A DNA stretch of 64,000 nucleotides from Gemmatimonadota bacterium (GCA_003220935.1 QHTT01000065.1:1-64000), one strand, 5' to 3'; counted from the first letter of the stretch, positions 1 through 64,000 are shown. Notes: generated from the sequence alone by a model not told the origin. Numbers and translations: made by a program.

Positions 1-163
1 CGTCGCAACCGACGACGTACTGAAGACAACACGCGTCGGCCTCGTGGCCGAAGACGGCAGTGCCCGCCAGGTGCCAGCCGGAGCCGTGCGCGAGCAGCCG
101 GGCCGCTTCGTGGCCCGGCGGGTCGATTCTACGCCACAGAATCGTCTCAGCCGTCGGCGCCAT
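1..163 (-). CDS. Glycolipid-binding-like protein, partial (3' end outside window)
   Basis: The minus strand reads from an ATG at 161-163 to the window edge, giving 54 codons without a stop. The peptide begins MAPTAETILWRRIDPPGHEA and continues with GWHLAGTAVF and LQYVVGCD. The sequence 'W-R-R-(L/I)-D-x-P-G-H-(D/E)-A-A-R-L', then 'G-W-x-L-x-G-x-A-V-F', resembles the start of the putative glycolipid-binding domain family (Pfam Glycolipid_bind), cytosolic proteins of about 190 residues without a proven reaction. About 70 percent of the gene would lie beyond the edge. The family call rests on remembered similarity over a short segment, so it is moderate. Confidence 0.5.
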   Translation of the reverse strand, partial: MAPTAETILWRRIDPPGHEAARLLAHGSGWHLAGTAVFGHEADACCLQYVVGCD

Positions 164-356
164 CGGGGCCCGCCCGGTTCACGAGCCGAGTACCGCATGG
201 ACGAGCCGCATGACGCCGTACGCGAGCGGAGCTCCCAAGCCGACTTTCGGGAGCAGCCGCAGCCACGGCTGCCGATGAACAAAGTGTGAGTGCGCCGGCG
301 CGTTGGGGTGCATAGGCGAGGGCCGTGCGGTCGGGTGACAGAGAGGAACGGGCCGC

Positions 357-845
357 CTATGCAAGCGCCTGTCGAACGGCGGCGGAGAGCGCGATGTGGA
401 TGCGCACACGCGACGGATCGGCTGGATCGTATTGCTCGAAATCGGTTGAAAAGGCTCGCGCCGGAGCATCCGCACGGGCAAAATATGCCCAGACTTGTCG
501 CCAGGCCCCCAAGGCCGCAGCGGGGATGTCCCCGCTGCCGGTGAAGACGAGATACTGGCCGGCGGGGATCAGCACGGACACGAGCTCCGGGCCCGACGGG
601 CCGTCGGGTGGCAGCGCTCCACCGACAACCAGTGTGTACGGGCCGGTCGCGTCCGCCGCGTAGTCGGTGTACACGCCGTAGACAAGCCGGCCGGCGAGTT
701 GTGCGGCCACACTGCTCTGCCGGAAGCGCTGCCAGAGCGCGGGGATGCGCGCCCGAGTGGGGTCCGCCTCGTCAGCGTTGGTAGTACGCACGGCCATGCC
801 GCGTAGCTGCCGCGGCTGCCTGAGCCTCACGAGCTCAGGAGTCAC
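357..845 (-). CDS. GyrI-like / effector-binding domain protein
   Basis: This 162-residue cytosolic protein starts at a GTG at 843-845, seven bases after a GGGGG stretch; another GTG lies in frame at 866. It reads VTPELVRL, then VRTTNADEADP, ALWQRF, VYGVYTDY, GPYTLVVG, PAGQYLVFTGSG and ends with DPSRVRIHIAL. That order of motifs is typical of the GyrI-like small-molecule-binding domain (AraC effector-binding type, SHS2 fold) as a stand-alone protein. Such proteins bind hydrophobic or cationic ligands; the ligand here cannot be read from sequence. The spacer of 193 bases to the next gene holds only a 44-codon reading frame (179-313) with no recognisable feature. Confidence 0.7.
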   Translation of the reverse strand: MTPELVRLRQPRQLRGMAVRTTNADEADPTRARIPALWQRFRQSSVAAQLAGRLVYGVYTDYAADATGPYTLVVGGALPPDGPSGPELVSVLIPAGQYLVFTGSGDIPAAALGAWRQVWAYFARADAPARAFSTDFEQYDPADPSRVRIHIALSAAVRQALA

Positions 846-871
846 GCAGGGCCCCCACGTGAGCACGCACG

Positions 872-1020
872 TCAGCGCACGCCAGCAGGGACAAACTCCG
901 GGTACAGCGGAACGGCGACCGTTTCATACGTGCCTTCCTTCACGCCGTGGAAGGGCTTCGACTGCATGCGGACGACACGCCGTTGGAGTCGAACATCAAG
1001 GCGAACGTCAGGGTGAAGGG
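872..1020 (-). other. Possible decayed 3' end of a lost gene
   Basis: Between the fucosidase stop and the GyrI-like gene the minus strand contains a stretch that looks like protein but is not open as one frame. One frame reads MQSKPFHGVKEGTYETVAVP and stops at 872-874. Just upstream, a different frame reads FTLTFALMFDSNG. The combination resembles the 'LTF-x(4)-D-x-x-G' tail seen in DUF3471-type C-terminal domains with a frameshift. The segment is too short to name a family. It may be noncoding. Confidence 0.2.
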
Positions 1021-1025
1021 CGTCC

Positions 1026-2426
1026 TCACGCGCCGCTAAACAGGCCGATGCGCAACGGGCGCGGCGTGGCAACGGCGTCCTCCACGACGACGCGGACCAG
1101 GCGCACCGGCACGGGCTCGAACCGGTCGAGCTTGCGGTAGCCGATCGTGCTGCCGCCCGCCAGTTCGCGCCAGGTCCCGCCCCCGTCCACTGTGCCGTGG
1201 ATGGCATAGCGCGCTACGCACTGCCCGTGGGCGATGTCTTCTTCGAGGCGGGCGATGCCAACGGGCACGGTCCTCCCCAGGTCCACCTCGGTGACCGCCC
1301 CACGCGGCCCTGTGGAATGCCAGTGGACCCGGCGGCCTGCCGCGAAGTCCTCGGCGAACAGCGCCGTGATACGTGCCTGGAGCGCGGCGAGTCGCGCGAC
1401 GTCCGTCGCGTGGAGCAGGCCCTCGCGCGTGGGCGGTACGTTGAGGAGCAGCTTCGAGTTCCGCCCCACCGACGTAAACCAGATGTCGGTCAGCTGGTCG
1501 ACCGATTTCACGCGGTCGTCCTCCGCCGGGTGATAGAACCAGCCGGGGCGGATCGACGTGTCAGTCTCTGCGGGTCGCCACACCGGCCCGCCGGGATGGC
1601 CGTGTTGCAGGGCGGCGATGACCGCGTCGCCCGACGCGCCGGGGTACGGGACGGCGGCCGGGTCGACGGTGGACCAGTTGGGATCGCCCGCGGCGCCCGT
1701 CTCGTTGCCGCACCAGCGCACGTCGGGGCCAGCGTCGGAGAACATCACCGCTCGAGGCTGCAGCCGCCGCACGAGCCCGAAGATGCGCGGCCAATCGTAT
1801 GCCTGGCGCCGCCCGTTGGGCCCTTCCCCGTTGGCGCCGTCGAACCACACCTCGACGATGGGCCCGTAGCGCGTGAGCAATTCCGTGAGCTGGTCGCAAT
1901 AGAAGTCGTTGTAGCGCGGTGAGTCGCCGTAGATCGGCGCGTTGCGATCCCACGGAGACAGGTAGAGACCGGCGCGCAACCCCTCCCTCTTGCAGGCGTC
2001 GCTGAACTCGCGCACCACGTCGCCTGCGCCGCCGCGCCACGGGCTCCGCGCCACGGAGTGCTGCGTGAGCCGGCTCGGCCATAAGCAGAAGCCGTCGTGG
2101 TGTTTGGCGGTCAAGATCAGCGCGCGGGCGCCCCCTGCCTTGGCGGCGCGGGCCCACTGCAGCGGGTCCAGCCCCGTCGGGTCGAAAACCGCGGGGTCCT
2201 CCCGTCCGTCCCCCCACTCGCGGTCGGTGAAGGTATTGACGCCGAAGTGGAGAAACAACGCCAGCTCGTCCCGCTGCCATGCGAGCTGCGACGGCGAGGG
2301 TCGGGGCCTCGAGCTCGGCTCGGGGCTCCTGGGCGACTGCACGAGACGCCCCGCCAGCGCGCAGGCAGCCGCCAGAGTAAAATCGCGCCGCGAGATGCTC
2401 CCGCGCCCGGTCACGCCCTGGATCAT
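1026..2426 (-). CDS. Alpha-L-fucosidase, glycoside hydrolase family 29, Tat-exported
   Basis: The 466-residue product carries a twin-arginine signal near residue 13 (SRRDFTLAAACALAG), so it is probably exported folded. The catalytic barrel begins around residue 50 with FLHFGVNTFTDREWGDG, the usual GH29 entry motif. It continues with LTAKHHDGFCLWPS and GLYLSPWDRN. The nucleophile motif VEVWFDGANGEG lies near residue 195. GH29 enzymes release terminal alpha-L-fucose from glycans with retention of configuration. The C-terminal 120 residues look like a beta-sandwich appendage (EVDLGRTVPVG). The start is an ATG at 2424-2426. It is the only glycosidase in the window, so no fucose pathway is visible around it. 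Confidence 0.88.
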   Translation of the reverse strand: MIQGVTGRGSISRRDFTLAAACALAGRLVQSPRSPEPSSRPRPSPSQLAWQRDELALFLHFGVNTFTDREWGDGREDPAVFDPTGLDPLQWARAAKAGGARALILTAKHHDGFCLWPSRLTQHSVARSPWRGGAGDVVREFSDACKREGLRAGLYLSPWDRNAPIYGDSPRYNDFYCDQLTELLTRYGPIVEVWFDGANGEGPNGRRQAYDWPRIFGLVRRLQPRAVMFSDAGPDVRWCGNETGAAGDPNWSTVDPAAVPYPGASGDAVIAALQHGHPGGPVWRPAETDTSIRPGWFYHPAEDDRVKSVDQLTDIWFTSVGRNSKLLLNVPPTREGLLHATDVARLAALQARITALFAEDFAAGRRVHWHSTGPRGAVTEVDLGRTVPVGIARLEEDIAHGQCVARYAIHGTVDGGGTWRELAGGSTIGYRKLDRFEPVPVRLVRVVVEDAVATPRPLRIGLFSGA

Positions 2427-2433
2427 GCGAACC

Positions 2434-2931
2434 TCAGTTGGCCTTGAGCACGTCTTCGATGAAGGCCAGCGTCTTGGTCTCGACCCATTGCGTCGAAACG
2501 GCGTCCACGCCGATCGTCCCGATGCGGTCGCTGGTGGCCGTCACGACTCGCCCTTTCGTAGGAGAGGCCTTAACCTCGCGTTGCACCAAGATGCCGCGCC
2601 GGGGGTCGTACTTGAACATGAGCGCCGAGGCGAGAGCGGTCTCCGGGCTGTTGGCGGTGCGGGCCCGAGGAGTGAAGGACAGGGCCACGCTCGGATACGC
2701 GTCTTCCCGCTCGGTATGGTCCCGGGTCGACGCATCGTGCCCAGCGTTCTTCAGCTCGGCCATGAACCCGTCCAACACCGGCCGCACGATGTTCCGCAGG
2801 GAGTCCGCGCAGGCTCGTCTCTTTTGCTCCGCCGCGCCGTGCCCCGTCTTCGCCGGGGGCTGCGCGCTCGCCTTGCGCTCGGCGTACGCCGTGAGCAGCG
2901 AGCGCAGCTTCGCTATGCTCTCGTCAGTCAT
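2434..2931 (-). CDS. Hypothetical protein, 165 residues
   Basis: This open frame starts at ATG 2929-2931 and ends 7 bases before the fucosidase start, so the two are probably co-transcribed. The N-terminal half is charged and probably helical (MTDESIAKLRSLLTAYAERK). The C-terminal half has alternating hydrophobic strands (ASALMFKYDPRRGILVQREV, RIGTIGVDAVSTQWVETKTL). There is no signal peptide or membrane segment, and I recognise no domain. GC-rich third positions agree with neighbouring genes, which supports real coding. The shape suggests a small alpha+beta cytosolic protein. Confidence 0.6.
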   Translation of the reverse strand: MTDESIAKLRSLLTAYAERKASAQPPAKTGHGAAEQKRRACADSLRNIVRPVLDGFMAELKNAGHDASTRDHTEREDAYPSVALSFTPRARTANSPETALASALMFKYDPRRGILVQREVKASPTKGRVVTATSDRIGTIGVDAVSTQWVETKTLAFIEDVLKAN

Positions 2932-3047
2932 GAGGTGGTCCCGACAGGTGGCACGCTGACCGTTCCACGAGAATTCTACCTCAGTTCGCCCGGCGCCGTC
3001 AGCTTGCGGCGCTCGTCAAGCCGCTGCCCGGGCCGCGCGAGGACGAC

Positions 3048-3488
3048 CTAGTGGGGGCCGATCCGGAGGCTTGCGGTAGCGATCAGGATCTCGCGCAGGA
3101 ATGACAACAGGCCCACAAAGAAGGCGGACATGGCCGCGACGAACAACAGGGCGATGGGCACTGAGGCGTCGAAGCCCAGGAACGCCCCCACGAACAGCGT
3201 CGCGATGACGGTGCACACGAGTAGCGCGGTGACGGTGCAGAGGGTAATGGCGCGACTGACGAGTCGGGCGCGGCGAGTGAGAGCTTGCAGCTCGGAACGA
3301 ATGGACGCCGCTGCATCAGGTCCGCTGCTCGCCAGTTGCCCGTCCAGTGCCCGGCCGCGATCGATGATGCGCGAAAGGCGATTGGTGAGGACCGCCAGCA
3401 TCGCCCCGATCCCGGAAAGCAGGAAGACCGGCGCGACCGCGAGCTGGATGGCGTGGGCGACGGCGTTGATGCCGGTGTCTGGTTGCAC
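3048..3488 (-). CDS. DUF2721 family membrane protein
   Basis: The 146-residue protein starts with GTG at 3486-3488. It has a first membrane helix at about residues 10-32 (IQLAVAPVFLLSGIGAMLAV), then the loop TNRLSRIIDRGRAL, a short coiled stretch (RSELQALTRRARLVSRAI), and two further helices (ITLCTVTALLVCTVIATLF; ALLFVAAMSAFFVGLLSFL) before LREILIA. The 'P-x(2)-L-L-S-G-I-G-A-M-L-x-V-L-x-N-R-L-x-R-I-x-D-R-x-R' pattern is typical of DUF2721, small inner-membrane proteins of unknown role. It stands alone between the hypothetical gene and the GMC oxidoreductase group. Confidence 0.75.
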   Translation of the reverse strand: MQPDTGINAVAHAIQLAVAPVFLLSGIGAMLAVLTNRLSRIIDRGRALDGQLASSGPDAAASIRSELQALTRRARLVSRAITLCTVTALLVCTVIATLFVGAFLGFDASVPIALLFVAAMSAFFVGLLSFLREILIATASLRIGPH

Positions 3489-3520
3489 GCGCCAGCGGAG
3501 GTGAAGGTTGTATCGGGGCG

Positions 3521-3637
3521 CTAGCCGGTCACGTCCGACGCCAGCTCAGGGCGCGCCGCCCTCGCGATCGTGAGGCCAACATAGCCCAGCCACAGGAATG
3601 CCGGGACGTTGGCGAAGATGGCGGCCTCACTTCGCAT
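3521..3637 (-). CDS. Small single-pass membrane protein, 38 residues
   Basis: The ATG at 3635-3637 lies inside the last codons of the upstream gene, giving an 11-nt overlap that suggests translational coupling. The product is MRSEAAIFANVPAFLWLGYV followed by GLTIARAARPELASDVTG, with one probable membrane helix (residues 7-25). It sits directly after a GMC oxidoreductase and its small subunit, so it could be a membrane anchor or accessory peptide of that complex. Only position and hydrophobicity support this; no family is recognised. Confidence 0.4.
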   Translation of the reverse strand: MRSEAAIFANVPAFLWLGYVGLTIARAARPELASDVTG

Positions 3638-4193
3638 CGTACCCGGCGTATTCCCCCCGCTGGTACACGTTGCCCTTGTATTGCTGGTCGGCGTGGATGC
3701 CGATCTTGGACGTGTAGTAGCTCCGCACCGTCCAGCGCTTGAGCTCTTGGAAGAAGTGGTCCGCAGGGGTCTTGGGGTTCTGCTCCCCCACCGCCATCCG
3801 CGTGAGCACCGCGACCCGCTGGTCGGCCGACGCTTGCAGGAACCCCTGCCCATTGTTGAGCTCCTTCGACAGCGCCTCCACCGCCGCCAGCCCCGAGCGC
3901 CACTTGGCCTGCGGCTCGGGGTCGAGCGACTCGGAGAGACGGGAATCGATGTAGGCGGCCACGCCGGCGGCGCGCGCACCGGGAGAATGGGAGTCGGTCG
4001 GGATGATCAGGTCCGAGAGCTCGTCGAGCAACGCGAACTCGGGCGCGGTGAAAAACTTGGGCGCACCCTGGACCGCGGGCTTTGCCGCCGCCGGCCCGGG
4101 CTGGAGCAGCGGAGCGGCGAGCGCCGCCGCCGTCACCTCGAGCATCTCGCGGCGCGAGAGCGATTCTCCCTGAGGATTCGTCGCGTCGGTCAT
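3627..4193 (-). CDS. Gluconate 2-dehydrogenase subunit 3-like protein (small subunit of a GMC dehydrogenase), Tat signal
   Basis: The 188-residue protein has a twin-arginine signal at about residues 12-35 (LSRREMLEVTAAALAAPLL). A body follows with FFTAPEFALLDELSDLIIPT, then SPGARAAGVAAYIDSRL and FFQELKRWTVRSYYTSKIG. 'F-x(5)-L-L-x-x-L-x-D-x-I-I-P-x-D' is the usual start of the gluconate 2-dehydrogenase subunit 3 family. In such pairs the small subunit helps Tat-dependent export of the flavoprotein, which lacks its own signal. Its ATG (4191-4193) overlaps the upstream GMC stop in an ATGA, so synthesis is coupled. The substrate is unknown. Confidence 0.85.
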   Translation of the reverse strand: MTDATNPQGESLSRREMLEVTAAALAAPLLQPGPAAAKPAVQGAPKFFTAPEFALLDELSDLIIPTDSHSPGARAAGVAAYIDSRLSESLDPEPQAKWRSGLAAVEALSKELNNGQGFLQASADQRVAVLTRMAVGEQNPKTPADHFFQELKRWTVRSYYTSKIGIHADQQYKGNVYQRGEYAGYDAK

Positions 4194-5983
4194 AGGTTCC
4201 CTTTCTTGAATTCGCCCGCCAGGTACTCACAGGAGCGCCACGCCAGCGCCATGATGGTCCACGTGGGATTCTGACACGACGCGCTCACGTGACTCGACCC
4301 GTCCACCACGAACAGGTTCTTCACGTCGTGCGACTGCTGGAACTGATTCAACACCGACGTCTTAGGGTCGCTCCCCATGCGCGACGTACCGAGCTCGTGA
4401 ATCGACCACCCCTCGGTGAGGATCTTATCGTCCGTCCCCACGACCTCGATCCCCGCCGCCTCGAACATCTCGCGCCCGGCGGCGACCATGTCCTCGCACA
4501 TCTTGCGCTCGTTGTCGCCGAACTGATAATGAAAGCGCAGCACGGGAACCCCCCACGCGTCTTTCTGGTCGGGATCGAGATCGACGTAGTTCTCGTAGCG
4601 CGCCAGCACCTCGCCGAAGCCGCCCATCCCGATGAACGCCCCGGCGTGGTCACGCACCTCTTTCTTGAATTGTGCGCCGAATCCCGGCGTGCCGAACGCG
4701 TTCCCGGGGAAAATCGAAAAGCCCCCGCCCCCCTCGAAGCCGTAGCCGCGGACGAACCCGGGTTGCCGGTCTTTCAGGTTGCGGAACCGGGGGATGTAGA
4801 ACCCGCCGGGCCGGCCGTCATCGAGGGTGGGCGGCTTGCCGACCAGCTCCTTCACGAGCCCGGTGACCCCCGGGCCCATCACGTGCTCGCAGAAGTTGTG
4901 ACCCACGTGCCCGCTCGAGTTGCCGATGCCGTTGGGATGCTGGGACGAGCGCGACAACAGCAGCAGCCGCGCCGATTCGAGGGTGGACGCCGCCACGATC
5001 ACGACCTTCGCCTTGGCCTCATAGGACTTGCGCGTGGCGCTGTCGATAAAGGCGATCCCGCGCGCCTTGCCGGTGTTCCGGTCGACGAGCACTTCGTGCG
5101 CGACCGAGTTGGTGCGGATCGTCAGATGCCCGGTGTCCATGGCGGGGTAGATCAGACCCGTCGGCGAATCGAACGCGGCGTGGATGTCGCACCCCCCCGG
5201 CCGCCGGTCGCAGGCGCCGCGGCCGTAGCACTTGCTGCGGTACCGGTTGTGCTTCAAGCCGTCGGTGGTGACCCCGGCGCGATACGGCGTCAGCACGCGC
5301 CCCATCTTCTTCAGGCTCTCGCGCAGCTTCACCTCGCCGAACGTGAGCTTGTTGGGGCGCTGAAACAGGCTGTCCGGCAGGTGGGGCAGGTTTTCCTTCA
5401 CGCCGGAGATGCCGAGGTAGAGGTCGACCTTGTCGTAGTAAGGCTCGATGTCCGCGTACGAGATCGGCCAGTCCTCGCCGTAGCCGTCGTGGGTCTTGGC
5501 CTTGAAATCGTAGTCGGAGAGGCGCAGCGCCAGGCGTCCCCAGATGTTGGTCTTGCCCCCGAGCGCGCGAGCCCGCACCCAGGCGTATTTCGTTCCCGTG
5601 TAGGGATGGTCCTTCTCATCGACGAGGATGTTCTTGACGTAGTCGGACCCGCCCCACCCGCCCACGTAGGACATGACGTGCTTGAACGTGCTCCCTTTCG
5701 CGTAGGGAGGCGTCCGGATGGTGTACTCGTTGAACGACAGGGAATGGTATCCCGGAGGCGCGTCGCCCCGGCGGGGATGATCGTACGGCCACTGCATCGA
5801 GCGCAGCTCCTGCTCGATCGGCAGCTTCTTGCCGGCCTCGAGCATGAGCACGTCCATGCCCTGCGAGGTGAGGACGTGCGCGGCCATGCCGCCGGCGGCG
5901 CCCGAGCCCACGATCACCGCGTCGTAGGTCTTGGACAGATCGACGTCCTGCTCGAGCGGCGGAGGAACCCTCACCAGGGTCAT
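4190..5983 (-). CDS. GMC family FAD-dependent oxidoreductase (sugar/alcohol dehydrogenase large subunit)
   Basis: The 597-residue flavoprotein opens with the dinucleotide-binding motif DAVIVGSGAAGGMAAHVL (about residues 22-40) followed by MLEAGK. In the centre it has WGRLALRLSDYDFKA. The C-terminal GMC signature is HELGTSRMGSDPKTSVL, with VVDGSSHVSASCQNPTWTIM near the end. The expected catalytic pair is the His in GSSHVSASC and the Asn in CQNPT. No signal peptide is visible, consistent with export together with the Tat-carrying small subunit directly downstream. Such enzymes oxidise sugars or alcohols and pass electrons to a cytochrome or quinone; no cytochrome gene is adjacent. Confidence 0.87.
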   Translation of the reverse strand: MTLVRVPPPLEQDVDLSKTYDAVIVGSGAAGGMAAHVLTSQGMDVLMLEAGKKLPIEQELRSMQWPYDHPRRGDAPPGYHSLSFNEYTIRTPPYAKGSTFKHVMSYVGGWGGSDYVKNILVDEKDHPYTGTKYAWVRARALGGKTNIWGRLALRLSDYDFKAKTHDGYGEDWPISYADIEPYYDKVDLYLGISGVKENLPHLPDSLFQRPNKLTFGEVKLRESLKKMGRVLTPYRAGVTTDGLKHNRYRSKCYGRGACDRRPGGCDIHAAFDSPTGLIYPAMDTGHLTIRTNSVAHEVLVDRNTGKARGIAFIDSATRKSYEAKAKVVIVAASTLESARLLLLSRSSQHPNGIGNSSGHVGHNFCEHVMGPGVTGLVKELVGKPPTLDDGRPGGFYIPRFRNLKDRQPGFVRGYGFEGGGGFSIFPGNAFGTPGFGAQFKKEVRDHAGAFIGMGGFGEVLARYENYVDLDPDQKDAWGVPVLRFHYQFGDNERKMCEDMVAAGREMFEAAGIEVVGTDDKILTEGWSIHELGTSRMGSDPKTSVLNQFQQSHDVKNLFVVDGSSHVSASCQNPTWTIMALAWRSCEYLAGEFKKGNL

Positions 5984-6040
5984 CGGGACCTTCCTCCCTT
6001 CGTGGTACGGTTAGGCCCGCTCATGCGCGCGCGACTCGCT

Positions 6041-6070
6041 GCCTAACGGATCGCGCTTAAGCTGCGGGCG
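6041..6070 (-). repeat. attC half-site (R'-L' arm) outside the cassette array
   Basis: These 30 bases are identical to the low-coordinate ends of the full attC sites at 25933 and 27019. They contain the core GCCTAAC (6041-6047, read as GTTAGGC on the minus strand), then GGATC and the GCGCTTAAGC box. The matching R''-L'' arm is absent. It lies 14 bases beyond the stop of the gene at 6085-6498, the position expected for a cassette's own attC. Another core-like heptamer lies at 6010-6016. The array proper begins about 9 kb away. Confidence 0.75.
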
Positions 6071-6084
6071 GGCGACCATCAGCG

Positions 6085-6498
6085 CTAGGGCGACAACCGG
6101 TTCTTTTCTTCGCGGAAGACGAGGCGCCCTGTCACCACCAGCAGGAACATCAGCGCCGTGACGCCGCAGCCTGCGGCGTACATGAGCAGCCGGGGGAGGC
6201 GCTCCGCCCGGACCCGATCCCAGTTATTGAAACGGAGGCCGATATCGCCGGTGGTGAGAGCGGTCAAGCTCGCGTCCTGCTGCAGCCGAAGCTGCCCGGC
6301 CTGGAGCAGCGCCGCCAGCGGCCTGCCGCGAGCGTAGATCTCCACCCGATCCGTGCTCTCGGTCAGCGGCACGAGCATGGCATGCGGCGTCCACCAGATA
6401 TCGCTGCGCTGAGCCAGTTCCGTGTACAGCGGGACCGCGGCAATGAGAAAGACGGTCACGCTGAGGCTCGAATACAGGAAGCGGATGCGGGGGGGCAT
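6085..6498 (-). CDS. Hypothetical two-helix membrane protein (possible relic cassette gene)
   Basis: The 137-residue product has an N-terminal membrane anchor (residues 6-26, FLYSSLSVTVFLIAAVPLYT) and a second helix near the C-terminus (LPRLLMYAAGCGVTALMFLL). Between them is a loop of about 75 residues, presumably outside the membrane, which ends with FNNWDRVRAERLPR. I recognise no family. An attC half-site follows its stop by 14 bases, which is how integron cassettes are built, so this may be a captured gene stranded outside the main array. ATG start at 6496-6498. Confidence 0.6.
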   Translation of the reverse strand: MPPRIRFLYSSLSVTVFLIAAVPLYTELAQRSDIWWTPHAMLVPLTESTDRVEIYARGRPLAALLQAGQLRLQQDASLTALTTGDIGLRFNNWDRVRAERLPRLLMYAAGCGVTALMFLLVVTGRLVFREEKNRLSP

Positions 6499-6549
6499 GC
6501 GAGATTCCTCCCTGTCCGTGATGGTGTCAGTCTGCGGGACCCGCCAGCT

Positions 6550-8226
6550 TCATTGGTCCCGGCTTCCCACAGTCACGCTGCGCGCGATTACGTAGTAGTT
6601 CGGGTCCACCTTGAAAGCGGCCGGAGTGGCCAGCTGCAGCGTCACCGTCTGCCACGCCTCGGTCGGCTGCACCACGCTGAAGCTGTCCGGCGACAAGGTG
6701 ACCTTGAGCGGCATGGCGAAGCCGGGCACGACGTCGGTCCAGCGGTAGGACAGCGTCGCTCCCGCGCTCGTGTATTCCAGCACCGGCACCTGGGTCGTGC
6801 GCAGGTACTGATCGAACACCTTGGTCAGATTGCTCCCCGCGTGCGCGCTGATATACTCCTCGACCTGCTTGCCCATCACCGTCTGGTGCCAGAACGTCTG
6901 ATTGAGCCCGCGCAGGATGCCCCGCCACTTCTCGTCATCGCCGACGATCTGCCGGATGGTGTGCAGCATGTTCCCGCCCTTGGGGTACATGTCGCCCGAG
7001 CCTTGGTCGTTGACGCCGTAGGAGGGGATGATCGGCCGGTCGTTACGGATGCCGCGGCGTGTCCCGATGGTGTAGTCGGCGCCCGCCTCCTTCCCAAAGA
7101 GGCACTCCGTGTAGAGCCCCTCGGCGTAGTTGGCGAAGCTCTCGTGCACCCACATATCGGCGTTGTCCTTCGCGGTAATGTTGTTTCCGAACCACTCGTG
7201 GGCGCTTTCGTGCACGATGATGAAGTCCCACTTCAGGCCGAGGCCCGTGCCCGAGGCGTCGCGCCCGCGATAACCGTTCGCGTACCAGTTGCCGTAGGCG
7301 ACGGCGCTCTGGTGCTCCATTCCTGTGTTCGGCACCTCGATCAGCTTGTAGCCGTCCTCGTACCAGGGGTACGGTCCGAACCAATGCTCGAAGCACTGCA
7401 GCATCGACTTGACCTGGGTGAACTGTCGCTTCGCCGCCTCGAGGTGATAGGTGAGAGGCCAGAAGTCGAGCGTCAGCGGGCCCGATTCGCCCATGAATAG
7501 ATCCGAGAAGTGCTCATAGCTACCGGCCCCGACCGCGATGGCGTAGTTATTGATTGGGTTCACGACGAACCACTCGTAGGTCGTCGTGCCGTCCGGATGA
7601 TGGGTCACGCGGCGCAGCCGCCCGTTGGAGACGTCGATCATGGGATCCGGCACAGTGAGCGCCACGCGCTGGCTGTCGGGCTCGTCGGCCTGCGTGTCTT
7701 TATTGGGCCACCACACGCTTGCGCCCATCCCCTGATCCGTGGTGACGATCCACGGCCGACCGAGGCTGTCCGCGGTCCAGGTGAACCCGCCTTGCCACGG
7801 CGGCCGCTTGGCCGGCTGCGGCTTGCCGTGGTAGTAGACCGTGATCGTCTTGCGGTCGCCTGCGCGCTGACGCGCGGTCAATGCGGCGAAGCAGGCGTTC
7901 CCCTCCCGCCGGAATCTCACCGCCCGGCCGTCCTGCACCATGCTGTCGACCTCGAGGGGCACCATCAGGTCGATTTGCATCTCCCGCGCCGGCGCGAGCA
8001 CGCGGTACGTGATACCGTTGTAGCCGGTGACACTGCTGTCCGCTGGATGGATGGCCACGTGGAGGTCGTAGAACGCCACGTCCCACCACCCGCGTCCGGG
8101 CGTCGTGAACGAGCCACGGAGCGTGTCGGCGCGGGTGAAGATTCGGCTGGCTTGAGCCACGCCGTCGGCGAAGCAACCGAGCAGGAGACCAAGCGCCAGC
8201 CACGGCCAGACGCGCCACACCCCCAT
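6550..8226 (-). CDS. M1 family zinc metallopeptidase (aminopeptidase), secreted
   Basis: The 558-residue protein starts at ATG 8224-8226 and has a hydrophobic signal segment (VWRVWPWLALGLLLGCFADG). It contains the M1 zinc site HESAHEWFGNNI at about residue 339, with the third ligand Glu in WVHESFANYAEG, spaced as in M1 peptidases. The N-terminal beta-saddle region is recognisable (FYDLHVAIHPADSSVTGYN). An exopeptidase motif may be the segment GMEHQSAVAYGNW, where M1 enzymes carry G-x-M-E-N; here the last residue is His instead of Asn. It probably trims peptides in the periplasm. A GTG lies 18 bases upstream as an alternative start. Confidence 0.88.
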   Translation of the reverse strand: MGVWRVWPWLALGLLLGCFADGVAQASRIFTRADTLRGSFTTPGRGWWDVAFYDLHVAIHPADSSVTGYNGITYRVLAPAREMQIDLMVPLEVDSMVQDGRAVRFRREGNACFAALTARQRAGDRKTITVYYHGKPQPAKRPPWQGGFTWTADSLGRPWIVTTDQGMGASVWWPNKDTQADEPDSQRVALTVPDPMIDVSNGRLRRVTHHPDGTTTYEWFVVNPINNYAIAVGAGSYEHFSDLFMGESGPLTLDFWPLTYHLEAAKRQFTQVKSMLQCFEHWFGPYPWYEDGYKLIEVPNTGMEHQSAVAYGNWYANGYRGRDASGTGLGLKWDFIIVHESAHEWFGNNITAKDNADMWVHESFANYAEGLYTECLFGKEAGADYTIGTRRGIRNDRPIIPSYGVNDQGSGDMYPKGGNMLHTIRQIVGDDEKWRGILRGLNQTFWHQTVMGKQVEEYISAHAGSNLTKVFDQYLRTTQVPVLEYTSAGATLSYRWTDVVPGFAMPLKVTLSPDSFSVVQPTEAWQTVTLQLATPAAFKVDPNYYVIARSVTVGSRDQ

Positions 8227-8253
8227 CCGCCCTGCAGCAGCCACCAGAAACCG

Positions 8254-8721
8254 TTACGGCTTGGCAGGTTGCTTCTGGGGATCGTCCGCCGGATTCACGT
8301 AGGTCATGCCAAATGGGCCCATCGCGGTCACGGAAATGAGCGTGGTGCCCTTCGCCGCCGCGAAGTGGTGCGCGTTCGCCGCCATCGAGCCCTTCTCGCC
8401 CACCGCCATCGGTTTCGCCTTCGCTGCATCGAAGGTATCGCCCATACCGACGAGCAGCGTGCCCTTCTTGACTTCGACGGTCTCATCCGTGGGATGGAAG
8501 TGCGGCAGGATCCTGTACCCGTTCGGCATGGCGAGCTCGACGGTAAACGGCCCCGCCTTACCGGGGTCACCGCTCACCACCGCCATCCTGGCGCCCTTAG
8601 GGAAGACGGCAGGCGCGGGGCCCCAGTGCCGCGGAGTGGCCTGCGCCGCCGGGGCAGCTTGAGCGCGTGCGGCGGGAGCAACAACAAGAAGGAGGCACGC
8701 CGAAAGAGCGGGGACGCGCAT
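8254..8721 (-). CDS. Secreted cupin-domain protein
   Basis: The 155-residue protein has a cleavable signal peptide (MRVPALSACLLLVVAPAARA-QA). A cupin core follows: MPNGYRILPHFHPTDETVEV, then KKGTLLVGMGDTFD, and later NAHHFAAAKGTTLISVTAMG. The metal ligands expected in cupin motif 1 are the two His and Glu of HFHPTDE, and in motif 2 the His of NAHHF. It resembles the small periplasmic cupins often annotated as DUF4437-like, which have no established reaction. It is separated from the M1 peptidase stop by 27 bases and may share a transcript. Confidence 0.75.
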   Translation of the reverse strand: MRVPALSACLLLVVAPAARAQAAPAAQATPRHWGPAPAVFPKGARMAVVSGDPGKAGPFTVELAMPNGYRILPHFHPTDETVEVKKGTLLVGMGDTFDAAKAKPMAVGEKGSMAANAHHFAAAKGTTLISVTAMGPFGMTYVNPADDPQKQPAKP

Positions 8722-8808
8722 AACACCTCCGAGGGTCGTGAGTGGGTGCCGGCAAGATGGGGGCGAGGGCTCGAGAACGGAAGAGCGCTGGTGTCTTGGC
8801 CGTCCCGG

Positions 8809-9297
8809 TCAGGTGCGCTCATCTGCTGTCGGGCCGTAGATCGATGGGAGCGGCACATCGTTCAGGCGGAGGTACACGCTGAGCTGCCCGCGATGATGAA
8901 CGAGATGGTTGATGTGCGTGCGCACTACATCTCGCCGCGGCAGGGCCATGAGGACACGGTCGCCATGCTTGAGCGACCACACCACCGTGAAGTCGGCGTC
9001 CTTGGCAGCCGCGAGCGCCTGGCGGGCGGCCCGGACGTTCCTGTCGAACGCGGCGAGCAGCGAGGGCGTCGTCTCGATGCTGTATCCCGGGTAGGTCGCC
9101 AAGTTGATCTCGGTGTCCCGCAGCATCGCGGTCATCCAGCCCGGCATTCGCGCCAGCAGCTGCGCGAGATGTCCGAGGGCAAACGACTTCGGATGCGGCT
9201 TCCATGTTCCCTTCTCGCTCGGCACGCGTTCGAGCAACTTCCGCGTGGTGGCCATTTCATGATCGAATTCTGGTAAGAGCGACTCGGCGATGGTCAT
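8809..9297 (-). CDS. DinB-family protein
   Basis: The product has 162 residues from the ATG at 9295-9297. It begins MTIAESLLPEFDHEMATTRK and contains WKPHPKSFALGHLAQLLARM and THINHLVHHRGQLSVYLRLN. The triad of His residues (FDHE, LGHLA, HHRGQ) at these spacings is typical of DinB-like four-helix proteins, which bind a divalent metal and include thiol transferases. The C-terminal 'H-H-R-G-Q-L-x-V-Y-L-R-x-x-x-x-P-x-P-x-x-Y-G-P' is a strong family signature. The exact function is unknown; most members are cytosolic. Confidence 0.85.
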   Translation of the reverse strand: MTIAESLLPEFDHEMATTRKLLERVPSEKGTWKPHPKSFALGHLAQLLARMPGWMTAMLRDTEINLATYPGYSIETTPSLLAAFDRNVRAARQALAAAKDADFTVVWSLKHGDRVLMALPRRDVVRTHINHLVHHRGQLSVYLRLNDVPLPSIYGPTADERT

Positions 9298-9338
9298 AGG
9301 CCTCATGGTTCGTTGGGCGCGGCCCGGAGGGCGCCAGC

Positions 9339-9848
9339 TCAGGGAACCTGGTCCTGTTGCCCCTCGTGCCCCGACGCATGATGGGCACCGCGTTGGAACG
9401 CCAGAAATTGGTGAACGGCCGCGACGGCGGTCGCATCGCTCGTGCGGATCCGCACTTCAGCCCCGCGCGGGCGATCGACCTCCTGGTAGCTGATTGCGGA
9501 GCGCCGAGCCGCCATGAGTGATGTGCCCGGTACGGCCGTTGCGTGCACCTGGAACGGCCGCGCGAAATCTCCGGCTGCGAAGGCGGCAGCGATGGCGTGC
9601 ATGTGCTCGCGGACCCGCGCGATGCCGGCGGTGTCGGATTCGGTATCGCGGTCGAGCACGATCCGTCCACCATCGGGAAGGTCCTCAAAGACGTGGGCGG
9701 ACGTGTACTGATCGACCCCCATCACCGTCTCACCCCGCGACTGCATGGCCGCGAAGGCACTGTCGGCTCGGGGCGTCCGTTCCGCCGGACGACTACGCGC
9801 ACCCGTGCATGCACCGGGTCCAGCCGCCACGGCGAGCGCGAGCAGCAC
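9339..9848 (-). CDS. Conserved putative lipoprotein of unknown function
   Basis: I place the start at the GTG at 9846-9848, which gives a lipoprotein-like leader VLLALAVAAGPGACTG with Cys in a lipobox. The mature part reads TVMGVDQYTSAHVFEDLPDG, then VREHMHAIAAAFAAGDF, RPFQVHATAVPGTSLM and VHQFLAFQRGAHH. This order (H-x-F, D-G-G-x-I, V-R-x-H-(L/M)-x-x-I-A, H-x-x-V-P-G, FL-x-F-Q) matches a widespread small secreted family without a known role, rich in His. It starts 26 bases after the LVIVD-repeat gene and is probably the last gene of that operon. Confidence 0.55.
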   Translation of the reverse strand: MLLALAVAAGPGACTGARSRPAERTPRADSAFAAMQSRGETVMGVDQYTSAHVFEDLPDGGRIVLDRDTESDTAGIARVREHMHAIAAAFAAGDFARPFQVHATAVPGTSLMAARRSAISYQEVDRPRGAEVRIRTSDATAVAAVHQFLAFQRGAHHASGHEGQQDQVP

Positions 9849-9873
9849 GGTCCAGAGACTGATGCTGCCGCTC

Positions 9874-11883
9874 TCAGCGCGTCGCGTTGGCCAGGTCCTG
9901 CACGGTCGCGGCGAGCGTTCCCAGCTTCCCCTGATCGACCGCGCGCGAGTCGATCGGCACCCCACCAACCACGACCACCGGCCCTCCCCGCGACTCGGGG
10001 TTGAGCTGTGTCGCCAGCTGCGTCAGCGCATCCCGGCGCTGCGGCCCGGAGAGCCGTTCGGCACGGGCGAGCGCGGACCGAGCGGCCGCGACTTTGTCGG
10101 GAGCCAGGCCGTTGGAGCGCCCCAGCTGATCCAGATAGGCGCGCGCCACCACGAAGCTCGCGGGCCACACCAGCTTGGGCTGGTCCTGGACGTTCAAATA
10201 GTCGAAGTGCACGAGCTTCGCCGCGTCGATCTCGTTCTGGGAGAGGAACCCGCTCGGCTGCAGCTCGAGGATATCGAGCCCCCGCGCGATCTCAGAGCTC
10301 ACGATGTAGCCGTTGTACCAGTACGCGGACCACGAGCCGGCGCCAACAAACTTGGTCGAGTCCATCGGGCCGCGGTCGTAATACGCGATCTCCTTGGGGT
10401 GTGCCGCATCGGTCCAGTCGAACACCGAGATGCCGCCCTGATACCAGGCCTGGACCATGACGTCGCGCCCGGGGATCGGGATCAGGGACCCGTTGTGCGC
10501 CACGCAGTTTTCGTTCGGCGTCTGCGGGGCGGGCATCTTGTAGTAGCTCTGGAACCTCATGGTGTCGCCCGACAGGGTGAAAATCGCGTCGGCGCCCCAC
10601 TCGTACTTGTCCGTCGCCCGGCACCGGGGCTGCCCGCCCCCGCCCCACTCGTCGGTGAACAGAAGCTTGGTACCATCGTTGTTGAACGTCGCCGAGTGCC
10701 AGAAGGAGAAGTTCGAATCGGCCACGGCGCCGATCCGCTTCGGGTGGGACACATCACGGATGTCCAGCAGGAGGCCGTAGCCGCCGCAGGCGCCGCCCGC
10801 CAGGCCGATGGCCGGATAGACGGTGATGTCGTGGCACTGGGTGGGCCCGGGGCGCACGCCGTTCCGCGTTCCGGGCGGCGGGGCGCCGACGATCGCATCG
10901 ACGATGCTCTGGATGGCCCCCCGCAGCGCGGCGCTGTCCGCGCCTGTCGGCGCATCGCTTCCCTGCCGCGCCTTGACGATGCTGTCCAGCATCGGCTGGA
11001 CGAATCCCAGGGGCAGGACGAACTCCATGCCCCGCACTTGCGCCGTGAACCCGCCTGCGGCACGGGCCGCGGCGGCGGCTGTGGCCGCGGCGGCGATATC
11101 TTGCGGCGTCTCCGCGTGCGTGGCCGCTTCGGTAAGATCAGCGAAGATCCGGGGGGAGCTGACGATGCTCGCAAGCTCGGGGTGAGCGAGCGGCACCTTG
11201 ATGACCTCGATCCGGAACAGTGCGGAGTTCGGGTCCTGGTCCGGCGCCAGCTTTGAGCACCCCGCGAGCTCGTTCGGCGATCGCACACCCGCGGATCCGG
11301 ATACGTAGATGTACACGTTCTCCTTGTCGTTCGGATCGTCGACGACCGTGTGCGTGTGCGAGCCACGACAGGTCTGCACATTCCCGATGTATTTCGCATT
11401 GGTGATGTCGCTGATGTCGAAGATCCGGATGCCGCGTAACCGGTCCGTGCTGACCGAGTCGTGCACCCCTTGCGTGCCGCAATCGAGGCGGCCCGACATG
11501 CCTTCACCGGAGACGAAGAGCAGGTTCTTGTAGACGGAGACGTCGCTCTGTGACGCCGGACAGAGATATCCGATCTTCAGTTTCGGTTTCTTGGGGTTCG
11601 AAATGTCCCAGACCTGAAAGCCGTTGTAGTTCCCCTGAATGACATCGCTCCCGGAGAATGAGAGATCGGAGTTTGTGACCCCGGCAAACTTCTCCGACGG
11701 CCGCGTTTTCGAGACCACCCGCAGATTCCAGGTCGCCTCGCCGGCGTTCATCGCGCCCGGGCGCAGGCCGACCCGGCGGTCGGGGGTCGGCGCCGTGGTG
11801 GACATATCGAGCTTCGAGGTGGCGCAGGCGGCGCTGGAGAGAGCGAGGGTCGCAAGCGCCAGAGACAACGACGCAGATTTCAC
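9874..11883 (-). CDS. LVIVD-repeat beta-propeller lipoprotein, copy 1
   Basis: The 669-residue product starts at GTG 11881-11883, overlapping the stop of the DUF305 gene in a GTGA. The lipobox is LSSAACATSK. Repeated 'W-D-I-(S)-x-P-x-x-P' blades are visible (GFQVWDISNPKKPKLKIGY; IRIFDISDITNAKYIG; GISVFDWTDAAHPKEIAYYD), the hallmark of LVIVD-type propellers on the cell surface. CRGSHTHTVVDD is a His-rich loop. A C-terminal helical region (DKVAAARSALARAERLSG) follows the propeller. About 75 percent of residues appear to match copy 2 by eye. Function is unknown; pairing with DUF305 suggests a joint surface role, possibly with metals. Confidence 0.8.
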   Translation of the reverse strand: MKSASLSLALATLALSSAACATSKLDMSTTAPTPDRRVGLRPGAMNAGEATWNLRVVSKTRPSEKFAGVTNSDLSFSGSDVIQGNYNGFQVWDISNPKKPKLKIGYLCPASQSDVSVYKNLLFVSGEGMSGRLDCGTQGVHDSVSTDRLRGIRIFDISDITNAKYIGNVQTCRGSHTHTVVDDPNDKENVYIYVSGSAGVRSPNELAGCSKLAPDQDPNSALFRIEVIKVPLAHPELASIVSSPRIFADLTEAATHAETPQDIAAAATAAAAARAAGGFTAQVRGMEFVLPLGFVQPMLDSIVKARQGSDAPTGADSAALRGAIQSIVDAIVGAPPPGTRNGVRPGPTQCHDITVYPAIGLAGGACGGYGLLLDIRDVSHPKRIGAVADSNFSFWHSATFNNDGTKLLFTDEWGGGGQPRCRATDKYEWGADAIFTLSGDTMRFQSYYKMPAPQTPNENCVAHNGSLIPIPGRDVMVQAWYQGGISVFDWTDAAHPKEIAYYDRGPMDSTKFVGAGSWSAYWYNGYIVSSEIARGLDILELQPSGFLSQNEIDAAKLVHFDYLNVQDQPKLVWPASFVVARAYLDQLGRSNGLAPDKVAAARSALARAERLSGPQRRDALTQLATQLNPESRGGPVVVVGGVPIDSRAVDQGKLGTLAATVQDLANATR

Positions 11884-12506
11884 TGTGGGCTCCGGTTGAA
11901 GGCGTCGAGCATGCGGTTCATACGGTCAATTTCGGTGGACTGATCCGCGAAGACGTCGGAGGCGAACCGGAAGACGGTCTCTTGTTCTCCCCCGCCCGGC
12001 GAGCCGAAGAGCTGATTCACCAGGGTGATGGCACCCTGGTGGTGCTGGATCATGAACGTCAGGAACAGGCGGTCGAACTCGGCACCCCGCGCCCGATCCA
12101 GTTGCGCGAGTTGCTCAGCGGTCAACATTCCGGGCATCAGCATGGAAGGATCCATGCCCGGCATCGTGTAGTGAGCGGGGTCCGCCTCCGGAACGGGCTC
12201 ATGCCGCTCCCGGAGCCAGCGCTGCATGAGGGCGATCTCGTCGCGTTGGCCTACGACGATTCGCTCGCACAGGGCGCGCACGGCCGCACTCGCAGCGTGC
12301 GAGGGCGCCCAGCCGGCGATCAGCACCGCCTGCGCGTGGTGGCCGATCATGCCGGTCATGAAGTGCACGTCGGCTGACGTGTAGGGGGGCCGACCGCTGT
12401 CGGGATGCACCTGCGCCGCGGGGGAGACGATGTGCTCCGCCGGCGCCTGGTGGGTGGTCGTGGCGCACGCCCCAGCGGTGATGATCGCGAGGAATGTCGT
12501 CTTCAT
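11880..12506 (-). CDS. DUF305 family lipoprotein, copy 1
   Basis: The 208-residue protein starts at ATG 12504-12506. Its leader AIITAGACATTTH carries a lipobox Cys. It has the two DUF305 half-repeats: VHFMTGMIGHHAQAVLIAGW and, about 100 residues later, LTFMIQHHQGAITLVNQLFG. DUF305 proteins form ferritin-like helical bundles with paired His motifs and are often found with copper or other metal handling genes. The Met-rich linker (YTMPGMDPSMLMPGMLTAEQ) between the repeats would suit soft-metal binding; that is inference. Its stop overlaps the LVIVD gene start, so the two are made together. Confidence 0.85.
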   Translation of the reverse strand: MKTTFLAIITAGACATTTHQAPAEHIVSPAAQVHPDSGRPPYTSADVHFMTGMIGHHAQAVLIAGWAPSHAASAAVRALCERIVVGQRDEIALMQRWLRERHEPVPEADPAHYTMPGMDPSMLMPGMLTAEQLAQLDRARGAEFDRLFLTFMIQHHQGAITLVNQLFGSPGGGEQETVFRFASDVFADQSTEIDRMNRMLDAFNRSPQ

Positions 12507-12538
12507 CACGGCTCGGTCGAGGCCTGGCGGTTCCCCTG

Positions 12539-14533
12539 CTACAGCCCGGCTCGGCCCGCGCCGCTCCCGTTGGCCAGATCCGTCACGGTTGCGGCGAGCA
12601 TCCGCACTTTGGCCTGATCGGGAGTTCCCTGCGAATCACTGTTCAGCTGTGTCGCGAGCTGCGTCAGCGCATCACGGCGCTGCTGCCCGGAGAGCCGTTC
12701 GGCGCGGGCGAGCGCGGTCCGTGCGGCCGCGACCTTGTCGGGCGCCAGGCCGTTGGAGCGCGCCAGCTGGTCCAGATAGGCGCGCGCCACCGCGAAGCTC
12801 GCGGGCCACACCAGTTTGGGCTGGTCCTGGACGTTCAAATAGTCGAAGTGCACGAGCTTCGCCGCGTCGATCTCGTTCTGCGACAGCAATCCGCTCGGCA
12901 CGAGCTCGAGCACGTCGAGCCCGCGCCCGATTTCCGAGCTGACGATGTAGCCGTTGTACCAGTACGCAGACCACGAGCCGGCGCCGACGAGCTTGGTCGA
13001 GTCCATCGGGCCGCGGTCGAAATACGCTATTTCTTTGGGATGCGCCGGATCGGTCCAATCGAACACGGAGACGCCGCCCTGATACCAGCCCTGGACCATG
13101 ATGTCGCGGCCGGGCACGGGGATCAGCGAGCCGTTGTGCGCCACACAGTTTTCGTTCGACGTTTGCGGCGCCGGCAGCTTGTAGTAGCTCTGGAACTTCA
13201 TCGTGTCATGGGCCACCGTGAAGATCGCGTCGGCTCCCCACTCGGGCTTGTCGGTCACGCGGCACTTGGGCGCCAGCCCCCCGCCCCACTCGTCGGTGAA
13301 CAGCACCTTGGTGCCGTCGTTGTTGAACGTCGCCGAGTGCCAGAACGCGAAGTTCGAATCCGCCGCCGCGGCGATGCGCCGCGGGTTGGCCGGGTCGCGA
13401 ATGTCGAGGATCACGCCGTAGCCTGCGCATGCGCCACCCGCGAGCCCCAACGCCGGGTAGACCGTGATGTCATGACACTGCACCGGCCCGGGCTTGGGAC
13501 CGGGCGCGGGCGACGGGTTGAAGATCTTGTCGATGATGGCCTGCACGTTGGCGCGGAGGGTAGCGCTGTCCGCCGCCGTCGGCGCCCCGCTGCCGCCGCG
13601 CGCCTTGACGATGCTGTCGAGCTGCGCCGCGACGAAGCGGGGCCGCAGCACGTGCTCGGTGCCGAAGAACGTTGCCGTGAACCCGCCCTTGGCGCGCGCT
13701 TCCGCGGCTGCCTTAGCCGCGGCGGCGATGTCTTCCGGCGCCTCGCCGTGCACGGCGGGCTCGGTGAGGTCGGCGAGGATCGCCGGCTTGGTCACCACGT
13801 GTGCCTGCTCGGGATGCGCCAGCGGCACCTGGATCACCTCGATACGGAACCGCTCGCTGTTCGGGTCCTTGTCCGGCGCGAGGTCCGAGCACCCTGGGAG
13901 CTCATTGGGTGAGCGGACCGGGGCCCCACCAGACACGTAGATGTAAACGTTCGCCGTGTCCTTCGGGTCGGTCAGCAGCGTGTGTGTATGCGAGCCACGA
14001 CACGTCTGCACCGCGGTGATGGGCTTGGGATGCGTGATGTCGGAAATGTCGAAGATGCGGATGCCGCGCATGCGGTCCTTGCTCACCGAATCCGCCACGC
14101 CCTGCGTGCCGCAGTCGAGCCGGCCGTTGAAGTCCTCGCCGGATACGAAGAGGAGGTTGCGGTACACCGAGACGTCGTTCTGCGCGTCGGGACAAACGTA
14201 GGACGTCACCAGCACCGGCTTGGCCGGCTGCGCGATGTCCCACACCTGCAACCCGTGGAAGTTGCCCTGGATGACGTAGTGTCCGGTAAAGGCGAGATCC
14301 GAGTTGAGAAACCCGAAGTCGCCCGGGTTGGTATCGTCCGTGAACTGCGCCGGCTTCGGCGCCGCGGACACGAGGCGCAGGTTCCACGCCGCTTGGGCGG
14401 CGTTCATCCACCCCGCGCGCAGCCCGAGGCGCCGATCGGGGCTCGGCGCCGTGGGCGACATGTCGAACTTCGTGGCGGTGGCGCAGGCGGCGACGACCGT
14501 GCCGATCGCGAGCAAAACAGACTTAGATCTCAC
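12539..14533 (-). CDS. LVIVD-repeat beta-propeller lipoprotein, copy 2
   Basis: This is a 664-residue paralogue of the gene at 9874-11883. I set the start at GTG 14531-14533, overlapping the preceding DUF305 stop in a GTGA. A longer open frame upstream is only read-through of that gene in another frame. The lipobox is GTVVAACATA. Blades include GLQVWDIAQPAKPVLVTSYV, IRIFDISDITHPKPITAVQ and GVSVFDWTDPAHPKEIAYFD. The CRGSHTHTLLTD loop is kept. The helical tail (NGLAPDKVAAARTALARAER) is nearly identical to copy 1, showing either recent duplication or strong constraint. Role unknown. Confidence 0.8.
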   Translation of the reverse strand: MRSKSVLLAIGTVVAACATATKFDMSPTAPSPDRRLGLRAGWMNAAQAAWNLRLVSAAPKPAQFTDDTNPGDFGFLNSDLAFTGHYVIQGNFHGLQVWDIAQPAKPVLVTSYVCPDAQNDVSVYRNLLFVSGEDFNGRLDCGTQGVADSVSKDRMRGIRIFDISDITHPKPITAVQTCRGSHTHTLLTDPKDTANVYIYVSGGAPVRSPNELPGCSDLAPDKDPNSERFRIEVIQVPLAHPEQAHVVTKPAILADLTEPAVHGEAPEDIAAAAKAAAEARAKGGFTATFFGTEHVLRPRFVAAQLDSIVKARGGSGAPTAADSATLRANVQAIIDKIFNPSPAPGPKPGPVQCHDITVYPALGLAGGACAGYGVILDIRDPANPRRIAAAADSNFAFWHSATFNNDGTKVLFTDEWGGGLAPKCRVTDKPEWGADAIFTVAHDTMKFQSYYKLPAPQTSNENCVAHNGSLIPVPGRDIMVQGWYQGGVSVFDWTDPAHPKEIAYFDRGPMDSTKLVGAGSWSAYWYNGYIVSSEIGRGLDVLELVPSGLLSQNEIDAAKLVHFDYLNVQDQPKLVWPASFAVARAYLDQLARSNGLAPDKVAAARTALARAERLSGQQRRDALTQLATQLNSDSQGTPDQAKVRMLAATVTDLANGSGAGRAGL

Positions 14534-15132
14534 TGGGGGCTCCGTTGAGGGGGTTGAGACAGGACGGCGAGCATGCGGGTCATGCGGTCGATCTCCGCCG
14601 TCTGATCGGCGCTCACGTCGGAGGCGATCTGAAACAACAGCCCGTCCCGGGCGGCGCCCGGCGTGTCGACCAGCTCGCGCACCATGGTGAGCGCGCCGCG
14701 GTGGTGCTGGATCATGAAAGTGAGGAACAGGCGGTCGAACTCGGGCCCGCGGGCGCTGTCGAGCTGCGCCAGCTGCTCGGGCGTCAGCATCCCGGGCATG
14801 AGCGTCGGGTGATCCATCCCGGGCATCAGGAAGCCGTGCGCGTCCGGTTCCGGCACCGGCTGATGGTGCTCCCGCAGCCAGCGCTGCATGACCGCGATCT
14901 CGTCGCGTTGCCCGACGACGATGCGTTCGCACAACGCGCGCAGGGCCGGACTGGCGCCGTGTGCCGGCGCCCAACCGGCGATCAGCACCGCCTGTGCGTG
15001 GTGGACGATCATGTCCGTCATGAAGTGCACGTCCGCCGCGCTGTAGCGGGCCGGGGCGCTGTCGGCCTGGGCTCGCGCCGCGGTCGCGATGAGCGCCAGC
15101 GCCCCCGCCCCGACCACGCACGCTCGCTTCAT
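14530..15132 (-). CDS. DUF305 family secreted protein, copy 2
   Basis: The 200-residue product starts at ATG 15130-15132 and has a signal peptide (ACVVGAGALALIATAARA-QA) rather than a lipobox, unlike copy 1. The DUF305 motifs are VHFMTDMIVHHAQAVLIAGW and LTFMIQHHRGALTMVRELVD, joined by a Met/His-rich linker (HGFLMPGMDHPTLMPGMLTP). It is the first gene of the second DUF305-LVIVD unit, so a promoter is expected between it and the oxidoreductase gene that starts at 15358 on the other strand. The 225-base divergent gap holds a degenerate attC-like stretch. Confidence 0.85.
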   Translation of the reverse strand: MKRACVVGAGALALIATAARAQADSAPARYSAADVHFMTDMIVHHAQAVLIAGWAPAHGASPALRALCERIVVGQRDEIAVMQRWLREHHQPVPEPDAHGFLMPGMDHPTLMPGMLTPEQLAQLDSARGPEFDRLFLTFMIQHHRGALTMVRELVDTPGAARDGLLFQIASDVSADQTAEIDRMTRMLAVLSQPPQRSPQ

Positions 15133-15197
15133 GCGGCTTGACCCCCTGTTGACCACCCGGCAGCGCGCCCCTTGTGTCAGGGAGGGGTGTGCCGCGG

Positions 15198-15305
15198 CCC
15201 AATGGACCGCGCTAAAGCTGCGGGCGACTCGCGCGGCCGGCAAGGTGGTTGCACATTGCTCCGTGGCCGCCCTATCGGGCCTTCCGACGACCTTGCATAA
15301 TAGGC
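15198..15305 (-). repeat. Degenerate attC-like sequence at the low-coordinate edge of the array
   Basis: At 15204-15240 the sequence GGACCGCGCTAAAGCTGC and the following bases match the R'-L' arm of the full attC sites with a few changes. The core heptamer has decayed from GCCTAAC to GCCCAAT. A weak counterpart of the other arm, ACCTTGCATAATAGGC, lies at 15290-15305. Total length of about 108 bp is shorter than the 141-142 bp of intact sites. The two arms could be a chance match, but the first arm is convincing. Confidence 0.45.
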
Positions 15306-15357
15306 GACGCTGCTTTGGTGCGACGCCGATCAACCTCACGTGACCCATGGAGACGCC

Positions 15358-16713
15358 GTGAAGACGCACATCTATTCCCGCCGCGAATTCGTCGGCATGA
15401 GCGCGGTGGCCGCCGGCGCATCCCTCGCCGGGAAGACGCTCGGACCGCTCCCACCCAATCTCCTCCCCGATCCCAAGGCCGTCGCCGCCAGTGACCGGGT
15501 CCGCTTCGGCATGATCGGGATCGGCATGCAGGGTTCGGGGCTCTTGTCCGAAGCGATCAGGCTGCCGGGCGTCGAATGCGCCGCCGCCTGTGACCTGTAT
15601 GACGGCCGACACACCCTGGCTCGGGAGATCGTGCGCGCGGATCTGCCGGTCACGCGCCGCTATCAGACCCTCCTGGACGACAAGGACATCGACTGCATCG
15701 TGGCGGCGGTTCCCGATCACTGGCACAAGCAGGTGGTCGTGGACGCGGTGAGCGCGGGCAAGGACATCTACTGCGAGAAGCCGATGTCGCACAGCGCCGC
15801 CGACGGCGTGGCCATGGTGGATGCGGCGAAGCGGACCAGCCGCATCGTGCAGATCGGTTCGCAGCGGGTGAGCTCCCAGATCTGCGCCAAAGCCAAGGAG
15901 CTGATCGCGCAGGGCACGCTGGGCGAGCTGATGCTCGTCGAAGGCTGGCTCGGACGGAATGATCCCACCGGGGCGTGGGAGTATCCGCCGCCCCCCGATC
16001 TCTCCCCGAAGAATCTCGACTGGGATACCTGGCAGGGGACCGTGCCCAAGCGGCCGTTCGATCCGTTCATCTTCGCGCGCTGGCGCTGCTGGAAGGAGTA
16101 CGGCACTGGCGTGGCCGGCGACCTGCTGGTGCACCTGATCAGCGGGATGATGTTCATGGTGGGTATCAACACCCCGCCCACGCAGGCGAGCGCGGTCGGC
16201 GGGATCCGACGCTGGAAAGACGGCCGCAATATGCCCGACGTCCATGCTGTCGTGTACGACTACGACGGCCTGCCAGTGTACATGCGGCTGAACCTGGGAA
16301 CCGAGATGCCGGAGATGTATCGCATCCAGGGTTCGAAGGGCCTGCTCGAGGTCACGGGATCCAGCCTGAGCTACACGCCCCAATCCGGCAAGGATCAATA
16401 CCCCAGCTATTACACCGGCAGCTACCCTCGCGCGCTGCGGGACGCCTACCTCACGAAATGGCACCAGGACAACGATCCGAAGATGGGCCAGCAAGTGATG
16501 ATGCCGGAGACGATCTCATTCAGCGGGCCCGACTTCGACGACGTGCGGCCGCACCTGTGGACGTACTTCGAGGCGGTGCGCACCCGGAAACCCGTAGTGG
16601 AGGATGTCGTGTTCGGTCACCACGCGGCGCTGGCGTGTCACATGGCGAACGAGTCGTACTTTCGGAAAACCAGCGTGTCCTGGGACGAGGCGTCGAAGAG
16701 TATCAAGAGCTGA
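15358..16713 (+). CDS. Gfo/Idh/MocA family oxidoreductase, Tat-exported
   Basis: I choose the GTG at 15358 because GGAGAC lies just upstream; another GTG at 15340 is possible. The product (about 451 residues) begins with a Tat signal, YSRREFVGMSAVAAGASLAG. The Rossmann motif VRFGMIGIGMQGSG follows, then IDCIVAAVPDHWHKQVVVDA and DIYCEKPMSH, where E-K-P supplies the conserved lysine of the family. The C-terminal half is the alpha/beta domain (WDTWQGTVPKRPFDP, AGDLLVHLISGM). Such exported NAD(P)-dependent enzymes usually act on sugars or cyclitols. It is the only plus-strand gene between 15.2 and 29.7 kb, unlike the cassette genes around it. Confidence 0.87.
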   Translation: MKTHIYSRREFVGMSAVAAGASLAGKTLGPLPPNLLPDPKAVAASDRVRFGMIGIGMQGSGLLSEAIRLPGVECAAACDLYDGRHTLAREIVRADLPVTRRYQTLLDDKDIDCIVAAVPDHWHKQVVVDAVSAGKDIYCEKPMSHSAADGVAMVDAAKRTSRIVQIGSQRVSSQICAKAKELIAQGTLGELMLVEGWLGRNDPTGAWEYPPPPDLSPKNLDWDTWQGTVPKRPFDPFIFARWRCWKEYGTGVAGDLLVHLISGMMFMVGINTPPTQASAVGGIRRWKDGRNMPDVHAVVYDYDGLPVYMRLNLGTEMPEMYRIQGSKGLLEVTGSSLSYTPQSGKDQYPSYYTGSYPRALRDAYLTKWHQDNDPKMGQQVMMPETISFSGPDFDDVRPHLWTYFEAVRTRKPVVEDVVFGHHAALACHMANESYFRKTSVSWDEASKSIKS

Positions 16714-16735
16714 GGTCGCGAGAGTCGTCGCTGAC

Positions 16736-17002
16736 CTAGCGTCTGAAGCGGACCACGAAAGCAAGCACCAGCACCAGGCCCGCTCCGAGCACGCCCTCAA
16801 CCGCCCCTACCAGTGCTGAGTTCCAGACGGTGCGGAGGAAGGGGACGTGGGCGGAGGTCAAGGCGAGCAGGAGTCCGTACAGCAAGCCGAGGCCAGCGCC
16901 CCACGCGGCAGCCGTTCGCACGGGCCGATGCCACGGACCTGATGCGTCGCGGAGGCCTATGGCGAGGCCTGCAGCAAGGGGGAGAAGGAGCAGGAGGTTC
17001 AA
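16736..17002 (-). CDS. Small three- to four-helix membrane protein, cassette-type
   Basis: The 88-residue hydrophobic protein starts at a TTG (17000-17002) and begins NLLLLLPLAAGLAIGLRDAS. It then has AAAWGAGLGLLYGLLLALTS and AVEGVLGAGLVLVLAFVVRF, and ends in basic residues. The TTG lies in CCGCTTGAACC, which resembles the L'' box of the attC sites (GCTTGAA). No family is recognised. Small membrane proteins like this are common integron cassette cargo. It converges tail-to-tail with the oxidoreductase gene, 22 bases apart. Confidence 0.6.
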   Translation of the reverse strand: MNLLLLLPLAAGLAIGLRDASGPWHRPVRTAAAWGAGLGLLYGLLLALTSAHVPFLRTVWNSALVGAVEGVLGAGLVLVLAFVVRFRR

Positions 17003-17012
17003 GCGGGATGAT

Positions 17013-17180
17013 CTACGCGAGAGTCTCGGCCGCCCGAAGTAGTGCTCGGCCCACGCCCTGCCCTTCTGCTTCCTGCGCGACGGCGAGAATCGCCACGTGG
17101 CCAGCCGCCAACCGCTCGGCGAGCGGCAGAATCGCCGCTTGATCGCTCGCTCGTGCGGGACGAATCGAAACGCTGACCAT
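17013..17180 (-). pseudogene. GNAT acetyltransferase remnant with internal deletion
   Basis: The minus strand from ATG 17178-17180 encodes 55 residues: VSVSIRPARASDQAAILPLA, then LAAGHVAILAVAQEAEG and QGVGRALLRAAETLA, then TAG at 17013-17015. The start is a typical GNAT N-terminus (I-R-P-A-x-x-x-D). QEAEGQGVGRALL is the acetyl-CoA-binding loop (normally R/Q-x-x-G-x-G/A). The roughly 35-45 residues that should separate them, and the C-terminal strand, are missing. The reading frame stayed open, so a shortened product could still be made, but it should be inactive. Confidence 0.55.
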
Positions 17181-17210
17181 GAAGATTCGGGCGCGGTGCG
17201 CCCGTCTGCT

Positions 17211-17483
17211 TCAAGCGCGAGTCGGGCGGCGCTCCGCAGCGCGCGACCGCTGCTTTCGGCGGCCGCTTGGCAGCTTCGCGAGGTAGGCCTCGGCAGCGCG
17301 CAGCGCGCGTCGCTTACCGCCGTAGGTTACGTCGCCGAAGAACCGGCGATGGCGCGGGGCATAGGTGCCGTTCGGCCGCTCATAGAAGCCGGCGCGCACG
17401 AACCAACCATGAGTGCGTGTCGAGGGCTGGTCAATGCGGCTAATGCCGCGCCGACGCACAGAGTGGCGACGGGTGCTCTTCAT
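17211..17483 (-). CDS. Small basic protein with AP2-like DNA-binding segment
   Basis: The 90-residue product starts at ATG 17481-17483. It reads RGISRIDQPSTRTHGWFVRA, then GFYERPNGTYAPRHRRFFGD and TYGGKRRALRAAEAYLAKL, ending in a very basic tail. 'R-x-I-x-R-I-D ... H-G-W-x-V-R ... F-F-D/G-x-x-Y-G-G-K-x-x-A-L-x-A-A' is the three-strand-plus-helix pattern of AP2/integrase-type DNA-binding domains in short bacterial proteins. It may bind DNA. The region upstream of this start is attC read-through and should not be included. It lies in the cassette array just after the attC arm at 17541. Confidence 0.55.
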   Translation of the reverse strand: MKSTRRHSVRRRGISRIDQPSTRTHGWFVRAGFYERPNGTYAPRHRRFFGDVTYGGKRRALRAAEAYLAKLPSGRRKQRSRAAERRPTRA

Positions 17484-17540
17484 TTGCACGCTCGAGGTGA
17501 AGGCCGAGAAGCTCAGGTGGCATAGCGCCACACGCGCGCC

Positions 17541-17606
17541 GCCAACCGGAACGCGCTTAAGCTGCGGGCGACTCACTGGTCGGCGCAAGGCCATGCGGCG
17601 TGTTCG
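17541..17606 (-). repeat. attC R'-L' arm, truncated
   Basis: The L' box GCGCTTAAGC at 17553-17562 and the following GCGGGCGACTC match the full attC sites, while the core heptamer has decayed (GCCAACC in place of GCCTAAC). The high-coordinate arm is missing: the coding remnant of the DUF4440 gene ends directly against it at 17607. It marks the end of that cassette. Confidence 0.65.
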
Positions 17607-18062
17607 CTACGGGCTACGCGAGCAGTCACATACTGGACAACCCTTGTCGAATACGACCCGCCAGTGGCCGTCGGGATCGTGACGCCAGATCTAGTTGAAC
17701 GTGCCGATTTGGCGACCGGTGGGATCCCGCACGGGCCCGCTCGAGAGGGCCATGGTTCCGGACTCCAGGACTTCGACGATTTCGGGATTCCAGGAGAACG
17801 GCGCCGCGCGGCCCTCGAAGAAGGGGTGCCAGCCGGCCACGACGGCCGCTCTTCCACGCAGTGTCCCTCGGCGACTCATGAAGACAGCATCGTCAGCCAC
17901 GTACATCACGAACGCCAGGGAATCGCGGGCGGCGAGCGTTTGGGCAAAGGCGCTCTCGGCTTCGAAAACCTGCCGGGCCAGCGGCTGCCGGTTCTGCGCT
18001 TGGGCTTGGGCACCGGCGGGCAAGAGGAGGAGTGAGAGGGGCACCAGGGTCGGGAGGCGCAT
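17607..18062 (-). pseudogene. DUF4440 / SnoaL-like secreted protein with in-frame amber stop
   Basis: The frame opens at ATG 18060-18062 with a signal peptide (MRLPTLVPLSLLLLPAGAQA). It continues as a nuclear-transport-factor-2-like fold: QVFEAESAFAQTLAARDSLA, then VADDAVFMSRRGTLRGR and PVRDPTGRQIGTFN. There a TAG at 17691-17693 interrupts it. The same frame continues past the stop as IWRHDPDGHWRVVFDKGCPV and ends at TAG 17607-17609. In the family the segment reads G-T-F-N-S-x-W-R, so one serine codon appears to have become TAG. The C-terminal strand lost is part of the fold, so the short product is probably unstable. Confidence 0.75.
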
Positions 18063-18158
18063 GACACCGTCCTCAAGCGGAGGTGGCGGGGGAGCGTGCG
18101 CTCAGGTGGCCCTGCGCACTGTTGAAGCCAAGGTAGAATGGCTCGCGGACCTGCCTCT

Positions 18159-18503
18159 TCATGGCGCTGGCACCCCGTAACCGCGGGCCATCCCCGTGGC
18201 GGCCAGCACCATCAGCACTACGAGCGCGGCCTGGATGAAGCTGATCTGCGCGAAACGGTTCGCCGCCCGAGTGTCCGGCACAGCGCCGCGGGCTGCCCTT
18301 CTCGAATCCGCCAAACGCCCGTACCAGGCCGGTGCCGATCCAAAGGACCGCAGCGACGCCCCACCAGGTATCGGCATAGAAGGCCCTGCGTAAGCCCGCT
18401 GGATCGAGCTCACCGCGCAGCGCGCGACCCCGAGCCACACAGCCCCGAATCCGAGACCGAGCGCCAGCAAGTGGATGGCAGCCAGCAGCCAGCGGATCGT
18501 CAT
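18159..18503 (-). pseudogene. DUF2214 membrane protein, frameshifted and internally deleted
   Basis: The start frame from ATG 18501-18503 reads TIRWLLAAIHLLALGLGFGA. The next recognisable part, LRRAFYADTWWGVAAVLWIG followed by TGLVRAFGGFEKGS, is in another frame. The end, ANRFAQISFIQAALVVLMVL then AATGMARGYG, is back in the first frame. These are the first, second and last helices of the DUF2214 family (about 150 residues). The stretch between EKGS and DTRAANRF, which should hold a helix pair, is missing. At least two frameshifts and a deletion make this nonfunctional. Confidence 0.7.
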
Positions 18504-18537
18504 TGGCGTGTCCCAACCCTCAGGGTTCCCTGCGCGC

Positions 18538-18571
18538 GATAACCGCCCGTCAGCTCAAGCGCTTGTTAGGC
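18538..18571 (-). repeat. attC R''-L'' arm, truncated
   Basis: GATAACCGCCCGTCAGCTCA and the following AGCGCTTGTTAGGC match the high-coordinate arm of the full attC sites closely; the core is GTTAGGC at 18565-18571. The partner arm (GGATCGCGCTTAAGC) is absent before the DUF2214 start at 18503. The stop codon of the small membrane gene (18566-18568) lies inside the core, showing how tightly that gene fits its attC. Confidence 0.75.
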
Positions 18572-18736
18572 AGCAGCTTTGCGAACGAGGCGCCAAGCCC
18601 AAACGCTGAGCCCGACGCTCACAGCGAGGATGAGCGCGTCACTGGCGAAGAGCCGCTGCCGGTCGACTATCTCAAAGACGTGCGCGACGGTGATAACGGC
18701 GAACAGGACGCCAGTGGTAACCAGGTAGGCTCTCAT
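18566..18736 (-). CDS. Small membrane protein, 56 residues, cassette gene
   Basis: The product starts at ATG 18734-18736 and reads RAYLVTTGVLFAVITVAHVF, then EIVDRQRLFASDALILAVSV and GLSVWAWRLVRKAAA. It has two membrane helices with a positively charged C-terminus. The start overlaps the stop of the upstream acetyltransferase (ATGA), so the two are translationally coupled. Its TAA is formed by the attC core heptamer. The pattern is common in small conserved membrane proteins of soil bacteria, but I know no function. Confidence 0.6.
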   Translation of the reverse strand: MRAYLVTTGVLFAVITVAHVFEIVDRQRLFASDALILAVSVGLSVWAWRLVRKAAA

Positions 18737-19302
18737 GGAGTACCCCCGTGGTCCAGAGACTGTGCGCGGCGCTCCCACCGCCAGACCGGACCGTCATCTG
18801 GATCGACAACGTCACCGACGAAAGGGAACCCACACTTGGCCAGGACCCGGGTCGACGCATTGTACGCTGGCAGCGTGTGCGCGCGAACCAGGCGCACGCG
18901 CTCGCTCGCGAACGCGAACGCGACGAGCGCTGTGGCCGCCTCCGTGGCAAAGCCCCGGCCCTCGAACGCCGGCACGATGCCGTAAGCGATCTCCACCATG
19001 CCACCCTGGTCCGGTGGCCCCTTGAAACCGGCATTGCCGATGATGACGCCGCCATCCCGGTGCACCACGGCGAATCCGTCCACCCAGGGGTCCGGTGGGC
19101 GGCCGCGCGAGGCGCGCAGGCCAGGAAGCCAATCGAGCGACACGTCATCCGAGACCATGAATTGCCGGAGTCCGTCGGCAGCCGGGAACCCTGCCACTGC
19201 TTCGAACCGCTCCGGCTGCTCGATCAGCGCCAGAAGTTGGTCAGGAGAGTACGGCCGCAACGTCAGATGGGCCGTCTCTATTACCGTGTGTGCTCCATTC
19301 AA
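18733..19302 (-). CDS. RimJ/RimL-type GNAT acetyltransferase, cassette gene
   Basis: The 189-residue protein is read from a TTG at 19300-19302. It begins NGAHTVIETAHLTLRPYSPD and has FAVVHRDGGVIIGNAGFKGP, then VEIAYGIVPAFEGRGFATEA and ARVRAH-like VRLVRAHTLPAYNASTRVLA. The acetyl-CoA loop is FEGRGFATEA, and N-A-S-x-R-V-L-x-K-x-G-F is the usual C-terminal GNAT motif. Members of the RimJ/RimL group acetylate N-termini of proteins or small amines; the substrate is unknown. The open frame extends further upstream into noncoding sequence, which I exclude. The TTG lies within an attC-like CGCTTGAATGG. Confidence 0.75.
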   Translation of the reverse strand: MNGAHTVIETAHLTLRPYSPDQLLALIEQPERFEAVAGFPAADGLRQFMVSDDVSLDWLPGLRASRGRPPDPWVDGFAVVHRDGGVIIGNAGFKGPPDQGGMVEIAYGIVPAFEGRGFATEAATALVAFAFASERVRLVRAHTLPAYNASTRVLAKCGFPFVGDVVDPDDGPVWRWERRAQSLDHGGTP

Positions 19303-19313
19303 GCGTTTCTCGC

Positions 19314-19331
19314 GGATGGCGCTTAAGCTGC
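19314..19331 (-). repeat. attC L' box remnant
   Basis: GGATGGCGCTTAAGCTGC matches the L' side of the full attC sites with one change; the core heptamer is gone. It lies between the permease stop (19350) and the acetyltransferase start (19302), where a cassette boundary is expected. Confidence 0.5.
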
Positions 19332-19349
19332 ATCCGGCGTCGCGCGCAA

Positions 19350-20720
19350 TCAAGCAGCAACCCACGGCCACGTTCGTCCTTTCCACGACCACGCTCCGAA
19401 ACACACAGCACCCAGCAGTAGCGCGCCCAGTCCAAACGCCACCACCGTGGGCGGCGTCGTGGCAAAGATGAAGATCCATCCAAGCAGAGCGATGAGGCTG
19501 GGCAACGGATAGAGCCACATCCGATATGGCCTCGGCAGGTCCGGCGCTCGGCGACGCAGCAATGTCACGGCGCCGATCTGCCCGATGAACTGCACGAGAA
19601 TCCGCGTCGTGATCAACGCGTCTATCACCATGCCCAGCGACACGAAACCAGCGAGGATCGAGAGGACGCCGAGCATGACGAGCGAGACGTGTGGGAATCC
19701 CTTGGACGGATGGAGGCGCGCGAACACCTTGAAGAAGTAGCCGTCTTGCGCCGCCGCATAGGGCACGCGCGAGTACCCCAGCAAGAGGGCGAAGACCGAG
19801 CCGAACGCCGTCCAGAGGATCATCGCCGTGAACAGCGTCGCGACGCCCGAACCGTACATCCGTTCCATGAAGAGTGAGACGATGAAATGGGACTGCGGAC
19901 GTGCCTCAGCCGGCACAAAGTCCCGCCACGGGACCACGCCGATAATCGACAGATTGATCGCGAGGTAGATCACCGCGACCAGGGCGGTGCTGATGAGAAT
20001 CGACCGTGGGATCACCCGGCCGGGATTCTCGACTTCGTCGCCGATGTAGCAGACATCGTAGTAACCGAGGTAGTCGTAGACGCCGATCCGCGACGCGGCG
20101 CCCAGGCCCAGGAGAAAGCCTAAGGACAGGTTGAACGCGCCCGGCGGAAAGTCGAAGGCGACCCTGTGGTCGAAGTGCAATGCCCCGGTCACGACGACCA
20201 CGATGACGGTGACGATCGTGCCAATCCACAGCGCGACGGTGATCGTCGCAATCGACGTGATCCGCCGGTAGAGGAGTGCTAAGTTCGCAAGCCCGATGAG
20301 CGTCACCACGAGGAGCGTCTGGCGCGCCGTGATCCCTTTCCAGATGTAGCCAAGGTACTGCGCGAAACCGATGTACCCGGACGCGATCTCGAGGGGGCCA
20401 CTGAGCACAAACTGCCAGACGAAGAGAAAGCCCATCAGGCGGCCGACCGTCTCCGCGCCATAGCCTTGGCGCAGATATGCGAACGAGCCGCCGGATCCCG
20501 GCAGCGCCGCCCCAAGCTCGCTCCAGACCATGCCGTCGCACATGACGATCACCAGTGCAACGAGCCAGCCGAGCATCGCCGGCGGACCGCCGAGCGCGGA
20601 CATGAGCAGCGGGATCGTGATGAACGGTCCGATGCCGATCATGTTCGTCATGTTGAGCGCCGTGGCGTGAATCAGGCCAAAGCGGCGCACCATCGGCGAC
20701 GTCGCGATCGGTTGCGTCAT
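19350..20720 (-). CDS. APC-superfamily amino acid/amine permease
   Basis: The 456-residue integral membrane protein starts at ATG 20718-20720. It opens with the family motif around the first helix (FGLIHATALNMTNMIGIGPF), then SGGSFAYLRQGYGAE in helix 3. About 12 helices are visible, including FLFVWQFVLSGPLEIASGYI and FTAMILWTAFGSVFALLLGY, with SRVPYAAAQDGYFFKVFARL between helices 8 and 9. LPRPYRMWLYPLPSLIALLG is a typical C-terminal APC motif. It probably imports amino acids or polyamines by proton symport. It is the last gene of a block that also holds a dehydrogenase of sugar type. Confidence 0.88.
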   Translation of the reverse strand: MTQPIATSPMVRRFGLIHATALNMTNMIGIGPFITIPLLMSALGGPPAMLGWLVALVIVMCDGMVWSELGAALPGSGGSFAYLRQGYGAETVGRLMGFLFVWQFVLSGPLEIASGYIGFAQYLGYIWKGITARQTLLVVTLIGLANLALLYRRITSIATITVALWIGTIVTVIVVVVTGALHFDHRVAFDFPPGAFNLSLGFLLGLGAASRIGVYDYLGYYDVCYIGDEVENPGRVIPRSILISTALVAVIYLAINLSIIGVVPWRDFVPAEARPQSHFIVSLFMERMYGSGVATLFTAMILWTAFGSVFALLLGYSRVPYAAAQDGYFFKVFARLHPSKGFPHVSLVMLGVLSILAGFVSLGMVIDALITTRILVQFIGQIGAVTLLRRRAPDLPRPYRMWLYPLPSLIALLGWIFIFATTPPTVVAFGLGALLLGAVCFGAWSWKGRTWPWVAA

Positions 20721-20777
20721 GATCTGTCGGCGGCGCGGAGACTCGCCAGCCTGCGCCGACACGCATCCCGGTCACAC

Positions 20778-21056
20778 CTAAGAGCCGTGATGGCGACGGA
20801 GCTCGTCGACCTGCTCGAGCGTGAAGGTGTTGAGCTGTACGATCCTCGCCAGGGAACGGAACGCGGGTGGCACAATGCTCCGCGCTTCAGCTTTGCTCTC
20901 TACCTCGACAATGATCCAGGCCCTGTGCTCCCCGTCCATGCAGCCCCAGTCTGCACGGGTCAAGAAGTGAGACCCGGTTCGCAGAAAGACTTCTGCGGCC
21001 CGGGCACACTCCGCCGCGGTGTTGTCGTGCGGGACCTCGATGAGGAATCGTGCCAT
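20778..21056 (-). CDS. Small conserved protein (ferredoxin-like fold likely)
   Basis: The 92-residue cytosolic product starts at ATG 21054-21056 and reads ARFLIEVPHDNTAAECARAA, then FLRTGSHFLTRADWGCMDGE and HRAWIIVEVESKAEARSIVP, ending FTLEQVDELRRHHGS. The whole length matches a well conserved family of about 90-residue proteins with a beta-alpha-beta pattern and the invariant ADWGC(M/L)DGEH. No function is established. It ends 58 bases before the permease start and follows the oxidoreductase by 30 bases, so the three are probably one transcript. Confidence 0.65.
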   Translation of the reverse strand: MARFLIEVPHDNTAAECARAAEVFLRTGSHFLTRADWGCMDGEHRAWIIVEVESKAEARSIVPPAFRSLARIVQLNTFTLEQVDELRRHHGS

Positions 21057-21086
21057 TGCGGGAGATCTCCTAGTTCGGGGGCGCAT

Positions 21087-22193
21087 TCAGAGCGCCGCTT
21101 GAGCGCGTTCCGGCGTCTTCCAGAGGTCGATCGGCTTCTGGATGCCTTTCGGGCAGAAGGGCAGCATGATCTTTCGGCCCAGTCCGGCCGACGCGTACGC
21201 AGCATACAGGACCTCTTGCACCACGCGTCCCGTCTCGCCGTCGGAGATCGGCGTCTCCTTGCCCCGCACACAGCGCGCGAAGTGCCGCATCTCCTGAGGG
21301 AAACCATAGTTCCAATGCTCCTCGAAGACGGGATACGTCCAGCCCCGGGTCGTAGCGGCCTTTTCGACGGCGTAGCCGAACCCCACCTCGGAGTACGTCG
21401 GGAGCGCGTTGCCCATGAGCAGGTCGGCGTAGGTCTGCCCCTTGTCGCCGAACACCTCGATGCAGTCATCCATCCCGCCGGGCCGGTTCCAACTGCTCTC
21501 GATCAGGCCGATGGCGCCGGTCGCGAATTCGATGAGCGTGACCGCTTCGTCGTCGCCCTGCGTGCGCGCTTGGTGCACCTGCGTCGCCATTTGCGAGTAC
21601 ACGCTCTTGATCTTGGGCTTACCGAGGAACCACCAGCAGAATGCAATCCCGTGGCACCCCAGGTCCATGACCGCGCCGCCGCCCGACTGCTCCACGTCCC
21701 AGAACCACTCCGAGTGCGGACCTGAGTGCTTCTCGCCCTGCTTCACCAGGTGCACGCGACCGAATGCACCTTCGTCCGCCAGCTGCTTTGCCTTCACATA
21801 TTTGGGCGCGAAGAACAGTTCTTCGGCGTACAGGAGCAGCACGCCCGCCTTGCGGCACGCGTCGATCATCGCGTCGGCTTCCTCGATCGTCAGGCACAGT
21901 GGCTTCTCGCACACCACGTGCTTGCCGGCTTTGGCGGCGTCGATCGTGAGCTGCGCGTGCAGCCGATTGGGCGCCGTGATGGAGATCATCTCGACTTCGG
22001 GGTCACGCAGTAGCTCGCGGTAGTCGGTATAGGCGCGCGGGATGCCGTGCCGCTTCGCGAAGCTTGCCGCGTGTGCCTTGGTCGGCGAGGCCACCGCGAC
22101 GACCTCGCCTTCCTCCGGCATGGCTTTCACGGCCCCCGCGATGCAGTCCGCTTGAAAGCGTGAGCCGAGGATCCCGATTCTCACTTTCGACAT
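21087..22193 (-). CDS. Gfo/Idh/MocA family oxidoreductase, cytosolic
   Basis: The 368-residue enzyme begins with the NAD(P) motif VRIGILGSRFQADCIAGAVK. It has MISITAPNRLHAQLTIDAAK and HVVCEKPLCLTIEEADAMID; the catalytic lysine is in E-K-P. A GGGAVMDLGCHGIAFCWWFL segment contains the D-x-G-x-H motif of the substrate site. Unlike the homologue at 15358, it has no export signal. It probably oxidises a sugar, inositol or sugar acid. The downstream permease and small protein, and the upstream NIPSNAP-like gene, may belong to the same catabolic transcript. Confidence 0.87.
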   Translation of the reverse strand: MSKVRIGILGSRFQADCIAGAVKAMPEEGEVVAVASPTKAHAASFAKRHGIPRAYTDYRELLRDPEVEMISITAPNRLHAQLTIDAAKAGKHVVCEKPLCLTIEEADAMIDACRKAGVLLLYAEELFFAPKYVKAKQLADEGAFGRVHLVKQGEKHSGPHSEWFWDVEQSGGGAVMDLGCHGIAFCWWFLGKPKIKSVYSQMATQVHQARTQGDDEAVTLIEFATGAIGLIESSWNRPGGMDDCIEVFGDKGQTYADLLMGNALPTYSEVGFGYAVEKAATTRGWTYPVFEEHWNYGFPQEMRHFARCVRGKETPISDGETGRVVQEVLYAAYASAGLGRKIMLPFCPKGIQKPIDLWKTPERAQAAL

Positions 22194-22223
22194 GATGCCC
22201 TTCGTTCGTGCCGTGATCGACGG

Positions 22224-22535
22224 TCAGGCTTCGATCTTGTAGACCTCGCGCCGGCCGTACTCTACGAGATCGTGATACCCTTTCATGATGCTCTCGAACT
22301 CCTTCATGTCCTCGCTGCTCTGCCCGCCGCCTTGCATCATGCGCTCGAGATCGTCCATGCTCGCCACTTCCATCTCGGCAACGAGCGTCCAGTACCGCTC
22401 GGCACAGAAGTCGGTCATGACGCGCATCTTCGGCATGCCGACCTTAGTGCTGAGCTTGCCCATGGCCAAGAACTTTTCTACCATCGGGCGCACCTTGCCC
22501 GGCTTGCAATACATGATCTCGCGAATGAGAAACAT
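22224..22535 (-). CDS. NIPSNAP/ABM-like small protein
   Basis: The 103-residue protein starts at ATG 22533-22535 and reads FLIREIMYCKPGKVRPMVEK, then FLAMGKLSTKVGMPKMRVMT and YWTLVAEMEVASMDDLERMM, ending GYHDLVEYGRREVYKIEA. The strand-helix-strand repeat with a G-K-V near residue 13 and a C-terminal 'V-E-x-G-R-R-E-V-(Y/F)' is typical of dimeric alpha+beta barrel proteins of the NIPSNAP or monooxygenase type. No catalytic residues can be assigned. It lies 30 bases upstream of the oxidoreductase. Confidence 0.55.
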   Translation of the reverse strand: MFLIREIMYCKPGKVRPMVEKFLAMGKLSTKVGMPKMRVMTDFCAERYWTLVAEMEVASMDDLERMMQGGGQSSEDMKEFESIMKGYHDLVEYGRREVYKIEA

Positions 22536-22666
22536 GCGGGTCTCCTGTGTTCGGGGTTGGGCGAAAGAATCTTGGATCACGTTCTGTGCTCAAGGCTCGG
22601 CGCGTGCTGCCTCGAGGTCGATCTTTGGACGACACTCGCAGCGACGCAGAAAAGGAACGCGGCAGC

Positions 22667-22682
22667 GAGATGCTTGTTAGGC
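22667..22682 (-). repeat. attC R'' core remnant
   Basis: GAGATGCTTGTTAGGC retains the GCTTGTTAGGC end of the full attC sites, with core GTTAGGC at 22676-22682. The remainder of the expected 141-bp site cannot be recognised. It follows the VOC gene stop by 16 bases and so marks the end of that cassette. The 130 bases between it and the NIPSNAP-like start show no gene. Confidence 0.6.
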
Positions 22683-22698
22683 GGGCGGCACCCACCAC

Positions 22699-23097
22699 TC
22701 AATCTGCCCACGCGTCAAATGGTCTGTCGGCCAGGGGTTCGGACCCGAAGCGAAGCACGTGACCGTCGGGATCCTCAACATGCATCTCCAGCGCCCAAGG
22801 ATAGTTGCGTGGCGCGTGGCGGATCTTGGCCCCACTCGCTCTGTACTCTTCGTACAGTGCCTGAACATCCTCGACGCCAACCCAGGCCCAAGTGCCGGGG
22901 GAACCCTGACCACCACGACAGAGGTAGATCCCCGCCGCATCACGATTCACGCCGGTGAACGCGTCGGAACCCCAGTCCGCGTTCCGAAAGCCGAGCACAT
23001 CCACGTAAAAATGGAGGCTCGCGCTCATGTCCGTGACGCTCAAGATGGGCGCCGAGCCTTCGAATCTGGTCCTGGGAATGTCGCGTGAGATCGACAT
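22699..23097 (-). CDS. VOC (glyoxalase/bleomycin-resistance) family protein, cassette gene
   Basis: The 132-residue protein starts at ATG 23095-23097. It reads GSAPILSVTDMSASLHFYVD, then VLGFRNADWGSDAFTGVNRD, TWAWVGVEDVQALYEEYRAS and EMHVEDPDGHVLRFGSEPLA. These are the paired beta-alpha-beta-beta-beta units of the vicinal oxygen chelate fold, with 'V-x-D-P-D-G-H-x-L-R-F-G' carrying the usual metal ligand region. Many such proteins bind bleomycin-type drugs or act as dioxygenases. It has no cognate pathway nearby, in line with cassette origin. Confidence 0.8.
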   Translation of the reverse strand: MSISRDIPRTRFEGSAPILSVTDMSASLHFYVDVLGFRNADWGSDAFTGVNRDAAGIYLCRGGQGSPGTWAWVGVEDVQALYEEYRASGAKIRHAPRNYPWALEMHVEDPDGHVLRFGSEPLADRPFDAWAD

Positions 23098-23110
23098 GTC
23101 AGCCGCTTGC

Positions 23111-23398
23111 TCAGGGATTCTCCTCGAGCCACAGCGAGAAGAGGACGGTCCACATAGGTCCGCCGAGAGCACGAAGCAGGCCCACGTAGAACAACACTTG
23201 AGCCAGGTTGACGTCGGTTATGTGAAGGCTCAACCCCATTATGGCCACCCCTACCACGTAGTCGCCGATGCAGACAAGGACGAGACGAACGGTCTGCCGA
23301 CGGTACACTGCGGCACCGGCGGCAATCGCCGCGGCTCTCTCGAGCTCGTGTTGCATACGCGCTTCTGGGAGTGTGAGCAGCGGCGGGACGCGGCGCAT
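23111..23398 (-). CDS. Small membrane protein coupled to a TfoX-like gene
   Basis: The ATG at 23396-23398 overlaps the TGA of the TfoX-like gene (ATGA). The 95-residue product begins RRVPPLLTLPEARMQHELER and has three probable helices: AAAIAAGAAVYRRQ, VRLVLVCIGDYVVGVAIMGL and LAQVLFYVGLLRALGGPMWT. It ends LFSLWLEENP. I recognise no family. Coupling to the gene before it suggests that both came in the same cassette. Confidence 0.55.
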   Translation of the reverse strand: MRRVPPLLTLPEARMQHELERAAAIAAGAAVYRRQTVRLVLVCIGDYVVGVAIMGLSLHITDVNLAQVLFYVGLLRALGGPMWTVLFSLWLEENP

Positions 23399-23727
23399 CA
23401 CTTTGGCGGCAACGAGCCGGCGTACTTCGCGGCGATAGCGACCCACTTTCTGAGCTGGGCATCGGTCCTGAGGCCGGCCGACTCAACCAGGATCCATCCT
23501 TGCATCGGCCGCCCCGTCAGGTCGAAGCGTCGCGTGTGACCCCCAGCCAGCGCTTTGTCGGTTGCTTCCGGGGCCAACCGGACGATCAGCTCAGTGCGGT
23601 GGACGCCGCAACACATGTTTCCGTTGAGCAGGAATGCGATTCCTCCGAACATCCTCTTCTCTGCCACCCCTTTGCGCCTGCCCAGGGAACGACGAATTCG
23701 CTCCGCCAGCTTCTCGTCGAAAGCCAT
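23398..23727 (-). CDS. TfoX N-terminal-domain-like protein, cassette gene
   Basis: The 109-residue product starts at ATG 23725-23727 and reads AFDEKLAERIRRSLGRRKGV, then EKRMFGGIAFLLNGNMCCGV and ELIVRLAPEATDKALAG, with RPMQGWILVESAGLRTDAQL near the end. 'E-K-(R/K)-M-F-G-G-I-A-F-(L/M)-x-N-G-(N/H)-M' is the signature of the TfoX N-terminal domain. Stand-alone copies are very common in soil bacteria and are not shown to regulate competence. It is frequently mobile and small, which suits a cassette. Confidence 0.8.
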   Translation of the reverse strand: MAFDEKLAERIRRSLGRRKGVAEKRMFGGIAFLLNGNMCCGVHRTELIVRLAPEATDKALAGGHTRRFDLTGRPMQGWILVESAGLRTDAQLRKWVAIAAKYAGSLPPK

Positions 23728-23759
23728 AAGGCTCGGATCGGTTGGAGAATGGCTGCGCT

Positions 23760-23772
23760 ACCTAACGGATCG
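23760..23772 (-). repeat. attC R' core remnant
   Basis: ACCTAACGGATCG keeps the core heptamer and spacer of the full attC sites, then diverges before the L' box. It lies 11 bases beyond the stop of the VOC gene at 23784, where that cassette's attC should end. Confidence 0.5.
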
Positions 23773-23783
23773 GGCTGTCTTGA

Positions 23784-24248
23784 CTATGGACCCGAGAAGC
23801 CGACTGGGACACCTCCAGGTGCGCGCACGACCGCGATGGTCACGCCCGGCATCACCCGCGTAGGGGGGAGCATCTCCTCGGCTCCTGCGCGGAGCGCCTT
23901 CTCGAAGGCCGCCCGCGCGTCCGCGACATGGACGGAGAAGCTGCTACCCGGCGCCTCGGACGGATTGGTCTTGCGAATCCCCCCGCCGCCCTTGTCGGAG
24001 TACGCAAACAGGTGGTACTCGCCGCCGCCTGGCATGGGGACGCCCGGCTTGAATGTCCAGCCAAGCACGTTGGCGCACCAAGCCTTCGTGGCTGCCGGGT
24101 CGGAGCTGGCGAGCTCTGTGTGCGTGATCCAGCCGTAGAGGCCGCGTGTCGGCACGTGACTCGGCGCAGCTGAGCGCGAGGATGCCGCGGGGGACCGCTG
24201 CTTCGGTGATCGGTTCGATGGTGATCGCGTTTTCTTGGGCATGGCCAT
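23784..24248 (-). CDS. VOC family protein with basic N-terminal extension, cassette gene
   Basis: The start is ATG 24246-24248 (a second ATG lies two codons on). A 45-residue Lys/Arg/Ser/Pro-rich extension (KKTRSPSNRSPKQRSPAASS) precedes the domain, which begins GLYGWITHTELASSDPAATK. It continues with WCANVLGWTFKPGVPMPGGG, EYHLFAYSDKGGGGIRK and GVTIAVVRAPGGVPVGFSGP. This is the glyoxalase-like fold as found in small 'lactoylglutathione lyase-like' proteins. The second half is short, so it may need to dimerise. The basic extension is unusual and may bind nucleic acid or derive from fused noncoding sequence. Confidence 0.7.
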   Translation of the reverse strand: MAMPKKTRSPSNRSPKQRSPAASSRSAAPSHVPTRGLYGWITHTELASSDPAATKAWCANVLGWTFKPGVPMPGGGEYHLFAYSDKGGGGIRKTNPSEAPGSSFSVHVADARAAFEKALRAGAEEMLPPTRVMPGVTIAVVRAPGGVPVGFSGP

Positions 24249-24316
24249 TCTGGTTGAGCGCTCAGGCGCCAACATCGTCGGCGCACGCGTCAGTTGGTGC
24301 ATGCAGTCCGAGTCGC

Positions 24317-24430
24317 CGCCTGTCGCGTCGCGCTTAAGCTGCGGGCGCAACCCCCGCCGGCGCAAGGAGGTGGAGTCGAGCGGCGCACAGCGCAACTCGT
24401 TCCTAGAGCCCGGGCCTCCGAGCGTCAAGG
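24317..24430 (-). repeat. Degenerate full-span attC site
   Basis: The L' arm is clear (GTCGCGCTTAAGCTGCGGGC from 24325, then CCGCCGGCGCAAGG). The middle aligns with the full sites (GGCGCACAGCGCAACTCGTT against GGCACAACACTCCGCTT), and GAGCGTCAAGG near 24420 corresponds to the L'' arm. Both core heptamers have been lost, so the site should no longer recombine. The C-terminus of the membrane protein at 24403 extends into it. Confidence 0.6.
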
Positions 24431-24819
24431 CTGGTTTGACGGCGGCTGCCCACGAGACGCCCCCACGCCAGGGCTAAGACCACTCCGTACGCGAGGAACG
24501 CCGGCGCGAAGAGCACAAACACGAGCGGCCGCGGCGGCCGAAACCCGGGAGTCGCGATCACGTAGCAGACCACACCAAACAACACAGCGCGTAGCCAGCG
24601 TTGCTGGGGCAGGAAACGTGCGATCACGGCGAGGAGCAGACCGCCGATGGCGCCGGCGATGGCTCCCGCGAACACGACATTGAGGGAACCCCGGACCGTG
24701 AAGCCCGCTGACCGGGCGGTAGCGAGCGCGAATGCATGCATCGCTAGGCGCCCACCGACGCCGAGAAAGAGGGCACCGGAGGCCGCCCCGGCGAGGACTG
24801 CGGTCGTGAACCGATTCAA
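24403..24819 (-). CDS. Small polytopic membrane protein, cassette gene starting in attC
   Basis: The 138-residue product begins at a TTG (24817-24819) that overlaps the stop of the upstream gene as TTGA. It reads NRFTTAVLAGAASGALFLGV, then FAGAIAGAIGGLLLAVIARF, RAVLFGVVCYVIATPGF and FVLFAPAFLAYGVVLALAWG. About four helices are present, with glycine/alanine-rich packing. There is no recognised family. The TTG is part of the attC L'' box GCTTGAA, so both the stop of one cassette gene and the start of the next are made from attC sequence. Confidence 0.6.
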   Translation of the reverse strand: MNRFTTAVLAGAASGALFLGVGGRLAMHAFALATARSAGFTVRGSLNVVFAGAIAGAIGGLLLAVIARFLPQQRWLRAVLFGVVCYVIATPGFRPPRPLVFVLFAPAFLAYGVVLALAWGRLVGSRRQTSLDARRPGL

Positions 24820-24832
24820 GCGCTTGTTAGGC
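24810..24832 (-). repeat. attC R''-L'' arm, truncated
   Basis: The last 18 bases of this stretch are ATTCAAGCGCTTGTTAGGC minus its first base, matching the high-coordinate arm of the intact attC sites; the core GTTAGGC is at 24826-24832. The rest of the site is missing and the next gene begins directly at the L'' box. Confidence 0.7.
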
Positions 24833-25334
24833 CGCGGCCTGACACCGTGAACCGCAGCTCGAGGGTCGCGCCCGCTGGCAGTGCGGCCCAACGGGCAAAC
24901 AGCTCCCGCCGCCTGTCACGCACGTGTCGGAGGTCGTCATCCTTAACGATCCAAGGGGCGTCGAGCCCGTGCTGAGCAGAGTAAGTGGCCGCGGCCGCCT
25001 CGAACTCTGCGGCTGACCACTCCACTCCTGCCCCCCGCTCCCTGTCGAGGAACCCCACGATGAACTCTGATATGAGTGCCTCGGGGGGGAGGGGGCCACG
25101 CGGCCACGGGTTCCCGAAGTCCGTGAGGTCCCAGCCTTCAGCCACCAGCCCGTAGAAACCGCGCGTGTGTCCGAGTACGGTCTCGACGGCATAGTGGGTC
25201 AGATCATGAAGCGGAAAGAAGCGTCCCTGCAGGCCGTTCTGGCGCTGCCATGTGACCGAGCCGTCAGCTCGCAGACAGCTCAAAGCAGCAGACCCGTCGT
25301 TCTTCTTCTTGATGCGGATGAGGAGATCGCTCAT
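24816..25334 (-). CDS. Hypothetical protein, 172 residues, cassette gene
   Basis: The start is ATG 25332-25334; the open frame upstream is read-through of a gene fragment. The product reads SDLLIRIKKKNDGSAALSCL, then DGSVTWQRQNGLQGRFFPLH, DLTHYAVETVLGHTRGFYGL and VAEGWDLTDFGNPWPRGPLP. FPLHDLTHYAVE and the later EFIVGFLDRERGAGVEWSAA are conserved-looking blocks seen in small uncharacterised proteins; a His pair in LHDLTHY could bind metal. The C-terminus crosses the attC core and ends at a TGA formed by GCTTGA. It is cytosolic, with no known role. Confidence 0.6.
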   Translation of the reverse strand: MSDLLIRIKKKNDGSAALSCLRADGSVTWQRQNGLQGRFFPLHDLTHYAVETVLGHTRGFYGLVAEGWDLTDFGNPWPRGPLPPEALISEFIVGFLDRERGAGVEWSAAEFEAAAATYSAQHGLDAPWIVKDDDLRHVRDRRRELFARWAALPAGATLELRFTVSGRGLTSA

Positions 25335-25470
25335 TCGACGAATCTTGCTCGACGAGCGCGTCCACGGTAGCCAGGAACGCTTCGTACCTGTGCTCTTCCC
25401 CTCCCCCAGGGTGTAGGAAGTCCAGGTCGCCGTTGGATCGGGCAATGAAGCCGTCGAGACAGCCTCCACG
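25335..25470 (-). pseudogene. Fragment of a dihydrofolate-reductase-like (RibD C-terminal) protein
   Basis: Directly after the stop of the acetyltransferase, the minus strand encodes GGCLDGFIARSNGDLDFLHP, then GGGEEHRYEAFLATVDALVE and QDSSNE, leading into the start of the next gene. 'S-L-D-G-F-I-A-(R/G)-x-(N/D)-G-D-L-D-(F/W)-L' followed by 'Y-x-(A/E)-F-(L/Y)-A-(T/S)-V-D-(A/T)-L-V' is the N-terminus of RibD-C/DHFR-like reductases. Only about 45 of 180 codons remain, without start or stop. No attC separates it from either neighbour, so it is probably debris from a deletion. Confidence 0.65.
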
Positions 25471-25920
25471 CTACAGGTCTTTCCGGAAGCACCGCACGAG
25501 ACCGACCTCGATAAAACCGAGCGCGCGGTGGGCGGCGGCGCTGACTTCGTTGTCGGGCTGCGCGTCCGATGCAAACTCACGGCAACCTTGCGACCGTCCC
25601 CACTCCTCCGCCGCCGCGATCAGCGCTCGACCGACACCGCGGCCGCGAGCCGTAGGGGCGACGAACCATCCTTCCAGGTACGCCACACGATCGCTGCTGC
25701 ATCCCTCGGCGTACGCGCGAATGGACAGCTCGGCAAACCCGACCGCACATCCGGCTCCCTGCTCGGCGAGGAGCACTGCGAGGGGTTCCCCCGCATCGCC
25801 GGCAAAGAACTGCTCGATCTGCTCACGATGCTCGGCTTCGGAGCCTTCGGGCCAGAGGGCGTGGCGCAGCTGGAGCCACGCGGCCGCGTCGCTCTGCTTC
25901 GCGGGTCGAACGGTGATCAT
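25471..25920 (-). CDS. Aminoglycoside 6'-N-acetyltransferase, AAC(6')-I type, cassette gene
   Basis: The 149-residue GNAT protein starts at ATG 25918-25920. It reads ITVRPAKQSDAAAWLQLRHA, LWPEGSEAEHREQIEQFF, then VGFAELSIRAYAEGC. The acetyl-CoA site is YLEGWFVAPTARGRGVGRAL, followed by EEWGRSQGCREFASDAQPDN and AHRALGFIEVGLVRCFRK. L-W-P near residue 23, F-A-(E/D)-x-S-I-R, L-E-G-x-F-V-x-P, G-C-R-E-x-A-S-D and H-x-A-L-G-F-x-E are the marks of chromosomal AAC(6')-I enzymes of the Ia/Iy group. Length also fits. The attC at 25933 belongs to the preceding cassette. Whether it acetylates aminoglycosides in this host is untested. Confidence 0.82.
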   Translation of the reverse strand: MITVRPAKQSDAAAWLQLRHALWPEGSEAEHREQIEQFFAGDAGEPLAVLLAEQGAGCAVGFAELSIRAYAEGCSSDRVAYLEGWFVAPTARGRGVGRALIAAAEEWGRSQGCREFASDAQPDNEVSAAAHRALGFIEVGLVRCFRKDL

Positions 25921-25932
25921 TGAAGTGCTGCC

Positions 25933-26073
25933 GCCTAACGGATCGCGCTTAAGCTGCGGGCGACCGGCTCGCCAGCGCAAGGATGTGGGACGAAGTCCGT
26001 GCCCCGGGCGGGGCACAACACTCCGCTTCCTTTAGAACGATCAGCGCCCGCCAGCTTCAAGCGCTTGTTAGGC
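25933..26073 (-). repeat. Intact attC site (141 bp)
   Basis: The site is bounded by GCCTAAC (25933-25939) and GTTAGGC (26067-26073). The low-coordinate arm has GCGCTTAAGC-TGCGGGCG and the other arm, reverse-complemented, has GCGCTTGAAGC-TGGCGGGCG. The extra G in GCTTGAAGC corresponds to the extrahelical base that sets attC direction, so the site reads on the minus strand, the same as the genes. It follows the stop of the secreted protein at 26084 by 10 bases. The variable centre contains a GGCACAACACTCCGCTTCC block shared with the other two intact sites. Confidence 0.9.
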
Positions 26074-26083
26074 GGCATTCGCC

Positions 26084-26992
26084 TTACGCGCAGAGCGGCC
26101 ACCAAAGGGTGATCCGCCGTGCGATCGTTTCACGCTCCCCATTGATGTGACTGAATTCGAGCAACCACATGAGGTTGACGAACTGAACCTCACCAGTGGC
26201 CCCGGGCTCGAAGAGGACGTCAGGCCCGACTTCCAGGTGCGCCGCGGCACGGTCGGTGACGATGGTGCGTGTGGTGTCGCGCAGGACCTTGAGCTCAGTG
26301 CCAACGTAATCTTCGGCGTAACACCCCGCGTGCCGCATGAGAACGCGTGCGACGATGAGTCTTTCACGAATTGCTCGCAGCGGCCTGCGTGCCCGAACCT
26401 CGTACCGGGCGCGCACAGCCCCCTTGCTGTAGAGCTGCTCTCGGACGGACCGCTCGGACTCGGGATGTCCAGCCGGGCCAATGAAGTAGCTGCCCGGGCG
26501 GTAGATCTGTGCACATACGCTAAAGGGTGACGAGCAGGTTGGCGTGCTTGTACGCGCCGTGTAGACGGGGCTGACGTAGTAGGAACCAGCCAGATTACCG
26601 TTCCGAGCGATGTACTCTTGCGCGGTGACACGTGTAGAAAACGCCCCGGAGGGGACCTCCAGCAGGCTAAGATCGACCGACACGGCGCCCTCGAAGGGCC
26701 GAGACTCAATAACGTCGGTCCGCGCGACCCAGTAGCGGTCGCCGTGGCGTAGTTGATAGCCCTTGTCCTCGCCGATCCCTACTCGATACCAAGCGGAGTC
26801 GGTGGACGCGTCGACGACCGCGAGCTGCAGTGTGGCGCGGCCGTACTTGGCGATTGGCGCCGTGGATGACGGGAGAGTCCGAAGTGGAACGGAGTCGTGA
26901 GTTACAAGAACGAGCAGCGAATCCTGCGCTGCGCTAGGACTCGCCGCGCTCAAGGCGGCAAGCAAGCTGAGAAGCAGCAAAGGAGCCTTCAC
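26084..26992 (-). CDS. Secreted protein with SH3-like N-terminal region, cassette gene
   Basis: The 302-residue product starts at GTG 26990-26992 with a signal peptide (APLLLLSLLAALSAASPSAA-Q). A region reading VTHDSVPLRTLPSSTAPIAK, then WYRVGIGEDKGYQLRHGDRY and WVARTDVIESRP resembles a bacterial SH3 domain, with its R-x-x-P/P-S-x-x-A-P-I opening and a W-Y-(R/K)-V strand. The rest (GSYYVSPVYTARTSTPTCSS, RARRPLRAIRERLIVARVLM) is not recognised; two cysteine pairs may form disulfides. It is large for a cassette gene, but it lies exactly between two intact attC sites. Confidence 0.65.
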   Translation of the reverse strand: MKAPLLLLSLLAALSAASPSAAQDSLLVLVTHDSVPLRTLPSSTAPIAKYGRATLQLAVVDASTDSAWYRVGIGEDKGYQLRHGDRYWVARTDVIESRPFEGAVSVDLSLLEVPSGAFSTRVTAQEYIARNGNLAGSYYVSPVYTARTSTPTCSSPFSVCAQIYRPGSYFIGPAGHPESERSVREQLYSKGAVRARYEVRARRPLRAIRERLIVARVLMRHAGCYAEDYVGTELKVLRDTTRTIVTDRAAAHLEVGPDVLFEPGATGEVQFVNLMWLLEFSHINGERETIARRITLWWPLCA

Positions 26993-27018
26993 GAGCGGCT
27001 TGGGTTCTGGCGAATGCT

Positions 27019-27160
27019 GCCTAACGGATCGCGCTTAAGCTGCGGGCGACCCGCCCGCCGGCGCAAGGGTGTGGGACGCAGTCCGGGCCCCGCCAGGGGC
27101 ACAACACTCCGCTTCCCTTAAAGCGATCACCGCCCGCCAGCTTCAAAGCGCTTGTTAGGC
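27019..27160 (-). repeat. Intact attC site (142 bp)
   Basis: The site runs from GCCTAAC (27019-27025) to GTTAGGC (27154-27160). Both arms match the attC at 25933 apart from one extra A (CTTCAAAGCG) in the L'' arm. The hicA stop lies one base beyond the core. It is read on the minus strand by the same L''/L' asymmetry, and its 142-bp span forms one long imperfect hairpin. Confidence 0.9.
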
Positions 27161-27161
27161 A

Positions 27162-27347
27162 TCACGGCTCAGGAACCTCGAGGTCGCGGCAGATCTTGCG
27201 CGCCAAGAAGTCGTTGATATCACGATGCCTCGGCACTGTGGAGGTCTTGCGCGCCGGGCGATTGATGTAGACAGAGTGGTTAGCACCTTCCCGCAACAAC
27301 TCACAACCATGAGCCGTGAGATGGCGAACGAGGTCACGCCGCTTCAA
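27162..27347 (-). CDS. hicA: HicA-type mRNA interferase toxin, cassette gene
   Basis: The 61-residue product starts at TTG 27345-27347, overlapping the hicB stop as TTGA. It reads KRRDLVRHLTAHGCELLREG, ANHSVYINRPARKTSTVPRH and RDINDFLARKICRDLEVPEP. 'L-x(6)-G-(F/C)-x-x-(L/V)-R-x-G-(S/A)-(N/H)-H-x-x-(Y/F)' with 'T-V-P-R-H-x-(D/E)-I' is the double-stranded-RNA-binding-like fold of HicA; the His in ANHSVY is the expected catalytic residue. HicA cleaves mRNA when free of its antitoxin. Order here is antitoxin first. Toxin-antitoxin cassettes are known to stabilise integron arrays. Confidence 0.82.
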   Translation of the reverse strand: MKRRDLVRHLTAHGCELLREGANHSVYINRPARKTSTVPRHRDINDFLARKICRDLEVPEP

Positions 27348-27568
27348 GCGAGCGTGATCTTGAAACGTTCGCGGATGACGGGACGGTTGCCCAACGCTTC
27401 CTGTGCCAGAGTGCGGTTGGCCTCCAACACCAAACGCACAGCTTCATCGAGGTTGGCGCGGGCCTCCTCGATCGTCGCGCCCTGGGTGTTGGCGCCCGGG
27501 AGCTCTTCCACGAAGGCGATGTAGCCTTCGGGCACCTTCTCGAACACGGCGGTTAGTTGAAGGGTCAT
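27344..27568 (-). CDS. hicB: HicB-type antitoxin, cassette gene
   Basis: The 74-residue protein starts at ATG 27566-27568. It reads TLQLTAVFEKVPEGYIAFVE, ELPGANTQGATIEEARANLD and EAVRLVLEANRTLAQEALGN. The 'F-E-x-x-x-E-G-(Y/G)-x-A-x-x-x-E-L-P-G-(A/C)-x-(T/S)-Q-G-x-T-x-E-E-A-x-x-N-(L/I)-x-E-A' pattern is the partial RNase H-like fold of HicB. No DNA-binding C-terminal domain is visible, so autorepression may need HicA or another factor. It is the first gene of a two-gene cassette between attC sites at 27019 and 27601. Confidence 0.85.
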   Translation of the reverse strand: MTLQLTAVFEKVPEGYIAFVEELPGANTQGATIEEARANLDEAVRLVLEANRTLAQEALGNRPVIRERFKITLA

Positions 27569-27600
27569 GGCACTCAATGTAACACGGAGGCTCGGGTGAT

Positions 27601-27741
27601 GCCTAACGGCTCGCGCTTAAGCTGCGGGCGACTCGCCCGCCGGCGCCAGAGTACTGGACGAACGTCCCTTCTCGCCAGGGCACAAACACTCCGCTTCCTT
27701 TAGGGCGATCACCGCCCGCCAGCTTCACGCGCTTGTTAGGC
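27601..27741 (-). repeat. Intact attC site (141 bp), first after attI
   Basis: The site runs from GCCTAAC (27601-27607) to GTTAGGC (27735-27741). Arms match the sites at 25933 and 27019, with ACGGCTCGCGCTTAAGCTGC on one side and AGCTTCACGCGCTTGTTAGG on the other. The L'' arm here has TTCACGCGC instead of TTCAAGCGC, which weakens pairing at the extrahelical-base position. The centre diverges more than between the other two sites, which suggests it is older or came from a different donor. Confidence 0.88.
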
Positions 27742-27768
27742 GCCGGCTTCACGCCACCGACAAACAGC

Positions 27769-28173
27769 TTAAATAACGATGTCGACAAGGCTGCCAGACG
27801 ACACTGCGTGCCACACTGAGTCCGAGGGGCTGATCGTGTCTGGCGGCCGAGGAGTGTCTGGCAGCCGAGCCGCTGCAGGAGTCGAAATGTCGTGGGTCTC
27901 GACGGCCAGCACGCGCGTGAGCCCACGCGCGCAGTCGACCTCCCGGTGCTCAAGCTGGTACTGCGCCAAAAAGACAGGGCCGCTGCGATCGAGGTCCCAG
28001 CGCAGCCAGACGCGACGGAGCCCGTCAGTACGTTGCAAGGTGGCGGTGTCGAGATCAATCGCCTCGGAACCCGTGGCGATGAGTTGAGCCCATCGGTGAG
28101 GACGGGTACTCTGGGCCGCAGCAACATGGGTGGTCGAGAGAACCAGGAGGACTAGGCAGGAGAATGGTCGCAT
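27769..28173 (-). CDS. Hypothetical secreted protein, first cassette gene
   Basis: The start is ATG 28171-28173, preceded by GGAGG at a good distance. The 134-residue product has a signal peptide (RPFSCLVLLVLSTTHVAAAQ) and a mature part reading WAQLIATGSEAIDLDTATLQ, RTDGLRRVWLRWDLDR, then FLAQYQLEHREVDCARGLTR. The pattern 'W-x-x-I-x-x-G-x-x-x-x-I-D-x-x-(S/T)-(V/L)' and 'R-x-x-W-x-R' with a conserved Cys resembles the small surface-adhesin-like or lipoprotein families that measure about 130 residues. No role is known. The next cassette boundary at 27741 is 28 bases away, short as expected. Confidence 0.6.
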   Translation of the reverse strand: MRPFSCLVLLVLSTTHVAAAQSTRPHRWAQLIATGSEAIDLDTATLQRTDGLRRVWLRWDLDRSGPVFLAQYQLEHREVDCARGLTRVLAVETHDISTPAAARLPDTPRPPDTISPSDSVWHAVSSGSLVDIVI

Positions 28174-28202
28174 GTAAGCCTCCACTGTGCGGAGGTGCCG
28201 GC

Positions 28203-28268
28203 GCCTAACGTGAATTCGACATACCGTATTAGAGTAAACGGCTCGATCCTGAGAATCTGCCTAGGATA
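28203..28268 (-). other. Probable integron attI region with core recombination site
   Basis: A single core heptamer (GCCTAAC at 28203-28209, GTTAGGC on the minus strand) lies 30 bases before the first cassette gene. It has no attC arm on its high-coordinate side; instead come AT-richer bases (TGAATTCGACATACCGTATT). That is what an attI site looks like: one core at the cassette junction and unique sequence on the integrase side. The boundary at 28268 is my estimate from the usual attI length of about 65 bp. Integrase-binding direct repeats could not be defined by eye. Confidence 0.65.
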
Positions 28269-28319
28269 GCCTTCTGCAGCTGCTTGGAATGAAATCGGCG
28301 GGTCCGCCTAAACGCAATA

Positions 28320-29185
28320 TTAGAGCGTGTCCGCTGGGCTGCGCACGCCTCGACCTCCCCGACGAAGAACGTGCGTGTAGATCATGGTTGTCGCCACATT
28401 GCGATGACCGAGCAGGTCCTGAACGGTTTCGAATGTCGTAGCCCGATTCGAGGAGATGGGTCGCGAACGAATGCCGCAACGTGTGACAGCTCGCAGGTTT
28501 GGCGATCCGTGCGGCCCTCACGAAACGCGCGCTGCACCACGGTCTCGTGCAAGTGATGCCGCCGCCGTTGACCAGTGCGAGGCTCCTCATATCCGCGGCT
28601 CGCAGGGAACACCCACTGCCATCCCCAGTCGCGTCCCGCTTGCGGATACTTGGCCCCCAATGCCCCCGGCAACTCGACCCATCCCGCCCCCTCCTCCACA
28701 TCCCGTTTATGCTGCGCCCGCACCGCCGCCAGATGATGCAGCAGCGGCCCCTTCAATCGCTCCGGCAACATGGTCACCCGATCGCGATCCCCCTTGCCTC
28801 CACGCACCGTGATCTCGTTTGCTGCGAAATCGATGTCCTTCACCCGCAACCGCAACGCCTCGAGCAAGCGGCACGCCGGCGACCAACGCCGATGCGCCTC
28901 GACCCCTCAGCCGGGCGAATATGCGACGGACTTCGTCGCGGGTGAGAACGACCGGCACCCGCTCAGGTCGCTTGGCGCGCACCAACGCGTCCAACCACCC
29001 GACGGGTACGTCCATCACATCCCGATACAAGAACACCAATGCCGACAGCGCTTGGTTCTGCGTCGACGCGCTCACTCGGCGATCCACAGCGAGGCAGGAA
29101 AGGAAACGCGTGACCTCCCCCTCGCCTAGCTCGCGTGGATGCCGGAGACCAGAGAACCGCACGAACCGCCGCACCACACCAGCCT
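28320..29185 (-). pseudogene. intI: Integron integrase, N-truncated and frameshifted
   Basis: Segments in three frames make one tyrosine recombinase. They are VVRRFVRFSGLRHPRELGEG, then [79 protein letters not shown], and after one extra [21 protein letters not shown] with TAA at 28320-28322. The block [20 protein letters not shown] is the insertion unique to IntI, so this is not XerC/D. The patch holding the first catalytic Arg is scrambled and the first 25-30 residues are missing. H-x-x-R and the Tyr remain. It is transcribed toward attI. Confidence 0.85.
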
Positions 29186-29399
29186 GATGGATGGTGCCCC
29201 GCCCCGGAGTGACTAACTCAGGGGGGCTGCCATCCCCTCACCCTACGGCGAACGCCTCGGTTGGCAAGGGCGAAAAATTGCGAGCCTTCGCACTACTCGG
29301 CGCACGCCAGATGGATGCGGAGCTCGCACCTCTGAGCGTCTCGGGACAGCATCAGCAGTCGAGTGTGAGGTCACGCGACGCCGGCGCCACCCGGCGGAC

Positions 29400-29672
29400 C
29401 CGCAGCGCAGCACCGTGGCTGCACCAGACGCTGCGCGCAAACCGCGGATCTCGACCTCCTCCTTGGCGTCCAACACCGCCACCTCGACGACGGGGTCGAG
29501 CTGCGGGCGACGAGCCGCAAGGTCTCGGATGTGCGACGTCCGTGCGCCACCCGCAAGAAGTCTGCGGCGTCGAGCCCACGCTCGGCCGCCCACACGTGCC
29601 AGATGAGCTCGATGCACTCCCGCTAATCAACGAGTACGCCATCCAGATCGAACAGAATGGGTCGGAATGGAA
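29400..29672 (-). pseudogene. HAD-superfamily phosphatase remnant
   Basis: The minus strand encodes PILFDLDGVLVD, the HAD nucleophile motif, and then a TAG at 29623-29625. Past the stop the frame continues WAAERGLDAADFLRVAHGRR and TSETLRLVA. It then shifts frame to PQLDPVVEVAVLDAKEEVEI and RGLRAASGAA. Those are the cap-domain segments of beta-phosphoglucomutase-like or sugar-phosphatase HAD enzymes. The C-terminal two thirds are absent. With the integrase remnant, this makes 28.3-29.7 kb a stretch of decayed genes; 29190-29400 itself holds nothing I can identify. Confidence 0.7.
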
Positions 29673-29733
29673 TGAATCTCCTCCGCGGCACGCGCGTCTC
29701 CAACCGGCCTTCACACGGCCTTCACACCGGCCT

Positions 29734-31281
29734 TCACACCGGCCTGTACACCCCCCACACCCCCCGCAACACGTCCGAGATCTCGCCCACCGTACAACGC
29801 GCCCGTACCGCCGCGATGATCGGCTCCATGAGCGGGGCTTCGGCCACGCGAGCGGCTGCCTGCAGCTCCTCCAATGCGCGCTTCACGCATCCCGCATCCC
29901 GCATCCCGCGCGCTTTCTCGGTTCGCCTCCGCTGCGCTGCTGCGAGCGCCCGGTAGTCGGGCGCCGGCACAGACGGGATCGTCTGATCGTCGGTGTACTC
30001 GTTCACGCCCACCACCACCGCGGCGCCCGACTCGATGGCCTGCTGCTGTTGGTAGGCGCTCTGCGCGATCGCCTGCTGAAAGAAGCCGCGCTCGGTCGCG
30101 CGCGCGGCACCGCCACCCGCCTCGACTTCCTCGAGCAGCGCCCGTGCCTCGCCCTCGATCCGCTCCGTGAGCGCCTCGACGTACCAGCTCCCGCCAGCGG
30201 GGTCGACGACTTCGGGCACACCGGTCTCGTGGGCGAGAATCTGCTGCGTGCGGAGCGCGAGCGTGGCGCTCTGCTCGGTGGGCAGCGCTAACGCCTCGTC
30301 GTAGGCATTGGTGTGGAGCGACTGGGTGCCGCCCAGCACGGCCGCCAGCGCCTGGATCGCCACCCGCACGACGTTGTTCTGCGGCTGCTGTGCGCTGAGG
30401 GTCGAGCCGCCGGTCTGAGTGTGGAACCGCAGCCGGCAAGCGGAGTCTGCCGCGCCAAAATTCTCCTTCATCAGACGCGCCCACAGCCGCCGCGCCGCCC
30501 GGAACTTCGCGACCTCCTCGAACAGATCGGTGAACGCCGCGAAGAAGAACGACAGGCGCGGCGCCAGTTCGTTCACGTCGAGTCCCAGCGCCACCGCGCG
30601 GCGCACGTACTCGAGCCCGTTCGCGAACGTGAACGCGACCTCCTGCACCGCCGTCGCCCCGGCCTCGCGCATGTGGTAACCGGAGATCGAGATGGGGTTG
30701 AAGGTCATCCCCTCGGCATGCACGAACCGGCACACGTCGATCGCGAGCCGCAGCGACGGCTCGATCGGATAGATGTACGTCCCGCGCGCAATGAACTCCT
30801 TGAGGATATCGTTCTGCACGGTTCCCTGCAGCTTGACGCGCGCCACCCCCTGCTCTTCCCCCACGACGAGGTACATCGCGAGCAGCACCGGCGCCGTGGC
30901 GTTAATGGTCATCGAGGTGGACACCCGGTCGAGCGGAATCTCGTGGAACAAACGCTCCAGGTCGTCCACCGTGTCGATCGCCACCCCGGCACGGCCCACC
31001 TCGCCCTCGGCCATGGGATGGTCCGAGCCGTAGCCCATCTGGGTGGGGAGATCGAACGCGACGGACAACCCCGTCTGACCCGCGGCGAGCAGGTGCCGGA
31101 ACCGTGCGTTGGTCTCTTCGGCAGTGCCGAACCCGGCGTACTGGCGCATGGTCCACAGCTTCCCCCGGTACATCGTGGGGTGCACGCCGCGGGTGAAGGG
31201 AAACGCCCCCGGTGCCCCAAGGTCGCGCGCGGCATCGCCGCGCCAGTCCCCGGGCCCGTACACCGACGACCGCTCGCTCAC
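29734..31281 (-). CDS. Methylmalonyl-CoA mutase-type large subunit (acyl-CoA mutase catalytic domain)
   Basis: The 515-residue protein starts at GTG 31279-31281, overlapping the fbp stop. It carries [20 protein letters not shown], then [33 protein letters not shown] and [20 protein letters not shown], with [20 protein letters not shown] and [20 protein letters not shown]. These are the CoA- and active-site motifs of the MCM TIM barrel. There is no B12-binding domain, so a separate small subunit is needed; none is in the window. Substrate (methylmalonyl-, isobutyryl- or other acyl-CoA) is not decided. The motif GMRDAGC near residue 460 is encoded by 7-bp repeats. Confidence 0.88.
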
Positions 31282-32306
31282 GCGGGGACGCCGTCGGCGG
31301 CGAGGATCTCCACGGCGAACTCGACGTCGGTCTTGCTGCCGACGATGAACGGCGTCTTCTGGTGCAGATGCTGGGGCACGAGGTCGAGGATCGGCCGACG
31401 GCCGTCGGTCGCGAGCCCCCCCGCCTGCTCCACCACCAGCGCCAGCGGCGCCGCCTCGTACAACAGGCGCAGCTTCCCTTCGGCGGACCGCGTGTCGCCC
31501 GGATAGAGGAAGACGCCGCCCGAGATGAGGTTGCGGTGAAAATCGGCGACGAGCGACCCGATGTAGCGCGCGTTCTTGGCCTGCATCCGGCCGTCACCGT
31601 TCTTGAACGCCGCCACCACCCGCTGCACCGCCGGCGTCCACCGGTTCCAGTTGCTCTCGTTCACGCTGTAATACTTCCCCACCGCGGGCGTCCGGATGTC
31701 GGGATGCGACAGCAGGAACTCGCCAATCGTCGGATCGAGCGTGAACCCGTGCACCCCCTGGCCCGTCGTGTAGACCAGCATCGTGCTCGAGCCGTACAGG
31801 ATGTAGCCAGCCGCGACCTGCTTCTTCCCAACCTGCAGGCAGTCGCCGAGGCCGGGCTCGCCCTTCGGACTACTCACGCGGCGGTGGATCGAGAAGATCG
31901 TCCCGATCGACACGTTGACATCGATGTTGCTCGAGCCGTCGAGCGGATCGTACAGGATCACATACTTGCCGCGCCGCGACGTCTGGGGGCAGAGCATCGG
32001 CTCCTCGTCCTCCTCCGACGCGACGATGCACACCCGGCCGGTGTGCTGCACGGCGTGGCGCACGGTGTCACGCGCGAACAAGTCCAGCTTCTGCTGCAGG
32101 TCCCCCGAAACGTTCACCGCTCCCGCGGCGCCGAGGATGTCGGTGAGACCGGCGCGGCGCACGTGACGGGAGATGATCTTCGCCGCGAGGCACAGGTCGT
32201 ACAGCAGGTTGGACAGCTCCCCCGTCGCTTCGGGGTGGAGCCGCTCCTGCTCCATGATGAAGCGCTCAATCGTGATGACGGAGGTCGATGTATGCACGCT
32301 GCCCAT
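31278..32306 (-). CDS. fbp: Class I fructose-1,6-bisphosphatase
   Basis: The 342-residue enzyme is read from ATG 32304-32306; its first codons overlap the end of comEC. It has [20 protein letters not shown], then [30 protein letters not shown] with the metal-binding D-P-L-D-G-S-S, and [20 protein letters not shown]. Near the end are [20 protein letters not shown] and [20 protein letters not shown], both standard class I signatures. It hydrolyses fructose 1,6-bisphosphate in gluconeogenesis. Coupling to the mutase gene by a GTGA overlap suggests joint use when acyl-CoA carbon is fed into sugars; that link is inference. Confidence 0.95.
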
Positions 32307-34473
32307 CGGTCGTGAAGGTAATAGTGCCCACCTGGTCCGTTCGGAAGATCTCACTGCCCCAACGCCTCAGCCGGCCGAGCACCTCGGGTGCCGGATGGCC
32401 GTAGTGATTGTGCGCGCCCACGCTGATCACGGCCTGGCGCGGCCGCAGCTCCCCGAGCCACGCGTCCGACGTCGCGCTCAGCGAGCCGTGATGGCCGACC
32501 TTGAGCAGCTCTACCCGGCCGACTCGCCCCGCGAGGTGTCCTTCCACCGGCAGCCCCGCGTCAGCCTGGAACAAGAGGTGCGTGCCGCCGAAAGTCACCC
32601 GCAGCACCACTCCGTGCTCGTTCACATCGAGCGGCAGCGTCATCCACACACTGTCCGGGCTCAACACCTCGAGCACGACGCCGTCCACCTCGATCCGGTC
32701 GCCGGCGCGCGCCGGGTGCCAGCGGGCGCCCGATCCCTCGACCGCGGCGAGAAACTCGAGGTACAACGGCCGGCCGAGCGGCTCGCCGGGCTCGAGCACC
32801 AGCTCGGGGGCGAAGTCCTCGACTACGGCAGGGAGCCCGCCCAGGTGATCAGCATCGCCATGCGTCGCCACGACCAGCGTGACCCGCCGGGCACCGTGGC
32901 GACGCAGGAACGGGATCACGACCCGTCGCCCCGCGTCGATCCCAGGGATCCTCGGGCCTCCATCGATCGCGACCCAGCGGCCGTTCGGCGTTCGCAGCAC
33001 CGCCGCGTCGCCCTGGCCTACATCCAAGAAAAATACAGTCAAGCAACGGCAGTCGTCGAGGACGACGTCGCGGAACGACGTCCCGACGACCAGCGTCACG
33101 AGAAAGGCGACGCGTGCGGCGATAAGCCAGCGACGGCGCGGAGCATTCCACAACCACCAGCCCGCCGCCGCGACGGCCAGCCAGACGGCCGCCGCCTCCC
33201 AGCCGGCGACCATGACGACGTGACCGCCCGGCACCGCCGCCGCACCCTGCGCGATGAGATCGAGCAGCGCGAGACCTAGCCCCGATCCCGCCGCGAGCAG
33301 CGCCGCGAGCCCGGAAACCAGCCACGACAGGGCGAGTGAGATCACCAGCCCGGGGACGACGATGGCGCCGAGCGGGATCGCGATCAGGTTCGCGAGCACG
33401 CCGATTGGAGCCACGGTACCGAATGCAAACGCGGTTATGGGAGCGGTGAGGAGTGTCGCGGCTGCGGCTGGCGCGACTGCGCGCACGCCCCAGTGGCTGC
33501 GCCGCGTCGCCCGCCCGGCCCACACGACGGCGGCGATCGCCGTCACCGAGAGCCACGCGCCGACCGAGTGCAGCGCCTGGGGATCAACGAGCAGCACGGC
33601 GAGGGCCGACACCGCGATCACGCCGCGCGGCGCGGCGACCCGCTGGCGCAGCCGGGCGACATCGTCCACCACGAGCATCACCGTCGCCCGCGCGGCGGGA
33701 GCGGGAAATCCGAGCAGCCACAGATAGCCGAGCAGCACCACGCCCGAGGCGAGCAGCCGGTGGCGGGCGGAGAGACCGAGGTTGCGAAGGATCAAGGCGA
33801 GCCACGCGGCGAGAAAGCCGACGTGCAGCCCCGAAATGGACAGGATGTGCGCCAGCCCCGAACGCGCGTAGCGCTCCCGCACGTCGGGGTCGAGCGCAGC
33901 GTTGGGCGCGAACACCAACGCGTCGACGAGCGGTGCCCGACGCCCGAACAGCGCTGCGCTGCGGGCAGCGAGTCGCCCGCGCAGCGCTCCCCGCCCCCGC
34001 GGCTCGCCGTCGAGCAGCTTGGCACGCCGCACCACCAGCACGCCGCGGTCGTACGATCCGACCCATCGCCCCGCCACCACCCACGTCGTCCCGCCGGCGG
34101 CCGGAATCCCGTCGGGCCAGCGCAGCCGCAGTGCACCGCCGCACGCGCCCGCCACGACGTCCGCCGCGACGGGTCCGCCCGAGTCCGGTGCCGGATCGCT
34201 GAGCCGCACGATCGCCGCGCGAGCTCCCTCTTCCGCGGCCTGCCACCGGCCTTCACACGTCGCGGCTCGCTCCCGCAGCGTCGCACCACCCCACAGCACC
34301 CCGGCCACGCCCATGATCCCTATCGCCGCGCCGAGCGGTGCGCGCCGGGCAAGGGCGAGCGCTACGACCAGTACCAGGGCCGCGACGTACCCTTCCCCCT
34401 TCCCCGTTCGCCCTTCCCCGAGGAACAGGCCGGCCCCGAACGCCACGGTGATCCAGAGAATCGGCGGCCGCAA
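32266..34473 (-). CDS. comEC: ComEC/Rec2 DNA-uptake channel protein
   Basis: The 735-residue membrane protein has an N-terminal soluble part (about residues 50-165) and the competence domain with RSGLAHILSISGLHVGFLAA. About ten helices follow, then a C-terminal metallo-beta-lactamase-like domain: FLDVGQGDAAVLRTPNGRW, VVATHGDADHLGGLPAVVED and VLLKVGHHGSL-like LLKVGHHGSLSATSDAWL. H-x-D-x-D-H is complete, so the nuclease-like domain may be active. ComEC forms the inner-membrane channel for transforming DNA. The start is a TTG at 34471-34473; the N-terminus contains EGRTGKGEG encoded by 7-bp repeats, so it may vary between strains. Confidence 0.9.
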   Translation of the reverse strand: MRPPILWITVAFGAGLFLGEGRTGKGEGYVAALVLVVALALARRAPLGAAIGIMGVAGVLWGGATLRERAATCEGRWQAAEEGARAAIVRLSDPAPDSGGPVAADVVAGACGGALRLRWPDGIPAAGGTTWVVAGRWVGSYDRGVLVVRRAKLLDGEPRGRGALRGRLAARSAALFGRRAPLVDALVFAPNAALDPDVRERYARSGLAHILSISGLHVGFLAAWLALILRNLGLSARHRLLASGVVLLGYLWLLGFPAPAARATVMLVVDDVARLRQRVAAPRGVIAVSALAVLLVDPQALHSVGAWLSVTAIAAVVWAGRATRRSHWGVRAVAPAAAATLLTAPITAFAFGTVAPIGVLANLIAIPLGAIVVPGLVISLALSWLVSGLAALLAAGSGLGLALLDLIAQGAAAVPGGHVVMVAGWEAAAVWLAVAAAGWWLWNAPRRRWLIAARVAFLVTLVVGTSFRDVVLDDCRCLTVFFLDVGQGDAAVLRTPNGRWVAIDGGPRIPGIDAGRRVVIPFLRRHGARRVTLVVATHGDADHLGGLPAVVEDFAPELVLEPGEPLGRPLYLEFLAAVEGSGARWHPARAGDRIEVDGVVLEVLSPDSVWMTLPLDVNEHGVVLRVTFGGTHLLFQADAGLPVEGHLAGRVGRVELLKVGHHGSLSATSDAWLGELRPRQAVISVGAHNHYGHPAPEVLGRLRRWGSEIFRTDQVGTITFTTDGQRAYIDLRHHD

Positions 34474-34493
34474 GACAGGGCCGCCTCAGCGGA

Positions 34494-34771
34494 TTACATC
34501 AGCTGCACCGGCTTCGCCCCGCAGCGCGGCGCGAGGCCCACCTTGCGAAACGCCTCGAGCAGGATGACGTCGAGCTTGGCCCGCTCCTGGTCGCTCGCGA
34601 GGTTCAGCTCCGTGAGCACCTCGCCCTGCCGGGTGGACACGTAGTGCGGCGACAGCCGGTTGAGCGCGAACACCAGCACGTCGCCGCGACAGGTGTCGCA
34701 GCCGCAGAACCGGGGGAACTGGGCGCGCAGCTTCTCGTAGTCCCGCTGCACCACTTCCCACGTCACGTTCG

Positions 34772-34775
<4 letters not shown>
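34494..34775 (-). CDS. ComFB-like late competence protein
   Basis: The 93-residue product starts at GTG 34773-34775, overlapping the miaB stop (GTGA). It reads TNVTWEVVQRDYEKLRAQFP, RFCGCDTCRGDVLVFALNRL and SPHYVSTRQGEVLTELNLAS. The C-x-C-x-x-C cluster followed by D-(V/I)-x-x-x-A-L-N-x-L-x-P-x-Y-V is the ComFB signature, including a probable zinc site. It ends 20 bases before comEC, which strengthens the competence link, although in cyanobacteria ComFB-type proteins also act as cyclic-dinucleotide receptors. Confidence 0.8.
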
Positions 34776-36091
<1,316 letters not shown>

Positions 36092-36093
36092 GG

Positions 36094-37413
36094 CTAGCGA
36101 ACCGTCACCTCGCAGCGGGGGCACCCGTTCCATTGGGGGATAGGAAGATAGACCGAAAGGTAGTCCTGCGTCAGCAACTCGACCTTCCCGACGCCGTGAC
36201 CGCTCACCACGCCATCCGCCGACTGCCCGAGCCGGCTCGCCCGATACGCCCGCTGCTTCGCGTCGCCCAGCTCACGCAGTTCGCGCGCCCGATCGCGCAC
36301 GACCGCGGCCGGGAGCTGCTCCCGCAGCTTCGCCGCGGGGGCGTCCGGCCGCACGCTGAACGGAAACACGTGAAGATAGGTGAACGGCAGTGCCTCTACG
36401 AGCGCGACGGTGGTGCGATGGTCCGCGTCCGTCTCCCCCGGGAAACCGGCGATGATGTCGGCACCGAGCCCGAACACTCCCCCCAGCCGCTCCGCCAGCC
36501 ACTCGATGCGGGCGCGGTATGACTCGGCCGTGTACCAGTGCCGGCCCATGCGCTTGAGGACGCGATTCGACCCCGATTGGAGCGGCGCGTGCAGATGCGC
36601 CGCCAGGTGGCGCGGCGCTTCGATGAGCAGGCGAGCGACTCGGTCGTCCACCTCGGTAGCTTCGACAGAGGAAAGGCGGAAGCGGACCTGGGGGACGGCT
36701 GCGATGAGGGCTTCGAGCAGCTCACCCAAGGTCGGCTGACCCCGGGGCGGTGCCCCGGGGTCCCGCCCGACAACGCCCGTCTGGGTTGAACCCCGGGCCG
36801 ACGGCCCGGGGTCAGCCGCGCGGTCTTGCCCGTACGTCCCGATGTGCACCCCGGTGAGCACGATCTCCGCATGATGCGCCGCGAGCGCCTTCGCCTCTTC
36901 GATCAGCTCTGGAATCCATCGTGACCGGTTCGCTCCCCGGGCGAGCGTCGTCGCGCAGAAGGTGCAGTGCTCGTCGCAGCCATCCTGGATCTTGAGCCAA
37001 CCACGGGACCTAAACCCCCGCCATGGTAGCGGCGCAGCATGCTTTTGTAGGGGCGCAGCATGCTGCGCCCCTACACCAGTGGGCATCCCTGCGGCCCGCA
37101 GCACCGCACCCGGATCCGCCCCGCCCACCACGGCCCGCACCGATCGGAGTCCCGCGATCCGCCCGTCGTCAAGCGCCGCGGCGCAGCCCATCACGACTGT
37201 CTCGAGCCGCGGGCCGCGCCGCGCCAGCCGCCGCACGAAGCTGCGCAGCTTGGCTTCGCTCTCCGCGGTCACGGTGCAGGAATTCACGACGGCAACGTCC
37301 GCGGCGGCGGGATCTTCCACGACGACCGCGCCCTCGTCAGCGAACGCCTGGCGCACCAGGTCGGTGTCGTACTGGTTCGCCTTGCAGCCGAAGGTATGGA
37401 AGTAAACGTTCAC
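36094..37413 (-). CDS. mtaB: tRNA t6A37 methylthiotransferase MtaB, with repeat-encoded insertions
   Basis: The 439-residue protein starts at GTG 37411-37413. It shows VYFHTFGCKANQYDTDLVRQ, VVNSCTVTAESEAKLRSFV and VVMGCAAALDDGRI, then the radical-SAM motif LKIQDGCDEHCTFCATTLAR and later HLHAPLQSGSNRVLKRMGRH. These are the MtaB signatures for converting t6A37 to ms2t6A. Two extra segments are not in the family: GVGAQHAAPLQKHAAPL, encoded by the palindrome at 37026-37074, and ADPGPSARGSTQTGVVGRDP onwards, encoded by the hairpins at 36738-36812. Both keep the frame and lie in loops between conserved blocks. Confidence 0.92.
   Translation of the reverse strand: MNVYFHTFGCKANQYDTDLVRQAFADEGAVVVEDPAAADVAVVNSCTVTAESEAKLRSFVRRLARRGPRLETVVMGCAAALDDGRIAGLRSVRAVVGGADPGAVLRAAGMPTGVGAQHAAPLQKHAAPLPWRGFRSRGWLKIQDGCDEHCTFCATTLARGANRSRWIPELIEEAKALAAHHAEIVLTGVHIGTYGQDRAADPGPSARGSTQTGVVGRDPGAPPRGQPTLGELLEALIAAVPQVRFRLSSVEATEVDDRVARLLIEAPRHLAAHLHAPLQSGSNRVLKRMGRHWYTAESYRARIEWLAERLGGVFGLGADIIAGFPGETDADHRTTVALVEALPFTYLHVFPFSVRPDAPAAKLREQLPAAVVRDRARELRELGDAKQRAYRASRLGQSADGVVSGHGVGKVELLTQDYLSVYLPIPQWNGCPRCEVTVR
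36738..36812. repeat. Pair of GC-rich hairpins inside mtaB
   Basis: Two palindromes lie 27 bases apart: GACCCCGGGG-CGGTG-CCCCGGGGTC-type at 36738-36762 and ACCCCGGGCC-GAC-GGCCCGGGGT at 36790-36812. They resemble each other in inverted orientation and behave as one mobile repeat unit. They sit within mtaB, adding about 28 codons to a loop before TLGELLEAL. Confidence 0.75.
37026..37074. repeat. 28-bp perfect palindrome plus partial copy, inside mtaB
   Basis: A perfect palindrome at 37047-37074 has half GTAGGGGCGCAGCA followed by its reverse complement. A degenerate half-copy, GTAGCGGCGCAGCATGC, precedes it at 37026-37042. An identical 28-bp palindrome lies at 61413-61440 between ftsW and murD. 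The arrangement looks like a repeated extragenic palindrome that has entered a coding sequence. Confidence 0.85.
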
Positions 37414-38546
37414 GGGCGGACCGTGAGACCCAGGAGGAACGTCCAGACTCGCTCGGAGAGCCCGCCGCCCTTGCGCTCGAGGTGCTCGAGCCCGACATCG
37501 ACCAGCGCGCGGCCGCGCGCGAACGCCCGGCCCGTGCCGGCTGCCAAGCCGAGCTCTGTCGGCGCGGCCGCGCCCGCGCCGAACGGCAGCTGCCCGCCGC
37601 GCGCGCCGAGCCGGAGCGGCGAGAATCCGCTACCCACCTCCAGGCCCGCGGACCAGCTCAGCGTGTTGAACGCACCAGCGCCGGCCGTCGCCCACGTACG
37701 CCGCGTGAGCGCTCCCGCGAGTCGCACGCTCGGACTCGGCGCCCACCGCAGACCACCGCCCACAGTGTTGGGCAGGTCTGTTTGCGTCGTGACGACGTCG
37801 CCCAGGCGGGCGCGCAGCCGGTTATCCGAGCGCGCGAAGACGGTGAGGCGCAGCGCCGGCAACAGGTCGAGGAGCGCGCTCCCCGAGACCCCGACGCCGT
37901 CGTAGCGGACCTCGTCGCTCTGCTTGATCGCATGGTATGCGGTGTCGTCGAAGGTCCGCCCGGCGGTCTCGCGGGTCGAGCCGCTCAGCACGTGCACCGC
38001 TGCGCCGAGGGCGAAGCGCGAGCCGACGCGCAGCGCCGCCGCGAGCCGCAGGTCGGCGACGCCGCCGTCGCTCGTGAGCTCGTCCGAGTAGGGCTGCATG
38101 GTGCCCCGCAGCAGCATCGAATCGCGCAGCGTGACGTCCCACGTGCGGTCGAGGTACGTGGTGAAGCCGCCGCCCAGGACCAGGTGGCCGAACACCGGCC
38201 CGGCGAGTCCCATCACCGGGAACCGGCTGGCGCGGAGCGACGTGGTGGCGCCCGCCGCCTCCGCAGCGCGGTACGAGGTCCCGCCCATCGCCGTGGCCGT
38301 GAGCTGGGGCAGATCCGCGAGCGACGCTTCCACCAGCGGCGACATCGGGTCGAACGGCGCGAACGCGCCGCCGGTGGAGCGGGCCCGCACCGTTTCGAAC
38401 CGGCCGGGCGTGCCAAGCCCGCGGATACCGAATTGCGAATCCTGGGCAGCCAGCGGCATAGCCCCGGCCGTGAGCATGGCCCCGCCCGTGAGGGCGGGGC
38501 TCACCATGCACGTCGCCACGAGCAGCCCGCCACGCGCGCGAATCAT
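37410..38546 (-). CDS. Predicted outer-membrane beta-barrel protein
   Basis: The 378-residue protein is read from ATG 38544-38546, which overlaps the upstream stop as ATGA; the longer frame upstream is a shadow of the lipoprotein gene. It has a signal peptide (GAMLTAGAMPLAAQDSQFGI) and many amphipathic alternating strands, such as FGHLVLGGGFTTYLDRTWDV, VGSRFALGAAVHVLSGS and LGLAAGTGRAFARGRALVDV. It ends in WTFLLGLTVRP; outer-membrane barrels usually end in an aromatic residue, which is near but not at the terminus. The first line of the mature part (GIRGLGTPGR) is typical of small barrels in this kind of bacterium. Function unknown; mtaB follows with a GTGA overlap. Confidence 0.65.
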   Translation of the reverse strand: MIRARGGLLVATCMVSPALTGGAMLTAGAMPLAAQDSQFGIRGLGTPGRFETVRARSTGGAFAPFDPMSPLVEASLADLPQLTATAMGGTSYRAAEAAGATTSLRASRFPVMGLAGPVFGHLVLGGGFTTYLDRTWDVTLRDSMLLRGTMQPYSDELTSDGGVADLRLAAALRVGSRFALGAAVHVLSGSTRETAGRTFDDTAYHAIKQSDEVRYDGVGVSGSALLDLLPALRLTVFARSDNRLRARLGDVVTTQTDLPNTVGGGLRWAPSPSVRLAGALTRRTWATAGAGAFNTLSWSAGLEVGSGFSPLRLGARGGQLPFGAGAAAPTELGLAAGTGRAFARGRALVDVGLEHLERKGGGLSERVWTFLLGLTVRP

Positions 38547-39823
38547 GGCTCGCCGAACGGGAAGCGCCGCGCGTACGTGATGCGCAGCGCGGGACGATAC
38601 GCCGCCGCCGCCGACGGATAAAACCGGATCTCGCTGGGATGCCCGCCTTCCCCCTGGGACCGCAGCATCATCACCTCGGGCCGCGTGCTGTCCGACGTCC
38701 AGAACTGTAGCAGGTTCGTCACCTCGATGCGCACGGTGTCGGTCGCGCCTACCCGGACGAACGTCGTGTCGGTGCGCGTCGCGTCGAAGAAGAGAGGGGA
38801 CTTGGCGCCGAAGTCGGCGAGCACGGTGTGTGCCTCCACGACGAACGAGTCGGAAGGGGCGCCTTGTACCGGCACCGCAGGCACGAGGATCAGAGTGGCG
38901 CGAATGATCTGGGACGAGTCGCGGATGGCGCGCGGCAACGCGACGCGCAGGATGCTGCGTGCCGATGGCGCGCCGCCCACGGCGAGTGTCGAGTCGAGGG
39001 GCGGGGTCGGGGGATAGAACACGTAATTGTCGAACAGCGTGACGGCGGCGAGCTGCTTGTGGATGAGCGTCGTATCGGTGCCCTTGATCGAGTCGACCTT
39101 CACGAACCAGGCGACGGTCGCACCGCACCCATTCTCGCGTGTGCAGAAGGCGACGCTCGTCGGCGCGTCCGCGCCGACCCGAACGCCGATGCCCAGTTTG
39201 CCGCTGTCGCCCGGCACGTACAGCGTGTCCACGAGGCGCGAGTCGAGCTTGAGCGTCACTTTGAGAAACTTGCTGGTGGTGTCGATCGCGGCCTGATCTC
39301 CGGTCGCGGAGTCCACGCCCCCGGGCTTCGCCAGCAAGGCGTCGACGTTGACCGCCCGGAGCGTGTCGGCGAACGCGCTCTCCACGTCCGCGAACGTCGT
39401 GGTGGAGTCGATCGTGACAGGCAGGCGGTACAGCTTGAGCGTCAGGTTGTGCGTCGCGGTGTCGCGCCGCGTGATGGTGAGCGTGAGCTTCATGGAGTCC
39501 GCGCCCACGAGGGGGCTCGTGGTCGTGTCCCCGGTGTTCAGGACTAAGCCGCTGACCAGCGCCGACGTGCGCAGGATCGCGCGGCTGTCCACTACGCCGC
39601 GCACGTCGGCGGCGGTCATCGCTACCGCATGGTAGGGGAACACGTACCCCCGGAACGCCGAATCCCGCGCGATGCTCGTACCGAGCACAGCGTCCACGAC
39701 GTCGATCGCGCCGCTGGGGCAGAAGCTCGGACAGGTGCCGGGCGATGTCGCACGATCGACGCACGCCGCGGTCGCCCCAGCCCCGAGCGTGGCCGCGAGC
39801 CACGCCACCCGGAGCGCCCTCAT
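38543..39823 (-). CDS. Large secreted lipoprotein of unknown function
   Basis: The 426-residue product starts at ATG 39821-39823 (overlapping the cdd stop). Its leader [20 protein letters not shown] is a lipoprotein signal. The mature protein is rich in Asp, Thr and Ser strands ([40 protein letters not shown]) and reads like one or two beta-sandwich domains of about 180 residues. The C-terminal half resembles DNRLRE-like 'carbohydrate-binding' sandwiches ([10 protein letters not shown] near [20 protein letters not shown]). Paired by ATGA overlap with the barrel gene, it may act with it at the outer membrane. Confidence 0.6.
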
Positions 39824-40209
39824 AGGCCCAGGCTCGCCGGCACGAACGGATCGGGCAGGAGTGCGGCCAGCGTCCAGCGCCGCTCGCTCTTCGCGCCCAC
39901 TGCGATCACCTCGAGGTCCAGCCCGAACTCGGCGAGCAGCTGCCGGCACGCTCCGCAGGGCGACGCCGGCGGCTCCGCGTCGGTGGCGACGACGATCCGC
40001 TTGAACGCGCGCGCCCCCGCGGCGACCGCCGCGCCGAGGGCCATCCGCTCAGCGCAGATCGTGAGACCGTAGGACGCGCTCTCGACGTTGCAGCCGCCGA
40101 ATACCCGGCCGTCCACCGCCTCCAGCGCCGCACCGACCCGGAACTTGCTGTAGGGACAATAGGCGCGCTGCTGCACCGCGCGCGCCGCGCGGACCAGCTC
40201 GGCGCTCAC
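39820..40209 (-). CDS. cdd: Cytidine deaminase
   Basis: The 129-residue enzyme probably starts at GTG 40207-40209 (GTGA with the deoB stop); another GTG lies at 40215. It reads [20 protein letters not shown], then [20 protein letters not shown] and [20 protein letters not shown]. The catalytic C-A-E and P-C-G-A-C zinc motifs are complete, and A-Y-x-P-Y-S-x-F is the usual N-terminal signature. It deaminates cytidine and deoxycytidine in pyrimidine salvage. Following deoB, it forms a nucleoside salvage pair in which ribose-5-phosphate is recovered from nucleosides. Confidence 0.95.
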
Positions 40210-41369
40210 GCCCACACCTCCTTCAGGAAGGAGGTGCCTGCGGCGAGTCGTGCCACGCCGAAATACTCCGCCACGGTCGCCCCCATATCGGCGAACGTCG
40301 GGCGCTCGCCCAGGCGCTGGGCGCGCACCCGCGGTCCCAGCGCGAGGATCGGCACCGCTTCCCGCGAGTGGTCGGTGGACGGCGTGGTGGGATCGTTGCC
40401 GTGGTCCGCCGTGATAATGATCAGATCGTCCTCCCGCACGCGCCCCTCGAGCCGCGGAATCCAGGCATCGAGCTCCCGCAGCCCCTCATGAAACCCCGCC
40501 ACATCGTTGCGGTGCCCCCACGTCTGGTCGAACTCGATCACGTTCACGAAGATGAACCCGCTCCCGCCCCGGTCGAGCGCCTGCTCGATGAGGCGATAGG
40601 CGTCCCGGTTGGTCGGCGTGTGCTCGCTGGTGATGCCCCGGCCCGCGAACAGGTCGTCGACCTTCCCGATCCCGACCCGCTCGATCCCCACCTCCGCCAG
40701 CCGGTCGAGCAGCGTCGGGCCGACGGGCTCAATCGAGAAGTCCCTGCGGCGCGGTGTCCGCTGGTACGCGCCGGGCGTGCCCGTGAACGGCCGCGCGATC
40801 ACCCGGCTCACGGCGTGCTCCCCCACCAGCATCCCGCGCGCCACTGCGCACGCCTGGTACAGCTCCTCCAGCGGCACCGTCTCCTCGTGCGCCGCAATCT
40901 GGAAGACCGAGTCCGCGGAGGTGTACACGATCCACTTTCCGGTACGCTGGTGCTCTTTGCCCAGCTCGGCGATGATCGCCGTCCCGGAGGCCGCCTTGTT
41001 GCCCAACCAACCACGGCCAGTACGTCGCGCGAATTCGTCAAGCAGGGTCGTCGGGAAGCCGTTCGGATACGTGCGGAACGGCTTGTCGAGCAGCACGCCG
41101 CAGATCTCCCAGTGCCCGGTGGTCGAGTCCTTTCCCTTGGACTTGGGCAGCGCCACGCCGTACGCGGCGCTCGGCCGGATGCTGCCGCTCAGGCCCCGCA
41201 GCGGCCGGCACAACCCCAGCCCCAGCCGCTCGAGGTTGGGGAGCCTGAGGCCACCCACGGCGCGCGCCACGTTGCCGAGCGTGTCGCTCCCGGCGTCGCC
41301 GTAGGCCGCGGTGTCCGGCGCGGGCCCGATCCCCAGGCCGTCGAGCACGATGATGGCGGCACGTCTCAC
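40206..41369 (-). CDS. deoB: Phosphopentomutase
   Basis: The 387-residue enzyme starts at GTG 41367-41369, overlapping the alr stop. It has [20 protein letters not shown] with the first metal Asp, and [20 protein letters not shown] with the Thr that carries the phosphate and a conserved H-W-E. Later come [20 protein letters not shown] and [20 protein letters not shown] with the two metal-binding H motifs of the alkaline-phosphatase superfamily. It interconverts (deoxy)ribose 1- and 5-phosphate. Adjacent cdd supports nucleoside catabolism. The long open frame upstream of this start belongs to the alr region in another frame. Confidence 0.95.
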
Positions 41370-42463
41370 CGGTAGATGCGCGGCAGCCGGGGCCCGAGTC
41401 CGGTCAAGAACTCGCGCTGCAGCTCGCCACTCCAGGCCGCGAATTGCTCCAGCGTGATTGCGCCGCCCCCCCCGTCTGCCGAGCCGACGAGAGTCGCTAC
41501 GTCCCCCACGGTGGCGGGCCCGTCCCCCACGTCCAGCATCGTCAGATCCATCGTCACGAGGCCGATGATCGGGCAGGGCCGCCCGCGCAATAGCACCTGC
41601 GCCCGGCCCGACGCGCCGAGCGAGCGCCGCAAACCGTCGGCGTAGCCGATGCCGAGCGTCGCGATGGTCGTGTCGCGCGCCGCGGTCCACGACGCGTTGT
41701 AGCTGACGCTGTCGCCGGCGCGCACGCGGCGCACCGCCACCACCCGCGCGCGCACGCTCACCACCGGCTTCCCTTCCGGCAGCCCGACGCCTGGCGAGCC
41801 GCCGTACAGATAGACGCCGGGGCGCACGGCGTCGAATGCGAAGCTGCCGCCCTTCAGCGCCGCGGCGCTGTTGGCGACGTGCAGCAGCGCCGGCCGCCGC
41901 GCCAGTCGCCCCACCGCCAGCCGGAAACGCTCGAGCTGCTGCTCGGCGGAGCCATCGTTGCGCTCGGCCGAGTGGAACTGGGTGTAGCAGCCCTCGAGAT
42001 ACGGCGTGTCGAGGAGGTCGGCGAGCGGCTCGACTTCGTCCCAGCGCACGCCGGAGCGACCCATCCCGGTATCGATCTCGAGGTGGAATGCCCCCCCCCG
42101 CGCGCCACGGGCGATCCAGTCGGCCACGGTGCGGCCGTCTCCCAGTGCTGGCGTGAGCCGCTGCTCGCGGTAGCCGTCGAACAGGTCGTTCCGGGCCGGG
42201 GTGAAAACGAGCACGGGGCGCGTGATGCCGGCGGCGCGCAGCTCGGCGCCCTCCTCGATAGTCGCGACGCCGTAGCCCCACGGGTCGAGCGCTTCCAGCG
42301 CCTGGGAAACAGCAACGGCTCCCACCCCGTACGCGTTCGCCTTGACTACCGGGAGGAGCCGTGTGCCCGCCACGCGTGCGACGGTGCGGGCGTTTTCGAC
42401 GACCGCGGCGAGGTCCACTTCGACCCAGGCGCGCGCGTCGCGCCCGCTCGGAGACGCGTTCAC
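41366..42463 (-). CDS. alr: Alanine racemase
   Basis: The 365-residue product starts at GTG 42461-42463. It reads ARAWVEVDLAAVVENARTVA, then RLLPVVKANAYGVGAVAVSQ with the PLP-binding Lys. FHLEIDTGMGRSGVRWDEV and TQFHSAERNDGSAEQQLERF follow, then SVSYNASWTAARDTTIATLG with the second catalytic residue (Tyr) and IGYADGLRRSL. All active-site motifs are present. It supplies D-alanine for peptidoglycan. It diverges from mazG; the 69-base gap should contain both promoters, though I could not define -35/-10 boxes confidently. Confidence 0.95.
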   Translation of the reverse strand: MNASPSGRDARAWVEVDLAAVVENARTVARVAGTRLLPVVKANAYGVGAVAVSQALEALDPWGYGVATIEEGAELRAAGITRPVLVFTPARNDLFDGYREQRLTPALGDGRTVADWIARGARGGAFHLEIDTGMGRSGVRWDEVEPLADLLDTPYLEGCYTQFHSAERNDGSAEQQLERFRLAVGRLARRPALLHVANSAAALKGGSFAFDAVRPGVYLYGGSPGVGLPEGKPVVSVRARVVAVRRVRAGDSVSYNASWTAARDTTIATLGIGYADGLRRSLGASGRAQVLLRGRPCPIIGLVTMDLTMLDVGDGPATVGDVATLVGSADGGGGAITLEQFAAWSGELQREFLTGLGPRLPRIYR

Positions 42464-42532
42464 AGGCGCGCGAAAGCTACGCGCCGTGATGTGTAAATGC
42501 AAGGCGAAAAAGGGGTTAAACTCCAGGGTACC

Positions 42533-43291
42533 ATGTCCGACTCCGCCCTCGCCCGCGCCCTCGCGCTGGTGCGCGACCTGCGAGCCCGCTGCCCCTGGGA
42601 CCGCGCGCAAACGCCGCAGACACTCCGCCCCTACCTGGTCGAGGAAGTGCTCGAGCTCGATCAGGCCTTGAAGCACGACGCTGCTGCAGCCCTGCGCGAC
42701 GAGCTCGGCGACCTGCTGCTCCACCTCGCGTTCCAGATCGTCATCGGCGAAGAGCGCAAGACGTTGGACGCCGAGTCGGTCACACGCGCGCTGGAAGAGA
42801 AGATGTGGCGGCGGCATCCGCAGCTCTTCGGGCACGCCGAGACGCCGGACCATGACGCCTGGGAACGCGCGAAGCAGAGGGAGAGGGGAGAAGGGAGAGG
42901 TACGCTCGGTGGCTTGCCGCCCACCCTGCCGGCGCTGCTCATGGCCTTCCGGCTGCAGGAACGCGCCGGGGGGGTCGGGTTCGACTGGCCGGACCCGAAC
43001 GGGCCGCTCGCAAAGGTGAAAGAGGAGCTCGGCGAACTCGAACGGGAAACGGGAGAGGGGAAACGGGAAAGGCTAGAAGATGAGATCGGCGATCTGCTGT
43101 TCGCAGTGGTGAATCTCGCGCGCAAGCTCGCCATCGACCCGCGCGCCGCACTCGAGAGGGCGAATGACAAGTTCACGCGGCGGTTCGAGGCGATGGAGCT
43201 GCTCGCCGAGCAGCGCGGCATCGAGATTGGCCGCGCGACGCTCGACGAGCTGGACCGGCTGTGGGACGAGGTGAAGGGTCAGTCCTTGTAA
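42533..43291 (+). CDS. mazG: Nucleoside triphosphate pyrophosphohydrolase MazG
   Basis: The 252-residue protein is read from ATG 42533. It begins SDSALARALALVRDLRARCP, with W-D-R-A-Q-T-P-(Q/H)-T-L-R-P-Y-L-x-E-E as in MazG, and DELGDLLLHLAFQIVIGEER holds the E-x-x-E-x-x-x-D metal site. A second MazG half follows: LAKVKEELGELERETGEGKR and LEDEIGDLLFAVVNLARKLA. It hydrolyses dNTPs or damaged nucleotides to monophosphates. Two stretches (KQRERGEGRG and ERETGEGKRERLE) are encoded by 7-bp GGGAAAC/GGGAGAG repeats. Its last 13 bases overlap the end of rtcB, convergent. Confidence 0.93.
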   Translation: MSDSALARALALVRDLRARCPWDRAQTPQTLRPYLVEEVLELDQALKHDAAAALRDELGDLLLHLAFQIVIGEERKTLDAESVTRALEEKMWRRHPQLFGHAETPDHDAWERAKQRERGEGRGTLGGLPPTLPALLMAFRLQERAGGVGFDWPDPNGPLAKVKEELGELERETGEGKRERLEDEIGDLLFAVVNLARKLAIDPRAALERANDKFTRRFEAMELLAEQRGIEIGRATLDELDRLWDEVKGQSL

Positions 43292-44487
43292 GGATCGAAC
43301 TCCTCCGCCCCCGCCATCACCACGATGAGCGGGCGCAGGACGTGCAGCACCTCGACGGTGGGGCCCTGCGCCGCGAGCACGTCGGGCAGCCGGCGGTACA
43401 CGTGCGGGCTTTCGTCGGTGCCCCCGCCGCGCAGGATCACGTTCTTGCGCTCGACCCACTCGAGCATCATCTCCCGCGAGACGGCCCCAGGCTTGATCAC
43501 CTGCCCACGCCGCGTGCGTTTGCCCGCGGCGGCCGTGCGGCTCATCACACGGCCCGCGCCGTGCACGGTCGAATACAGCGCGCGCGCCTGCAGCTCCCGC
43601 ACAGCAGGATCGTCCGACGCCACGCCCTGGATGATCACCGCGTCGTCCCCCATCGAGCCGCCGACGAAGCCCTTCTGGCCGGGGAACGCGGGCGTCGCAC
43701 CCTTGCGCACCACATAGAAGCGCTCGCCACCGTGCTGTTCCTGCCAGGCGAAGTTGTGGTGGTTGTGCACCAGCTCCAGCTCGCGCCCGCCGAGTAGCGC
43801 CACCACCTTACGCGCCACCCACTCGCGGCCGGCGTAAGCGTAGCGACCGGCCAGGTTCATGAGCTGCCAATAGGCCTCGCCCACCGGCTTGGCAATGTCG
43901 AGCAGGGTCTCGCGCTCCGGGACGCGCTCGCCCCAGGCGCGGTTCTGCCCCAGCGCGAGGAAGCCGTGGGCCACCCCGAAGCCGAAGCCGCGCGAGCCGA
44001 AATGCACGCCGACCCAGACACGGTCCGCCTCGTCGGCAAAGACGTCCACATAGTGGTTGCCGCTGCCCACCGTGCCCAGCTGGTCACGCGCCTTGGCGCG
44101 CAGCCGCTCGCGCTCGTGCTTGCCCGGCACCGCGTCCCACGCCGGATCCTCGAACAGGGGGTCGTCGCTGGGCGCGTCTTCGGCCCGGTTCTTCCGCCCC
44201 ATCCCGAAGGAGACGGCGTCCTGGATGGTGTCCGCCAGCGCGGAGAGGTGCGGGACGAGCTGGGCCCGGGTCAGGTCGGTGCGGATCGCGGCGTTGCCGC
44301 AGGCGATGTCGAACCCCACCCCTACCACCGACACTTGGTTGCGGTACGCGGTCACGCCGCCGATGGGCATGACGTACCCCAAGTGCCCATCCGCCATGAG
44401 CGCGGCGCGCTCGGCCCGACTCGCGACGTCGCGCAGCTGGTCCAGCGTCTTGGGCTCGTGAGTGCCGAAGATCTGCGGCTCGGTCAT
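43279..44487 (-). CDS. rtcB: RNA-splicing ligase RtcB
   Basis: The 402-residue protein starts at ATG 44485-44487. It shows LMADGHLGYVMPIGGVTAYR, then VVGVGFDIACGNAAIRTDL with the conserved D-I-(G/A)-C-G metal motif. QLGTVGSGNHYVDVFADEAD and HFGSRGFGFGVAHGFLALG follow, then VHNHHNFAW, GFVGGSMGDDAVIIQGVAS and YSTVHGAGRVMSRTAA, where the His accepts GMP. RtcB joins RNA 3'-phosphate or 2',3'-cyclic phosphate ends to 5'-OH ends. No archease gene is next to it. The Cys-Gly variant ACGN, where many enzymes have GCGM, places it in a divergent RtcB subgroup. Confidence 0.92.
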   Translation of the reverse strand: MTEPQIFGTHEPKTLDQLRDVASRAERAALMADGHLGYVMPIGGVTAYRNQVSVVGVGFDIACGNAAIRTDLTRAQLVPHLSALADTIQDAVSFGMGRKNRAEDAPSDDPLFEDPAWDAVPGKHERERLRAKARDQLGTVGSGNHYVDVFADEADRVWVGVHFGSRGFGFGVAHGFLALGQNRAWGERVPERETLLDIAKPVGEAYWQLMNLAGRYAYAGREWVARKVVALLGGRELELVHNHHNFAWQEQHGGERFYVVRKGATPAFPGQKGFVGGSMGDDAVIIQGVASDDPAVRELQARALYSTVHGAGRVMSRTAAAGKRTRRGQVIKPGAVSREMMLEWVERKNVILRGGGTDESPHVYRRLPDVLAAQGPTVEVLHVLRPLIVVMAGAEEFDPYKD

Positions 44488-44532
44488 GCTTCCTCCATCA
44501 TATACTCAGTCCTTCTCTCTCGCAGGGCGGGC

Positions 44533-44567
44533 CTGTCATCCTGAGCGCCGCAGGCGCGAAGGATCTC
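44533..44567. repeat. Widespread short repeat next to asnS stop
   Basis: The sequence TGTCATCCTGAGCGCCGCAG and the following GCGCGAAGGATCTC is an imperfect hairpin. It belongs to a type of short intergenic repeat with a TCATCCTGAGC...GAAGGATCT layout seen in many unrelated bacterial genomes. Its end touches the asnS stop (44566). It could act as a transcript end signal, but there is no poly-T run. Seen once in this window. Confidence 0.5.
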
Positions 44568-45870
44568 ACGGCCACAGCTTGTACAGCGTCCGCGGAAACG
44601 CGATCGCCTCGCGCACGTGCGGGATCCCGCAGATCCACGCCACCGTTCGCTCGACGCCGAGCCCGAACCCGGCGTGCACGAAGGTGCCGTACTTCCGGAG
44701 ATCCAGATACCAGCTGTAGGCCTCTTCGGGAAGCTGCTCCGCCCGGATGCGCGCCAGCAGCTTGTCGTAGTCGTCCTCGCGCTGGCTCCCGCCGATGATC
44801 TCCCCGTACCCCTCGGGCGCCAGCATGTCGTTGTTCAACACGGTGCGGGGGTCGGCGGGGTTTTCCTTCATGTAGAAGGCCTTGACGACCCGAGGGTAGT
44901 TGTAGACCAGTACCGGGCGGTCGTACTGCTTCGCCAGCAGCGTCTCCTCGTCGCCCCCGATGTCCTGGCCCCAGACGATATCACTGCCCAACGCCTTGAG
45001 CTTTTCCACCGCGTCGGTGTAGGAAACCCGGGGAAACGGCGGCCGGATGCGCTCGAGGGGCGCCGTGTCGCGCTCCAGCTCGGCCAACTCGGTCTTCCGC
45101 CGCTCGAGCGCGCGCGCCACGATAGAGGCGACGAATTCCTCCTGGAGCTTCATATTGGCGTCGGAGTCGTTCCAGGCGACCTCGGGCTCGACCATCCAGA
45201 ATTCGGTGAGGTGGCGTCGCGTCTTGGATTTCTCGGCGCGGAACGTGGGCCCGAAGCAGTACACCTTGCCGAGCGCTGCCGCTGCCGCTTCGACGTAGAG
45301 CTGCCCCGTCTGCGCGAGGTACGCCGTGCCCAGGTCGAAGTACTCGGTGGCAAACAGGTGGCCCGCGGCTTCGCCGATCGCGCCGGTGAGGATCGGCGTG
45401 TCGACCAGCACGAAGTTGCGCTCGTAGAAGAAGTCGCGGATCGCCTGGATCACCTCGTGGCGCACGCGGGCGATCGCCACTTGGCGACGGCTGCGTAGCC
45501 ACAGGTGTCGGTGCTCGAACAGGAACGCGGTGCCGTGCTCTTTCGGGGTGATGGGGAAGTCGGGGCTCGGCCCGAGGATCGTCAGGTCGGCGGCCGTGAG
45601 CTCGACACCCCCCCCTCCCGGTGCGCGCGGGTCCGCACGCACCGTGCCCGTCACCTCAAGCGACGTCTCCTGGGTGAGCTTCCCGAACGCGTCCCAGGCG
45701 GCGTCGGAAACGTCTTTCTTGGACAGGACCGCTTGCAGATAGCCCGTGCCGTCGCGCAGCACCACGAAGGCGATCTTGCCGCTCGAGCGCGTGGTCATCA
45801 CCCATCCTCGCACGGCGACCCTCTGGCCTACCAGCTGCGGCAGCGCTTCGATGCGATGAGCGTTAGGCAT
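44566..45870 (-). CDS. asnS: Asparaginyl-tRNA synthetase
   Basis: The 434-residue class II synthetase starts at ATG 45868-45870. The anticodon-binding OB fold opens with LVGQRVAVRGWVMTTRSSGK and IAFVVLRDGTGYLQAVLSKK. The catalytic part contains FLFEHRHLWLRSRRQVAIAR, TPILTGAIGEAAGHLFATEY, YCFGPTFRAEKSKTRRHLTE with FWMVEPE (motif 2), and GFGLGVERTVAWICGIPHVR (motif 3). F-R-A-E-K-S-K-T-R-R-H-L-T-E-F-W-M is specific for AsnRS rather than AspRS. It charges tRNA-Asn directly. Confidence 0.95.
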   Translation of the reverse strand: MPNAHRIEALPQLVGQRVAVRGWVMTTRSSGKIAFVVLRDGTGYLQAVLSKKDVSDAAWDAFGKLTQETSLEVTGTVRADPRAPGGGGVELTAADLTILGPSPDFPITPKEHGTAFLFEHRHLWLRSRRQVAIARVRHEVIQAIRDFFYERNFVLVDTPILTGAIGEAAGHLFATEYFDLGTAYLAQTGQLYVEAAAAALGKVYCFGPTFRAEKSKTRRHLTEFWMVEPEVAWNDSDANMKLQEEFVASIVARALERRKTELAELERDTAPLERIRPPFPRVSYTDAVEKLKALGSDIVWGQDIGGDEETLLAKQYDRPVLVYNYPRVVKAFYMKENPADPRTVLNNDMLAPEGYGEIIGGSQREDDYDKLLARIRAEQLPEEAYSWYLDLRKYGTFVHAGFGLGVERTVAWICGIPHVREAIAFPRTLYKLWP

Positions 45871-46998
45871 AGGCGCGGCATACTAGTGGCGGGGTTTTGG
45901 GCTGTCAACGCGATGGCGTGCGCCTCGTCGTACGTCCCGCCCGCGAAGCTCGGCCCGCCGCGCCAGGAGACGAGCTGGCCCGCGTACCTGGGCACGCCCC
46001 GGCACGACGCCTGCGTCGCGGAGTCGCTCAACGCCGACCCACGGCCGCTGTGGCACACCGGCGTCGGCCGGGCGGTCCGCGGCAGTCCCGCCCTGGGCGA
46101 AAGCGTGATCGTCGTCGGCGTCGCCGACCGCGTCGTGGCGCTGCTCGACCGCGCCACCGGCCAAGCGCTGTGGCGCGCCCGCGTCGGCGGCACGATCCAC
46201 GGAGGCCCGCTCCTCGACGGAGACCGCATCTACGTCGCGACCGAAGCGACGCCTGACGCGCGCGTCTACGCCCTTCGGCTGCGCGACGGGCAGACGGTGT
46301 GGAGCACCAAGACCGAGAGCATCGTGGCGCCGCTCGCCTTGGACGGCGACACGCTGTACGCGGCGACCGAGACCGGCACCGTGCTGCGACTCGAGACCGA
46401 AGCGGGGAAGGTCGTGTGGCGCCGGCGACTGGGCGGCGGGGCCCGCGCAGCCCCGGTCCCCGCGCGGGACGGCGTCGTCGTCGCCACGACTGCCGACACT
46501 GTGTACCTGCTGGAGCGCGCGACGGGCCAGGTGCGCGGGCGGCTCCCCACCCCCGGTGCCGTGGTCGCAGCGCCGGCGCTCGACGGCGCGCGGCTCTACG
46601 CCGCCACGACCGCCGGCCGGATGCTGGCGATCGAGCTGCCCGCGCTGCGCGTGGCCTGGGATCTACCCGCCGGGGACGCGGTGTTCGGCGCTCCCGTCGT
46701 GGCGCATGACACGGTGTACGTGCTGGCGCGCAACGGTACACTGTGGCTTGTCCCGAAGGACCGCCCGGCCGAGGGGCGCAGCTTCGCGCTGGGCATCACG
46801 GCGACGGCGGGACCGATGCCGGTCGCGTCCGGCGTGCTGGTCGCGAGCGTCAGTGGCGAGGTGCTGCTCGTCGACCGGCGATCCGGCGCCATCCTGTGGC
46901 GCATCGAGCTCGACGGGCCCATCGAGCAGCCGCCCCTGGTGCGGGACCGGCAACTGGTGATCGTCGCCGGCCGCGGCGACATTCAGGCGTACCGATGA
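45856..46998 (+). CDS. PQQ-type beta-propeller lipoprotein (BamB-like)
   Basis: The 380-residue protein is read from ATG 45856, which overlaps the 5' end of the divergent asnS by 15 bases; a GTG at 45886 would avoid this but gives a poor leader. The leader RRGILVAGFWAVNAMACASS has a lipobox Cys. The propeller blades repeat 'G-x-x-V-x-x-L-D-x-x-T-G-x-x-x-W': VVALLDRATGQALWRARVGG, VYALRLRDGQTVWSTKTESI and EVLLVDRRSGAILWRIELDG. The fold is that of BamB and PQQ-binding-like repeats; no quinoprotein residues are evident. It could assist outer-membrane assembly. Confidence 0.75.
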   Translation: MSVRHRRGILVAGFWAVNAMACASSYVPPAKLGPPRQETSWPAYLGTPRHDACVAESLNADPRPLWHTGVGRAVRGSPALGESVIVVGVADRVVALLDRATGQALWRARVGGTIHGGPLLDGDRIYVATEATPDARVYALRLRDGQTVWSTKTESIVAPLALDGDTLYAATETGTVLRLETEAGKVVWRRRLGGGARAAPVPARDGVVVATTADTVYLLERATGQVRGRLPTPGAVVAAPALDGARLYAATTAGRMLAIELPALRVAWDLPAGDAVFGAPVVAHDTVYVLARNGTLWLVPKDRPAEGRSFALGITATAGPMPVASGVLVASVSGEVLLVDRRSGAILWRIELDGPIEQPPLVRDRQLVIVAGRGDIQAYR

Positions 46999-47522
46999 GA
47001 CGAACGGTTTGCCTGCTGGGCGGCCTAGCGCTGCTAACTCCGATGCGCCTACCAGCGCAGGAGACCGACAGCGTTCCACGTCACTCGTCACACGTCGCAA
47101 GTAGATCCCGTGGAACGTGGAACGTGGGACGTGCGACGGTTCATTGGGGAAAATGGCTCGCCGCCGGCAGCGCCGTCGCGTTCACGGTGATGGGCGCGCA
47201 CGAGCACAGCCGCTCGAACCGCGAGTTCAGCCAGCTGCTCACGCTGTGTCGCGCCAACAACAACGACTGCCTGCTCGGCACGGACGGTACCTACCTGAAC
47301 CCCGCCGCGGAGCAGCTGTACCAGGTATCTCTCCACTTCGACCGTCGCGCCCGAGTGCGCCTGCTCGCCGGTCAGGCGACGCTGCTGGTCGCCGCGGGGC
47401 TGTTCATCGCCGACCTGACCCGACAGGCGGGAGGGCCGGCGAATAAGCCGCTCAGTCCGCTGGAGGTTTCGGAGGACGCACGAGCCGGCGTTGCGCGCGT
47501 CGGGCTGCGAATCACCTTCTAA
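46995..47522 (+). CDS. Hypothetical membrane protein coupled to the propeller gene
   Basis: The ATG at 46995 overlaps the propeller gene stop as ATGA. The 175-residue product has a signal peptide (VCLLGGLALLTPMRLPAQET), a repeat-derived insert (SSHVASRSRGTWNVGRATVH) and two membrane helices, WLAAGSAVAFTVMGAHEHSR and LLAGQATLLVAAGLFIADLT. Between them lies LLTLCRANNNDCLLGTDGTY with a likely disulfide. Families with the central 'L-C-x(5)-C-x-x-(G/L)-x-(N/D)-G-x-Y' in this spacing are common in this sort of genome, without known function. It may help fold or anchor the propeller. Confidence 0.6.
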   Translation: MRRTVCLLGGLALLTPMRLPAQETDSVPRHSSHVASRSRGTWNVGRATVHWGKWLAAGSAVAFTVMGAHEHSRSNREFSQLLTLCRANNNDCLLGTDGTYLNPAAEQLYQVSLHFDRRARVRLLAGQATLLVAAGLFIADLTRQAGGPANKPLSPLEVSEDARAGVARVGLRITF

Positions 47523-47610
47523 CGCGGAACGCGGAACAGAAGGTGAGAGGTCGTGCGGCACGACGCACACCCTGTTGTTCCGCGTTCCGACTTCCACGTT
47601 CCGCGTTGGA
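47523..47610. repeat. Inverted 7-bp repeat block between converging genes
   Basis: The gap holds (GCGGAAC)-type heptamers at its start and (GTTCCGC)-type heptamers at its end, so the two sides can pair across about 30 bases. It lies between the plus-strand membrane gene and recG, which converge here. The structure could act as a bidirectional terminator; no T-run is visible. Confidence 0.6.
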
Positions 47611-49674
47611 TTAGCCCACCCTGAACAATTCAAACCCCCGTTCATATCTCGCCACGATGCGTTTCCGATACGCCGCATGCTCTGGTCGGGCGAGCGCCGG
47701 ATCGCGCGCAATGACCTCTCCCGCCGCGCGGCGTGCCGCCTCGAGCAGCGGCACGTCGGTCTCGAAGTTGGCGTAGCGCAACGGCACCCCGCCTGATTGA
47801 CGGGCCCCGGCGAGCTCGCCCATGCCGCGCTCCCGTAAGTCGAGCTCGGCGATCTTGAAGCCGTCCGTCGTCTCGGTGAACGCCTTGAGCCGGCCGGCTG
47901 CCTGTGGGACGTTCGAGAGCAGGATACAGTGGCTCGCGGCGGCGCCGCGGCCCACGCGACCGCGCAGCTGATGCAGCTGCGCGAGTCCGAAGCGCTCCGC
48001 GTGCTCGATCAGCATCACCGTCGCGTTCGCCACGTCGATCCCCACCTCGATCACGCTCGTCGCGACGAGAATCTGGACCGCGTTGTCACGGAACGCGCGC
48101 ATCACCGCATCCCGCTCCTCGGGGCTCAACCGCCCGTGCACGAGCCCGACGCGCAACTCGGCGAACAGCTGCCGCAGGTCTTCGGCCATCGTCGTCGCCG
48201 CTTTCAGATCAGCGCGCTCCGACTCGTCGATCACAGGATAGATGACGTACGCCTGACGCCCCGCGGCGCACTCGGCACGGATGAACTCGTAGATCTTCTT
48301 GCGGGCGGCGTCGGTGCGCAGCGCGGTTTTCACGGCGCCCCGCCCGGGAGGCCGCTCCCGCAGCTCCGTCACGTCGAGGTCGCCGTACAGCGTCAGCGCG
48401 AGCGAGCGCGGGATCGGGGTTGCCGTGAGGAGCAAGACGTCGGGGGCGTCCCCCTTCTCCACGAGGGCGGCGCGCTGCTCCACCCCGAAGCGGTGCTGCT
48501 CGTCCACCACGGTGAGGCCAAGGCGATGGAATCTCACCGACTCCTGGATCAGGGCGTGTGTCCCCACCACCAGGCGCGCCGCCCCGCGGGCGATGCGCTC
48601 CCGCACCGCGCTCTTCTCCGCCGACGCCAGCCGGCCGATCAGGAGCTCCGGCCGGAGGTCGAGCGGCTGGAGCAGCCGCGTGAGCGTCGCCCCGTGCTGC
48701 TCGGCGAGCAGCTCGGTGGGCGCCATGATCGCGGCCTGGTAGTCGTTTTCCACCGCGAGCAGCATCGCGAACAGCGCCACCACCGTCTTGCCGGTGCCGA
48801 CGTCGCCCATCAGCATCCGGTGCATGCGCAGCGGCGCCGTCATGTCGTTTGCGATCTCCCGCACCGCGCGCCGCTGGTCGTCCGTGAGCTCGAAGGGGAG
48901 ATGCTCCTTGAGCCGGGTGGTGAGCTCCTTCTTGAGCGCGAACGCGATCCCCGCGCGGGCGCGCTTCGCGAGATGGCGCGCGCGGGCCTGCACGAGCTGC
49001 TGGTCGAAGAACTCGTCGAACGCGAGGCGCCGCCGGCCGGCCTCGGCGTCGTGCAGGTCCCGAGGCCGGTGCACGGCGGCGAGCGCCGGGCGCAGCTCGG
49101 GAACCCCCACGGCCGCGCGCAGCCGCGGCGGATGGGGATCGCTGACCAGCGCGAGCAGGGCGTCCAGATGCTGGTGGATGAGCCCGCGGATCTGGCGGTG
49201 CGTCAGGCCCTCGGTCGCCGGATATACCGGAAGGACCAGGCCGCGGTCGGGCCCGGTCTCCCCTAAGTCCGCCAGTACGACGAACTCCCGGGGGACGAGC
49301 TGGCGCCCGTGGTAATAACGCACCGGACCGGTGACGAGCAGCAGCTGCCCCTGCTTGATTTGACGCTCGAGGAAGGGCTGGCCCGGCCAGGCGCACTCGA
49401 GCAGGCCGCTCTCGTCCCGGAGCACCGCCCGGAACACACGCAGCCCGCGGCGCGTCGGCAGCACGCCGGTCGTGACCACCTGTCCGACGCAACTGACCTC
49501 CTGCCCAACGCGCGCGCGCGCCAGCGGCGTGACCGCGGTCGCGTCGAGGTAGCGATGCGGCGCGTGATACAAGAGGTCGCCCACTGTGCGGATGCCGAGC
49601 CGCGCTAGCGCCTCGGCGCGCTTCGGCCCGACGCCCTTGAGATACTTCACCGACGTCGTCAGCGACAACGTCAC
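47611..49674 (-). CDS. recG: ATP-dependent DNA helicase RecG
   Basis: The 687-residue protein starts at GTG 49672-49674. It begins with the wedge/OB domain (VKYLKGVGPKRAEALARLGI, HAPHRYLDATAVTPLARARV). Helicase motifs are HRMLMGDVGTGKTVVALFAM (Walker A), LTVVDEQHRFGVEQR (DExH), LLLTATPIPRSLALTLYGDL (motif III) and the C-terminal TSVIEVGIDVANATVMLIEH and GLAQLHQLRGRVGRGAAASH. RecG reverses stalled replication forks and processes R-loops and branched DNA. ERGMGELAGARQSG near the end is the usual RecG TRG/wedge signature. Length fits the family. Confidence 0.95.
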   Translation of the reverse strand: MTLSLTTSVKYLKGVGPKRAEALARLGIRTVGDLLYHAPHRYLDATAVTPLARARVGQEVSCVGQVVTTGVLPTRRGLRVFRAVLRDESGLLECAWPGQPFLERQIKQGQLLLVTGPVRYYHGRQLVPREFVVLADLGETGPDRGLVLPVYPATEGLTHRQIRGLIHQHLDALLALVSDPHPPRLRAAVGVPELRPALAAVHRPRDLHDAEAGRRRLAFDEFFDQQLVQARARHLAKRARAGIAFALKKELTTRLKEHLPFELTDDQRRAVREIANDMTAPLRMHRMLMGDVGTGKTVVALFAMLLAVENDYQAAIMAPTELLAEQHGATLTRLLQPLDLRPELLIGRLASAEKSAVRERIARGAARLVVGTHALIQESVRFHRLGLTVVDEQHRFGVEQRAALVEKGDAPDVLLLTATPIPRSLALTLYGDLDVTELRERPPGRGAVKTALRTDAARKKIYEFIRAECAAGRQAYVIYPVIDESERADLKAATTMAEDLRQLFAELRVGLVHGRLSPEERDAVMRAFRDNAVQILVATSVIEVGIDVANATVMLIEHAERFGLAQLHQLRGRVGRGAAASHCILLSNVPQAAGRLKAFTETTDGFKIAELDLRERGMGELAGARQSGGVPLRYANFETDVPLLEAARRAAGEVIARDPALARPEHAAYRKRIVARYERGFELFRVG

Positions 49675-49716
49675 TCCCCTTCCCCCTTCCCCTTTCCCCG
49701 GCAGTTCACCGGCAGT

Positions 49717-50586
49717 TCAGCCGCTGACCAAGCGCCTGGCGTAGGACTGGGCGTCGAAGATTTCGAGATCGTCGAGCCCTTCTCCGGTGCCGATGAAGCG
49801 GATCGGCACGGGTACCGCGCGTTGTACGGCGACTACGCTACCGCCCTTCGCAGTGCCGTCGAGCTTGGTAACGATCAAGCCGGTGAGCGGCACCCCCGCA
49901 GCGAACGCCCGGGTCTGCTGCACGGCGTTCTGGCCCACTGTGCCGTCCAGCACGAGGAGCGACTCGTGCGGCGCGCCGGGCTGCTGCTTCGCGGCCACGC
50001 GCACGACTTTCTTGAGCTCCTCGAGTAGCGGCTCGTCGGTGTGCATGCGGCCTGCCGTGTCCACGAGTACGGTGTCGACGCCACGGGCACGGGCCGCCGC
50101 GACCGCGTCGAACGCTACCGCCGCGGGGTCGGCCCCTCCCGCGCCACTGACGCACGGGACGGCGAGCCGGTCCGCCCAGATCTTGAGCTGCTCGCCCGCC
50201 CCGGCTCGGAAGGTGTCGGCGGCGGCTAGCAGCACGCTACGGCGCTCGCGCGTGAGCCGGTGCGCCAGCTTCGCGATGGTGGTGGTTTTGCCGACGCCGT
50301 TCACCCCGAACACGAGGATCACGCTGGGTGGCTCCGGCGCGCGCGCCAGCGCTCCCGGAGCGCCTCGCGGCGGCGTGGCTGCCGCGAGGACGCGCGCCAC
50401 AGCCTGCTGCAGGGCCGCCTGGAAATCGCCGTCGCGGGGGGGTCGGGGGGAGCGCGTCACCTCGTCGAGGATGTCCGCCGTCGCCGCGATCCCGAAGTCG
50501 GCTTCGAGCAGGATGCGCTCGGCCTCCTCGCGCGCGCCCGCGTCGCGGCGGCCGAATACGCGGGCGACCCGCTCCCACAGCCTCAT
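49717..50586 (-). CDS. ftsY: Signal recognition particle receptor FtsY
   Basis: The 289-residue GTPase starts at ATG 50584-50586, overlapping the upstream stop as ATGA. It reads AERILLEADFGIAATADILD (N domain), VILVFGVNGVGKTTTIAKLA (P-loop), LLAAADTFRAGAGEQLKIWA, VLVDTAGRMHTDEPLLEELK and LTGLIVTKLDGTAKGGSVVA, and ends with IRFIGTGEGLDDLEIFDAQS. The acidic A domain of the E. coli protein is absent, as in many bacteria. FtsY receives SRP-ribosome complexes at the membrane. Confidence 0.95.
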   Translation of the reverse strand: MRLWERVARVFGRRDAGAREEAERILLEADFGIAATADILDEVTRSPRPPRDGDFQAALQQAVARVLAAATPPRGAPGALARAPEPPSVILVFGVNGVGKTTTIAKLAHRLTRERRSVLLAAADTFRAGAGEQLKIWADRLAVPCVSGAGGADPAAVAFDAVAAARARGVDTVLVDTAGRMHTDEPLLEELKKVVRVAAKQQPGAPHESLLVLDGTVGQNAVQQTRAFAAGVPLTGLIVTKLDGTAKGGSVVAVQRAVPVPIRFIGTGEGLDDLEIFDAQSYARRLVSG

Positions 50587-52388
50587 GGCAGTCCCTGCCG
50601 GCGGCGCCACGCCCACTCGCTCGCGAACGCCGCGATCGCAACTACAAACAGCCACCACCGCTCGCGCATCGGCACGCTCGCGAGTCGCCCCGCGGCGCCG
50701 CCCGCCTGGGCGTGCAGCACTGGCGTGGCTGGGCGCCACTCGTCGGAATACGTCTCCAGGGCTACGACGCCCCGCTCGGGCCCGGTCGGCGACTCGTACG
50801 AATACACCCCCGGCGGCAGCGATAGCTCGGCGCGCCCCGTTGCATCGAAGCGTAGCGTGTCCGTTCGGCTGGTCCCGGCCGCCGTCAACGTCACTGTCAC
50901 GTCACGAGGTGAGCCGGCGCCGGTCCAGCGCCACGCGACGGGCATTCCGTTGGGAGCCGCGTGCGTCACCGGCACGAACCTCTCCCATCCCCCGGCTCCC
51001 CCCGCCAGGAGCCAATCAGCCAATGCCGCGACCACCGCCCGGTACGCCTCAGCGCTTGCACCGCCCCGGAACGCCCAGCGAAACAGGCCGGCCGCGGCGA
51101 CGGTCGCCCGTCGGGCGCCTCCCCCCGTCCACCCCGCCCCATCACGCTCGGACAGCACGATGACGGGGCGCGGGTTGCCACGGCGCGCGAGGCGCGCTGT
51201 GAGGACGACTACCGCCGCGCTATCGGAGGGGAGCGCGAGATCGGACACCGCGGCGGCGGGCGCGAGCGAATCCCACGCGATCCCGGCGAGCGCGTCGGCG
51301 AGCGGGGACGGCCCGGGCGGCTGCACGTACCAGTCGCCCTCCTGGCCCCGCGTCGTAGACCAGGTGAGAATGGCCCCCGTGGACGCGAAGCGGTCGAGCG
51401 GCGCGGGGTTCCCCGCCCGGACGACGAGACGGGCGCCCGCCACGACCCGCGTCACCTCAGCAGTGGAGACAGGCGTGAGGTTGGCGGCGTCGCGCCACCC
51501 GCCCCCGTCCGGCTCGGATTCCACGAAGGTGCGCACCGGCACGCGCGCCACGTCGCTCAGCGTGCGGGCGAGGAAACGGCTGTCCCAGTCGGGCGGCGAC
51601 GCGAGCAGCACGACGGAGGGCTGGGGGCTCACTTCCAGCGTGAACCAGCGTGCGTCGTCACGGGGCTCCTCATCCCCCACCCCGTCCAACCCAACCTCCA
51701 CCGCCACCCACCCGGGATGCGAGATGCGGGATGCGGGAAGCGTCAGATCAGCGGACACGATTCCGCTGTCTGGGAGCGCGACCGTGCGCGAAGCGAGCCG
51801 TCGACCCTGGGCGCTCACCGTGAGCCTCGCGTCCCGCATCCCGCCTCTCGCATCCCGCATCCCGGCCGTGCCGTACGAAACCTTGAGCCGGATCGTATCC
51901 CCCGCCGCGACGCGCGTCGGTCCCGCAACGGACGCGATGAACGCGTCCCGAAAGGAAGCCCGGGGCAGGACTACCACCCGCGCGCGGCTCAGCAGGTCCG
52001 GCGGAACATCCGCGAGGTCATCGATCGCGCCGTCGGTCACGACGCTGACCGGGCCGCCGCGCCCCGCGGCTGCGGCGAGCGCCGGCGCGAGCCGCGTCGC
52101 ACCGTCCGCCGGCGGAAGCGAGTCGTAGGCGCGAACGCGCGACCCGAAGCGCCAGATCACGCCCCCCCGCCCCCCCCGCCCCCCCTGCGCCAGCGCCCGC
52201 GCGCTGTCCAGCGCCTCGCGCCAGCGCCCGCCGTGGCCCGCCATGCTGAGCGACGCGTCGAGCAGCACGAGGGGTGGGGCGGACGCCGGGTCGCGGCGCC
52301 ACGTCGCGGGGTTCCACAGGAGCAGCACGAGGGCAGCGAGTCCGGTTGTGCGCAGCAGCGCGAGCCCGGCCGTCAGGCGGCCGCGCAC
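50583..52388 (-). CDS. Large membrane protein with VWA-like domain, unknown function
   Basis: The 601-residue product starts at GTG 52386-52388, overlapping the end of hisA by 16 bases. It has one membrane helix near the N-terminus (LLRTTGLAALVLLLWNPATW) and one at the C-terminus (WWLFVVAIAAFASEWAWRRR). A loop-domain begins APPLVLLDASLSMAGHGGRW; D-x-S-x-S is the metal site of von Willebrand A domains, although the later conserved Asp is only tentatively placed (VSVVTDGAIDDL). A class I glutamine amidotransferase-like fold may follow. Similar proteins accompany BatA-like and MoxR systems. The segment GTAGMRDARGGMRDARLTVS is repeat-encoded. Coupled to ftsY. Confidence 0.6.
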   Translation of the reverse strand: MRGRLTAGLALLRTTGLAALVLLLWNPATWRRDPASAPPLVLLDASLSMAGHGGRWREALDSARALAQGGRGGRGGVIWRFGSRVRAYDSLPPADGATRLAPALAAAAGRGGPVSVVTDGAIDDLADVPPDLLSRARVVVLPRASFRDAFIASVAGPTRVAAGDTIRLKVSYGTAGMRDARGGMRDARLTVSAQGRRLASRTVALPDSGIVSADLTLPASRISHPGWVAVEVGLDGVGDEEPRDDARWFTLEVSPQPSVVLLASPPDWDSRFLARTLSDVARVPVRTFVESEPDGGGWRDAANLTPVSTAEVTRVVAGARLVVRAGNPAPLDRFASTGAILTWSTTRGQEGDWYVQPPGPSPLADALAGIAWDSLAPAAAVSDLALPSDSAAVVVLTARLARRGNPRPVIVLSERDGAGWTGGGARRATVAAAGLFRWAFRGGASAEAYRAVVAALADWLLAGGAGGWERFVPVTHAAPNGMPVAWRWTGAGSPRDVTVTLTAAGTSRTDTLRFDATGRAELSLPPGVYSYESPTGPERGVVALETYSDEWRPATPVLHAQAGGAAGRLASVPMRERWWLFVVAIAAFASEWAWRRRQGLP

Positions 52389-53086
52389 TGGAGCGCCTCG
52401 GCGAGGGTGAAGCGGCCTTCATAGAGCGCACGTCCCACGACGGCCCCCGCGAGGCCGGCGGTCCGAATAGCGCGCAGGTCGTCGAGCGCTGCGACGCCGC
52501 CCGAGGCGATCGTGTCGAGCCCGAGCGCTGCGATCGCGCGGGCGCCCGCAACGTCCGGCCCGACCAGCATGCCGTCCCGGGCGATGTCGGTATAGATCAC
52601 CGTGCGCGCTCCTTGTGACTTGACCCGCTCGGCGAGCTGGGGCGCGGTGAGGTCGAACACCTCGGTCCAGCCCCGCACGGCGACCCGGCCGTCCTTCGCA
52701 TCGATGCCGACCGCGAGCCGTTCCGGGCCGTGGCGCTCGAGCAACCGCCCGACCAGGGCCGGATCGGTCGCGGCCTTCGTCCCGATCACCACCCGGGTCG
52801 CGCCCCAGGCGAGCATCTCGTCGATCGCCTGCTCGGTGCGCAGGCCGCCGCCCACCTGGACCGGCACGCCAGCCGCACTCAGAAAGCGGCGCGCGAGCGC
52901 ACGGTTGTCGCCCCGGCCGAGCGCGCGGTCCAGATCGACGAAGTGGACCCAGCGGGCGCCGTCGCGCGCGAACTGCCGCGCCACGGCCACGGGGTCGTCG
53001 GCGTAGGCGGTCGCGCGCTCCGCCTCGCCTTGGCGCAAGCGGACCACTCGCCCGCCCTGCACGTCAACGGCGGGGTAGAGCTCCAC
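52373..53086 (-). CDS. hisA: Phosphoribosylformimino-5-aminoimidazole carboxamide ribotide isomerase
   Basis: The 237-residue TIM-barrel enzyme starts at ATG 53084-53086. It reads MELYPAVDVQGGRVVRLRQG with the catalytic Asp, VHFVDLDRALGRGDNRALAR, VPVQVGGGLRTEQAIDEMLA, TRVVIGTKAATDPALVGRLL and ARTVIYTDIARDGMLVGPDV with the second catalytic Asp. This is HisA of histidine synthesis rather than HisF. No other his gene is nearby, so the pathway is scattered. It follows the M23 peptidase gene by 14 bases. Confidence 0.93.
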   Translation of the reverse strand: MELYPAVDVQGGRVVRLRQGEAERATAYADDPVAVARQFARDGARWVHFVDLDRALGRGDNRALARRFLSAAGVPVQVGGGLRTEQAIDEMLAWGATRVVIGTKAATDPALVGRLLERHGPERLAVGIDAKDGRVAVRGWTEVFDLTAPQLAERVKSQGARTVIYTDIARDGMLVGPDVAGARAIAALGLDTIASGGVAALDDLRAIRTAGLAGAVVGRALYEGRFTLAEALQCAAA

Positions 53087-53100
53087 AGACGTAAAGGAAG

Positions 53101-54378
53101 CTAATCGTCGCGCGCGGCGACGGTCGGAGCGGTGTGCGGGGAGCCGTGCGGCTCGAGCTGAGTGACCAGCTGGACGCGGACCGAATCGTACGCGGCGCGG
53201 AGGCGCTGCGGGATCGGCGTGCCCGATCCCATGTCCTTACGTTGCGGGTTGGTAGGCCGGCCGCTCACGAGAAACTCGTAGTGCAGGTGGGGACCGGTCG
53301 AGAGGCCGGTCGAGCCGACGTAGCCGATCGTCTCCCCTTGCTCCACGTGCTCGCCCACGTACAGGCCGCGCCCGAACGCGGAGAGGTGGCCGTAACGCGT
53401 GCGGATGCCGTTCGCGTGGCGCAGCTCGATCACGTTGCCGTAGCCGCCCTCCTCCCGCCCCACCCGTGTGACCACGCCGTCCGCGGTGGCGCGCACCGGC
53501 GTGCCGTAGGGCGCCGAGAAGTCCACGCCCTCGTGGGCGCGCCAGATGTGGAGGATCGGATGGAAGCGGCTGCCGAACCGGCTCGAGATGCGGCGGAACG
53601 CCAGCGGCGCGCGCAGGAAGGCGCGGCGCAGCGACCGCCCCTGTTCGTCGTAAAAGCCCGCGATCCCCGACGCGCCGTCCTCAAAGTAGAACGCGTAGCT
53701 CGGGGTCCGCACCACGTCCACCCGCGCCGCGAGGATGCGGCCGAAGCGCCGCTCACCCTCGGGGGACTCGAGCCGCTCCAGCAGCACGATGAACCGGTCT
53801 CCCGACCGGACGTCGCGGGTGAAGTCCACCTCCCAGTCGTACACGTCGGCGATCGCCCAGGCGAGCGCGCGCCGCTCGCCTCCCGGCAGGAACGTGTCGG
53901 CTACCGCTCGGTCCAACGCGTCGTACAGCGACGACTCGATCGCACCCGTGACTCGCAGGCGCACGATCGTCCACGGGATCGTTTCCACCGTTTCGATCCA
54001 GCCGGCGTCGGCGCGCGTCACCTGCAGCCGCCGCTCGGGCGACAACCGGACGGTCACCCGCTCGGGCTGGCTGTCGGTCTTCAAGCGGCGCACCTGGAAC
54101 GCGAGCCCGGGTCGCAGCCGGCGCACCGGCAGGTGCTGCGCCGCGGCGAGGAAACCGGCGTAGTCGCGGCCCGTGATCCCGGCGCGCGCCAGCACCGCAG
54201 CGAGAGTCTCGCGCCGTCCCAGGGTCGCGGTGACCTCGGCATAGGCGTCGGTCACGACGATGGGCGCCGCGGTGAGCGGCCGGCGCCAGGGCCACGCTTC
54301 GTGAGTGGCCCAGAGCAGACCGCCGGCCGTGAGCAGGCCGGCGGCGACGTAATGGCTCGCCCGCCCGGGAAGCGCCAT
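53101..54378 (-). CDS. M23 family metallopeptidase, LytM-type cell-wall hydrolase
   Basis: The 425-residue product starts at ATG 54376-54378, sharing one base with the ftsZ stop (TGATG). After a signal anchor (HYVAAGLLTAGGLLWATHEA) come an OapA/LysM-like region (LAAVLARAGITGRDYAGFLA, RRLRPGLAFQVRRLKTDSQP) and the peptidase domain. The latter is RISSRFGSRFHPILHIWRAH-EGVDFSAPYG with the H-x(6)-D zinc site, then VIELRHANGIRTRYGHLSAF and STGLSTGPHLHYEFLVSGRP with H-x-H. All zinc ligands are present, so it should cleave peptidoglycan cross-links. Its place after ftsZ suggests a part in septum splitting. Confidence 0.92.
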   Translation of the reverse strand: MALPGRASHYVAAGLLTAGGLLWATHEAWPWRRPLTAAPIVVTDAYAEVTATLGRRETLAAVLARAGITGRDYAGFLAAAQHLPVRRLRPGLAFQVRRLKTDSQPERVTVRLSPERRLQVTRADAGWIETVETIPWTIVRLRVTGAIESSLYDALDRAVADTFLPGGERRALAWAIADVYDWEVDFTRDVRSGDRFIVLLERLESPEGERRFGRILAARVDVVRTPSYAFYFEDGASGIAGFYDEQGRSLRRAFLRAPLAFRRISSRFGSRFHPILHIWRAHEGVDFSAPYGTPVRATADGVVTRVGREEGGYGNVIELRHANGIRTRYGHLSAFGRGLYVGEHVEQGETIGYVGSTGLSTGPHLHYEFLVSGRPTNPQRKDMGSGTPIPQRLRAAYDSVRVQLVTQLEPHGSPHTAPTVAARDD

Positions 54379-55535
54379 CAATCCATCTGCCTCCGGATGA
54401 AGGTCGGAATCTCGAGCTCATTGACGTCGGGGGGCGGCGCGGGGGGGGGCGCGCCGCGCCGCGCGGCCTCCACCGGCTTCACGTAGCCCAGCGGAGGCAC
54501 CGGCGTGGGCCGCGAGACCCGCTCCCGGAACGGCAGCACGCCCGGCGCCGCCCGGCCCGGCGTCTCGGCTGCCTTATCTCGGTCGAAGCCGGTCGCGATC
54601 ACGGTTACCCGGATCTCACCGTGCATCGCCGGGTCGTTGACGGTGCCGAAGATGATCTCGGCATCCTCGCCCGCGGCGTCCTTGACGACGTCGGAGATCT
54701 GGGTGACCTCGCCGAGCGTCAGATCCTCGCCGCCGGTGATGTTGATCAGCACGCCCGTCGCGCCGGTGATCGAGATGTTGTCGAGCAACGGGCTCGAAAT
54801 CGCCTGCTGCACCGCTTCCATGGCGCGGTTCTCGCCCCGCCCCATCCCCGTGCCCATGATCGACGCGCCGCCGTTCTGCATCACGGTGCGCACGTCCGCG
54901 AAGTCCACGTTCACGATCCCCGTCACGGTGATGAGCCCCGAGATCCCCTGAGTGGCATGCAGCAGCACCTCATCGGCCTTCTTCAGCGCGTCCTGGAAAG
55001 GTATCCCCTTCCCCACCACGGCGAGCAAGCGCTCGTTTGGAACGGTGACCATGGTGTCGACGTGCTTGCGCATCTCCGCGATCCCCATTTCAGCCTGGCG
55101 CATCCGCTTGCGCCCCTCGAACAGGAACGGCTTGGTCACGATGCCGATGGTGAGGGCCCCGAGATCGCGCGCCATCTGCGCGATGATGGGCGACGCACCC
55201 GTCCCCGTCCCGCCGCCCATACCGCAGGTGACGAAGACGAGATCGGCGCCCTGGAGGGCGTGCAGCACTTCATCGCGGTTCTCCTCGATCGCCTGGCGGC
55301 CGATCTCGGGTCGCGCGCCCGCGCCGAGGCCGCGCGTCAGCTTCTTCCCGATCTGCACCTTCACGTCGGCCTTGTTGTTGAGCAAGGCCTGCGCGTCGGT
55401 GTTGACGGAGATGAACTCGACGCCCTGCAGCCCCTCGTCGACCATGCGGTTCAGCGCGTTGCCGCCGCCGCCGCCCACGCCGACGACCTTCATGCGAGCG
55501 TTTTGCGATACGGTCTCTTCGAGCTCGAAGATCAT
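54378..55535 (-). CDS. ftsZ: Cell division protein FtsZ
   Basis: The 385-residue GTPase starts at ATG 55533-55535. It begins IFELEETVSQNARMKVVGVG and GGGGNALNRM, then has VTCGMGGGTGTGASPIIAQM (tubulin signature), VVTKPFLFEGRKRM-like GIVTKPFLFEGRKRMRQAEM, NVDFADVRTVMQNGGASIMG and the T7 loop. The variable linker is proline/alanine rich (PPAPPPDVNE), and the conserved C-terminal peptide is ELEIPTFIRRQMD, which binds FtsA. It polymerises into the Z-ring. It lies 20 bases after ftsA. Confidence 0.97.
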   Translation of the reverse strand: MIFELEETVSQNARMKVVGVGGGGGNALNRMVDEGLQGVEFISVNTDAQALLNNKADVKVQIGKKLTRGLGAGARPEIGRQAIEENRDEVLHALQGADLVFVTCGMGGGTGTGASPIIAQMARDLGALTIGIVTKPFLFEGRKRMRQAEMGIAEMRKHVDTMVTVPNERLLAVVGKGIPFQDALKKADEVLLHATQGISGLITVTGIVNVDFADVRTVMQNGGASIMGTGMGRGENRAMEAVQQAISSPLLDNISITGATGVLINITGGEDLTLGEVTQISDVVKDAAGEDAEIIFGTVNDPAMHGEIRVTVIATGFDRDKAAETPGRAAPGVLPFRERVSRPTPVPPLGYVKPVEAARRGAPPPAPPPDVNELEIPTFIRRQMD

Positions 55536-55554
55536 GGCCCCCTCGGGTGACCGA

Positions 55555-56811
55555 TCAGAAGAAGTCCTGCAACCACCGCTTGAGCGGCGCGAACCAGCGC
55601 TCGACCCCCGGGCTCTGCACCAGCGAGCCACCGGGCGCGACGCCCTGTGCCACCTTACGCGCCGCGTACAGCACCAACCCCACCGGCACCGCGTACCGCG
55701 GCGCCTGCACGCTGTCCACCAGCCCCGAAATCCCCTGCTCCGGAGCGCCGGCGCGCACCGGCATCGCGAACACGTCCCGCGCGAGCTCCACCATACCCGG
55801 CAGATGCGCCGTGCCGCCGGTCAGCACCACGCCCGCGGGCAACCGCCCGCCCCCGTAGCCCGCCTTCTCGAACTCGCGGTCCACCAGATGGAAGATCTCG
55901 TCCAGCCGCTGGTGGATGATGTCCGACAGCATCTCACGTGCGGCCTGCCGCGCTCCTTGGCCGGGCGTGGACGGCAGCGTGATCATCTCCGACGGATCGA
56001 CCAGCGGCTTGTAGGCGACGCCGTGTCGCTCCTTCAGCCGCTCCGCGTCGGCCTGGGTCACGCCGAGCACCTGGACCACGTCCGTGGTGACCTGCGCGCC
56101 GGCGTACTTGAGCGACGCTAGGTGTCGGATCTTCCCCTCATGGAAGATCGTCACGCCGGTCGAGCCGCCCCCGATCTCGAGCAGCGCGACGCCCAGCTCC
56201 TTCTCGTCCTCCGTCAGTACCGCGTACGACGCCGCCAGCGGCTCGAGCACGAGATCCAGCACGCGGTACCCCGCGCGCTGCACCGCCTTGCGCAGGTTCT
56301 GCGCGGCCGTGGATTGCACGGTCACGAGGTACATCTCCACCTCGAGCCGCGTGCCCGTCATCCCCACCGGGTCCGAGATGCCGCGCTGCTGATCGACGAC
56401 ATACTCCTGCGGGATGTCGTGCAGCAGCTCTTGGTCGCGTCCCAGCGAGATGGCTCGCGCCACCTCGTTCACGCGGGCGACGTCCTCCGCAGTGATTTCC
56501 TCGCGGCTCACGGCGACCACGCCGGGCGACGTGCGCGCCGACACGTGCTCACCGGCGATGCCGCAAGTGACACCTCCGACCTTCGCGCCCGCCATCCGCT
56601 CGGCGTCCCGCAGCGCGGCGACCACCGAGCGACCGGTCTCGTCGATGTCCCGCACCATGCCACGCCGCACGCCGGCGTTCCTCGCGAGCCCGACGCCCAG
56701 CACCTTGGCGAGCGGCAGGCGCGGCAGGTCGCCCACGACCTCGGCGATCACGGCGCAGGTCTTCGTGCTCCCAAGGTCGAGCCCGGCGATCAGCTGTCGG
56801 TCCCGGCTCAC
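55555..56811 (-). CDS. ftsA: Cell division protein FtsA
   Basis: The 418-residue actin-like protein starts at GTG 56809-56811, overlapping the ftsQ stop. It has LIAGLDLGSTKTCAVIAEVV (phosphate 1), GVTCGIAGEHVSARTSPGVV in the SHS2 1C domain, then DLVLEPLAASYAVLTEDEKE, GVALLEIGGGSTGVTIFHEG (phosphate 2) and LPAGVVLTGGTAHLPGMVEL. It ends KRWLQDFF, the amphipathic membrane-binding helix. FtsA tethers FtsZ to the membrane. The P-x-x-Y-x-V region (QEYVVDQQRGISDPVG) is typical. Confidence 0.96.
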   Translation of the reverse strand: MSRDRQLIAGLDLGSTKTCAVIAEVVGDLPRLPLAKVLGVGLARNAGVRRGMVRDIDETGRSVVAALRDAERMAGAKVGGVTCGIAGEHVSARTSPGVVAVSREEITAEDVARVNEVARAISLGRDQELLHDIPQEYVVDQQRGISDPVGMTGTRLEVEMYLVTVQSTAAQNLRKAVQRAGYRVLDLVLEPLAASYAVLTEDEKELGVALLEIGGGSTGVTIFHEGKIRHLASLKYAGAQVTTDVVQVLGVTQADAERLKERHGVAYKPLVDPSEMITLPSTPGQGARQAAREMLSDIIHQRLDEIFHLVDREFEKAGYGGGRLPAGVVLTGGTAHLPGMVELARDVFAMPVRAGAPEQGISGLVDSVQAPRYAVPVGLVLYAARKVAQGVAPGGSLVQSPGVERWFAPLKRWLQDFF

Positions 56812-57557
56812 GCCCCCCTCGCCCCTCCTGCCCCCCCCGCCCAGCCGGACGCCCTACGCCGCACCAGCACCTGTCTCGCAAACCGGGCGTCGAGCTCCAC
56901 GTACGGGCGCCCCTTCGCGGCCAGATCCTGAGCCACCAACACCACGGCCCGAATGACTTCCGGCCCGGCATCGCGTCGCAGCAGCACGTGGCGAGGCCCC
57001 ATGTCCAGAAGCACGTCCCCGCGCGCCAACCCGCGCGCACTGGTGATGGTTTGAAACAGCGCCGGATCCACCGACTGAACCAGCGCCAGCACGCCCACGA
57101 CCCCCGGATCCGCCGCCGCTGCCACCGGCAAGTCGAGCCCGGTGCGCGCCGGATCGAACGGGAGCGGGCGACCCTCCGCGTCGACCGCGACCAAGGGACC
57201 GCCCCGCGGCCCGCTCCCGCGCGGCGCCAACGCCGCGGGCTCCACCTCGCGCAGCTCGATCCGCAGCGCCGCGGGGAGCTGGCGCACCACATGCACCTCC
57301 GCCACGCCCGCGAGCCCGCGCAATCGGTCGCCGAGCAGCCGCGTGTCGGTGAACACACTCGCGTCGGGCGGCAGCCGCAGCGCCGCGATCACCACGTCGG
57401 GCGCCAGGTTCTTCACGCCCACGAGCTCGAGCTGCCGCACGCGGAACAGCGCCAGGTGCCGGAGCGCCAGCGGCGCTGCGCGCCAGCCGAGGGCGAGGAG
57501 CGCGACCCAAGCGCCACCGAGCAGCGACCGGCGCCGCCACCGCGGCCATCGGGTCAC
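56808..57557 (-). CDS. ftsQ: Cell division protein FtsQ
   Basis: The 249-residue protein starts at GTG 57555-57557. It has a cytosolic basic N-terminus (TRWPRWRRRSL), one membrane helix (GGAWVALLALGWRAAPLALR) and a POTRA domain, FRVRQLELVGVKNLAPDVVI followed by PPDASVFTDTRLLGDRLRGL and VHVVRQLPAALRIELREVEP. A beta domain ends with YVELDARFARQVLVRRR. It links the FtsA/FtsZ ring to the periplasmic FtsB/L complex. It follows murC directly, with no murB or ddl between as in many clusters. Confidence 0.9.
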   Translation of the reverse strand: MTRWPRWRRRSLLGGAWVALLALGWRAAPLALRHLALFRVRQLELVGVKNLAPDVVIAALRLPPDASVFTDTRLLGDRLRGLAGVAEVHVVRQLPAALRIELREVEPAALAPRGSGPRGGPLVAVDAEGRPLPFDPARTGLDLPVAAAADPGVVGVLALVQSVDPALFQTITSARGLARGDVLLDMGPRHVLLRRDAGPEVIRAVVLVAQDLAAKGRPYVELDARFARQVLVRRRASGWAGGAGGARGA

Positions 57558-58948
57558 TGCGCCTTCCCCCTTGCCGCTTGCCCCGCTTCGCTCCGCCCCA
57601 GGTGTTGCAGCAGCTCCGGCCCGACCCGGGTGACATCGCCCGCCCCCAGGGTGAACACCACGTCACCCGGCCGCACACGCTCGGCGACCACGTCCACGAG
57701 CGCCGCGCGGTCCCGCACCGCCACCGTGGCCGCCCCAGCTCGCTCGGCGCCCCGCGCCACCAGCTCGGCAGTGACCCCCGGCAGCGGCTGCTCGCGCGCC
57801 CCATAGATCGGCGCCACCACCACGACGTCCGCACTCGCGAGAGCGCGCCCCAGCGCTTCGCCGTGCAGCGCCGTGCGTGAGAACAGGTGAGGCTGGAACA
57901 CCGCCACCACGCGCCGTCGCGGAAACGCCTGGCGCGCCGCCGCCAGCGTGGCAAGCACCTCCGTCGGGTGATGCGCGTAGTCGTCCACCACCGTCACCCC
58001 GTGTGCCTCGCCTACGCGCTCGAACCGCCGCGCCACGCCGGTAAAGCGTTCGAGCGCCGTGATGCAGCGCTCGAGATCGACTCCTAGCTCCAGGGCCACG
58101 GCGAGCGCCGCCGCCGCGTTTCGCAGGTTGTGCAGCCCCGGCACCTGCAGCGCGACCCGAACCACCCGGCCATCCGGCAGCGCGACCTGGGCCGCGGAGC
58201 CTGGCTCGCCTAGCTCGGGAGCTGCGATCCGCACGTCCGCGTCCGCCGCGAGACCGACGCGCCACACCGGCACCCGCACCGCCGCCCCGATCCGCAGCGC
58301 TCCCGCGTCGTCCCCACCCACGATTACCCGGCGCGCGCGCCCTGCGAACTCCGCGAATCCTTGCTCGAGCGCGGCGACGCTGCCGTCATAGCACTCGAGG
58401 TGGTCGGCCTCGACGTTGTTCACGACCGCCACCGTGGGCGCGAGCGAGAGAAACGCGCGATCGAATTCGTCGGCCTCGACCACGAACAGCTCGCGGCCGC
58501 CGATGCGCGCGTTCCCCCCCCACGCAGCGACACGGCCGCCGGCGAGTCCCGTAGGATTTCGCCCGGCGGCCGTCAACGCCTCCGTGACCATCACCGTCGT
58601 GGTGGTCTTGCCGTGCGTGCCGGCGACCGCCACCACAATCCCACCGGCGACGGCCTGGCCGAGGGCGTCGGCGCGCCGTACCACCGGAACCCCCAGGGCG
58701 CGTGCTCGCTCCAGCTCCGGGTGATCCCCGGCTACCGCTGCGGTGACCACGACCGTCCGAGCGCCAGCCACGTGCTCTGGATCGTGTCCCCGCCATATTT
58801 CCACCCCCAAGGCTGCCAAATCGGCCGCTCCTGAGGGGTCGGTATCACAACCTGTTATCGGGACGCCTTGCTGCCTGGCGAGGAGCGCCAAGCCGCTCAT
58901 CCCTGCTCCGGCGATCCCCATGAAGTGGATCGGGCGGGGATCCGCCAT
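57554..58948 (-). CDS. murC: UDP-N-acetylmuramate--L-alanine ligase
   Basis: The 464-residue enzyme starts at ATG 58946-58948. It reads RPIHFMGIAGAGMSGLALLA, then VVAVAGTHGKTTTTVMVTEA (ATP loop), AFLSLAPTVAVVNNVEADHL with the E-(A/x)-D-H-L motif, and GVTVVDDYAHHPTEVLATLA (D-D-Y-A-H-H-P-T-E, specific for MurC), followed by AVFQPHLFSRT. It adds L-Ala to UDP-MurNAc. The C-terminus (SEAGQAARGKAQ) is encoded by a run of repeats, so its length may vary. murG precedes it by 70 bases. Confidence 0.96.
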   Translation of the reverse strand: MADPRPIHFMGIAGAGMSGLALLARQQGVPITGCDTDPSGAADLAALGVEIWRGHDPEHVAGARTVVVTAAVAGDHPELERARALGVPVVRRADALGQAVAGGIVVAVAGTHGKTTTTVMVTEALTAAGRNPTGLAGGRVAAWGGNARIGGRELFVVEADEFDRAFLSLAPTVAVVNNVEADHLECYDGSVAALEQGFAEFAGRARRVIVGGDDAGALRIGAAVRVPVWRVGLAADADVRIAAPELGEPGSAAQVALPDGRVVRVALQVPGLHNLRNAAAALAVALELGVDLERCITALERFTGVARRFERVGEAHGVTVVDDYAHHPTEVLATLAAARQAFPRRRVVAVFQPHLFSRTALHGEALGRALASADVVVVAPIYGAREQPLPGVTAELVARGAERAGAATVAVRDRAALVDVVAERVRPGDVVFTLGAGDVTRVGPELLQHLGRSEAGQAARGKAQ

Positions 58949-59018
58949 TGCAAACAGGTTCATTAGTGAGGGGCTAATATATCGAATCTACGAAACTTGC
59001 GAAAGAGAGCATCCCCAT

Positions 59019-60104
59019 TCAGCGGACCAGTGTCAAAATCCTCGACACGATCTCGCGGGACGCATCCGGGTGCCCCCGGCCCCGGGCATGGGCGGCGAGG
59101 GACGCAAGCCGGGCGGGGGCGTCGAGTAGCTCGGTGATCGACTGGGCGAGCGAGTGCGCCGAGAGCTCCCGCTCGGCGAGATGAATGGCGGCGCCGGCAG
59201 CTGCGAGCGCACGGGCGTTGTGGGTCTGGTGATCCGCTGCCGCCGTCGGGAGCGGCACCAGGATGCTCGGTTTGCCCCACGCGCACAGCTCCGCCACGGT
59301 CATGGCGCCGGCGCGCGACACGACGAGATCGGCCGCGCGATACGGCTCCGTCATCGGATCAAAAAAGCCGCGCACCACCACGCGCCCCGGCACGGCGTAG
59401 CGCGCGAGCGCGGCCGCGTGCGCGGCGCCCGTGCCCCACAGGATGTTCGCATCGCCCAGCAGGCGGCGCTCCAGCGCCGCGGCGACTGCGTAGTTAAGCG
59501 AGCGGGCCCCCTGGCTGCCGCCGAACACCAGTACGCTGGGGCGCCCCGGTTCGAGCCCGAGGCTGACGAGGGCGGTGCTCCGATCTCCGGGCTCGGGAGG
59601 CCGAACCGGGTTGCCGAGCGTGAAGACCTCGGTGCGCTTGCCAGGCGAAAGCCGCTCGCGCGCCTCGGGGAACCCGAGATGCACCTGGCGGGCGGCGCGC
59701 GCCAGCCACCGCGTGGTGAGTCCCGGGAATGCGTTTTCCTCAACCAGCGCCGTCGGGAGGCGCGCGCGCTGCGCCCGCCACACGACCGGCCCCGCCACAT
59801 AGCCGCCGGTGCCAATGACGATCACGGGCTGCTCCCGGCGTAACAGCTGCCCCACCTCGCGCCACACGCGGGGCGCGAGGAACAGCCAGCGCGCGTTGCG
59901 CCACCACGTGCGCCGGTAGATTGGCTCGATCGGGAGCAGGCGGTGGGGGAACGGCTGGCGCGGCAGCAGCTCGGCCTCGATGCCGCGCTCGGCGCCGATC
60001 AGCACCGGCTCGACCCCCGCGTCCGCCTCGTGTAGCGCCTGAGCCAGCGCGAGGGCGGGCATGAGATGCCCTCCCGTCCCGCCTCCGGCGAGCAGGACTT
60101 TCAT
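59019..60104 (-). CDS. murG: UDP-N-acetylglucosamine--N-acetylmuramyl-(pentapeptide) pyrophosphoryl-undecaprenol N-acetylglucosamine transferase
   Basis: The 361-residue GT28 enzyme starts at ATG 60102-60104. It begins MKVLLAGGGTGGHLMPALAL, with G-G-T-G-G-H, and has VIGTGGYVAGPVVWRAQRAR, LVEENAFPGLTTRWLARAAR, VLVFGGSQGARSLNYAVAAA and LVVSRAGAMTVAELCAWGKP, then SILVPLPTAAADHQTHNARA. These define the lipid I binding site and the UDP-GlcNAc site. MurG makes lipid II on the inner membrane face. It sits between ftsW and murC. Confidence 0.96.
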   Translation of the reverse strand: MKVLLAGGGTGGHLMPALALAQALHEADAGVEPVLIGAERGIEAELLPRQPFPHRLLPIEPIYRRTWWRNARWLFLAPRVWREVGQLLRREQPVIVIGTGGYVAGPVVWRAQRARLPTALVEENAFPGLTTRWLARAARQVHLGFPEARERLSPGKRTEVFTLGNPVRPPEPGDRSTALVSLGLEPGRPSVLVFGGSQGARSLNYAVAAALERRLLGDANILWGTGAAHAAALARYAVPGRVVVRGFFDPMTEPYRAADLVVSRAGAMTVAELCAWGKPSILVPLPTAAADHQTHNARALAAAGAAIHLAERELSAHSLAQSITELLDAPARLASLAAHARGRGHPDASREIVSRILTLVR

Positions 60105-60266
60105 CGCACTAGAAACGCGGAACTCGGAACGCGGAACGCGGAACAGACGTGGAGATTCCGTGCGCCGATGCGAGCGTGGCGCCTCGACGCCCGCGCGATT
60201 TGTTCCGCGTTCCGAGTTCCGCGTTCCGCGTTAATCATTCCACGTTCCACGTTCCGCGTTCTGCGT
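60105..60266. repeat. Intergenic block of inverted 7-bp repeats
   Basis: Between murG and ftsW the sequence is built from 7-bp units: GCGGAAC/TCGGAAC copies at 60116-60145 and GTTCCGC/GTTCCGA copies at 60201-60230, then GTTCCAC/GTTCTGC copies up to 60267. The two sides can form a long hairpin around a 50-base loop. The blocks contain no gene. Confidence 0.75.
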
Positions 60267-61388
60267 TCACACCACCCCGTCCGTCCGCCGCCGCCCGCGT
60301 CCCACGCTGATCAGCACCCCGGTCGCGACGAGCGCCACGAGCAGGCTCGAGCGGCCGTAGGAGATGAATGGCAGCGTGACCCCGGTCGCCGGCAGCAGCG
60401 CCAAGCTCACGCCGATGTGTAGCGCGGCGCTCACCCCGATCAGGGCCGTGAGCCCGACCGCGACCAGCTGCCCGAACAGATCGCCTGCAGACCGCGCGAT
60501 CCGGAAGCCGAGCCACACAAAGGTGCCGAACAGGACGAGGATGACCACCACCCCGATGAACCCCCACTCCTCGCCGATCGTCGAGAAGATGAAATCGGAG
60601 TAGGCGTACGGCAGGTAGCCCAGCTTCTGTTGCCCCTGCCCCAGCCCCACGCCGAACAGCCGGCCTGCGCCGATCCCCACGAGCGACTGGTGCACCTGCC
60701 AGGTCGCCTCTGCGGGCGCGCTGCCCGGAGCCAGGAAGGTGAGCACCCGGGCGATCCGGTACTGCGCGCTCGCCACCGCCCCGAAGGCGAGCGGCGTGCC
60801 CACAACGCCGAGTACGAGGAAGTGTCCGATCCGGGCTCCCGCCGTAAACAGCACGACGCCGGCAAGGATCGCGACGAGCAACGCCATCGACAGGTTCGGC
60901 TCGAGGAAGATCAACCCGACCACCGGCGCGATGATCACGAGGAACGGCAACAGGCCCCGTTGGAACGTGCGGATGCGCTCGCCCTTCTTCGCCGCGAGCA
61001 TCGCCGTCCAGACTACGACCGCGAACTTGGCGAGCTCCGACGGCTGCAGGGTGACGATGCCCAGATTCACCCAGCGCCGCCCGCCGTTGATCGTGGGCGC
61101 GATGCGGTGGGTGAACGGCAGCAGCACGACGACGAGCAGGAACGCCGCGATCCCGATCATCGGCCAGGCGTAGCGCTGCCACCGCCGGTAGTTCGAGCGC
61201 GCGAGCAGCGTCGCGATGATGCCGCCGACCACGGCGCCGAGCGCCTGGCGCAGCGCGAACTCCGAGCCGACCTGACCGCCGGCCGTCGTCAAGAGGCTGG
61301 ACGCGCCGTACACCGCCGTGAGCCCGAACACGACCAACACGGCGGCCAGGAGCGCCAGCAGACGGGTTTCCCAGCGGCGGTCGGTCAT
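60267..61388 (-). CDS. ftsW: Peptidoglycan glycosyltransferase FtsW
   Basis: The 373-residue SEDS protein starts at ATG 61386-61388; an upstream in-frame ATG lies in the palindrome and is less likely. Ten helices are visible, including WETRLLALLAAVLVVFGLTA and WPMIGIAAFLLVVVLLPFTH. Conserved segments are GGRRWVNLGIVTLQPSELAK, PNLSMALLVAILAG, QVHQSLVGIGAGRLFGVGLG, YLPYAYSDFIFSTIGEEWGF and GVTLPFISYGRSSLLVALVA. W-(E/D)-x-R-x-x-x-x-x-x and the periplasmic Asp/Glu (the E of EEWGF) fit SEDS glycosyltransferases. Its place in the wall cluster favours FtsW over RodA. Confidence 0.94.
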   Translation of the reverse strand: MTDRRWETRLLALLAAVLVVFGLTAVYGASSLLTTAGGQVGSEFALRQALGAVVGGIIATLLARSNYRRWQRYAWPMIGIAAFLLVVVLLPFTHRIAPTINGGRRWVNLGIVTLQPSELAKFAVVVWTAMLAAKKGERIRTFQRGLLPFLVIIAPVVGLIFLEPNLSMALLVAILAGVVLFTAGARIGHFLVLGVVGTPLAFGAVASAQYRIARVLTFLAPGSAPAEATWQVHQSLVGIGAGRLFGVGLGQGQQKLGYLPYAYSDFIFSTIGEEWGFIGVVVILVLFGTFVWLGFRIARSAGDLFGQLVAVGLTALIGVSAALHIGVSLALLPATGVTLPFISYGRSSLLVALVATGVLISVGRGRRRTDGVV

Positions 61389-61412
61389 CGGCCCCGGCCC
61401 GGCCCGATCGAT

Positions 61413-61440
61413 GTAGGGGCGCAGCATGCTGCGCCCCTAC
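61413..61440. repeat. 28-bp perfect palindrome between ftsW and murD
   Basis: The palindrome consists of GTAGGGGCGCAGCA and its reverse complement, identical in all 28 bases to the one at 37047-37074 inside mtaB. It lies 25 bases upstream of the ftsW start and 15 bases beyond the murD stop, so it may affect read-through between the two genes. Confidence 0.85.
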
Positions 61441-61455
61441 CGTTCGCGGGCCTGG

Positions 61456-62811
61456 TCACATCGCCTCCACGAGCTTCCGGAACGTCGCCCCGCGCTCCTC
61501 GTAGTTCTTAAACATGTCGTAACTTGAGCACGCGGGAGAGAGCAGTACCGCATCTCCCCGCTGCGCGGCGCGGTGGGCGCGCGCCATCACGTCCGCGAAC
61601 GTGGTGCCACGCTCGAGCGCCACCTTGCCGCCCAGGTCCTGGGCGACGATCGCGCCGGCTTCGCCGAAGGCGATGACGAGCCGGCACTTCCCCTGCAGCA
61701 GCGGCGCGAGGCGCGTGTATGGCTCACCCTTGTGCCGTCCGCCGAGCAGCAGGACGAACGGGCGGTCCATCGCAGCCACGGCAACCACGGTCGAGGCGAT
61801 GTTCGTCGCTTTCGAGTCGTTGATCCAGAGCACGCCGTCCACATCCCGCACCGGCTCGAGGCGGTGCGGCAGCGCCCGGAAGGACCGCAGCCCCTCAGCG
61901 ATCAACCCCAGCGACACGCCTGCCTCGTGCACCGCCAACGCCGCGGCGAGCCCGTTCGCAATGTTGTGATCCCCGAGCAGCCGCAGCTCGTCGCGGCGCA
62001 ACAGCTCAGCGCCTTCGAGGCGCAGCCGCTGCGCCGGCGCGTCGTACCAACCGCCCGCCGGCCGCGCGAGGGAGAACAGCACGCGCCGCCCGAGCGCCGC
62101 TCCGGGAAGCGCCAGCGTCGCCGGGTCGTCGCCGTTCAGGACCCACACGTCGCGCGGGGTCGCGTTCCGGAACAGCAGCTGCTTATCGGCATAGTACGCC
62201 TCCACCGAGGGATAGCGGTCCAGGTGGTCCGGGGCGAGGTTCGTCACGATGCCGATCTCCGGGGCGAAGTGCGGGCTGTCGTGCAGCTGGAACGACGACA
62301 CCTCGACCGCCAGCCACTGGTAGTGGTCGCCCGACACCGCGATGTCGGCGAGCGGCCGGCCGATGTTCCCCGCCGCCTCCGCGTGGAGCCCCGCCACCCG
62401 CATCAGGTGCGCCACCAGCGCAGTCGTCGTGGTCTTGCCGTTCGTCCCCGTAATCGCGATGCAGCGTGTCCCCGACCCCGCCAGCGCCCGAAACCCGAGG
62501 TCGATCTCGGACACCACGGGCACGCCCGCCTCCCGGGCCGCCGCGAGCGGCGCCGCGTCGGGCGGCACGCCGGGCGAGACGACGACGCCGGCGGCCGACC
62601 GGATCTTCGCGAGGTCGTGACGGCCGACGTCGACTTCGACGCCGGCGAGCCCGCGCAGCTCGGCGACGGTGTCGCCGCCGTACGGATGGTCCGACGCGTC
62701 GCTCGCGTACACGTGCGCGCCCTCGCGCGCGAGCAGTTTCGTCGCGGCGATCCCGCTCTTCCCCAACCCGACCACCGCGACGACGCCCCGACGCCACGCC
62801 TCCGGGATCAT
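61456..62811 (-). CDS. murD: UDP-N-acetylmuramoylalanine--D-glutamate ligase
   Basis: The 451-residue enzyme starts at ATG 62809-62811, overlapping the mraY stop (ATGA). It reads VVAVVGLGKSGIAATKLLAR, VVVSPGVPPDAAPLAAAREA, CIAITGTNGKTTTTALVAHL (ATP loop), AVEVSSFQLHDSPHFAPEIG, IVTNLAPDHLDRYPSVEAYY and LWINDSKATNIASTVVAVAA. E-V-S-S-F-Q-L and N-D-S-K-A-T-N are specific to MurD. It adds D-glutamate to UDP-MurNAc-L-Ala. The longer frame upstream reads mraY out of frame and should be ignored. Confidence 0.96.
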   Translation of the reverse strand: MIPEAWRRGVVAVVGLGKSGIAATKLLAREGAHVYASDASDHPYGGDTVAELRGLAGVEVDVGRHDLAKIRSAAGVVVSPGVPPDAAPLAAAREAGVPVVSEIDLGFRALAGSGTRCIAITGTNGKTTTTALVAHLMRVAGLHAEAAGNIGRPLADIAVSGDHYQWLAVEVSSFQLHDSPHFAPEIGIVTNLAPDHLDRYPSVEAYYADKQLLFRNATPRDVWVLNGDDPATLALPGAALGRRVLFSLARPAGGWYDAPAQRLRLEGAELLRRDELRLLGDHNIANGLAAALAVHEAGVSLGLIAEGLRSFRALPHRLEPVRDVDGVLWINDSKATNIASTVVAVAAMDRPFVLLLGGRHKGEPYTRLAPLLQGKCRLVIAFGEAGAIVAQDLGGKVALERGTTFADVMARAHRAAQRGDAVLLSPACSSYDMFKNYEERGATFRKLVEAM

Positions 62812-63929
62812 CGCACTTTCAGCGTCGCGAGCGCGATCGCGGCGCACAACACGCCCAGGATGTAGAACCGTAGCACGACCTGCGGCTCGGCCCACCCGAG
62901 CTTCTCGAAGTGGTGGTGCAGCGGCGCCATCCGGAATACGCGATGCGCGTCCGCGTACTCCTTGCCCCGGCGTGTCTTGTGCCAGCGGTACACGCTCGTC
63001 TGGAGCATCACCGAGACGGTCTCGGCGGCGAACACGCCGCCCACGATGAGCAGCAGAAACTCGGCTTTGAGCAGGATGGCGACCGTGCCGAAGGCGCCGC
63101 CGATCCCGAGTGCGCCGGTATCGCCCATGAATACCTGCGCCGGGTGAGCGTTGAACCAGAGAAACCCGAGTGCCGCGCCGGCCAGCGCGCCGCAGAACAC
63201 CGTCAGCTCGCCCGCGCCGGGAAGGAAGTAGACACCCACGTACTTGGTCCAGTCGAACCGGCCGAACACGTACGCGAAGATCGCGAACGCCCCCGCCGCG
63301 ATCGCCGTCAGGCCGGTCGCCAGGCCGTCGAGTCCGTCGGTCAAGTTCACGGCGTTCGAACTGCCGGTGACGACGAGCGTGACGAACAGCACGTACGTCA
63401 CCGGCCAGAACACGATCAGCTGGTACTTGAACACGGGTAGCTGGGTCGACGTGGGCGGCAGATTGGACGCGAGGGGCGACCCCAGGAGGAACAACCCCAG
63501 CGCCAGGCCGAACGAGATCTGGCCGATCAGCTTCCAGCGCGCTACCAGCCCCTGCGACTTGCCGCGCACGATCTTGAGGTAGTCGTCGAGGAATCCGATC
63601 GTGCCCATCCAAAGCATCGCCACGACCGCGACGACCGCGTAGCGGGTGTCGAGCCGTGCCCACAGCAGCGTGGGCACGACGGTCGCCAGGATGATGATGA
63701 GCCCGCCCATCGTGGGCGTACCGCGTTTGCCGGCGTGGCTCGCGGGCCCTTCGGCGCGGATCACCTGGCCGATGTGCCGATCGCGCAGCAGGCCTATGAT
63801 CCCCGGTCCTAAGACGAAGGCGAGCACCAGCGCAGTCACCGTGGCGCCCGCACCGCGGAAGGTGATGTAGTTGAAGAGATTGAAGAGGATGTGCTGCTTC
63901 GCGAGCGGCGCCAGCAGGTGATAGAGCAC
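62808..63929 (-). CDS. mraY: Phospho-N-acetylmuramoyl-pentapeptide-transferase
   Basis: The 373-residue membrane enzyme starts at GTG 63927-63929, 20 bases after the murF stop. It has HAGKRGTPTMGGLIIILATV, MGTIGFLDDYLKIVRGKSQG with the D-D-x-x-K motif, VVTGSSNAVNLTDGLDGLAT with N-x-x-N-x-x-D-G-x-D-G, NAHPAQVFMGDTGALGIGGA and FRMAPLHHHFEKLGWAEPQV with H-H-H. These are the active-site residues. It makes lipid I from UDP-MurNAc-pentapeptide and undecaprenyl phosphate. Confidence 0.97.
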   Translation of the reverse strand: MLYHLLAPLAKQHILFNLFNYITFRGAGATVTALVLAFVLGPGIIGLLRDRHIGQVIRAEGPASHAGKRGTPTMGGLIIILATVVPTLLWARLDTRYAVVAVVAMLWMGTIGFLDDYLKIVRGKSQGLVARWKLIGQISFGLALGLFLLGSPLASNLPPTSTQLPVFKYQLIVFWPVTYVLFVTLVVTGSSNAVNLTDGLDGLATGLTAIAAGAFAIFAYVFGRFDWTKYVGVYFLPGAGELTVFCGALAGAALGFLWFNAHPAQVFMGDTGALGIGGAFGTVAILLKAEFLLLIVGGVFAAETVSVMLQTSVYRWHKTRRGKEYADAHRVFRMAPLHHHFEKLGWAEPQVVLRFYILGVLCAAIALATLKVR

Positions 63930-63949
63930 GCCTCCAGGTCTCCCGACGC

Positions 63950-64000
63950 TCAGGTGAGATGCCGCAGCACCCGCTCCAAGGCGACGCCGCGCGACGCCTT
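63950..64000 (-). CDS. murF: MurF C-terminus, partial (5' end outside window)
   Basis: The minus strand from the window edge encodes KASRGVALERVLRHLT followed by TGA at 63950-63952. 'K-(A/G)-S-R-x-(V/M)-x-L/M-E-R-(V/I)-(L/V)' is the conserved end of UDP-N-acetylmuramoyl-tripeptide-D-Ala-D-Ala ligase, and murF is the standard gene before mraY. Only 16 codons are visible, so the call depends on the motif and position together. Confidence 0.75.
   Translation of the reverse strand, partial: KASRGVALERVLRHLT

Follow-up and report, generated by a model that had tools for sequence, protein, structure and literature searches.

To our knowledge, DUF305 is a large family with a single characterised role, the copper binding of CopM, and with no known partner protein. 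CopM of Synechocystis (DUF305, PF03713) binds Cu(I) with high affinity, is induced by copper and has a role in copper resistance; its gene belongs to copMRS together with those of a two-component system, and the protein acts beside copper efflux (PMC4335983). In the copper-induced curA operon of Myxococcus xanthus, the gene of a PQQ_2-repeat lipoprotein adjoins that of a DUF305 lipoprotein (PMC3707914). The described propellers to which the ones treated here can be compared are the LVIVD and choice-of-anchor B families (PF08309, TIGR04312) and the phosphotriesterase of Sphingobium sp. TCM1, a haloalkylphosphorus hydrolase (PDB 5hrm). We found no publication in the open-licence literature that names DUF305 together with LVIVD. 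Both families are known, and what appears to be new, as far as sequence can tell, is the dedicated propeller partner of a CopM-like protein.

The locus lies in a stretch of 64,000 nucleotides from a Gemmatimonadota bacterium (QHTT01000065.1, positions 1 to 64000), and "the window" refers to this whole stretch. Two DUF305 genes (D1 and D2) and two propeller genes (L1 and L2) form a minus-strand series, D1-L1-D2-L2, that runs from 15132 to 9874 as two units placed head to tail (Table 1). The coordinates of these units in the preliminary description, and the overlap of the D stop with a GTG-started L in both, were borne out. Its wording of a "translationally fused" unit has to be corrected, since D and L are separate overlapping reading frames, coupled rather than fused. 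At both D/L junctions CAG-TGA overlaps GTG-A(A/G)A, with 4 nt common to stop and start, and the CGGAG ahead of each GTG is a Shine-Dalgarno-like stretch. The L proteins of the two units are 74.5% identical, the D proteins 65.8%, and the nucleotide sequences 75-77%. Because L1 and D2 are so closely spaced, the four genes can form one operon and, judging from their layout, may be transcribed as such; no sigma-70-like promoter or terminator pattern above chance was found in the region, the gap between the units included. No DUF305 gene besides D1 and D2 was found in the genome, the completeness of which is about 85%.

Table 1. Genes, overlaps and spacing of the D1-L1-D2-L2 series, with positions counted from the first nucleotide of the window.
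Feature	Position	Strand	Description
D1	14530..15132	-	DUF305/CopM-like secreted protein, 200 aa; PF03713 143 bits
D1 stop / L1 start, GTGA overlap	14530..14533	-	CGGAG 6-7 nt upstream
L1	12539..14533	-	predicted seven-bladed propeller lipoprotein, 664 aa, GTG start; AF2 model, Foldseek 5hrm
Intergenic gap, unit 1 to unit 2	12507..12538	-	32 nt; too short to demand its own promoter
D2	11880..12506	-	DUF305/CopM-like protein, 208 aa, lipobox-like ITAGAC; PF03713 141 bits
D2 stop / L2 start, GTGA overlap	11880..11883	-	CGGAG 6-7 nt upstream
L2	9874..11883	-	predicted propeller lipoprotein, 669 aa, GTG start

Several other genes surround the series. Past L2, after 25 nt, a GTG-started ORF on the same strand (9339-9848) encodes a lipoprotein-like product of 169 aa with the motif LAVAAGPGAC. 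It has no match in Pfam or NCBIfam and no relative at the tandem loci of two congeners; a relative with 65% identity lies upstream of another D-L pair (L068, 1124-1588). Farther along the minus strand are a DinB-family protein (8809-9306; PF05163, 32.5 bits) and an M1-aminopeptidase-like secreted protein (6550-8244), in which HESAHEWFGNN was read by eye. A Gfo/Idh/MocA-type oxidoreductase (15340-16713, plus strand) is divergent from the D1-L2 cluster.

The D proteins match PF03713 over its full length (positions 1-151 of 151), with 143.2 bits for D1 and 141.2 for D2 against a cut-off of 27. CopM itself was retrieved by the D family profile with an E-value of 1.4e-25, and the NCBIfam CopM equivalog NF049983 scored 80.3 and 80.6 bits for D1 and D2, under its cut-off of 90. 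The AlphaFold2 (AF2) model of D1 matches the DUF305 structures 2qf9 and 3bt5, as well as the CopM structures with Cu(I), Cu(II) and Ag. D1 and D2 resemble Synechocystis CopM in having the double DUF305 helical fold, the two MxxHH motifs and a Met-rich linker, and in being exported. D1 begins with a plain signal peptide, MKRACVVGAGALALIATAARAQA, and carries MIVHHA, MIQHH and the linker LMPGMDHPTLMPGM; D2 carries GMIGHHA and MIQHH, and its lipobox was read by eye. The paired His motifs described for both proteins are therefore present in part as stated: MIQHH occurs in both, whereas GMIGHHA belongs to D2 and D1 has DMIVHHA in its place. Six residues covering both HH pairs (M41, H44, H45, M140, H143 and H144) are invariant in 72 D sequences. 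By sequence and by modelled fold, D is a relative of CopM. Unlike CopM, D stands ahead of a propeller gene, and copper genes do not recur beside it.

The assignment of the L proteins to the LVIVD propellers holds for the fold and for a relative, and falls short for the family score. LVIVD (PF08309) gives 18.0 bits for L1 and 15.9 for L2, under the Pfam cut-off of 20.2, and choice_anch_B (TIGR04312) gives 58.1 and 47.3, under a cut-off of 100; a relative of L in Nonomuraea passes LVIVD with 52.6 bits. The AF2 model of L1 (pLDDT 83.9, pTM 0.85) has seven four-stranded blades, with a helical insert at about 266-338 and a C-terminal helical domain at about 552-654, and propellers fill its Foldseek match list. 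The N-termini of L1 and L2 show lipobox-like VVAAC and SSAAC, read by eye. L shares recognisable GxxVWDIxxPxxP blade motifs with the LVIVD and choice-of-anchor B propellers but differs from them in the insert, the C-terminal domain and a His/Asp ring, and on its sequence it is a distinct subfamily, apparently tied to DUF305.

This ring was recognised from the starts of the inner strands of the blades (FLNSDLAF, AQNDVSVY, RGSHTHTL, QCHDITVY, AFWHSATF, CVAHNGSL and GSWSAYW). Strand starts of this kind surround the opening of the central channel in propellers. Residues D79, D120, H182, H354, H399, H466 and W521 of L occupy the same blade register and are invariant in 35 sequences, Nonomuraea included. 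The four His and two Asp would accordingly lie opposite one another around the channel mouth, as sequence and secondary structure indicate. The metal binding earlier proposed for the pair is thus supported for D, by the homology with CopM and the invariant HH pairs, and plausible for L, by the invariant His/Asp ring.

The nature of the L protein can be read in more than one way. L could be a 5hrm-like metallohydrolase of the phosphotriesterase type that acts on an envelope ester, with D supplying or protecting its metal centre. The Sphingobium enzyme has LVIVD-type blades and is the best structure both by sequence (E 4e-4) and by fold, where its E of 1.4e-10 leads the second match (3.8e-7) by some three orders of magnitude, and its HH alignments with L, reliable for blade-sized pieces only, reach 88-90% probability. 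Over the whole chain, however, the fold alignment has a TM of 0.41-0.55, an rmsd above 10 A and an identity of 13-14%, and the locus of the enzyme has no DUF305 neighbour. Ligand equivalence is likewise unproven: we dropped the comparison because, of the positions that we took to be the metal ligands of 5hrm (201, 389, 407 and 475), three misfit the 5hrm sequence and only E201 agrees with it. We regard this reading as unlikely. We give still less credence to a copper oxidase-like propeller in the manner of SBP56 or methanethiol oxidase, which we consider highly improbable. A CopM-like partner does suggest copper, and the Nonomuraea relative of L gives sub-threshold scores for SBP56 (19.6 bits, cut-off 34) and MtoX (14.6, cut-off 650), but these lie far under the cut-offs, and neither L1 nor L2 matches SBP56 or MtoX.

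We surveyed the association of the two families in 295 genomes of the class, in which any match was found for L in 253 and for DUF305 in 246. Counting strong matches (L with E below 1e-60, D with E below 1e-15; tallied by hand, with the sums checked against the totals), both families are present in 240 genomes, L only in 4, D only in 1 and neither in 50. The corresponding Fisher p of 1.3e-50 is inflated by shared descent. A scan of named genomes yielded 80 loci with L. Most are from Gemmatimonadota; Fodinibius and Balneola (Balneolota), Rhodothermales and several MAGs labelled Gammaproteobacteria are also represented. The gene immediately upstream of L is D in 69 of the 80 and in 69 of the 74 informative loci, six having been set aside where the sequence ends within about 150 bases upstream of L (L065, L071, L076, L094, L096 and L125); the five others are unpaired with D (L064, L081, L093, L127 and L136). 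A 4-nt overlap is available in 29 of 57 pair instances outside the window, some of them redundant, and gaps of a few to about 60 nt separate D from L in the remainder. Extra copies are common, either as D-L-D-L (L080, L101) or as D-L-L (L120, L122, L128, L140). The D-L-L clusters of three contigs labelled Gammaproteobacteria (L120, L122, L128) are near-identical to those of genomes of the Gemmatimonadota class, two of which (G299 and G181) score the same, and the MAG label may be wrong.

The preliminary description was to be judged by whether the two families occur independently of each other; when we looked for this, we found near-perfect co-occurrence within the class and adjacency in a fixed order. 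We are nearly certain that the D-L pairing is conserved. DUF305 occurs without the L propeller in other phyla, so that L depends on D more than D depends on L. With L, D and antisense frames excluded, no third gene family recurs in more than 7 of the 80 loci, and no metal gene is recurrently found beside the pair at these loci in Gemmatimonadota.

The history of the tandem was examined with trees of 24 D and 24 L proteins taken from the same pairs. The two trees are congruent: each separates a unit 1 clade from a unit 2 clade, and both clades take in other genera. The window's unit 1 clusters with its counterparts in two congeners and with a unit of G182; its unit 2 clusters with the corresponding units of the congeners and with units from G081 and G027. 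A recent tandem duplication is ruled out, as each unit clusters with single-copy units of other genera. Because the trees agree, the pair is best read as having been duplicated as one unit, before these genera split and therefore before the genus of the window. Among the relatives looked at, the tandem layout occurs in this genus only; in other genomes the units lie apart, dispersed to separate contigs and still as D-L pairs. The suggested division into one anchored and one periplasmic unit did not hold, given that the unit-1 D of the sister genome G182 has a lipobox that the unit-1 D of the window genus lacks. A lipobox Cys is common among the D proteins of both lineages and variable within each.

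Outside this group, L relatives adjoin DUF305 genes at two places in Nonomuraea gerenzanensis (Actinomycetota), in divergent orientation. They are 44-45% identical to L and have neither the helical insert nor the C-terminal domain. Nonomuraea was also the only match when L was looked for on plasmids, and its record is chromosome-sized. Given the divergent orientation, the link between D and L is independent of one inherited operon layout. These results bear on the idea that the linkage is inherited gene order only, with no functional contact. Most genomes sampled belong to one class and their counts are not independent, as such an idea would have it, but order and adjacency persist over several phyla, Nonomuraea retains adjacency with a changed orientation, and the units were duplicated together and are still paired where they have dispersed. 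We consider gene order alone a quite improbable explanation.

DUF305 genes also stand beside other propellers. Metal-resistance, metal-transport or copper-protein genes occur within about 3-4 kb of 16 of 18 sampled plasmid DUF305 loci, and 8 of the 18 have, at the same range, the protein F510_1955, whose repeats are of the BNR propeller type. On metal-resistance plasmids of actinobacteria the arrangement is similar to ours in that DUF305 stands beside a secreted BNR-repeat protein (L157, L158, L160, L161, L162, L164, L189, L192), and it differs in that the partner is a short BNR-type protein rather than L, with metal-resistance genes around it. DUF6153 and copper genes often join these two genes, and the name "glycosylhydrolase" given to F510_1955 may hide a metal-related role. 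Natural D-L gene fusions were sought and rejected, the long DUF305 frames being RCC1-DUF305 fusions or mere long open frames. In G022, G059, G071, G083 and G128, an RCC1-DUF305 fusion is followed by a separate L. Loci with DUF305 fused behind an RCC1-type propeller and a separate L downstream are L144, L146, L147, L152 and L153, from several genomes of one genus. In the curA operon, genes E and F (MXAN_3417/3416) likewise place a repeat-protein gene directly beside a DUF305 lipoprotein gene, but there within a nine-gene copper operon and with repeats named PQQ_2, not LVIVD, a comparison made by description only.

This variety of partners can be taken in two directions. D and L might stand side by side without any transfer of metal, L being a surface propeller for structure or ligand binding (adhesion or scaffold) and D buffering or detoxifying nearby metal. 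Propellers are often scaffolds, and the pairing of DUF305 with unrelated ones, such as F510_1955 and the RCC1 fusions, could mean that any propeller suffices. A scaffold would nevertheless not need four His and two Asp in an invariant ring at the same register, and L proteins from across the class share 60-75% identity and long motifs without variation; we find this explanation rather doubtful. In the other direction, the LVIVD-like L, F510_1955, the RCC1 fusions and the Myxococcus PQQ_2 protein could be instances of one partnership, in which DUF305 proteins would be dedicated metal carriers for secreted beta-propeller metalloproteins and L a widespread undescribed envelope metalloenzyme. This generalisation is speculative, and we do not expect it to hold in full.

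For the pair itself, the conserved pairing points to a role of the small protein in handling metal for its larger partner, and we tentatively favour, as a possibility, that D is a metal carrier that serves the metal site of L. D would be an exported CopM-like protein that, in the periplasm or at the membrane, binds copper or a related transition metal. L would be a seven-bladed beta-propeller, likewise exported and held at the membrane where it retains the lipobox, with a putative metal site built from the invariant His and Asp at the mouth of the central channel. The translational overlap and the fixed order would keep the two proteins produced together; D would most likely load metal into L or exchange it with L, and L would act as an envelope metalloprotein, either an enzyme or a metal-holding receptor. 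We infer the physical contact of D and L, copper as the metal, the metal site of L, the direction of transfer and any catalysis by L; as no metal gene recurs beside the pair in Gemmatimonadota, copper is proposed from the D family alone.

Some four fifths of the genomes sampled in the class carry the pair, often in several copies per genome. DUF305 thereby gains an obligate-looking partner, and together with a hitherto unannotated propeller this domain of unknown function becomes a two-component system open to testing.
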